In this document: one piece after another, positions 1 to 32,622 of the stretch
Position numbering within the stretch: the stretch's first letter is position 1
How the letters are laid out: every line of letters begins with the position of its first letter
Origin: Pyrodictiaceae archaeon
GTDB taxonomy: Archaea; Thermoproteota; Thermoprotei_A; Sulfolobales; WANQ01
Reading direction: 5' to 3'
DNA: 32,622 nt
NCBI GenBank assembly: GCA_015521735.1
Contig: WANQ01000026.1
Span: forward strand, 1 to 32,622
The notes under the pieces: generated by a model
Told to the model about the DNA's origin: nothing
What the model saw: the letters and a program-made list of their open reading frames with translations, nothing else
Database searches by the model: none
Program-made: the position numbers and the translations under genes

Positions 1-2
1 GG

Positions 3-203
3 GTTACAATTGATAAGGCTACTGATTTGTGGATGTATTTTGTATTTATCTTAATATTATCCATAATTATTGCAGGAGGCTATGGCTTTCTAGAAATTAA
101 TGATGAGATTTTAGGTTTTATTAAAGGTCTAGGTATTTCAGCACTAGCTCTTGTTGCAATATATGTGTTATCGTGGATCAAGGTGTACAAAGCCCACAGC
201 TAA
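3..203 (+). CDS. C-terminal part of a small integral membrane protein
   Basis: An open frame enters from the left edge and stops at TAA 201-203, giving 66 residues; the start lies outside the window. Two hydrophobic stretches, roughly residues 9-25 and 39-59, are separated by a short polar loop (EINDEI), so at least two membrane helices are present, with a short Lys/His tail. It ends 10 bp before a small XRE regulator. Such pairs of a small DUF2178-like membrane protein and a compact XRE regulator are common in archaea; assignment to that family is inference from context and size. Function unknown. Confidence 0.6.
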   Translation, partial: VTIDKATDLWMYFVFILILSIIIAGGYGFLEINDEILGFIKGLGISALALVAIYVLSWIKVYKAHS

Positions 204-212
204 CGATGGTGA

Positions 213-473
213 ATGTTCTTGGGATGTCAGGATAAAGTAATTGTACGGTTACGCGAAGTTAGGGCAAGATATGGAGTAAGTCAAGAGAAACTAGCTGAGA
301 GCGTTGGAGTTACGAGGCAAACAATAATAGCAATAGAGAGGGGAAAGTACTTACCATCTCTAAAATTAGCTCTTAAAATAGCAAGATACTTTAACTTAAG
401 AGTAGAAGATATATTCCAGCTAGAATCATGCAATGATAACGAAAACAACAGCCAAGTGGATACCAGCAATTAA
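213..473 (+). CDS. Small XRE-family HTH transcriptional regulator
   Basis: The protein of up to 86 residues is almost entirely one Cro/CI-type helix-turn-helix: RLREVRARYGVSQEKLAE is helices 1-2 and VTRQTIIAIERGKYLPS is the recognition helix and following turn, then the LALKIARYFNLRVEDIF signature seen in stand-alone archaeal and bacterial regulators of this type. A short acidic Asn-rich tail follows. The family usually begins near the VRLRE segment, so the ATG used here may be slightly too far upstream (TTG at 219 is an alternative). It lies 10 bp after the membrane protein gene and probably shares its transcript. Target unknown; autoregulation is a guess. Confidence 0.85.
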   Translation: MFLGCQDKVIVRLREVRARYGVSQEKLAESVGVTRQTIIAIERGKYLPSLKLALKIARYFNLRVEDIFQLESCNDNENNSQVDTSN

Positions 474-1049
474 TAAAGTGATTCAATGTAAGTGAAGACC
501 GTATTATCAATATAGTAAAGTAATTATGGAGGTTAACGAGATTAGGGTTGTCGATGAAGGCATGATTAGGAATATAGGCACTGATCATAAACTGTGTTTA
601 AGCACTTATCTTGAATTATATTGCTAATGATTTTAGACATTCATAAAATAGAGAATGTGAATGTTAATAAACTTATTTTAAGAATTAAGAAGGCATGAAT
701 AGTAGGATCAAGGAGTTGAACAATACATGTCGGATAGGGAGAAATGTTGTTGAGCAATCTTGATACTGTTATAGTTGTGGCTAGTATTAGTTGTGATCTT
801 GGGCTAAATATAATTATCACATGAGTCTAGTACGGAGGAGGTTATTGTTGTCGGGATGTGAATAAAGATTTTGTACTTTCTCGGGATGTTTAAGATATTG
901 CTATTGGATGTAGATGCTATATTTGCTGGTATTCTAATGAAGGAGGTATTGTCTAGTACAAAATGTAAGGTTATGTTCTTGTCTTGTCGTGTATTGGGAA
1001 AAAGAGGTATTTATGACGTTTATTTAGATGTAATGTATTAAGCATGTAG
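474..1049. other. Gene-poor stretch with short plus-strand ORF fragments
   Basis: No convincing gene is seen. Four short plus-strand frames follow one another in changing phase: 526-627 (33 residues, ATG preceded by no clear SD), 627-698 (23 residues, TAATG overlap), 744-824 (26 residues) and 886-1041 (51 residues, starting MFKILLLDVDAIF). None is recognisable. They may be remains of decayed genes or chance. The plus strand is markedly G/T-rich here (741-800 by hand count: A14 C5 G15 T26). Confidence 0.5.
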
Positions 1050-1802
<753 letters not shown>

Positions 1803-1832
1803 TTAAATGTGTATTTTATTGGTACTTAAGGG

Positions 1833-2999
1833 TTAATCGTGTTCTTCTCCACTTAGCATTTCGCTGTGCTTTACTTTTACTTCGTATTCTTTTGCTTCGT
1901 AGAATCTGCCTTTAAGTTTCTCTAGTACTTGTGGTAGTGTTGTATACTCCATTTCTTCGGGTCCTAGACGGTGTGGCATGAATGGTCCATGGCGTCTCAT
2001 GTAGTCTGCTATTTGTTGTGCTAGTCTTCTTGTTTCATCGAATGCTGGGTCGTCGAATAGGTCTGCTGGTCCTATTAGTCTTCCATTCTTTATTTGGAAT
2101 CCTAATGCTATTACTCTTGGTGGGCCATCAAATCTTGTACACTTAGCGTATTTCTGTGGTACCGGCATTAGTGGTCCGTGATGGCTTCCCCTCATCCATC
2201 CTGCTACTAGGTGTGGGAATGAGAAGGGTTCTAGTATTTCTCCTACTGCTGGTAGTCCATGCTGAGCACGTACTATCATTACTGGGTCGTCTTTGCCTAC
2301 GTATTTTCCTGCTATTAGGTTTAATCTCTCAGTACTAACTACTGCTGCTAGTAGATTATCTGATTTACGATATACTCTTTTTATAACATATCTTGATGGT
2401 GTACCTATTAAAGCTAGTACATCATATGTTTCTTCTGGTGTATTTAGTTTTACTGCTTTTCCTTCTATTACGTCGTATATTTCGAATACAAATCCTTCAT
2501 GCATTCTTGGATCTATTACTAGTCCTGCTGTATTAAACGGGTCTGCAAATATTCTAAATAGTGGTAGGTTAAATGCTCCAGGCTCCGTTTTATCAGCCAT
2601 GAATATGACTACTGGTTCTGAGGGTCTCTCAATAATCTCCATTTCCGCGACTCCTGGGCCAAGTCCACGTACATTTCCTGAGAATGCTTCAGTTAACAAG
2701 TCTTGGCCAGCTGCATATAGTCCTAGTTCTTTAGCTACTTCTGCTGCCTTCTTGAAAGCATCCCAAGCTAATCCATGTATTTCTGGACTGTCTACTCCCT
2801 TTCTATGCGTCATTATTAACTCTAGGTCGTCGCCTACATGTGTTACGTAGAAGTCAATTATTGTGCCCTTTCTCTTTGCTTCAGCTAATACTTTGCTAGC
2901 AGCAGCGAGGGTGTCTGGGTGTGTTATGTGGTGTCCTGCAAGAGAGCCTATATCAGCTTTTATGACGCTTAGAGTTATTCTTTTTTCTTCTTGACTCAT
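1833..2999 (-). CDS. fbp: Bifunctional fructose-1,6-bisphosphate aldolase/phosphatase (FBPase class V)
   Basis: Makes fructose 6-phosphate from triose phosphates in one enzyme, by condensation to FBP and then dephosphorylation; this makes gluconeogenesis unidirectional in many archaea. The 388-residue protein has the expected Mg-binding elements (IKADIGSLAGHH near residues 13-24, GDDLEL, FMADKTEPGAFN near 133-144). Y233-x-x-K236 and Y352 keep the spacing of Tyr229, Lys232 (Schiff base) and Tyr348 described for the Thermoproteus enzyme, with a constant offset of four residues. ATG 2997-2999 follows a purine-rich GGGGAAGG element. Downstream on the same strand is tpiA; both sides support a gluconeogenic lifestyle, as does the PEP carboxykinase gene at 24-26 kb. 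Confidence 0.97.
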   Translation of the reverse strand: MSQEEKRITLSVIKADIGSLAGHHITHPDTLAAASKVLAEAKRKGTIIDFYVTHVGDDLELIMTHRKGVDSPEIHGLAWDAFKKAAEVAKELGLYAAGQDLLTEAFSGNVRGLGPGVAEMEIIERPSEPVVIFMADKTEPGAFNLPLFRIFADPFNTAGLVIDPRMHEGFVFEIYDVIEGKAVKLNTPEETYDVLALIGTPSRYVIKRVYRKSDNLLAAVVSTERLNLIAGKYVGKDDPVMIVRAQHGLPAVGEILEPFSFPHLVAGWMRGSHHGPLMPVPQKYAKCTRFDGPPRVIALGFQIKNGRLIGPADLFDDPAFDETRRLAQQIADYMRRHGPFMPHRLGPEEMEYTTLPQVLEKLKGRFYEAKEYEVKVKHSEMLSGEEHD

Positions 3000-3065
3000 G
3001 GTTTATCCTTCCCCATAAAATGTATATTATCCTTGTATTTCTTGATTCTACTTTTCGTGAGGGGT

Positions 3066-3080
3066 GGTTAAATATTTTTC
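3066..3080 (-). promoter_or_regulatory. Probable TATA/BRE promoter of fbp
   Basis: Read on the minus strand this is an A/T-rich box GAAAAATATTTAACC about 70 bp before the fbp ATG, matching an archaeal BRE-TATA element and leaving a leader of roughly 45 nt. Seen by eye only. Confidence 0.45.
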
Positions 3081-3143
3081 ACATATTAGTCATTACAGAA
3101 CTGGGGGATTAGTGGGAAATGATTATTGTCTACTGTTTCAATA

Positions 3144-4970
3144 CTACTCTTCCTCTAGTTCAGGTTTTATTGGTATGTAATAATATTCACCTATACTCTT
3201 TTGATACCTATCTAGATAGCTTCCTTCCTTGTTTACACGGGGTCTGCCTGTCTGTGGATCACGTCTAAACGTTATTCCTAGATCCTTAAGGAACATATTC
3301 ATTGATGTACGTAGTGGTAATGGTTTTGTAGCTTCACCATGGACTCCTGGCTCACCTTTGAACACCATTATTTTGTCGCTTATATAGTCTTGTATGCTTA
3401 CATCGTGTTCTACTACAAATGCTAGTGCTTCTTTTTCTTCAACTATTTTTCTAAGTACTTTAGCTACTGTTAGACGTTCCTCAACGTCTAGGTACGCTGA
3501 TGGTTCATCTAGTAGGTATATGTCGGCTTGTTTTATAAGGCAGGATGCTATGGCTAGTTTTTGTAGTTCTCCTCCACTTAAGTCGGAAGCATTTTGATCT
3601 AGTAGTTTATTTAATCTTAACTTGCGGATGACTTCTGAGTACAACCAGCTTGTAGGGTTGAGGGCGTCAGGATTTGCTTCTTTTAAGATTTTTCTAACAG
3701 TTCCATCAAACATTTTTGGTGAGACATATTGTGGTTTATAGCTTATAGTGTACTTGGTGTTTCTTCCACTTATTTCTCCTTTTTCAGGCTTTAATTCTCC
3801 TGCTAGTATGCGTACAAATGTTGTTTTACCTATTCCGTTTGGGCCTAAGAGTCCGATTACTTCACCTTTATTAGCTTTGCCGGCTTCAACTTTAAGTGAG
3901 AACTCGCCTAGCTTTTTTTCAATGTTAGTCCATTTAATAGCTTCTTCTTGTTTCTTAGTAACTTGTTTTTCGTGTCCATAGACATGGAATTTTATGGGCT
4001 CACTACGTATTCTCATGTTTTCTGCTGGTAGGTATCCTTCTAGGAAATAGTTTATGCCATTCTTAGTACTATAGGGTTTTGAGACTATGCCGTAGACTCC
4101 TGGCTCACCGTATATTACAGTTACTAGGTCGGAGAGATAGTCTAGTACAGCTAAGTCGTGTTCTACGACTATTACGTAATTGTTTTTACTGGCCAGGTAT
4201 TTCCTAATTATTTTAGCCATACGTATTCTTTCACGTACATCTAGGTAGCTACTCGGCTCATCGAATAAATATACATTAGCGTCTTTGCTTATAGTTGCCG
4301 CTATTAGAAGCTTTTGTAGTTCACCCCCACTTATGACATTTATTTTTCTATCCCATATTTTGGTAAGACCTATTTCTTCAGCTATCTCCTTAGCTATACC
4401 TTTATCGTCGGCCTTTAACAGTAGTTCCCCTACAGTTCCTTTAATAAAGCGTGGAACTAATTCTACATATTGTATTTTATGGGCTACTCTCATCTTACCT
4501 GCTGATAAGTCTTTGAAGTAGTTTTGTAGCTCGGTTCCTCTGAAGTACTTCACCACTTCGCTCCATTCAACATCTTTTTCATAATTACCTAGGTTAGGTT
4601 TTAATTCTCCTGCTAGTATCCTAAGGGAGGTTGTTTTACCACTTCCATTCTTACCTATAATTCCAAGTATTTTGCCTTTTACAGGTGTAGGTAGTCCATA
4701 GAGTTTGAAAGCGTTTTTCCCATAGCGGTGAACTACTTTTCGCTCCCATTCATCTGGTAGGTTTACTATGGTAATTGCTTTGTAGGGGCACTTCTTTACA
4801 CATATGCCACATCCAATACATGTTTCCTCATGTATAACTACGTATTTTCTTGATTCATGCAGTTCTATTGCTATCTTTCTTCTCCTATTTAATGGGCAAA
4901 ATCTAATACATTCTAAATTGCATTTACTAGGTTTACATAGATCCTTGTCTACGACAGCTACTCTAACCAT
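3144..4970 (-). CDS. abcE1: ABCE1/Rli1 ribosome-recycling ATPase
   Basis: Splits ribosomes after termination, using two ABC ATPase domains and an N-terminal iron-sulfur domain. The N-terminus has Cys-rich segments for two [4Fe-4S] clusters, including CIGCGICVKKCP. Two nucleotide-binding domains follow in order: Walker A GKNGSGKTT, signature SGGELQKLLIA, Walker B YLFDEPSSYLD; then Walker A GPNGIGKTT, signature SGGELQKLAIA, Walker B YLLDEPSAYLD. Length about 608 residues is normal. I start at the second ATG (4970, MVRVAVVD) because the family begins this way and a TATA-like box lies 26 bp upstream, as expected for a leaderless mRNA; the ATG at 4979 would add MII. Confidence 0.97.
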   Translation of the reverse strand: MVRVAVVDKDLCKPSKCNLECIRFCPLNRRRKIAIELHESRKYVVIHEETCIGCGICVKKCPYKAITIVNLPDEWERKVVHRYGKNAFKLYGLPTPVKGKILGIIGKNGSGKTTSLRILAGELKPNLGNYEKDVEWSEVVKYFRGTELQNYFKDLSAGKMRVAHKIQYVELVPRFIKGTVGELLLKADDKGIAKEIAEEIGLTKIWDRKINVISGGELQKLLIAATISKDANVYLFDEPSSYLDVRERIRMAKIIRKYLASKNNYVIVVEHDLAVLDYLSDLVTVIYGEPGVYGIVSKPYSTKNGINYFLEGYLPAENMRIRSEPIKFHVYGHEKQVTKKQEEAIKWTNIEKKLGEFSLKVEAGKANKGEVIGLLGPNGIGKTTFVRILAGELKPEKGEISGRNTKYTISYKPQYVSPKMFDGTVRKILKEANPDALNPTSWLYSEVIRKLRLNKLLDQNASDLSGGELQKLAIASCLIKQADIYLLDEPSAYLDVEERLTVAKVLRKIVEEKEALAFVVEHDVSIQDYISDKIMVFKGEPGVHGEATKPLPLRTSMNMFLKDLGITFRRDPQTGRPRVNKEGSYLDRYQKSIGEYYYIPIKPELEEE

Positions 4971-4990
4971 TATTATCATCTATGGAATGT

Positions 4991-5000
4991 CGTTATATGT
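4991..5000 (-). promoter_or_regulatory. TATA box of the ABCE1 gene
   Basis: On the minus strand ACATATAACG is centred about 26 bp before the ATG at 4970. This spacing would place transcription initiation at or next to that ATG, suggesting a leaderless transcript and supporting the shorter start. Confidence 0.5.
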
Positions 5001-5053
5001 TTAGGTTTAAGAAGTTTATTAAGTCTTGTGAACTAAATTCTAATGAAGATATA

Positions 5054-5113
5054 AGCTATGATGAGTGGTGACGGCTCTGAATAAGTGATGTGTATTAATC
5101 TGGCTCTGAGCTG
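5054..5113 (+). ncRNA. C/D box guide sRNA (2'-O-methylation), candidate
   Basis: All elements of an archaeal C/D sRNA occur in order in 60 nt: C box ATGATGA 5058-5064; 12-nt guide 5065-5076 (GTGGTGACGGCT); D' box CTGA 5077-5080; 4-nt spacer; C' box GTGATGT 5085-5091 (one mismatch to RTGATGA); 14-nt guide 5092-5105; D box CTGA 5106-5109. The flanks AGC (5054-5056) and GCT (5110-5112) can pair as the terminal stem. By the N+5 rule the methylated residues would be a G opposite C5072 and an A opposite T5101. It fills the gap between the Cgi121 and ABCE1 genes but on the opposite strand. Targets were not identified. Confidence 0.8.
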
Positions 5114-5116
5114 CAA

Positions 5117-5662
5117 TCACTTCAATATCGTTAACGCTATCTTAGTTAACATCGTTAGTTCTAAGTCATTGACGTCCTCGCTTAAATCTATGTCATATAG
5201 TTCCTTAATACGTTTTAAATTAGGTAAGCATTTGCTAAAAGGCTCTTGTATGTTACTGAGTATTTTCCATAGGTTTTCTTTAAGATACTCTAGTTCTCTA
5301 CTACTATAACTAGCCAATACAATGCATGCATTTTCCTTAGGCCTAGCACCTACAAGTTCTATGGCTTCTTTTATTTGTCTTGTAGCAGAGAGATAGAGTA
5401 AAAATTCCATTGCAGGGTTTTTGGCTATGGCTAAGTCTTCTGTATGTGCCTTTAATGCAAGTGCAGCAGCCAGCTTCACCTGTCTTTCAGTGCAGTAGGC
5501 GTTTTCTCTAATTACCTGTATAAATCTATTCTTATTTGAAAGTTCTTGGATGTGGTTGAATATCTTTTCTAATGCTTTGCTTGATGGGGTCTCTAGTTTA
5601 ACAAGTTCTACTTTAACATTATTGATGTAGTTGACTATTTTGCTTACTTCTTCTTGAGACAA
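5117..5662 (-). CDS. cgi121: KEOPS complex subunit Cgi121
   Basis: Cgi121 binds Bud32 and the tRNA 3' end in the KEOPS complex, which makes the N6-threonylcarbamoyl-adenosine at position 37. The 181-residue protein carries the family core near residues 60-115: AYCTERQVKLAAALA, then AKNPAMEFLLYLSATRQI and IKEAIELVGARP, the usual helix-turn and 'Leu-(Ser/Ala)-x-x-Arg-Gln-Ile' pattern. The remaining C-terminal part is less conserved. The first ATG lies 44 nt inside the preceding phosphoribosyltransferase gene; a later start is possible but none is better. Same strand as the PRTase, Ubl and S17e genes, probably one operon. Confidence 0.85.
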   Translation of the reverse strand: MSQEEVSKIVNYINNVKVELVKLETPSSKALEKIFNHIQELSNKNRFIQVIRENAYCTERQVKLAAALALKAHTEDLAIAKNPAMEFLLYLSATRQIKEAIELVGARPKENACIVLASYSSRELEYLKENLWKILSNIQEPFSKCLPNLKRIKELYDIDLSEDVNDLELTMLTKIALTILK

Positions 5663-6221
5663 GGGATGCGATCCTCTTTATCTGTTCTAAGCTTATGTTT
5701 GTTTGTTTGGATACTTCAATTAGTAAGCTTTCATCAATTTTCCCGTTTGAATACTCTCTGGCTAGTTCAGCTTTTTCCCAAGGAAATATTATCCAAGCAT
5801 CTGTTATCTCGGCATAGAAGTCTGGTGTAAGGATAGTTGTTGGCTTAACGTATAGTGTTGCCGTATAGATATTTCTTGGACCATAGAGTCTAGTCATTTC
5901 CATGGCTATTGATAAGCTCTTACCCGTATCCGCTACATCATCTACAAGTAATACATTTTTATTTGTTATATCAAGTATTAAGGGATATATTATTATTGGT
6001 TGTTCTTTCCTTGTTTCAATGCTTTTGTAGAATTTTATACCTAGGACCCCTATTCTTTCTATTCCTAATAGATCTGCTATTATTCTAGCTGGTATCCATC
6101 CTCCTCTTAGAATAGCTATTACTGTGTCTACTTCTATACCTTTATCTATTATTTGTTCAGCAATTTTATATGATAACCTCTCTATATCGTCCCATGAAGG
6201 TGCAATGAATTTTTTCTTCAA
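5619..6221 (-). CDS. Purine-type phosphoribosyltransferase (type I PRTase)
   Basis: The 200-residue protein has the PRPP-binding loop LLVDDVADTGKS at residues 91-102 and the early ILRGGWIPARIIADLLG segment at about 37-53 that forms the PPi loop in xanthine-guanine-type enzymes, followed by a hood region IIFPWEKAELAREY near 154-167. This matches crenarchaeal Gpt-like purine salvage PRTases; whether guanine, xanthine or hypoxanthine is preferred cannot be read from sequence. Its extra C-terminal 30 residues are polar and basic. It starts 2 bp after the Ubl gene and overlaps cgi121 by 44 nt, indicating translational coupling in an operon. Confidence 0.9.
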   Translation of the reverse strand: MKKKFIAPSWDDIERLSYKIAEQIIDKGIEVDTVIAILRGGWIPARIIADLLGIERIGVLGIKFYKSIETRKEQPIIIYPLILDITNKNVLLVDDVADTGKSLSIAMEMTRLYGPRNIYTATLYVKPTTILTPDFYAEITDAWIIFPWEKAELAREYSNGKIDESLLIEVSKQTNISLEQIKRIASLVSRRSKQNSQLHQ

Positions 6222-6223
6222 TA

Positions 6224-6520
6224 TTAGCCACCGTGGTTTACAGGAATTATCTTTACTTCTATATCATTTCTTTTACTAATTTTTATTAACTCTTCCAGCG
6301 ATAGTGTTGAAGCTAAGTTTAAGTCTACATCATTTACTAAGACTATTATACCTGGATGAGGTTTAACCTTGTTACCTAGATCTAGAAACTGTTTTAGCTC
6401 AGAATACTTTTTAGCTATTTCTTTGAATACATCGCTTATATTGCTGTATTTCTTAGTTTCTAACTCTATGGTTTTATTTATGTTTACTCCTGCTAATCCT
6501 TTTATGATTATCTTAGTCAA
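6224..6520 (-). CDS. Ubiquitin-like (MoaD/ThiS/SAMP/Urm1-type) protein ending in Gly-Gly
   Basis: A 98-residue beta-grasp-like protein: KIIIKGLAGVN and KTIELETKKY form the likely first hairpin, ISDVFKEIAKKY the central helix, and the chain ends in VNHGG, the exposed diglycine tail that E1-like enzymes adenylate. In archaea such proteins serve as sulfur carriers (tRNA thiolation, molybdopterin) or as protein modifiers (SAMP/Urm1). No E1 or sulfurtransferase gene is in view. I start at TTG 6520 because an SD (GGAGG, 6532-6536) lies 11 nt before it; an in-frame ATG at 6550 would overlap S17e by 23 nt. The neighbours (Cgi121, S17e) favour a tRNA/translation role; that is inference. Confidence 0.75.
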   Translation of the reverse strand: MTKIIIKGLAGVNINKTIELETKKYSNISDVFKEIAKKYSELKQFLDLGNKVKPHPGIIVLVNDVDLNLASTLSLEELIKISKRNDIEVKIIPVNHGG

Positions 6521-6527
6521 GGGTATT

Positions 6528-6740
6528 TTATCCTCCTTGTTGGGCTTCAAGTCTTTTCTTAATCTTAATTAAGTGTGTTATGTAGCCTGCTATTTGGTTT
6601 CTAACTTTCTTTGAGTCAACTGATATTAGTTGTTTAACCATTTGTTTGTTGTGCTCAAAATCTTCATTAAATAAGTCTGGATACATTGATAACAGTTTCC
6701 TTGCTGTCCGTTTTACTAAGCTTGTTCTGACTTTGCCCAC
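6528..6740 (-). CDS. rps17e: 30S ribosomal protein S17e
   Basis: The 70-residue protein matches archaeal S17e over its full length: MGKVRTSLVKRTARKLL, then LFNEDFEHNKQMV and SKKVRNQIAGYITHL, followed by a basic C-terminus. It is a structural protein of the small subunit shared by archaea and eukaryotes. It is the first gene of the minus-strand operon S17e - Ubl - PRTase - Cgi121. Its last two codons, both Gly, are also part of the SD (GGAGGA) of the next gene, so the GG end should not be read as a ubiquitin-like tail. The gap to the divergent thermosome gene is 156 bp. Confidence 0.95.
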   Translation of the reverse strand: MGKVRTSLVKRTARKLLSMYPDLFNEDFEHNKQMVKQLISVDSKKVRNQIAGYITHLIKIKKRLEAQQGG

Positions 6741-6843
6741 AGTACCTGCACCTTCTCCTTAGGCTTGTTGCTGTATGTGGATATGGATAGTTCAAAGTTT
6801 TAAGTCTTAATGAATTCGTTCAACTATTTTATTAATGGTAAGC

Positions 6844-6890
6844 TTTATATAGAAGCTCTCACACCAAGAGACCCGGATCATTGTGGGTGA
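6844..6890 (+). promoter_or_regulatory. Thermosome promoter TATA box and Shine-Dalgarno
   Basis: TATA box TTTATATA at 6844-6851 and SD GGTGA at 6886-6890, six nt before the ATG at 6897. Initiation about 25 bp after the box gives a short leader of about 20-25 nt. This GGTGA plus six-nt spacing is a useful reference for judging the odd start of the aMBF1 gene. Confidence 0.7.
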
Positions 6891-6896
6891 TAGGTT

Positions 6897-8537
6897 ATGG
6901 CAACGGAGCCTATGGGTATACCTGTATTAATACTTAAAGAAGGTACCCAGAGAACAGCTGGAAGAGATGCCTTAAGAGCAAATATAATGGCTGTTAGAGC
7001 CGTATCTGAGGTATTAAGAACAACATATGGTCCTCGTGGAATGGATAAAATGCTTGTTGATAGTCTAGGAGATGTTACTATAACTAATGATGGTGCAACC
7101 ATACTTGATAAAATGGACATTCAGCATCCAGCAGCTAAAATGCTAGTACAAATAGCTAAGGGTCAGGACGAAGAGGTAGGTGATGGTACTAAGACAGCTG
7201 TAATACTTGCTGGAGAACTATTACGTGAAGCAGAGTCCTTACTTGAAAAGAACATTCATCCAACGATAATAGTAAATGGTTATAAGAAGGCTATGGAGGA
7301 AGCGATAAACTACCTTTACAGTATAGCTGAAAAAATAAATGTTGAAGACGAGGAAGTGTTAAAGAAAGTCGCCATGACTGCATTAACAAGTAAGGCTGTA
7401 CATGGAGCAAGAGAACACTTAGCTAAGCTAGCAGTAAAAGCAGTAAGACAAGTAGCTGAGAAACGTGGGGACAAGTGGTACATAGATCTTGACAATGTAC
7501 AAGTAGTTAAAAAGCATGGCGGTAGTTTGCTTGATAGTCAGCTTGTTTATGGTATTGTGTTGGATAAGGAGGTTGTTCATCCTGGTATGCCTAGGAGAGT
7601 TGAGAAAGCAAAAATAGCACTACTAGACACACCACTAGAAGTAGAAAAACCAGAAATTGATGCAGAAATAAGGATAAGTGATCCATCACAGATCAAGAAG
7701 TTCCTAGAAGAAGAGGAGCAGATACTAAGCAATATGGTTGAAAAAATAGCAGGTGTTGGCGCTAATGTTGTTATTTGTCAGAAGGGTATTGATGATGTTG
7801 CACAACACTTCTTAGCAAAGAAGCAAATACTAGCAGTTAGAAGAGTAAAAAGAAGCGACATGGAAAAACTAGCAAGAGCAACAGGAGCAAGAATAGTAAC
7901 ACACATCGACGACTTGACACCCAATGATCTTGGAGAAGCAGAACTAGTAGAAGAGAGAAAGGTTGGCGAAGACAAGATGGTATTCATAGAAGGATGCAAG
8001 AACCCAAGATCAGTAAGTATTCTAATAAGAGGTGGACTAGAAAGACTTGTAGATGAAGCTGAACGTGCACTAAGAGATGCACTAAGTAGTGTAGCAGACA
8101 CTATAAGAGATGGTAGAATAGTAGCAGGCGGAGGAGCAGTAGAAATAGAACTAGCGAAGCATCTAAGAGAATTCTCAGCCAAATTCTCAGGTAAGGAACA
8201 ATTAGTAGTGCAAGCATTCGCCAAAGCCCTTGAAGGATTAGTAGCAGCACTAATAGAGAACGCAGGACACGATCCAGTAGAAAAATTAATAGAACTAAGA
8301 AGTAAACATGCAACACCAGAAGGTAAATGGTATGGCTTCAATGTATTTACAGGTAAAGTAGAAGACATGATGAAGCTAGGTGTAATAGAACCAGCAGCAG
8401 TTAAAGCCAACGCCATTAAGGCGGCTACAGAAGCAGCAACACTAATACTAAGAATTGACGATGTAATAGCAGCCTCAAGAACAGAGAAAGAAGAAGAAAA
8501 GAAAGGCAAGAAGGAAGAGGAAGAAAAAGAAGAATAA
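6897..8537 (+). CDS. Thermosome (group II chaperonin) subunit
   Basis: ATP-driven folding chaperonin subunit of the archaeal double ring. The 546-residue protein shows the nucleotide site [12 protein letters not shown] (residues 42-53), NDGATIL (64-70) and GDGTKT (95-100), and the late [13 protein letters not shown] motif; it ends in a Lys/Glu-rich tail (from about residue 528), as in thermosome alpha/beta/gamma chains. Which paralogue it is cannot be told alone. Codon use is patchy: codons 206-236 (7512-7604) and 286-301 (7752-7799) almost never end in A, while the intervening part does in most codons. It is transcribed divergently from the S17e operon. Confidence 0.97.
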
Positions 8538-8582
8538 CATTAAAACAATATTAGTATGAAGTCACAATATTTAGCCCTACCA

Positions 8583-10217
8583 TTAAAAACCAGATATTTT
8601 TACCACTAAGGGTTTACTATACTTTTCATTAGATATCAACGCTTCACCTGGTTCAAGACTTAGCAGTGTCTGGAAAAACTCTTTTCCAATGATTTTTGAA
8701 GCATACTCTGCCTCATGGACATCTACCATTCTGTGAAATATCTTAGTGTTAGTGTTAGCTAAAACTTCCCTACTCAATTCTTTAATTGTTTGTGTTATTA
8801 TAATTAATCCAAGACCATACTTACGAGAATCAAGTATTATGTCTGAAATAATACTGTGACGTTTCATGAAATTGTATGCCTCCTCTATTATGATTAGTAT
8901 ATCACTCTCCACAGCCCCCATGACCTTCTTTTCATACAGTTTCTTAAGTAGTAGAAGCGAATATAGAACCTTAACTCTTGGATTAATTATAGTTGATAAA
9001 TCTATAACGCTATAATTGTTGGTTACTACGTCATCAATATCTGTATTGTTTATTCTATTGAACAGAATCCTACCTTGCCCCCAATTCAGTAACCTAATTT
9101 TTCTTCTAAGCGCACTTAATGCTTCAGCTTCACTTCTACTATCAAGCTTTAATGGGGTATTTCCACTGCTTATAGCGTTTGATAAAGCGGCGACGGATAT
9201 TTCACTGTAATCTCTACAGAGATAATCTATTATGCTTATTAAGATAGATGTTTGTGGCGGTGTTAGTTCTAATACAGACTCCAATATTGTTAAGCTTAAT
9301 TCTAAATCACTATTGCATGAAATTAATGGTATAGATATGTTGTCTGAGGTAGGTGTTCCAGGTCTAAAGACGCGAGTTTGTATGTTAGAGTATTCTTTAA
9401 GCATTTTAGCGTATGAGATGTATTCCCCATGCCAATCAAATACTATTACACCTAGTTGCCTATTACTATTTCTTAGAACCTCATGTATAATTCTTTTAGC
9501 CGTAGTTGTTTTCCCGCTACCAGTAGACCCTGCAATTAATATGTGCTTAAAGAGATCTTCATTTACAAGATATACTGGTTGACTGAGAGCAGTATTTAAT
9601 GAAGCACCTATGACGTAATAGCCGTGTTGATTCTTTCCCGTAACTTTATTTAAGGGAGTAGAAGTGCTTAGCAAACCGTATACTTCAATATTTTTCCTTC
9701 GAGAGAACATGTAATGCATAGATGCCGGGAAATTATAGTCAGTCATCTTACGCAACATAGGTGAGATGGTTTTAAGGAATGGTATGGCTAGAAACGTTTT
9801 TATTCTATCTGTTGATACCTTAACTAACTTAATTGTTTGAGATAAGGCGGTAGCAAGACTTAGGATTATGCTTGAATCTTGTACTACTTTGTCTTTGCTA
9901 TCTGAAATGATTACAACATATGTATTGTACGACTTCTCCGAAATAGTTGACACTATAGCGAGTTCTGATGAAATTTTTGAAGAAAGCATAGCTAAGCTTC
10001 TAATAAATTTTTCAAAATCCTCTACAGAGGTCTTTGAGGTTAATATTACCTCATACAACGATATGTAACTGACACTACTACCCGTGTTAACTTCAAAAAC
10101 GTTGTCTACTCGTACCTTTTTATTTATAATTGAAGTAATATAACCTCTATTAGGCAACACTATGGTAAATACAAATATGTATAAAATGGCTATAAATGCA
10201 GTTATTTGCAAGTTCAT
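8583..10217 (-). CDS. Membrane-anchored HerA/VirB4-like ATPase (CedB-like?)
   Basis: Residues 1-21 form one hydrophobic helix (FIAILYIFVFTIV), so the protein is probably membrane-bound, with a middle domain of about 180 residues without a recognised motif. The ATPase follows: Walker A AGSTGSGKTTT (229-239), the HerA/VirB4 Walker B-like VIVFDWHGEY (257-266), a later hydrophobic strand ending IIIEEAYNF with a catalytic Glu, and the ITQTIKELSREVL segment where these enzymes carry their sensor. At 544 residues and with this layout it resembles CedB, the DNA-import ATPase of Crenarchaeota, but the CedA membrane partners are not nearby. Genuine HerA with NurA is less likely because of the membrane helix. 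It is convergent with the thermosome gene. Confidence 0.8.
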   Translation of the reverse strand: MNLQITAFIAILYIFVFTIVLPNRGYITSIINKKVRVDNVFEVNTGSSVSYISLYEVILTSKTSVEDFEKFIRSLAMLSSKISSELAIVSTISEKSYNTYVVIISDSKDKVVQDSSIILSLATALSQTIKLVKVSTDRIKTFLAIPFLKTISPMLRKMTDYNFPASMHYMFSRRKNIEVYGLLSTSTPLNKVTGKNQHGYYVIGASLNTALSQPVYLVNEDLFKHILIAGSTGSGKTTTAKRIIHEVLRNSNRQLGVIVFDWHGEYISYAKMLKEYSNIQTRVFRPGTPTSDNISIPLISCNSDLELSLTILESVLELTPPQTSILISIIDYLCRDYSEISVAALSNAISSGNTPLKLDSRSEAEALSALRRKIRLLNWGQGRILFNRINNTDIDDVVTNNYSVIDLSTIINPRVKVLYSLLLLKKLYEKKVMGAVESDILIIIEEAYNFMKRHSIISDIILDSRKYGLGLIIITQTIKELSREVLANTNTKIFHRMVDVHEAEYASKIIGKEFFQTLLSLEPGEALISNEKYSKPLVVKISGF

Positions 10218-10293
10218 TGTATTCCCATAAAAGACTAGACATATATTTAAAACGTTATATTTGTTGACTACACTTTATAGTTAATGGCAAATG

Positions 10294-10671
10294 TTAAAGA
10301 GGTTTTACTTTGACGTAAATTTTCTCCATAATACCTATATTTTCAAGCAAGTTGCTTCCTTCAAGTCTAACGATAAATCCTCCTATGGATATTAATGTAA
10401 CAGTATTGTTGTCCTTCCTCCTTCTATAGAATAAGTAGCCTTGTCCACAAAACTCGTTGTCTCCGCATAAAGGTTTTTCCTTTAGAAACTCAACTAAGAT
10501 TTTATTACTTCCCTCAAATATGTTGAATTCCTCATGTACATCCATTGTTAAACTTACCTTACTATCACATTGAGCTTTCAATAAGTATATTTGAGGTATA
10601 AGTGATTTCTCAATACTTACATCTTCGCATACCATGCTTACCTTCTGATCGTTACCCATGATACACCCCAT
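10294..10671 (-). CDS. rpoG: RNA polymerase subunit RpoG (Rpb8-like)
   Basis: A small protein of about 120-126 residues with a pattern like Rpb8: KAQCDSKVSLTMDVHEEF in the first half, then CGQGYLFYRRR and the strand TLISIGGFIVRLEGSN, which recalls the SFGGLL-R-L-G segment of eukaryotic Rpb8. Archaeal Rpb8 (RpoG) is known from hyperthermophilic Crenarchaeota and Korarchaeota. Identification rests on short motifs and length, so a profile search would settle it. An ATG at 10686 is too close to the shared TATA box at 10692-10699; ATG 10671 (leaderless) or 10659 (after GGGGTG) fits better. It is divergent from the SmAP3 gene. Confidence 0.7.
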   Translation of the reverse strand: MGCIMGNDQKVSMVCEDVSIEKSLIPQIYLLKAQCDSKVSLTMDVHEEFNIFEGSNKILVEFLKEKPLCGDNEFCGQGYLFYRRRKDNNTVTLISIGGFIVRLEGSNLLENIGIMEKIYVKVKPL

Positions 10672-10691
10672 CACATTAATATTCAAAGCCG

Positions 10692-10699
10692 TTTATATT
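10692..10699. promoter_or_regulatory. Single TATA-like box between rpoG and SmAP3, possibly used in both directions
   Basis: TTTATATT on the plus strand (AATATAAA on the minus strand) is the only good TATA-like element in the roughly 60-bp divergent gap. Counting about 25 bp either way puts initiation near 10721 for SmAP3, just ahead of its SD GGGTG (10723-10727), and near 10671 for rpoG. Confidence 0.45.
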
Positions 10700-10733
10700 T
10701 CTGTATTCAGACACTTGTGTTCGGGTGCAAATC

Positions 10734-11174
10734 ATGAGTATGGCAAGTATCTCAAGAAAACTAGTTGCAGAAATAACAAGTTGGCAAGGTAAAAGAATTA
10801 AAATAAAATTAGTAGATGGTCGAAGCTACGAAGGAGTAGCAGAAGCAATAGATCATCCATCACTAAATGTATTGCTTTCAGATGCTGTTAACGAAAAGGG
10901 CGAAAAAGTGTATAAAGTACTAATTAGAGGACAACAAATATCTGAAATCATAGTACCACAACAGGATATATTCAATGCTGAAGAATTCGCTAGAATACTT
11001 CAGGAGGAACTTAAACTAGCACCTGGTGCAGTTAAGGTATACCCGGAGATAGAGACAGTTATGGTATTTAATACAATAAAGGTAACACGCAACGGAGTAG
11101 AAGGTTCAGGTCCGCTTGCACAAAAGGTGTATAGTATATTTGAAAAGTATATGGCATCCAAGAGAAAACAGTAG
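10734..11174 (+). CDS. Sm-like protein with C-terminal extension (SmAP3/Lsm type)
   Basis: The first 70 residues or so form an Sm fold: ISRKLVAEITSWQGKRIKIKLVDGRSYEG is Sm1 and the VLIRGQQISEIIV segment is the Sm2-like part. A further 70 residues, beginning at DIFNAEEFARILQEEL and containing VKVYPEIETVMVFNTIKV, make a second alpha/beta domain. This two-domain layout is that of crenarchaeal SmAP3. Sm-like rings bind U-rich RNA and take part in RNA processing; the role of SmAP3 is unclear. I start at ATG 10734, six nt after GGGTG; a GTG at 10725 belongs to that SD. tgtA follows after 58 bp on the same strand. Confidence 0.88.
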   Translation: MSMASISRKLVAEITSWQGKRIKIKLVDGRSYEGVAEAIDHPSLNVLLSDAVNEKGEKVYKVLIRGQQISEIIVPQQDIFNAEEFARILQEELKLAPGAVKVYPEIETVMVFNTIKVTRNGVEGSGPLAQKVYSIFEKYMASKRKQ

Positions 11175-11232
11175 ATATTAAAATAATAGCTTAAGACCTC
11201 TTAGCAATAAATAATAACATATACAAGGAAGC

Positions 11233-12804
11233 ATGGAGAAGTATATGATAGAGGTATTTGAAGTAAAGGATAAGGATCTAGCAGGAAGAATAGGTATATT
11301 GGTCACACCCCACGGTAAAATAGAAACACCTTACATGTTTCCTGTAGTAAACCCTAGAAAACAAGAAGTAGACATAAGAAATATAGTATCATTAGGGTTT
11401 CAAGGCATAATCACAAATGCTTGGCTAATAAAGAAGTATTATGGCGAAGACGTTGAAAGCATACATAAAAAGCTAGGTGTAAATGTACCCATTATGACTG
11501 ATTCAGGAGCGTACCAAGAACTAGTATATGGGTACGTGGATGCTGATCCCGTAGACATAGTAGAATACCAGAAAAAGATTAATAGCGACATAGCCGTTAT
11601 ACTAGACAAGCCTACACCAATAGATGCAACATTAACCGATGCTTATAATAGTGCAAAAATAACTATAGATAGAGCTTTACAATCACTAAAATACATAGAC
11701 AACGACAAAAGGTTATGGGTATATCCTATACAAGGAGCACCATACACAGAAGCACTTGATCTAGCGATAAATGCTGGATTAAAACCAGAAATATATAATA
11801 GCTACTCTGTATACGCTATAGGTAGTCCAACAAAACTACTCGAAAAATATGATTACAAAACAATAGTAAGAACAGTAGCTTATATTAAATCACGTATTCC
11901 CCCAGATAAACCAATACACTTATTTGGAGCAGGTCATCCAATGATAATGCCCTTCATGGTAGCTTTGGGTATAGACCTATTTGATTCAGCATCATATATA
12001 CTATACGCACGAGATGAAAGACTAATCATGCGTAACGGTACTATAAGGTTAAGTGAAGTAGACTATATACCTTGCTCATGCCCTATATGCTCAAAGTACA
12101 CTCCACAAGAATTAAGAGAAATGCCCAGAAATGAAAGAATAAGACTAATAGCATTACATAATCTATACATGATAATGGAGGAATTAAAAAGAATTAAACA
12201 AGCAATAAAAGAAGGAAGGTTATGGGAACTACTAGAAGAAAAATCACGAGCACACCCATCACTTTACGATGCGTTCTTAGAGTTAACAAAGTACGTAGAG
12301 TACATTGAAAAACACGACCCCACATTTAAAGGTGTAGTACACGGGATATTCTTATACGATGAAATCTCACTAAGAAGACCAGAAATAATAAGACATAATA
12401 ATAGGATAATAGAAAGATACACCATTAAAAAAGATCATGAAGTAGTATTGGTACCTCTATCATCTAAAACCAAGGACTTATTACCGAAGATTAAGGAACT
12501 TATCCTAAGTAAGATTACAAGTAGTGATGAAATAAAACTAATATATTATGTACCCTTTATCGGCCTAGTACCAGATGAACTAGTTGAAATCTATCCTCTC
12601 TACCAATACGAAATGCCCAGCAGAATAAGTAAGCCAGTAATAAATGACTTAATAGATAAAATCAGTAATCTGATTGCTAAGTATAAGAATGTAAAATATA
12701 GGTTAGTGGTGATTAGCGAGGAGGAATGGAGTAAAGATGTAGCAAAAGCACTTAGAGATAGAATTAGTGAAACTGTTGAATTAAGTATAAGAATTAATAT
12801 CTAA
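11233..12804 (+). CDS. tgtA: Archaeosine tRNA-guanine transglycosylase (arcTGT)
   Basis: Exchanges G15 of archaeal tRNAs for preQ0, the first step to archaeosine. Visible features of the 523-residue protein: TDSGAYQ (89-95) with the conserved Asp90, the HLFGAGHPMIMP base-binding stretch (229-240), GIDLFDSASY (246-255) with the candidate nucleophilic Asp, and the zinc site C281, C283, C286 plus His309. After about residue 330 comes the archaeal C-terminal region, but no PUA domain is apparent at the end. A separate PUA protein is encoded at 13557-14048, so catalytic and PUA parts may be split here. It is convergent with the PAC2 gene with only 3 bp between stops. Confidence 0.95.
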   Translation: MEKYMIEVFEVKDKDLAGRIGILVTPHGKIETPYMFPVVNPRKQEVDIRNIVSLGFQGIITNAWLIKKYYGEDVESIHKKLGVNVPIMTDSGAYQELVYGYVDADPVDIVEYQKKINSDIAVILDKPTPIDATLTDAYNSAKITIDRALQSLKYIDNDKRLWVYPIQGAPYTEALDLAINAGLKPEIYNSYSVYAIGSPTKLLEKYDYKTIVRTVAYIKSRIPPDKPIHLFGAGHPMIMPFMVALGIDLFDSASYILYARDERLIMRNGTIRLSEVDYIPCSCPICSKYTPQELREMPRNERIRLIALHNLYMIMEELKRIKQAIKEGRLWELLEEKSRAHPSLYDAFLELTKYVEYIEKHDPTFKGVVHGIFLYDEISLRRPEIIRHNNRIIERYTIKKDHEVVLVPLSSKTKDLLPKIKELILSKITSSDEIKLIYYVPFIGLVPDELVEIYPLYQYEMPSRISKPVINDLIDKISNLIAKYKNVKYRLVVISEEEWSKDVAKALRDRISETVELSIRINI

Positions 12805-12807
12805 TAC

Positions 12808-13551
12808 CTACATGTAGATATATTCGCCTTTTCTGGATTTTTTCATAGCTTCTTCTTGTTGACGTAGAATTTCTGCTAGTTCCTGTTCAATTCTTCGAGC
12901 TTCTTCATATAATTTAGAAGTATCAATACTCAATCCATACAACTCATTAATAACTTCTACAGCTATAGCAGCAGCTCTGGGATCTGGTCTAAGAGGCTCA
13001 GCATACGGCAACACCACTATATATGGAATATTAAGTAGTTCAGAATACAGTATAGTATGTGCCAACGGGCCTACAACATACAATCCTTTCTTCATTTGAG
13101 GTGCATTAAGAATTCTCTTAGACGTTGAGCCTTTAATCCATCTATATCTCTCAGCTCCTTCACGCAATTTAGCATTCAATCCGCCTATCAATACTAGTTC
13201 CCCAATATTATTATCTTTAAGCCATTTAAGGAGAACTTTTACATAGTGATCTCTATACCTCTTAACTGGTAGGCTATGGTTAATTACCACTATTAAACCG
13301 TTATCTTGATCTATGAAAATTTCATGAGGAAATACTATTCCATAATCTTCTAGGCTAGTGTAATCAGGTAATTCTTGTGTGATAATAACACCCATTCTCT
13401 TCATTCTTAGTTCTTGAACTATATATCTGGTCGTTAAATATCCTGTATATCCAAAGCCGGGAAATCCTGTAATAGCGTTGTAGCCAGTTATGTCATGTCT
13501 ATCAAATAATATTACTTTCACGTACTTAGAGGATTTTTCAATGAAATCCAT
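12808..13551 (-). CDS. PAC2/PbaA-like proteasome-associated protein ending in an HbYX motif
   Basis: A 247-residue PAC2 (DUF75) family protein: GFPGFGYTGYLTTRYIVQEL near residues 28-47, a VLIGGLNAKL strand-loop, and the VVGPLAHTILYSELLNIP and LPYAEPLRPDPRAA segments. A charged helix (YEEARRIEQELAEILRQQE) follows and the chain ends Gly-Glu-Tyr-Ile-Tyr-Met. The last three residues Ile-Tyr-Met are a hydrophobic-Tyr-X motif, the tail by which proteasome activators dock on the 20S ring; archaeal PbaA homologues are known to carry such tails. It lies 5 bp after the PUA gene and downstream of PAN in one operon, supporting a proteasome role. Whether it acts as assembly chaperone or activator is open. 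Confidence 0.85.
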   Translation of the reverse strand: MDFIEKSSKYVKVILFDRHDITGYNAITGFPGFGYTGYLTTRYIVQELRMKRMGVIITQELPDYTSLEDYGIVFPHEIFIDQDNGLIVVINHSLPVKRYRDHYVKVLLKWLKDNNIGELVLIGGLNAKLREGAERYRWIKGSTSKRILNAPQMKKGLYVVGPLAHTILYSELLNIPYIVVLPYAEPLRPDPRAAAIAVEVINELYGLSIDTSKLYEEARRIEQELAEILRQQEEAMKKSRKGEYIYM

Positions 13552-13556
13552 ATATA

Positions 13557-14048
13557 CTACCTCAGTTCTTTTATAGTGTCCCTTACTCTTACGGCTTCAC
13601 CTCTAGTAAAAAACAATGCTTCTTCAGGTGAAAGCCTTAATGTACCTACAGCTATCAGGTTCTGAAGCTCATCTACTACTATTACCTCGTCTCCAGCTCT
13701 AAGCCACTCATCTATGCTTAACACATGCCTGGCAAATACATTACCGCCCTCAACAATATATGGAGCTACCTCATTCACTACTACTACTCTTGGTGGACGC
13801 TTATAGGATTCCATTAGTAATTTACCTCCATAAATATGTAATAGTATTTTGGAGTCGCTAGCTCTAATTGAAAAGGCAAGTCTTCCATCAACGTAAACAT
13901 TACGTATTCTCATTGTATTAGGCGATACTGTAACCTCCACCCTACTAATTGAGGGTAGCAGTGCTTCACCTGCACCTAATCCTATCTGATAATCAATTAT
14001 TTTCCTTAACTTATATAACTCCTCCGGTTTTATTCTCCTTTTTATCAT
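13557..14048 (-). CDS. PUA-domain protein (likely detached TGT-type RNA-binding module)
   Basis: A 163-residue protein. The second half is a PUA domain: [25 protein letters not shown] is not quoted further; key parts are the NVFARHVL start, the GDEVIVVDE strand and [21 protein letters not shown], the usual PUA ending. The first half resembles the C2-type domain that precedes PUA in archaeosine TGT. As the TGT gene at 11233-12804 seems to lack PUA, this may be its separate RNA-binding part, although it sits in the PAN operon on the opposite strand. Its ATG overlaps the PAN stop by 4 nt (ATGA). Function otherwise unknown. Confidence 0.8.
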
Positions 14049-15223
14049 ATACTCATACCTGTACTTAAGTAGCTCCTACGAGTAGCAGGTCCTAGAACCT
14101 TTTTAACGGCCCTTATGAAGTCATCCATAGTCACTATTTTCCTAGATTCTCTAATTGCATTATAACCTGCTTCCGTACATATAGCTTTTAAATCAGCTCC
14201 ACTAGCACCATTAGTCATATCAGCTATTTTCCATAAGTCAACATCTCTAGCCAACTTCATTCTACGTGTATGTATTTTAAGTATCTCATATCTACCCTTC
14301 CTATCAGGTAAGGGGATTTCAATTATTCTATCAAATCTCCCTGGTCTTAATATAGCTGGATCAAGTATATCAATTCTATTTGTTGCTGCTATTATTTTAA
14401 CGTTCTCCAAGGGGTCAAAACCATCCATTTCCGCAAGCAACTGCATTAATGTACGTTGCACCTCTCTTTCACCACTAGTTCCTATGTCCAATCTCCGAGA
14501 AGCAATAGCATCTATTTCATCAATAAATATTATGCTTGGAGCTTTTCTTCTAGCAAGCCTAAAAACTTCTCTAACAATCCTAGCACCTTCACCAATAAAC
14601 TTTTGTACAAACTCAGAAGCAACAACACGTATAAATGTTGCATTAGTCTCATTAGCTACAGCTTTAGCTAATAAGGTTTTACCGGTTCCAGGAGGACCAT
14701 ATAGTAATACGCCCTTTGGTGGCTCTATTCCAAGCTCCCTAAATAGCTCTGGGTGTTTTAATGGTAGCTCTACAACCTCCCTAATCTCACGTATTTGCTC
14801 ATCCAAACCACCTATGTCGTTATAGGTTACATTGGGTTTTTCGATAACTTCCATACCCCTAACATAAGGATCCTCACGTACAGGTAGAACTTCAACTATA
14901 GTTGACCCCCTATTATTCAACGCTACATGTGTACCAGGTAATAGCTTAGAACGATCAACTCTATTACTAATTGTAACTATTAGGTTTGGCCCAGTAGTGC
15001 TTTTAACTATAGCTCTATTATCGTCTAGTACCTCTAAGACTATAGCCTCAATTAATGGTGGTGCTATCAGCTTTTCTAGTTCACTCTTATAGTACCTTAG
15101 TTCTCTCCTTAGAGCTGTTCTCTCTGTTTCAAGCTCCTTGATTCTCCTCTCCAGAAACCTTACATACTCTAATAATGACTCAAGATCCATGCTTATCCTA
15201 TCGTCGCTACTTACTGTTGCCAT
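14045..15223 (-). CDS. pan: Proteasome-activating nucleotidase (PAN) with atypical C-terminus
   Basis: AAA+ unfoldase that feeds substrates to the 20S proteasome. Of 392 residues, about 13-53 form the coiled coil, 54-115 the OB domain, and the rest the AAA+ module: Walker A GPPGTGKT (176-183), pore loop KFIGEG (208-213), Walker B IIFIDEID (231-238), arginine finger RPGR (293-296). Length and order are typical of PAN. The end is unusual: it reads SYLSTGMSI, so the last three residues Met-Ser-Ile lack the Tyr of the usual hydrophobic-Tyr-X docking tail. The stop was checked in the DNA (TGA 14045-14047). First gene of the PAN - PUA - PAC2 operon; divergent from aMBF1. Confidence 0.95.
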
Positions 15224-15295
15224 AAATTAGCCCCTACGTATACTAGTCTTTTCACGGTAACCCTAAATAATGCTTTTCAGCTAATAAATACTTGG

Positions 15296-15300
15296 GGTGA
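15296..15300 (+). promoter_or_regulatory. Ribosome-binding site of the aMBF1 gene (decides the start)
   Basis: GGTGA at 15296-15300 (within GGGGTGA) is followed by six nt and then an in-frame ATA at 15307, exactly the spacing seen before the thermosome ATG. The first in-frame ATG, at 15340, is 39 nt from it and would cut the zinc ribbon. Confidence 0.65.
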
Positions 15301-15306
15301 TAAGTC

Positions 15307-15876
15307 ATAACATTTGTCAGCGACGTAATATATTGTGAGATGTGTGGAAGACCTATTCAGCGGCGTGATGCAGTTAAGATAACCTTAGAGGGCGCCATAC
15401 TAACTGTATGTCCTACATGTGCACACAAGCTGAGAATTAAGCGTAGACAACCAATAGATCACCAACAACCATATAGAAGAATTCAACGAGCTGAAGTCAA
15501 GTCTGCTACTCCAACACCGAAATTCACAAGACTTACTAGCAAGCACTCAATTCCACGTAAAATATATGAAAACTATGAAGTAGTACCAGATTACGCTAAA
15601 CGTATAAGAGAGGCAAGGCAAAGGCTAGGCTGGTCTACTAGAATATTAGCAGAAAAGGTAGGTGAACCTGAAAGCGTAATTAAGAGAATAGAAGATGGCA
15701 GGCTTACTCCAACGATAGATATGGCGTTAAAATTTGAAAAAGTACTTAAAATAAAACTACTACAACCAATTGTTGATGAATACGAAGACATATCAAAATA
15801 TACTAGTAATCGTAAAGTAGAGTTAACGCTAGGAGATATAGCTAATATAAGGGTTAGAAACAAGAACACAAGATAG
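15307..15876 (+). CDS. mbf1: Archaeal multiprotein bridging factor 1 (aMBF1), apparent AUA start
   Basis: Zinc ribbon plus XRE-type HTH: YCEMCGRPI and CPTCAHKLR supply the four Cys, a basic linker follows, and YAKRIREARQRLGWSTRILAEKV through RIEDGRLTP is the HTH. aMBF1 is an archaeal protein linked to translation and associated with small ribosomal subunits. An ATG exists at 15340 but would delete the first zinc Cys. Upstream the frame is open to TAA 15301-15303 with no ATG, GTG or TTG; ATA 15307, six nt after the SD GGTGA, is the best start. The protein would begin (M)TFVSDVIYCEMC, about 189 residues. A sequencing error (ATG read as ATA) is possible. hflX follows after 32 bp. Confidence 0.88.
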   Translation: MTFVSDVIYCEMCGRPIQRRDAVKITLEGAILTVCPTCAHKLRIKRRQPIDHQQPYRRIQRAEVKSATPTPKFTRLTSKHSIPRKIYENYEVVPDYAKRIREARQRLGWSTRILAEKVGEPESVIKRIEDGRLTPTIDMALKFEKVLKIKLLQPIVDEYEDISKYTSNRKVELTLGDIANIRVRNKNTR

Positions 15877-15908
15877 CATAACAGTATAAGGAAGGGTAAT
15901 GAAGTAGT

Positions 15909-17024
15909 ATGGCTACAAGAATTCATGGCAATACAGTACTAGTGTTACCCAAAAAGCATGGAATCTATGTAGAAGAAGCTACTATGCTTGCAAAAACTCT
16001 AGGACTCAATATAGTTGAAACTATATTTATTAGAAAACCTAATCCTAACTTCTATATACCTCTACACGTATCTAACTCAATAAGAAAATTAGTAGAGGAA
16101 GACGGAGTAGAATTACTAATACTATATGACAATGTAAAGCCCCGCCAAATAATCAACTTAATGAAAGAGTTACGAATAGAGATATGGGATAGAACTAGGT
16201 TAATACTTGAAATATTCTCCCATCACGCAGGATCTATGGAGGCAAAGCTACAAATAGAGTTAGCTAGAATAAAACATGAAATACCATTAATTAAAGAATA
16301 CATTAGACAAGCTAAACTAAAGGAGCTGCCAGGCTTTCTAGGCCCTGGTAGGTACGCCATAGATGCATACTACCGTATACTTAGATCTAGAGAAGCATTA
16401 ATACGTAGAAGACTTGAAAAACTAAAGAATAGAAGAATAAACTTGATAAAGAATAGAAGAGAACAAGGATTCATACATATTGCTTTAACAGGGTATACCT
16501 CAGCTGGTAAAACAACGCTATTCAATACATTAACGGGCGAAAATAAGCCTACAGGACCAGAAGCATTCACAACTCTATACACTAAGTCCAAGAAGATTAA
16601 AGTTAAGGGATTAGAGCTCCTGGTAAGCGATACTGTGGGATTTATAAGAGATGTCCCAGTAGAAATAATAGAAGCATTTCATGCAACTTTAGCTGAAATA
16701 GCTTACTCAGACATAATCATAATTATTGTAGATGCATCTGAAAATGATACCGACATAATAGATAAACTTGATTTAAGTTTAACTACTCTACGAAACATAG
16801 GCGTTACAGGAAAACCTTTAGTAATAGTATTAAATAAAATAGACTTAATAACCAAAGAAGATGTAGAAAGGAAGATAACTACTGTTAAAAGTATGCTCAA
16901 AGACTACAATAACGTTAAAGCAATTATTCCTATTTCAGCATTAAAAGGAACTAATATAGAACTATTGAGGAATGAGCTTTGGCGTATAGCACTAACATTA
17001 AATGGCAAAAAGTATACGTACTAA
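15909..17024 (+). CDS. hflX: HflX-family ribosome-associated GTPase
   Basis: A 371-residue GTPase. The N-terminal half has the HflX signature WDRTRLILEIFSHHAGS (93-109) followed by a long helical region containing LPGFLGPGRYAID. The G domain shows G1 GYTSAGKT (195-202), G3 DTVGFI, G4 NKID and a late ISALKG (G5-like). HflX binds the large ribosomal subunit and rescues or splits stalled ribosomes. The neighbours are mostly translation and transcription factors, and the next gene, trm56, starts within its last 46 nt, so the two are probably co-translated. Confidence 0.95.
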   Translation: MATRIHGNTVLVLPKKHGIYVEEATMLAKTLGLNIVETIFIRKPNPNFYIPLHVSNSIRKLVEEDGVELLILYDNVKPRQIINLMKELRIEIWDRTRLILEIFSHHAGSMEAKLQIELARIKHEIPLIKEYIRQAKLKELPGFLGPGRYAIDAYYRILRSREALIRRRLEKLKNRRINLIKNRREQGFIHIALTGYTSAGKTTLFNTLTGENKPTGPEAFTTLYTKSKKIKVKGLELLVSDTVGFIRDVPVEIIEAFHATLAEIAYSDIIIIIVDASENDTDIIDKLDLSLTTLRNIGVTGKPLVIVLNKIDLITKEDVERKITTVKSMLKDYNNVKAIIPISALKGTNIELLRNELWRIALTLNGKKYTY

Positions 17025-17542
17025 GACTAGGACATAGACCTAATAGAGATAAAAGAATTACAACACATGTAGGTCTTGTTGCCAGAGCTTTTGGAGCCAA
17101 TGGTTTTATCTTAGCTAATGTAGTTGACGATAAAGTAATAGAATCGATAAAGAAAGTCGATGAGCAATGGGGTAAGCGTTTTATAGAAATAAGACAAGGC
17201 GTCAATGCCTTAAAATACATTAATGAATGGAAAAGAAATAATGGAGAAGTAATACACTTAACAATGTATGGAGTACCAGTAGACTTGGTCATAGACTCTA
17301 TAAGGCAAAGTAATAGAAATAAGCTAATAATAGTAGGTGCTGAAAAAGTACCAGGCATAATCTATGAGCTAGCAGACTACAATGTCTCTATAGGCTTTCA
17401 ACCACATTCAGAAGTTGCAGCTCTAGCTATCTTCTTGGATAAGCTTTTTAGCGGGAAAGAACTATACTATGATTACATGGAAGCACGTATAAGGATATCA
17501 CCTAAGCAAAAAGGTAAGAGGGTATACAAATGCCCACAATAG
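16979..17542 (+). CDS. trm56: tRNA (cytidine-56)-2'-O-methyltransferase Trm56
   Basis: SPOUT methyltransferase that modifies C56 in the T-loop of archaeal tRNAs. The family opening is clear: VYVLRLGHRPNRDKRITTHV and GLVARAFGANGF, followed by HLTMYGVPVD, IIVGAEKVPG and SIGFQPHSEVAALAIFLD, the knotted SAM site. The 5' end is uncertain: TTG 16979 has a GAGG eight nt upstream and gives 187 residues, ten more than the usual start just before KVYVLRLG. It overlaps hflX by 46 nt and the tfe gene by 13 nt, as part of a tightly packed operon. Confidence 0.95.
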   Translation: MAYSTNIKWQKVYVLRLGHRPNRDKRITTHVGLVARAFGANGFILANVVDDKVIESIKKVDEQWGKRFIEIRQGVNALKYINEWKRNNGEVIHLTMYGVPVDLVIDSIRQSNRNKLIIVGAEKVPGIIYELADYNVSIGFQPHSEVAALAIFLDKLFSGKELYYDYMEARIRISPKQKGKRVYKCPQ

Positions 17543-18054
17543 ACGAACTTCTATCACTAATAGAATCAATGATAGGGCCGACAGCAAGAAAAGTATTTAA
17601 GTACTTAATGGAAACAGGTGAAGAAGCAAGTGATGAAGCAATAGCTAATGCACTTGAATTAAAAGTCAATGATGTGAGAAGAGCCCTGTACTCGCTCTCC
17701 GAGTACGGTTTTGTATCCTATAGGAGAGTACGCGATAAGAATAGTGGATGGTACATATACTACTGGAGAATAAACGTCGAGGACATAAACAGCATACTAT
17801 TAGTTAGGAAAAGAGAAATACTAAGAAAACTAAAAGAGAGACTCGAATACGAGGAATCAAACTCATTCTACTACTGCCCCATAGATGGTACACGATACAC
17901 ATTTGAAGAAGCATTTGAAAACGGCTTTACATGCCCTAGATGCGGCGCCGAACTAGTATTCATAGACAATGACCGGATAAAACATGTACTGGTAAACAAG
18001 ATAAGGAAACTGCAAGAGGAACTAGAACGTGAATCAAAGATACAATCTAGTTGA
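17530..18054 (+). CDS. tfe: Transcription initiation factor TFE (alpha subunit)
   Basis: The archaeal TFIIE-alpha homologue that helps open promoters with TBP and TFB. The 174-residue protein has the N-terminal extended winged helix (IGPTARKVFKYLMETGEEASDEAIA through FVSYRRVRD; shown here as endpoints) and a C-terminal zinc ribbon with C116, C135 and C138. The second ligand position of the first knuckle is Asp119 (CPID) rather than Cys, so one zinc ligand appears replaced; whether this is usual in relatives should be checked. A helical tail follows. It overlaps trm56 by 13 nt and the methyltransferase gene by 26 nt. Confidence 0.95.
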   Translation: MPTIDELLSLIESMIGPTARKVFKYLMETGEEASDEAIANALELKVNDVRRALYSLSEYGFVSYRRVRDKNSGWYIYYWRINVEDINSILLVRKREILRKLKERLEYEESNSFYYCPIDGTRYTFEEAFENGFTCPRCGAELVFIDNDRIKHVLVNKIRKLQEELERESKIQSS

Positions 18055-19012
18055 CCTATTCTCTGGCGCAGGAGGATTCGCACTAGGTTTTAAACAAGCA
18101 GGTTTTAGAGTACTATTAGCCGTAGACAACGATAAAGCTCCTGCACGCACATATAAATTCAACTTCCCAGAATCCATAGTCCTAGTAGAAGACATCAAAG
18201 AAATATCCGGCGACGACATAAAAAACCTCATAACCGAAGTCCTAGGAATAGACCAAGTAGACGTCGTCATAGGCAGTCCTCCTTGCGAACCATTTACAGG
18301 AGCAAATCCTAAGAGAATGAGAAATCCTATAGATCGATTATATGTGGATCCAATAGGTAGGTTAGTCCTACATTTCATAAGAATAGTTGGTGAGCTAAAA
18401 CCCAAAGTATTCGTTATGGAAAATGTACCAGGCATACTTGAACCATCAATAAAGCGTGCAATAATAAGAGAATTAAATAGAGTAGGATATAAGGAAGTCT
18501 ACTTTAATAAACTCAGAGCCGAAGACTATTGCACTCCTTCCCATAGACTACGTGTATTCATATCAAACATAAAGCTGAATCCACCCAAAAAATGCATTAA
18601 GCCTCCAACAGTAATGGAAGTACTTAAAGACTTACCACCACCAGGCTCCAAGGATATCCCAAATCATGACCCAGTTCCAATAAGTGATAGAAAGCTAAGA
18701 AAAATAGCGAAGCTTAAATGGGGTACACCACTAATATACTATGAAGGAGCTACTAAAAGGCTACCTAACCTAATAAGACTCAACCCATACCGGCATGCAC
18801 CAACAGTACTAGGATCTTCACGATTCATACACCCATTTGAAAACAGGTTTTTAACCGTAAGAGAGCAGGCAAGACTCATGGGATTCCCAGATACACATGT
18901 ATTCTTTGGAGGACGCGATGAACAATACAATCAAGTAGGCGAAGCTGTTCCAGTACCACTAGCAAAAGCTATAGCAGAAGAAGTAATCAAATACCTAGGG
19001 GGCTTAAAATGA
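18029..19012 (+). CDS. C5-cytosine DNA methyltransferase, no restriction partner
   Basis: A 327-residue protein with the ordered C5-MTase motifs: I DLFSGAGGFALGF (9-21), IV GSPPCEPF with the catalytic Cys86, VI ENV (131-133), VIII SHRLRVFI (171-178, RxR kept but the usual Gln before it is Ser), a short target-recognition region, IX/X REQARLMGFP and QVGEAVPVPLA. It therefore should add a methyl group to cytosine C5; tRNA or DNA as substrate cannot be decided from sequence, though the motif set is that of DNA enzymes. No endonuclease gene lies nearby. GTG 18029 is preceded by AGAGGA eight nt upstream. It overlaps tfe by 26 nt and the next gene by 4 nt, so it is built into a housekeeping operon. 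Confidence 0.9.
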   Translation: MNQRYNLVDLFSGAGGFALGFKQAGFRVLLAVDNDKAPARTYKFNFPESIVLVEDIKEISGDDIKNLITEVLGIDQVDVVIGSPPCEPFTGANPKRMRNPIDRLYVDPIGRLVLHFIRIVGELKPKVFVMENVPGILEPSIKRAIIRELNRVGYKEVYFNKLRAEDYCTPSHRLRVFISNIKLNPPKKCIKPPTVMEVLKDLPPPGSKDIPNHDPVPISDRKLRKIAKLKWGTPLIYYEGATKRLPNLIRLNPYRHAPTVLGSSRFIHPFENRFLTVREQARLMGFPDTHVFFGGRDEQYNQVGEAVPVPLAKAIAEEVIKYLGGLK

Positions 19013-19488
19013 AGTACAAAAACATAATCGTATTCCACGAAGTATCAAGTGTCCAAAGACTACAGGACATGGCTAAACTAGCATACGGATTCGCTAATGA
19101 AACAATACTCGTTGTTACAAAACCTAGTGGTGCAGCAGCTCAAATAGGTATACCAGAAATAGGCAGACTTGCATACAGGAACAATAAGCCTCTCATAGTA
19201 CTTCCAGATATAAAAGATGCCATAGAATTACTTAAACCCAAAATAGTGTTAACAATAAGCGATAAGTATGGTGAACCATTAAGCATAGATAAAATAGCTG
19301 AAATCCTATCAAACAGTAACGACACAGTAATGATAATAGCCTCTGGTACAGAAACAGGTTTATCAAAAGAAGAAGCCTACCTAGGTAAACCAATAAAACC
19401 GCCAACACAGGGAGATATAGGACCTATAGCATCTACAGCAATACTATTATACATTCTTGAAGAAGCTAGGAAAAGAGTAAAGAAATAA
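19009..19488 (+). CDS. Conserved archaeal protein, COG4080-like (labelled 'RecB-family nuclease')
   Basis: A 159-residue alpha/beta protein. It resembles a crenarchaeal family often labelled RecB-family nuclease (COG4080): IIVFHEVSSVQRLQDMAKLAYGF at the start, the TKPSGAAAQIGIPEIGRLAY stretch, PLIVLPDIKDAIELL and, near the end, a Gly-rich GTETGLSKEEAY and DIGPIASTAILLYIL. I see no nuclease motif; the Gly-rich end is more like a ligand or SAM site, so the nuclease name is doubtful. Its ATG overlaps the methyltransferase stop (ATGA), making it the last gene of the aMBF1-tfe operon before tRNA-Val. Confidence 0.7.
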   Translation: MKYKNIIVFHEVSSVQRLQDMAKLAYGFANETILVVTKPSGAAAQIGIPEIGRLAYRNNKPLIVLPDIKDAIELLKPKIVLTISDKYGEPLSIDKIAEILSNSNDTVMIIASGTETGLSKEEAYLGKPIKPPTQGDIGPIASTAILLYILEEARKRVKK

Positions 19489-19522
19489 TACCCCCACATA
19501 ACAATCCATTACGGTGGCACAG

Positions 19523-19600
19523 GGGCCCGTCGTCTAGCCTGGTTAGGACGCCGCCCTGACGAGGCGGAGGTCCGGGGTTCAAGTCCCCGCGGGCCCACCA
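19523..19600 (+). tRNA. tRNA-Val(GAC)
   Basis: Full cloverleaf: acceptor GGGCCCG / CGGGCCC, anticodon stem CCGCC / GGCGG with loop CTGACGA (anticodon GAC), T-arm CGGGG-TTCAAGT-CCCCG, discriminator A and an encoded CCA ending at 19600. No intron. It lies 34 bp after the preceding gene. Confidence 0.96.
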
Positions 19601-19655
19601 TGGAAACCATAACGCATAAAATATCGTTGCCACAGTTTCTTACCTTGGTTCAAGT

Positions 19656-20972
19656 ATGGTTAATACCACAGAATACTTGTCCACAGTAATGCTACATAAC
19701 ATAGATGAACTTGTGTTTACATTACTGATAGTTCTCTTCTTAGGGTCAATGTCTTTATATATTAGTAGAAAGTCCAAAGTGTCGTTCGTTCCATTGTTTA
19801 TAATGTTAGGCCTGCTAGTGGGTCCACTGCTAAGAATCCTTGATATACCATTAGCACGTAAAATATTTGATTATGTAAGAGTATTTGGCTTAGTAGTAAT
19901 ACTCTTTGCTGAAGGACATAATCTCAAATGGTATATCTTAAGAAAACACCTTGAAACAATAGCTATCTTAGACACTATAAGCTTGGTCGTAACAGCTTTT
20001 TGTGCTGGACTATTTTTCTCATGGATCTTCAACGTGCCCTTCATAGTGGGTTTACTGTTCGGGGCAATAATATCTGCAACTGATCCAGCAACTCTTATAC
20101 CATTATTCCATGAATACAAGGTTAGGGAAGACATAAAGACAGTCTTAGTGACAGAGTCCATATTTAATGATCCATTAGGTATTGTATTAACTTCACTGAC
20201 TATAGCATTACTGGTACCTCAAGCACCAAGTGCATCATTTGTGGAGAAAATAGCTAGTTTTACAGGTATAGGGTTAGCTGGTGTGATGTACTTTATTTAT
20301 GAGGTATCAGTGTCCATTATCATAGGTATTATAGTAGGTATAGCTGGATATTGGGCTATAAGGTTAATAGGCTTAGAAGGTAATGAAGAAGTCCTACTTT
20401 TCTCTTTAGCGTTAGCCTTCCTAGGATTTTATTTTGGAGAAGTATTCTATGCTTCAGGCTACCTAGCTGCAACGATTATAGGCATAATACTGGGCAATCA
20501 CCATGTACTATTCAAGGAGGATCCTAGAACATCCTTAAAATTGAGAAGCACCATTGATAAAGAAGTACATTTTAATGAAATACTCTCACTTTTCTCCATA
20601 GTATTCATATTTATCCTACTAGGTGCTAGCACTAACTTAAGAACACTAATACCAACACTATTGCACTCAATAATAGTAGCTTTAAGCGTAATATTATTAG
20701 CTAGGCCATTAGCACTTATACCAGTATTAGCTACTAGGAAGTGGGATATAAGAGAATACTTATTTATGGCTCTTGAAGGACCACGTGGTGTTGTACCTTC
20801 GGCTCTTTCAGCTCTTCCCTTAAGCCTAGCAGTGACATATAATATACCTAAACTAATGGTATGGGGAGAATACATCCTAGGAGCAACGTTAACAACAGTA
20901 ATACTATCAATAATTCTGGAAACTTCATGGCTACCAATACTAGGCAGGAAGTTATTAGGGCAGAAAGCATGA
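19656..20972 (+). CDS. nhaP: Na+/H+ antiporter, CPA1/NhaP-type
   Basis: A 438-residue integral membrane protein with about 11-13 hydrophobic helices. The ion-binding signatures of cation/proton antiporters are present: SATDPATLIPLF in the unwound helix and ESIFNDPLGIVL, whose Asn-Asp pair is typical of electroneutral CPA1 members; a late GPRGVVPSAL segment is also typical. It probably exchanges Na+ for H+ across the membrane for pH and sodium control. ATG at 19656 follows tRNA-Val by 55 bp, with an AT-rich box (CATAAAATAT) near 19615-19624. It has no obvious operon partner. Confidence 0.92.
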   Translation: MVNTTEYLSTVMLHNIDELVFTLLIVLFLGSMSLYISRKSKVSFVPLFIMLGLLVGPLLRILDIPLARKIFDYVRVFGLVVILFAEGHNLKWYILRKHLETIAILDTISLVVTAFCAGLFFSWIFNVPFIVGLLFGAIISATDPATLIPLFHEYKVREDIKTVLVTESIFNDPLGIVLTSLTIALLVPQAPSASFVEKIASFTGIGLAGVMYFIYEVSVSIIIGIIVGIAGYWAIRLIGLEGNEEVLLFSLALAFLGFYFGEVFYASGYLAATIIGIILGNHHVLFKEDPRTSLKLRSTIDKEVHFNEILSLFSIVFIFILLGASTNLRTLIPTLLHSIIVALSVILLARPLALIPVLATRKWDIREYLFMALEGPRGVVPSALSALPLSLAVTYNIPKLMVWGEYILGATLTTVILSIILETSWLPILGRKLLGQKA

Positions 20973-20983
20973 TGTATAGTAGT

Positions 20984-21039
20984 GGTAGTGATGAAAACCA
21001 CCGAGTCGGATAGATGAAGAAGTCTCGCGGAACTGATAT
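20984..21039 (+). ncRNA. Possible C/D box sRNA in a convergent gap
   Basis: C box GTGATGA 20988-20994; 12-nt stretch 20995-21006 (AAACCACCGAGT); D'-like CGGA 21007-21010; degenerate C' TAGATGA 21011-21017; 15-nt stretch; D box CTGA 21033-21036. Flanks GTA/TAT can pair weakly. The 49-nt C-to-D distance is right for archaea, but D' and C' deviate and no spacer separates them. It fits the 70-bp gap between two converging genes. Confidence 0.45.
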
Positions 21040-21042
21040 GGA

Positions 21043-21576
21043 TTACCTAGCAGTATAGCCTTTATCCTTTTTAGTAGCCCTACCTAATATTAGTAATACC
21101 CTTAACGCCTTAACCACGGTATTTGGTCTAAGCCCTGTACTCATAGAAATATCGGTAACAGTGAATTCTTGGCCAGGAGAACCCGCTAAAACACTGTAAA
21201 CTCGGTCAACGATTTCCCTAGACACGTTATAGCATGTAATCTTAGTTCTACGTATTCTTACAACAATGTAGCCCCCATTATACCTTAGCAGTATACCCTG
21301 CTTAGACCTAATGGTGTTTAGTGTAAGCCAATTAGAGAAATCCTTACCATAGCTAGTTACCTTAAAGTACACTCTATCATCTCCACCACGTTTCTCTACA
21401 ATACCCATTTTAGTTAACCACCATAATGCTCTCCTAGCAATAGGTGTTCTAACTCCTAAGCCTAATGCTAAGTCTCTTGCAGTAAACTCTGATCTGCCAT
21501 AGAGCCATAGAATGAACGGTATTAGCCAAGGTTTCGCCAACAGTATTCTAATGTAGCCCTTATCCTCCATAGCCAT
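21043..21576 (-). CDS. Double winged-helix DNA-binding protein, unknown role
   Basis: A 177-residue protein, probably a transcription regulator. Two winged-helix units can be seen: residues about 26-72 (FTARDLALGLGVRTPIARRAL, then LTKMGIVEKRGGDDRVYFKV) and about 135-175 (EFTVTDISMSTGLRPNTVVKAL, then LLILGRATKKDKGY). The middle part, IVVRIRRTKITCYNV, is a beta-like linker with no match that I know. ATG at 21576 or, two codons later, 21570 may be used. It is alone on the minus strand, 105 bp from the divergent AhcY gene, which might be a target, but nothing in sequence proves that. Confidence 0.7.
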   Translation of the reverse strand: MAMEDKGYIRILLAKPWLIPFILWLYGRSEFTARDLALGLGVRTPIARRALWWLTKMGIVEKRGGDDRVYFKVTSYGKDFSNWLTLNTIRSKQGILLRYNGGYIVVRIRRTKITCYNVSREIVDRVYSVLAGSPGQEFTVTDISMSTGLRPNTVVKALRVLLILGRATKKDKGYTAR

Positions 21577-21681
21577 ATACCGCCTATCCTTAGCTTAACT
21601 AAGTATTCTAGCTTTAAGCTTTAAAAACCAATAAACCTAGAGTGGCATGCTAGAAATTAGGATTTAGGAGGCATACATGCC

Positions 21682-22932
21682 TTGGAGTATAAGGTTAAGG
21701 ATTTGGGACTAGCACCTAAAGGTAAAATGCAAATAGAGTGGGCTGAAAAACACATGCCAGTACTAATGTCAATTAGAAAGAGATTTAGCAAAGAAAAACC
21801 ACTCAGAAATGTTAGAATTGGAGCAGTACTACATGTAACAAAGGAAACAGCAGTACTCGTTAAAACATTGAAGGAGGGTGGAGCAGAAGTATACTTAGCT
21901 GCAAGCAACCCCTTATCAACACAAGATGATGTAGCAGCAGCACTTGTAGAAGAAGGTATACACGTATATGCGTGGAGAGGTCAGTCAAGCGAAGAATACT
22001 ATTGGTGTATACGTAGAGTAGCTGAAGCAGAACCCAACATAGTAGTAGATGATGGAGGAGATCTACACGTAACCCTACACACAGAATACGTTGATATAGC
22101 TAGAAAGATTGTAGGAGGCACTGAGGAAACAACTACAGGTGTCATAAGACTTAAAGCACTAGAAAGAGAAGGAAAACTACTCTACCCCGTAATAGCCGTA
22201 AACGACGCCTACACCAAGTTCCTATTCGATAACCGCTACGGTACAGGTCAGAGCACAGTAGACGGTATACTTAGAGCAACAAACATACTCATAGCTGGTA
22301 AACGAGTAGTAGTAGCCGGTTATGGCTGGGTTGGTAGAGGTATAGCAATAAGAATGAGAGGAATGGGAGCTAGAGTAATAGTAACAGAAGTAGACCCAAT
22401 AAGAGCACTAGAAGCAGTAATGGATGGATTCGAGGTTATGCCCATGAGTGAAGCAGCAAAAATAGGAGACATATTCATAACAGCTACAGGAAACAAAGAT
22501 GTTATAACAAAGAAACACTTCGAGCTAATGAAGAATGGAGCAATACTAGCAAATGCTGGACACTTCAACGTCGAGATAAGTGTAAGAGACCTCGAGGAAA
22601 TATCAATAGCTAAGAGAGAGATAAGACCATACGTAACAGAATACACTTTACCCAACGGCAAGAAATTATACCTCCTAGCTGAAGGCAGACTAGTAAACCT
22701 AGTAGCAGCAGAAGGCCATCCAAGCGAAGTAATGGACATGAGCTTCGCTAACCAAGCACTAAGCATAGAATACATGGCTAAAAACCCACGCCTACCAGTA
22801 AAAGTATACAGAGTACCACGAGAAATAGATGAAACAGTAGCAAGACTAAAACTAGAATCAATGAACATTAAAATAGACGAGCTAACACCAGAGCAAAAGA
22901 AGTACCTAGAATCATGGAGCCTAGGAACGTAA
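21682..22932 (+). CDS. ahcY: S-adenosylhomocysteine hydrolase (adenosylhomocysteinase)
   Basis: Splits S-adenosylhomocysteine into homocysteine and adenosine, removing the inhibitory product of methyltransferases. Of 416 residues, the N-terminal half has [35 protein letters not shown] and the [11 protein letters not shown] catalytic stretch; the NAD-binding fold begins with [14 protein letters not shown] and continues to NAGHFNVEI. The archaeal-type short C-terminus lacks the eukaryotic insertion. The start is TTG 21682, preceded by GGAGG (21667-21671); the nearby ATG 21677 is out of frame. The window's methyltransferases (Trm56, C5-MTase) are among the sources of its substrate. Confidence 0.97.
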
Positions 22933-22987
22933 ACACTAAAACCCCCACAACTATAGAATACTCTCCGGAAACCACGGTAAAAGCAAG

Positions 22988-23064
22988 GGGCCCGTAGCTC
23001 AGCCAGGGAGAGCGCCGGGCTCATAACCCGGTGGTCGGGGGTTCAAATCCCCCCGGGCCCACCA
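22988..23064 (+). tRNA. tRNA with CAT anticodon (elongator Met, or Ile2)
   Basis: Acceptor GGGCCCG / CGGGCCC, D-arm GCTC / GAGC, anticodon stem CCGGG / CCCGG around loop CTCATAA, T-arm with TTCAAAT, discriminator A and encoded CCA to 23064. It has G1:C72, not the A1:U72 of archaeal initiators, so it should be the elongator tRNA-Met or the modified tRNA-Ile(CAU); sequence alone does not separate the two here. Confidence 0.92.
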
Positions 23065-23120
23065 CTTTTCTCAAAGACAAGCACTCAAACACTAATTATC
23101 TACAAGACTATAGTAAGAAT

Positions 23121-23210
23121 GGGATGATGTGGAACCCCGAATACTCGATTACCACGTATACCTCCTCTTGATGAGAGGAGCCCCGCATAACTGACCCCCA
23201 ATCACATCCT
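23121..23210 (+). ncRNA. Possible structured small RNA between tRNA and translin genes
   Basis: Several RNA-like signals lie in the 163-bp gap. ATGATGT (23124-23130) and CTGA (23191-23194) are C/D-like and are flanked by GGG and CCC, with TTGATGA (23168-23174) as a possible C'. The same TTGATGA sits in a 7-bp hairpin CTCCTCT/AGAGGAG (23164-23180), and GGGATG can pair with CATCCT (23205-23210), which would instead suggest an H/ACA-type fold with ACA at 23204-23206. An AT-rich box at about 23091-23097 could be a promoter. The class is undecided. Confidence 0.35.
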
Positions 23211-23227
23211 ACTAGGGTGCACCAGTA

Positions 23228-23884
23228 TTGTATAATATAGGTAGGGATATTGTCTCAAAGATCGATAAGGTACTCTCAGAGGAAATCGATGCAATAGACA
23301 AAGAATTATCAGTTAAAGATGAGGTTAGAGAAAAACTAATAAAAATAACAAGGGAGATAATAAGGGATTCAAGTAATTGTGTATCAAGTATACATTTAGG
23401 GAGAATAAGTGAAGCCAAGGAAATCATAGAGAATATTCGCTTAAAAGTAGATGAGTTAAAGAACCTCCTAAAAGACCACCCAGACCTATACCATAGCGGT
23501 ACTGTTTACAACGCGTTATCAGAGTACGTTGAATGCCTATCACTGTACTCCATATTAACTGGTAAGAGTATTCCAAGGCTAAGTGATCTAGATATACCAA
23601 TACCACCATATCTTCAGGGACTAGGAGATCTTGTAGGAGAACTACGTAGAATAGCATTAGAGCTACTAAGAGAGGATAAGGTAAGCGAAGCACAGACAAT
23701 ATTAGATGTAATGGAGACATTATATCATAGGCTACGTAGCCTACACTACCCTGATGCACTTACACCAGGACTACGCCACAAAGTAGATGTTGCTCGAAGA
23801 CTAGTAGAAGACACTAAAGCATTAATAGTAGATCTTGCTAGTAGGAAGAAACTAGAAGCCATGATAAAGAAATACGTAGCGTAG
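23228..23884 (+). CDS. Translin-family protein
   Basis: A mostly helical 218-residue protein matching archaeal translin: EEIDAIDKELSVKDEVREKL at the start, IIRDSSNCVSSIHLG, then YHSGTVYNALSEYVEC, PPYLQGLGDLVGELRRIALELL and YPDALTPGLRHKVDVARRLVEDT, the last three being hallmark segments. Translins bind single-stranded RNA/DNA; eukaryotic translin-TRAX degrades RNA fragments and processes pre-tRNA. The acidic catalytic cluster of TRAX is not clearly seen. The start is TTG 23228, after GGTG eight nt upstream. In many genomes this family is mislabelled haloacid dehalogenase; no such motif is present here. Confidence 0.88.
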   Translation: MYNIGRDIVSKIDKVLSEEIDAIDKELSVKDEVREKLIKITREIIRDSSNCVSSIHLGRISEAKEIIENIRLKVDELKNLLKDHPDLYHSGTVYNALSEYVECLSLYSILTGKSIPRLSDLDIPIPPYLQGLGDLVGELRRIALELLREDKVSEAQTILDVMETLYHRLRSLHYPDALTPGLRHKVDVARRLVEDTKALIVDLASRKKLEAMIKKYVA

Positions 23885-23960
23885 CCCATGTATCCTACTA
23901 GCAATTACTTGTTATTAGAAACACTTCTACTAGGGAGCCTTATTAACCACTAAGACTACT

Positions 23961-25889
23961 ATGCTTGAAGGGAGACGTGTTTTGAACAATTATTCTCGTG
24001 AACGATTAATTAGAGAAGACTACGACTACATGGAAGTATTAAGGAAGAGTCTAAGCAAAGACCAGTTAGAGAAATTGCTGAGAATAAAGGATCCCGAACT
24101 CCACCGCTGGATAGCCGATATAATACTCTACGCTAAGCCTTCAAGAATATACCTTATAACAAGTGAAGAAGACTTCGAGTACATTAGGAAAGCAGCACTA
24201 AGAAACAAGGAGGAAATACCAACACGATACCCTAACCACACAGTACACTTCGACGGCCCTAGAGACCTAGCAAGAGATCGCAAAAACACTCGTATACTAT
24301 TACCCGGTGGAGAGAAAATACCATTCATAAACACCTACGACCGCGCTAAAGGCTTAATGGAGGTAAAAGAGTTATTCAAAGATATTATGCGTGGAAAAGA
24401 AATGTACATAGGATTCTACTGCTTCGGGCCAAAGAACTCGGAATTCACACTACACGCAGTACAGGTAACTGACTCTGCATACGTTGCACACAACGAAAAC
24501 ATACTATACCGTGTATGCTATGACGAGTTCGTAGAGAAAGCACCCAACATGTTCTATGCTAGATTCCTCCACTCAGCTGGCGAAAGAGACGAGAACGGGT
24601 GGAGTAAAAACATCGATAAGAGAAGAATATACATAGACCTACAAGACTACACAGTCTACAGCGTAAACACACAGTACGGCGGAAACACTATAGGGTTAAA
24701 GAAACTAATGTTCAGGTTCTGCATATACAAGGGATACCTTGAAGGATGGCTCTGTGAACACATGTTCATAACTGGCATAAAAGGCCCAGGCGATAGAATA
24801 ACATACTTCACTGGCGCATTCCCTGCAGGCTGTGGTAAAACATCAACAGCATTCATGTCCGATACAATAGTAGGAGACGACCTAGCAATAATAAAACCAG
24901 TAAACGGTATCCCCCACGCAGTAAACCCGGAAATAGGAATGTTCGGCATAATAGACGGCGTAAACCCAGAAGACGACCCAGTACTCTACAAGCTACTAAC
25001 AAGCCCTGAAAACGAGATAATATTCTCAAACATACTGCTAACAGAAGACGGAGAACCATGGTGGAATGGTAGACCAGAATCACCCAAACCAGGAATAAAC
25101 TATGCTGGAAAATGGTGGCCCGGTAAAAAAGACGAGAACGGTAAGGAGATAAAACCATCACATCCTAACGCAAGGTTCACTGTATCTCTTAGAACACTAC
25201 CAAACCTAGACCCAAGAGTAGACGACCCCAACGGAGTACCAGTAGGAGCAATGCTATTCGGTGGAAGAGATCCCGACACATGGGTACCAGTAGAAGAAGC
25301 CTACAACTGGGTCCACGGAATCATAACTAAGGCAGCAGCACTAGAATCAGAGAAAACAGCAGCAATACTAGAGAAAGCTGGTGTAAGAGAACTAAACCCC
25401 TTCGCAATACTAGACTTCCTCCCAATATCAATAGGCAAGTTCATAAAACTACACCTAGACTTCCAGGAAAAAGTAGATAAGACACCCAAGATATTCAGCG
25501 TAAACTACTTCCTAAAAGACGAACACGGAAACTACATAGCAGATAAAGTAGACAAGAAGGTATGGCTAAAGTGGATGGAGCTAAGAGTACACGGCGAAGT
25601 AGAAGCACTTGAAACACCTACAGGCCTAATACCACTATACCAAGACCTAGTAAAACTATTCAATAAGTACCTAGACAAAGAATACACTGAGGAAAGATAC
25701 GAGAAAGAATTCACAACAAGAATACCCGAACACCTAGCCAAAATAGAAAGAGTATGGAAGATATACGAGCAAATACCAGATACACCACCAATACTCTTCC
25801 AAGAACTAAGACAACAAAAACAGAGGCTAAAGAAGGCAATGGAGAAATGGGGTACCCGAGTATCCCCATTCAAACTCGACAGAAAATAG
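23961..25889 (+). CDS. pckG: Phosphoenolpyruvate carboxykinase (GTP)
   Basis: Converts oxaloacetate and GTP to PEP and CO2, the entry into gluconeogenesis. The 642 residues and motif set are of the GTP class: YGGNTIGLKK (239-248), the kinase loop FPAGCGKTST (287-296) with the reactive Cys291, VGDDLAIIKP, NPEIGMFGIIDGVN and LFGGRDPDTWVPV. Together with fbp and tpiA at the left end it supports growth on peptides or organic acids. ATG 23961 lies 23 bp after TTATTAAC, suggesting a leaderless start; TTG 23982 after GAAGGGAG is an alternative that shortens the protein by seven residues. Confidence 0.97.
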   Translation: MLEGRRVLNNYSRERLIREDYDYMEVLRKSLSKDQLEKLLRIKDPELHRWIADIILYAKPSRIYLITSEEDFEYIRKAALRNKEEIPTRYPNHTVHFDGPRDLARDRKNTRILLPGGEKIPFINTYDRAKGLMEVKELFKDIMRGKEMYIGFYCFGPKNSEFTLHAVQVTDSAYVAHNENILYRVCYDEFVEKAPNMFYARFLHSAGERDENGWSKNIDKRRIYIDLQDYTVYSVNTQYGGNTIGLKKLMFRFCIYKGYLEGWLCEHMFITGIKGPGDRITYFTGAFPAGCGKTSTAFMSDTIVGDDLAIIKPVNGIPHAVNPEIGMFGIIDGVNPEDDPVLYKLLTSPENEIIFSNILLTEDGEPWWNGRPESPKPGINYAGKWWPGKKDENGKEIKPSHPNARFTVSLRTLPNLDPRVDDPNGVPVGAMLFGGRDPDTWVPVEEAYNWVHGIITKAAALESEKTAAILEKAGVRELNPFAILDFLPISIGKFIKLHLDFQEKVDKTPKIFSVNYFLKDEHGNYIADKVDKKVWLKWMELRVHGEVEALETPTGLIPLYQDLVKLFNKYLDKEYTEERYEKEFTTRIPEHLAKIERVWKIYEQIPDTPPILFQELRQQKQRLKKAMEKWGTRVSPFKLDRK

Positions 25890-25939
25890 CAGCCACGGGC
25901 AATGGAGGAAAAAGAACACAGGGTAGACTACACGAGGGG

Positions 25940-26521
25940 CTAAGACCCTACCTCGACATACTTCCTACAATTATAGCAATACCACTTACCATACTGCTCA
26001 ATATAAGACAACGGTAACCCACAGTCCGGGCACCTAGGCACCTTAGCCAACACATCACCAGGAACCTTCACAAACTCCTTACAACTATAACAATAGAACT
26101 CGTGCTTACTAGGAATATACGCTAAAGCAGAACCACACTTAGGGCAACGCGGTACCTCAAACCCCACACGCGTAGCAAGACTACGAGTAGTAGTCGCTGA
26201 CTCCACACCCCCAGACACCGTTGACGTCACCTGCTCAACACTAGGAGAACTAGGCGACCCAGAAGCTACAGTAGCAGACACAGGGCTAGGTATCTCAACA
26301 TCCTCCTTAAGTAATACAACATCGTTAATCGCCTTTATATACGATACCGGTACATCTATAACCTTACCCCCACCAACATCTACTATAACACAAGCAGACT
26401 CCCTACCCTCCTCATCAACCACAAAGCCAATATCCCTAACCTTACCAAGCCTCCTAGCATCAGACGTAATAACCTCCTTCCCCAAAAGATACTCTCTAGA
26501 TATAACCTTTCTCGAAACCAT
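25940..26521 (-). CDS. PRC-barrel protein with two C-terminal zinc ribbons
   Basis: The first 80 residues form a PRC-barrel: SREYLLGKEVITSDARRLGKVRDI and the GKVIDVPVSYIKAINDVVLL strand pair. A Ser/Val/Thr-rich linker of about 50 residues follows, then two zinc ribbons, CPKCG...CYSC and CPDCG...CYNC. PRC-barrels mediate protein or RNA contacts (RimM, photosynthetic reaction centre, archaeal CdpB-type proteins); the double-ribbon fusion gives no specific function. I use ATG 26521 (MVSRKVIS); the longer frame from 26584 adds an unlikely hydrophobic start. The gene is G/T-rich, unlike most of its neighbours, because the plus strand here is A/C-rich. Confidence 0.82.
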   Translation of the reverse strand: MVSRKVISREYLLGKEVITSDARRLGKVRDIGFVVDEEGRESACVIVDVGGGKVIDVPVSYIKAINDVVLLKEDVEIPSPVSATVASGSPSSPSVEQVTSTVSGGVESATTTRSLATRVGFEVPRCPKCGSALAYIPSKHEFYCYSCKEFVKVPGDVLAKVPRCPDCGLPLSYIEQYGKWYCYNCRKYVEVGS

Positions 26522-26677
26522 GCATACACCACGACACATCATAGCCAAGACTAGGTAAATAACTTTGAGTTTGACACCCCACAATCAAACCCAAACTTGA
26601 AAAACCAGCCTCCACGCTAAATAGCAGGGTGCATAGCAACGTCCTCTATATCAACAGTATTCTCAAAAACCAATACA

Positions 26678-27298
26678 GTGTTAAAGGAAAACCCAGTAAT
26701 ACTAGCCCCAGTAATAGGCCTAGTAGTCCTAGGAATACTCATAAGCCTAGCAAGACTAGGCCTAATAGGAGGCATAGCATTATCAATAATAAGATTCCTA
26801 GTCTACAGCATACTAGTAGCCTACACAACACTACTACTAAGAAAAGGAGTATCAAGCTTCACTAAGGCATGGGAGAAAGTCACAGCACTAATAATAACAC
26901 TAATAGTCATAGCAATAATATCAGCAGTATTCATGCTAACAATAATACTAATACCCGTAGCAATATTCCTAATACCCATAGCAATCATAGACGAAGCAAA
27001 CATAAGCGAAACAATCAAGAGAGCATTCAACTTCGTAGCCAAACACATAAAAGAAGTAATAGTAGTAGTCATAGTACTACTAGTCATAGGAATAATATCA
27101 TACGCAGCAACAACCCTCATAGCACGAGCCGACCCCAGAATAGCTGGAGCAACAACAATAATATCCAACACCATAACAGAAACCATATACGCATACTTCA
27201 CAATACTAGCCACAATACTATACTACATTAAAACCAGAGGAGAAACCACAGCAACAAAAGAAATAGAACTACCCCCACCACCCCCACCACCAACATAA
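26678..27298 (+). CDS. Polytopic membrane protein with polyproline tail
   Basis: About four to five hydrophobic helices, with an amphipathic ETIKRAFNFVAKHIKEVI segment between them and a cytoplasmic-type end rich in Thr and Glu that closes with eight Pro out of the last nine residues. The LKENPVILAP opening and this repeat-like helix pattern resemble a broad archaeal/bacterial family of paired-helix membrane proteins (YciC-like) of unknown role. The start is unclear: GTG 26678 is the first standard codon, but the family's N-terminus usually begins some 10-15 residues earlier, and the frame is open upstream to 26621. A GGGTG at 26627-26631 points to codon ACG 26639. Confidence 0.75.
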   Translation: MLKENPVILAPVIGLVVLGILISLARLGLIGGIALSIIRFLVYSILVAYTTLLLRKGVSSFTKAWEKVTALIITLIVIAIISAVFMLTIILIPVAIFLIPIAIIDEANISETIKRAFNFVAKHIKEVIVVVIVLLVIGIISYAATTLIARADPRIAGATTIISNTITETIYAYFTILATILYYIKTRGETTATKEIELPPPPPPPT

Positions 27299-27422
27299 AC
27301 ACCCAAGAAAACAAACCCACAACCAGTACCACACGGTAAAACTCTTACATAAAGTATTTCCTTAAGCTGTTATACAGCCCAAAGAAACACTTTAAGAACA
27401 CGTCTCCACAGCCACCTCATCG

Positions 27423-27438
27423 TAAGCATTAATGCTTA
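27423..27438. repeat. 16-bp perfect palindrome before the radical SAM gene
   Basis: TAAGCATTAATGCTTA is a perfect palindrome 29 bp upstream of ATG 27468, where the core promoter should be. It may be an operator or simply part of an AT-rich promoter. A wider inverted pair AGCTGTTA (27365-27372) and TAACAGCT (27437-27444) also exists. Confidence 0.45.
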
Positions 27439-27467
27439 ACAGCTCTTAGACGCCAAGATAACCTACC

Positions 27468-28437
27468 ATGGTAGACCAAGTATTGCAGACACATACAGCT
27501 CTAGTCTTCGGCCCAGTAGTTTCACGTAGACTAGGCTTATCCCTAGGCATCAACAACATACCCTACAAGAAGTGTACGTATACATGTGTGTACTGTCAGC
27601 TAGGTAGAACAATAGACTTAACTATTGAGAGAAAACCCTACACAAACCCCCCAGAAACTCCTAGTAGAAGTATCCAAAGCCCTAGAACAATACGGCAAAG
27701 TAGACTACGTAACCTTCGTCCCAGACGGCGAGCCAACACTCGACCTAAACCTAGGACAAGAGATAAGCCTACTCAAGAAAGAGTTAAACGTAAGAATAGC
27801 AGTCATAACCAACTCCTCACTACTATGGATAAAAGATGTAAGAGAAAGCCTAGCCAACTCAGACCTAGTATCAGTTAAAATAGACGCAGCCACCAAGCAC
27901 ACATGGATAAAAATAAACAGACCCCACCCCAAACTAGACCACCACAAAATACTACTAGGACTCAGAAAACTATCACAAGAATACAATGGAACCCTAATAA
28001 CAGAGACAATGCTAGTCAAAAACATAAACGACAACATAGAAGAACTAAAAGCAATAGCAGAGACAATAGCAAACTTAAACCCCCACAAAGCATACATAGC
28101 AGTCCCAACAAGACCACCAGCAGAACCATGGGCAACTCCACCAAAACCACAAACAATACAAGTACTCCAAGAAGAACTAGCAAGCAAAGGCATCAAAACA
28201 GAACCCCTAACAACCATAGAACCACCCCCACCCCCAACAACACACCCAATAGAATACATACTAGCAACAACACAAGTACACCCACTCCCACTAAACCACA
28301 TAGAAGAAATACTAAGAAAACAAGGCCAAGACCCCCACAAAACACTAAAACAACTACTAGAAAAACACAGAGAACTCCAAATCATAGAATACATGGGACA
28401 CAAATACCTCATAAGAAAACAATCAAACCCCAGATAA
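27468..28437 (+). CDS. Radical SAM protein (COG0731-like), split by a +1 frameshift at a C6 run
   Basis: Residues 1-60 come from one frame: [17 protein letters not shown] and the cluster motif C36-x3-C40-x2-C43 (CTYTCVYC). The rest is in the +1 frame: [42 protein letters not shown], then a C-terminal winged-helix-like part. The switch happens at six C at 27647-27652; removing one C joins the frames as [11 protein letters not shown] and yields 322 residues, a normal size. The second frame is intact for over 250 codons, so loss is recent, an error in the sequence, or a real frameshift event. Similar proteins resemble wyosine-base synthases (TYW1), but this short form lacks a known substrate. 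Confidence 0.8.
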
Positions 28438-28923
28438 ACATCAATTAGTAGATTAAACAATACCTCGTTACCAACACCTAGTATTGTCTAGGTAGAGAAT
28501 GTAGTGTATAGTCTAGGTTACTAGGATTTTACTAGGTCTACCGCCAAGCAGCGTACCCGTTAACAACTATCATGTACTCGCCGAATTTACAATCAAAGCA
28601 TCCTACTACCTTGAGGATAACCTATAATCTATTAGGAATCCTCGGCTTCCCTAGCTTCAACAGTACTATTCTAAGAGGCTCTTAGGCTTAGCTCTAGGTA
28701 GCGGGAAAATCCTTGTCTCACGTCAACAACTACCTCTCATGTATCCCTGTACCAGTTATCATTGAGAAGATTATTTTTCAGGGAAGCTCTATGTCTAAGG
28801 AAGCATAAAGTCATCCTAATACATAGTTAAAGCTCCATGTGGAGAACAAGGGAATCGCATATTCACATCCAAGTACATGTGAGTACAGCTGGGTTCAAGA
28901 TCATAGAGTACGGATAATTATTC
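28438..28923. other. Non-coding stretch, nothing recognised
   Basis: About 485 bp without a believable gene on either strand. The longest ATG frame I found by eye is 28571-28684 (37 codons) with no recognisable product. No C/D-like box pair, tRNA or clear terminator was seen. It separates the conserved genes on the left from the VapBC/homing endonuclease/ATPase region. Confidence 0.5.
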
Positions 28924-29400
28924 TCAGCCTATGGATTTACTTAGCTTCAGCATTAGCTTATCATATTCTCCGGCAAGGTAGTAGACCTCGATTCCACTCT
29001 TCCGCGAATTAGCCTGCATTATCCTATCATTTGTAACAAGTATTGATGAGGTAAGCACAGCTGTTGCAATATAGTAGGAGTCTACGGCACGGCAACCAGT
29101 GTTTAAAGCTATCTTAGCAGCAATATCGTGTAGTTCTTCTTCACCAACTATGTTAACATATTGTAGAATATCCTCTACTAGTTCTACAACTCTGCTCGAC
29201 TCCATTCTCCTTACTAAAACCCCTCTCAACTCTATATCAAAGAGGAAGGGCTCATATAGTGTTAGGCCAAGGGAAGATATCTTAGCTATGAAGCCCCTAG
29301 CCTTATGGTGTCGATCCTCGTACCCCTTAACTCTTACGAAATAGTCTATGAAGACGCTTACATCTACAACAAAGCTTAACTCCCGAACACGCCTCATCAT
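28924..29400 (-). CDS. vapC: PIN-domain toxin, VapC-like ribonuclease
   Basis: A 158-residue PIN protein with the expected acidic residues: Asp13 in FVVDVSVFIDY, Glu57 in LFDIELRGVL, Asp107 in RAVDSYYIATA and Asp125 in LVTNDRIM. Such enzymes cut specific RNAs and are held inactive by a cognate antitoxin. The partner gene lies directly upstream with a 4-nt overlap (ATGA). Two ATGs in a row (29400, 29397) could start it; the first is the one that overlaps. The C-terminus (YDKLMLKLSKSIG) extends past the PIN core. RNA target unknown. Confidence 0.9.
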   Translation of the reverse strand: MMRRVRELSFVVDVSVFIDYFVRVKGYEDRHHKARGFIAKISSLGLTLYEPFLFDIELRGVLVRRMESSRVVELVEDILQYVNIVGEEELHDIAAKIALNTGCRAVDSYYIATAVLTSSILVTNDRIMQANSRKSGIEVYYLAGEYDKLMLKLSKSIG

Positions 29401-29591
29401 CTTCTCTCCTTAAGAAACTCTTCAAGAAGATCACTATCAGACTCAACCACCAAGTCCCTAAACCTCTCATGAAACCCTTGAAACCTCCTACGAATAACCA
29501 TAACATCAACCTCCTCCCCCTCCCTAAGATCAACCTCCTCCAATGGCTTCAAAACACCACCCTCATACCTAGCACGAATAACCCTAGCCAC
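29397..29591 (-). CDS. vapB: AF2212/DUF104-like antitoxin of the PIN toxin
   Basis: A 64-residue protein: ARVIRARYEGGVLKPLEEVDL and REGEEVDVMVIRRR form the small beta unit seen in DUF104/AF2212-type antitoxins, and the acidic C-terminal helix ESDSDLLEEFLKE probably wraps the toxin. GTG 29591 gives the family start (V-A-R-V-I); GTG 29597 is equally possible. A frame from an ATG at 29672 adds a hydrophobic lead without similarity and is not used. It shares the operon with the toxin and its stop overlaps the toxin ATG. Confidence 0.85.
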   Translation of the reverse strand: MARVIRARYEGGVLKPLEEVDLREGEEVDVMVIRRRFQGFHERFRDLVVESDSDLLEEFLKERR

Positions 29592-29675
29592 AGCCACACA
29601 TCCCCCACGTAAACCTACCCCGAAACCCAACCCAATAAACCCATCCACCAAGAAACAACACCAACCCCACAACCA

Positions 29676-29804
29676 TCAACCAGCCTCCACAAGAAAAACA
29701 AGCCTAGAACCAACAACCCCACCAACACCGCCAGCAAACACTAACTCAACAACACAGCGGCCACGAGCCAACAACTCAACAACACGGCCAACACCATCAC
29801 CCAT
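29676..29804 (-). CDS. Possible very small protein upstream of the antitoxin
   Basis: The minus strand is open from 29861 to the TGA at 29676-29678. From ATG 29804 it encodes 42 residues rich in Val and Gly (MGDGVGRVVELLARG, then VVELVFAGGVGG). The upstream open part, without a start codon, reads EIVNPLTHSSDEEFVSRS. The composition looks protein-like but the strand is G/T-rich here anyway, so it may be chance or the 3' end of a decayed gene. No family recognised. Confidence 0.3.
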   Translation of the reverse strand: MGDGVGRVVELLARGRCVVELVFAGGVGGVVGSRLVFLVEAG

Positions 29805-29871
29805 ACTACGCGAAACAAACTCCTCATCAGAAGAATGAGTTAATGGATTAACAATCTCAAACTATATGATG

Positions 29872-29893
29872 AGTGTATGATAACGAATACACT
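29872..29893 (-). terminator. Hairpin just after the homing endonuclease stop
   Basis: AGTGTAT (29872-29878) and ATACACT (29887-29893) form a 7-bp stem with an 8-nt loop, five bp beyond the stop codon on the minus strand. No T-run follows, so it could be a 3' stabilising hairpin rather than a terminator. Confidence 0.3.
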
Positions 29894-29897
29894 AAAA

Positions 29898-30860
29898 TTA
29901 TAATATAAGGTAAAGGGAGGGGGAGGGATCTTCTTTTCTCTTAGGTTTCTTAACTTTCTTCTCTATGACTCCATTACGGGTTATGATGTACGCCTTCTTA
30001 TCCTTGTATGCTTGTTCAGCTTGCTTAATGTACTCGTGTACTTGTAGTCTTATTAAGGAATCTATTTTGTCTCTTAAGCTAGCTATAGGCTGTGGTTTCC
30101 AGGGTATCGTTGATACAATGTGCTTTATAGTTATTTTTGCTTTCGTTATCTTTTCCCAGTGTTTCATGTATGGTAGTATTGTTAGGAGAAACCTTACTAT
30201 CATTGGATAAGAAGCAGTTGCTAGCTCGTATACTACTAGCTTTCCTTTCCAAGGTCTCTTGAGTTGAGGACTTCTATCCTTTCCTAATCTAAGTCTTATT
30301 CCATATTTAAGCCATGACCTTCTCAGCGCTTCAAGCAGTTCTTTATCAGCATTATAGATAGCTACCCTTGGCTCAAATCTCGGCCTATAATTCATCCTCT
30401 TCCTCCTAACAATAGCAAGCGACAACCCTCCATCACTATCAAATAATCCAGCTGTAAAAGCTGCTAAGAGATCCTTTGATTCAGCGTAGAGCAAGGTAGC
30501 TCTTGGCCCTTTAACAGCTAATATTTCAGCTATTTCAGCTGATATCCATGCATAGATGTTCCATTTGTATGGCGTTGCACCACCACGAACTGGATACTTC
30601 CTAATCCTACCATCAATGCTTAAAGGTAGGAACCCTTCAACAAAGGCTCTCTCCAAAGCTGGATGTGTCGTGGATACCTGTGCTCTCCATAGACGTGGAA
30701 TCCGCCTATCCTTGACTAGGCTAACATCACCTAGTACCAGTCCGTGAGCATAGGCTATTTGTATTGGGTGGACTTTATGCGGGAAAAAATTATGTGTTTT
30801 ACCCTCCCCCTCCCATACTGGGGGTCTGGGGCTTTGCCCTCCCGGAGGGACACGGCTCAT
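29898..30860 (-). CDS. LAGLIDADG homing endonuclease, free-standing
   Basis: Two LAGLIDADG helices mark the fold: AHGLVLGDVS and LLAAFTAGLFDSDGG (residues 73-82 and 167-180 counted from the longest frame, GTG 30965), with basic strands RRKRMNYRPRFEPRVAIYN between DNA-binding loops. It should cut a long asymmetric site; no intron or intein host gene surrounds it. The 5' part is odd: the first 55 or so residues are Pro/Gly/Arg-rich and come from a GC-rich repeat element, and no ATG, GTG or TTG is found between that element and the first motif. I give ATG 30860, inside the repeat; GTG 30965 is also possible. Confidence 0.82.
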   Translation of the reverse strand: MSRVPPGGQSPRPPVWEGEGKTHNFFPHKVHPIQIAYAHGLVLGDVSLVKDRRIPRLWRAQVSTTHPALERAFVEGFLPLSIDGRIRKYPVRGGATPYKWNIYAWISAEIAEILAVKGPRATLLYAESKDLLAAFTAGLFDSDGGLSLAIVRRKRMNYRPRFEPRVAIYNADKELLEALRRSWLKYGIRLRLGKDRSPQLKRPWKGKLVVYELATASYPMIVRFLLTILPYMKHWEKITKAKITIKHIVSTIPWKPQPIASLRDKIDSLIRLQVHEYIKQAEQAYKDKKAYIITRNGVIEKKVKKPKRKEDPSPSLYLIL

Positions 30861-30967
30861 TCTCTCACCCCCTAGCCTCGGGGGCATGCGGGGGTGACGG
30901 TTTCGCCCCAGACCCCCTACAAAAACTCCTTGTGCCGTGTTGCCCTCCGGGAGGGTTGCCGTCACCC
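30820..30967. repeat. GC-rich inverted-repeat element
   Basis: A sharply GC-rich block in an AT-rich region. GGGGGTCTGGGGC (30820-30832) is repeated inverted at 30905-30917; CCCTCCCGGAGGGACACGG (30837-30855) recurs inverted at 30935-30955 with two extra bases; GGGTGACGG (30892-30900) recurs inverted at 30959-30967. Individual pieces, such as CCCTCC/GGAGGG, are also self-complementary. It resembles a mobile REP-like palindromic unit and lies over the 5' end of the endonuclease gene and just before the ATPase promoter. Confidence 0.7.
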
Positions 30968-30980
30968 TGTCCGCCCAATA

Positions 30981-30988
30981 CTATATAG
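30981..30988 (+). promoter_or_regulatory. TATA box of the second HerA-like ATPase gene
   Basis: CTATATAG directly after the GC-rich element. Initiation near 31010 would exclude the TTG at 31004 as a start and favours a later codon such as ATG 31079. Confidence 0.5.
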
Positions 30989-31078
30989 GGTGTTTTTAAC
31001 AGGTTGTATGGTGTATTCTTTTTATACCCCTCTATTTTAACGGGGCTAGCACACTTGTGGAGTATCTTGTTTGGGTTA

Positions 31079-32395
31079 ATGGCAAGCGTATTTGGAAGTG
31101 TTTATGCTTGGTGGTGGTTTAGTGTTGGTCGTTGGAGAAGCCTGCTGAAAAGAATGCTTCGGCGAGGACTAATCATAGGGAAAATCATAGATGTATTTCT
31201 ACCAGGTACCGGATGGTTATCACTAAGTAGACATAGCTTTTTCAGTAGCAGTGAAGATAATTACATCTATACTCATGTTGACCAGAAATCAGTAAACATT
31301 ATGCGTGGCCTAATAGGAGAAACCATAGGCTGGGATCCAAGTGTTCTACTAAATCCCCACATCCTTGTTGTTGGCGCTAGTGGTTGGGGTAAGACAAGCT
31401 TCCTACGTAGGTTTACCCACTTCATATGGGTAAATAGATTCAATGGATTAAAGCTAATAGTATTTGATTACCTAGGCCATTTCACTAACCTAGGCTTACC
31501 CGTAGTTGATTTAGCTGAAACACCACTCGAACCATTAAGCCTACTCGCGTCTCGCGAGGTAGAATTCACTAGTGGTAGTCCCAGTAGAAGAGCACGAGCA
31601 TTCACTGAAGCCTTCTGTGTAGCAACAGGACTAGGACCACTACAACTAGGAATATTACTGCAAGCCGTTATCCAGGCATTTAAGTCTAAAGGAATAAGCG
31701 ATGGCGATAAAGGTACTTGGAAACGAAGTCCACCACAAATATCAGACATCATAGAGGGACTACATAAAGTAGTCAGGTCGCGGAGGCTTGAAGAGGTTAA
31801 TAAGCTTGAGGCAAGACTACATGAGATAATGCTCACATATAATTCATCAAACAATACTATTGGTTTAAAGAGCATCTATAGAGTGTTAAGAGAGTATAGG
31901 GGCATCGTACTGGATATGCATGCACTAGATATTCATACAAGAATATTCTTCACAGACCTAATAGTACGTAGACTACTCGACTACGCACAATCATCTAAGA
32001 CGCTACTAAACATAATGCTAGTAGTAGACGAAGCCAAGTACGCAGGCTTCCTAGACAAACGAAGCGCGGAGACAAGACCAGGAATAGAAGCAGCCCTCAT
32101 AGCCAGAAACTACGGAGTAGGAGTAGTATTAAGCAGTCAAGGAATAGCACACTTCCCCAGCGACGTACTAAGAAACACGGCATTCAAGATAATAGGAACA
32201 CTAACATACTCAATGGACAAAGAATACATATCAAAGACCATGGGCCAAGAAGTAACATACACAGTAGAAAACCTACCAAGAGGATACAGCGTAGTAGAAA
32301 TACAAAGCGCAAGAAACCTAATACCAACAACCAGGCACCTATCAAGAATGATATTCCTAGTAGAACAAACAAAGAACACCATATACCACACATAG
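31079..32395 (+). CDS. Second membrane-anchored HerA/VirB4-like ATPase
   Basis: From ATG 31079 the protein has 438 residues; the frame is open further up (TTG 31004 would add 25 residues that extend the hydrophobic start). One or two membrane helices at the N-terminus (VFGSVYAWWWFSV) are followed by a basic stretch. The ATPase core shows Walker A VVGASGWGKTSF, a HerA/VirB4-like strand IVFDYLGHF, and a Walker B IMLVVDEAKYAG with catalytic Glu, then LSSQGIAHFPSDVLRN, the place of the sensor. The layout repeats that of the ATPase at 8583-10217. Conjugation, DNA import or a defence function are possible; no partner membrane genes are in view. Codon use becomes A/C-rich toward the 3' end. Confidence 0.78.
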   Translation: MASVFGSVYAWWWFSVGRWRSLLKRMLRRGLIIGKIIDVFLPGTGWLSLSRHSFFSSSEDNYIYTHVDQKSVNIMRGLIGETIGWDPSVLLNPHILVVGASGWGKTSFLRRFTHFIWVNRFNGLKLIVFDYLGHFTNLGLPVVDLAETPLEPLSLLASREVEFTSGSPSRRARAFTEAFCVATGLGPLQLGILLQAVIQAFKSKGISDGDKGTWKRSPPQISDIIEGLHKVVRSRRLEEVNKLEARLHEIMLTYNSSNNTIGLKSIYRVLREYRGIVLDMHALDIHTRIFFTDLIVRRLLDYAQSSKTLLNIMLVVDEAKYAGFLDKRSAETRPGIEAALIARNYGVGVVLSSQGIAHFPSDVLRNTAFKIIGTLTYSMDKEYISKTMGQEVTYTVENLPRGYSVVEIQSARNLIPTTRHLSRMIFLVEQTKNTIYHT

Positions 32396-32546
32396 ACGCA
32401 AAGGAACAAGCAACAACGCTAAATACTACATCATAGACCAGCTAGCCCTAAGCAACCCCCACAACACCTAGCCACAATCAATCAAACAGCCATGCCAACA
32501 CTACTTAAATCTTTAAAACCTCAGAACTAACACAATGTAACACGGT

Positions 32547-32622
32547 CCCGCCGTAGCTCAGCGGTAGAGCGCCGGGCTGTAGTGAGACCGGCCCGGGGCC
32601 CCACCCCCATGCCCCAAACACC
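32547..32622 (+). tRNA. tRNA-Tyr(GTA), 5' part, interrupted by an intron, cut by the window edge
   Basis: Acceptor 5' strand CCCGCCG, TA, D-arm GCTC-AGCGGTA-GAGC, then CCGGG-CTGTAG, i.e. the anticodon stem and loop with GTA at 32579-32581 and G37. C1 is typical of archaeal tRNA-Tyr. The expected CCCGG 3' stem does not follow; instead a GC-rich sequence with a GGGGCCCC palindrome begins at 32583, as for an intron at the canonical 37/38 site. The 3' exon lies beyond the window. TTTAAA about 30 bp upstream is a plausible TATA box. Confidence 0.8.

Follow-up and report, generated by a model that had tools for sequence, protein, structure and literature searches.

Does the gap between the genes for ABCE1 and cgi121 of a Pyrodictiaceae archaeon contain a guide RNA gene, and which nucleotide of the ribosome would such an RNA designate? 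The locus was studied within a stretch of 32,622 nucleotides, hereafter the window. Both genes are on the minus strand and leave a gap at 4980-5116. On the plus strand, positions 5054-5113 read as a canonical archaeal C/D box sRNA gene, unannotated and predicted to be expressed, as laid out below.

3144-4979, minus strand: ABCE1 / RNase L inhibitor (RLI), with PF04068 (Fer4_RLI) and PF00005 (ABC_tran)
5054-5057, plus strand: 5′ strand of the terminal stem, AGCT, of which AGC (5054-5056) pairs with GCT (5110-5112)
5058-5064, plus strand: C box, ATGATGA, kept with the following guide in 136 of the order's 214 genomes
5065-5076, plus strand: D′ guide, GTGGTGACGGCT, whose core (5066-5075) is predicted to pair with 16S rRNA 1058-1067 (E. 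coli numbering)
5077-5080, plus strand: D′ box, CTGA
5081-5085, plus strand: spacer from D′ box to C′ box, ATAAG
5086-5091, plus strand: C′ box, TGATGT
5092-5105, plus strand: D guide, GTATTAATCTGGCT, lineage-specific, with T5101 as the +5 nucleotide
5106-5109, plus strand: D box, CTGA
5110-5113, plus strand: 3′ strand of the terminal stem, GCT(G), GCT being the paired part
5117-5662, minus strand: cgi121 (KEOPS subunit), PF08617, E = 6.5e-11

A sequence check found the C, D′, C′ and D boxes in the order, spacing and positions claimed by an earlier note on this DNA, as well as its guides of 12 and 14 nt (5065-5076 and 5092-5105), its closing stem AGC/GCT and its +5 nucleotides C5072 and T5101. 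The boxes are those of the class (RUGAUGA for C, CUGA for D′, UGAUG-like for C′ and CUGA for D, in this order), both guides are within the range of 9-15 nt, and the AGC/GCT pairing provides the terminal stem (K-turn) of an archaeal C/D box sRNA. When the whole 32.6-kb window was searched with a strict pattern, consisting of C, D′, C′ and D boxes with guide-length spacers, 5054-5113 was the single match; the same pattern had no match in 300 Markov-1 simulated windows. Two elements of the earlier description had to be amended. The sRNA does lie inside the gap, its end being 3 nt from the cgi121 stop codon, but it occupies only the right-hand part instead of filling the gap exactly. It had also been called antisense; it is in fact divergent (head-to-head) with respect to ABCE1 and not antisense to the ABCE1 coding sequence.

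Elsewhere in the window, a looser pattern found a second candidate C/D-like element, GTGATGAAAACCACCGAGTCGGATAGATGAAGAAGTCTCGCGGAACTGA, at 20988-21036 (+), a short distance past the end (20972) of an antiporter-like gene. This looser pattern had no match in 100 simulated windows.

The sRNA was then compared to known families. At the gathering threshold, Rfam models recognized two tRNAs only in the whole window, and no sRNA family at 5054-5113. With a lax threshold, 15 C/D snoRNA/sRNA families matched these positions, all below threshold, the best being sR17 (E = 7e-4). For sR1, sR11, sR17 and snoPyro_CD, the archaeal maximum was 24.4 bits as compared to gathering cut-offs of at least 36 (sR17: 36), and the sRNAs of 12 relatives also gave sub-threshold matches only. 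With scores far under the gathering cut-offs, assignment to a described Rfam family was rejected. The sRNA shares with archaeal C/D box sRNAs such as sR17, sR1, sR11 and snoPyro_CD the same boxes, order, spacing, length (~60 nt), terminal stem and two guides, whereas its guide sequences match none of theirs. It is C/D-like in general and stands outside the described Rfam families.

BLAST searches with the locus showed that the block formed by the C box and the D′ guide is present in many relatives. Conservation was measured with the pattern ATGATGANTGGYGACGGC, allowing at most one mismatch. Within the order, 136 of 214 genomes matched, with all 11 families represented, as did 73 of 118 when only good genomes were counted; 78 of the 214 had no match, and a reversed-pattern control gave sporadic matches only. 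Conservation in relatives, which had been proposed as a check, is thus seen for the C box and guide. Beyond the order, the exact pattern matched three genomes, which belong to two other families of the class, against 0 of 229 for the control. When about 85,000 species genomes were scanned, exact copies of the element were strongly enriched in Thermoproteota; matches in bacteria, mostly without following boxes, look like chance matches, of which about 30 were expected by our estimate. Other parts of the sRNA are also kept among the 134 family members that were read: the D′ box ends in GA in 128, the D box is CTGA in 123, and both features are combined in 118. The terminal stem is not uniform, being absent in 30 of the 134 by a simple test. 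Finally, the same element was observed head-to-head with ABCE1 on a 3-kb contig binned as Njordarchaeota (L155:2488-2505), reflecting either contamination of the bin or a wider distribution.

What would the D′ guide pair with? Its positions 2-11 (TGGYGACGGC) hardly vary, in contrast to positions 1 and 12, which vary freely, as expected for the footprint of a 10-bp duplex. The core pairs over 10 bp, including one G-U, with 16S GCCGUCGCCA, corresponding to E. coli 1058-1067 (-18.4 kcal/mol). In this duplex, C5072 (+5) faces G1061 in a Watson-Crick pair, as judged with the 16S of relatives. When the 16S-23S regions of nine relatives were scanned for 10-bp matches allowing no more than one G-U, GCCGUCGCCA was the only site retrieved. 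The target is itself very stable: GCCGUCGCC is invariant in 65 of 65 relatives with a 16S and A1067 is found in 64, so that one relative differs from the site, at 1067 only. The 16S search suggested by the earlier note has therefore retrieved a site with the G predicted opposite C5072. On the other hand, its remark that both guides end in GGCT, though correct, proved uninformative, as position 12 is T or A in equal shares across the family and the D guide differs even in the sister genus.

The most frequent guide (104 of 134 members) places a U opposite G1064, forming a wobble pair, and T-to-C variants, which occur in several families, are fully Watson-Crick 10-bp complements of the site. Shuffled guides matched 16S equally well in 6% of cases, and the perfect T-to-C variant was equalled in 1.2%. 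Because 6% of shuffled guides do as well, complementarity taken alone is only moderately significant, and the case for the target rests on the pattern of substitutions. Within the core, the greatest variation is seen at two positions, T/C facing G1064 and C/T facing G1061; both changes keep pairing, with a G-U at the methylation position in nine members. Counted as genomes and not as independent events, and with a search pattern that admitted Y opposite G1064 without penalty, 32 pairing-preserving substitutions at these two positions and one G-U at position 11 (33 in all) stand against 8 pair-breaking ones. On this sequence evidence, the D′ guide would most likely direct Gm at 16S G1061, the methyl group being predicted.

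The organism's own target site was deduced from relatives, since neither an Rfam model nor a 515F pattern nor BLAST retrieved its 16S from the assembly. In several relatives (loci L265, L266, L267, L268, L269, L270, L271), the 16S is interrupted at 1056/1057 or 1068/1069 (E. coli), apparently by introns. These interruptions lie at the borders of the guide's target, which therefore remains within one exon. Of the organism's 23S, the assembly contains only the 3′ part (L023:720-2186, contig G000:C15); it is 1467 nt long but covers about 668 model positions, which suggests that it is interrupted by large introns.

A genuine C/D sRNA could also use its D′ guide on another RNA (tRNA, mRNA or other) with a perfect GCCGUCACCA site. 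This would explain the preference for U over C at guide position 5, where T is found in 111 of 134 members though C suits 16S better. However, the C variants, seen in several families, pair with 16S perfectly over 10 bp, and a U/C variation is what a G in 16S can accommodate. Moreover, among the genome's tRNAs (41 Rfam-model matches) and the SRP RNA locus, no run exceeded 7 Watson-Crick pairs; tRNAs and SRP RNA, the two kinds of RNA scanned for this purpose, were rejected as targets for lack of a good match. We consider another target improbable.

The behavior of the D guide is entirely different. It is highly diverse across the family, and even the two genomes of a sister genus in which the sRNA also sits between cgi121 and ABCE1 (G001 and G002) have an unrelated D guide. 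The D guide at 5092-5105, for which the earlier note predicted a target A opposite T5101, matches two sites equally well, each over 11 bp with 2 G-U (-14.0 kcal/mol). One is in the 16S V6 region of a relative (G040) and precedes the D′ guide's site by 44 nt; the other is the D-loop of initiator tRNA-Met. Many members of family f5 (L183-L210) also keep a D guide, ATGTCACCCTC, which pairs with the 23S site AGAGGGUGAYAG over 10-13 bp; these members look like ordinary double guides.

The position of the sRNA gene with respect to ABCE1 recurs in many genomes. The order cgi121/sRNA/ABCE1 is retained in G001 and G002. An ABCE1 start lies within 600 nt of 54 of the 154 elements examined, a set made of overlapping collections in which many of the elements away from ABCE1 are bacterial chance matches. 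In these cases the sRNA is upstream and nearly always divergent, with 55-158 nt between C box and ABCE1 start codon. Divergent adjacency was seen in families f1, f2, f5 (part), f7, f9 and f10 (many loci), and in f8 the sRNA is upstream of ABCE1 on the same strand. For most of f5, and for those members of f3, f4, f6 and f11 that were examined, the sRNA is located away from ABCE1. It lies, for instance, near cgi121 without ABCE1 in f4 and beside a threonyl-tRNA-synthetase-like gene in f5, and in f11 it overlaps the stop codon of a gene for a TIP49-like helicase (the f5 and f11 names being read from translations). The simplest reading is that the position beside ABCE1 is ancestral and that moves occurred later. 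A regulatory link between sRNA and ABCE1 is possible. No clear positional peak of promoter motifs was found upstream of the C box, and in the open-access literature we found no report tying a C/D sRNA gene to ABCE1 and none printing the guide sequence.

The short distance to the ABCE1 start codon in many genomes is also what would be seen if the conserved block were a DNA or 5′-UTR regulatory element of ABCE1 (promoter or operator) and not an RNA gene. But the block also occurs away from ABCE1, by other genes, in four families, its orientation to ABCE1 is flipped in f8, and in most members it is followed by D′, C′ and D boxes whose distance from it varies, making this explanation very improbable. 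A pseudogene or chance motif is hardly credible in view of the order-wide conservation and of the 300 simulated windows.

Taken together, the locus very probably encodes an archaeal C/D box sRNA whose D′ guide serves a predicted Gm1061 in 16S and whose D guide has been replaced between lineages. The RNA would probably arise by divergent transcription out of the intergenic region that it shares with ABCE1, or else by release from a longer transcript. By analogy with known C/D box sRNPs, L7Ae would bind the C/D K-turn and the C′/D′ K-loop, Nop5 and fibrillarin would assemble on the sRNA, and fibrillarin would methylate, at its 2′-OH, the target nucleotide whose partner in the guide lies 5 nt upstream of D′ or D. 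Through 16S 1058-1067, the D′ guide would direct Gm at G1061. One may further imagine a Gm1061 guide inherited across the order, possibly the class, and kept beside ABCE1 through co-regulation of guide production with ribosome recycling/biogenesis by a divergent promoter serving both, one guide being locked while the other evolves freely; we regard this extension as rather unlikely.

Guide RNAs of archaea are generally portrayed as evolving rapidly. The present sRNA family is a counter-example within one order. Among seven species surveyed, not a single rRNA position was guided in every one (Breuer et al. 2021, PMC7994747). The main text of Dennis et al. 2015 (PMC4644070) describes one guide common to several lineages with an unrelated partner guide, at position 2880 of the 23S alignment (E. 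coli C2606), and 16S G1061 is absent from that main text. As with the rRNA sites described there, a shared guide is found here with an unrelated partner; the guide studied here differs in being present in 136 genomes of 11 families, often in synteny. The class is known, and this new member stands out by the unusual conservation of one guide and of the gene neighbourhood. The sRNA family predicts a specific methylation in the 16S head. One of its guides is nearly frozen and the partner guide is repeatedly replaced, often with the gene at a syntenic position, which makes the family a natural experiment in modular guide evolution.
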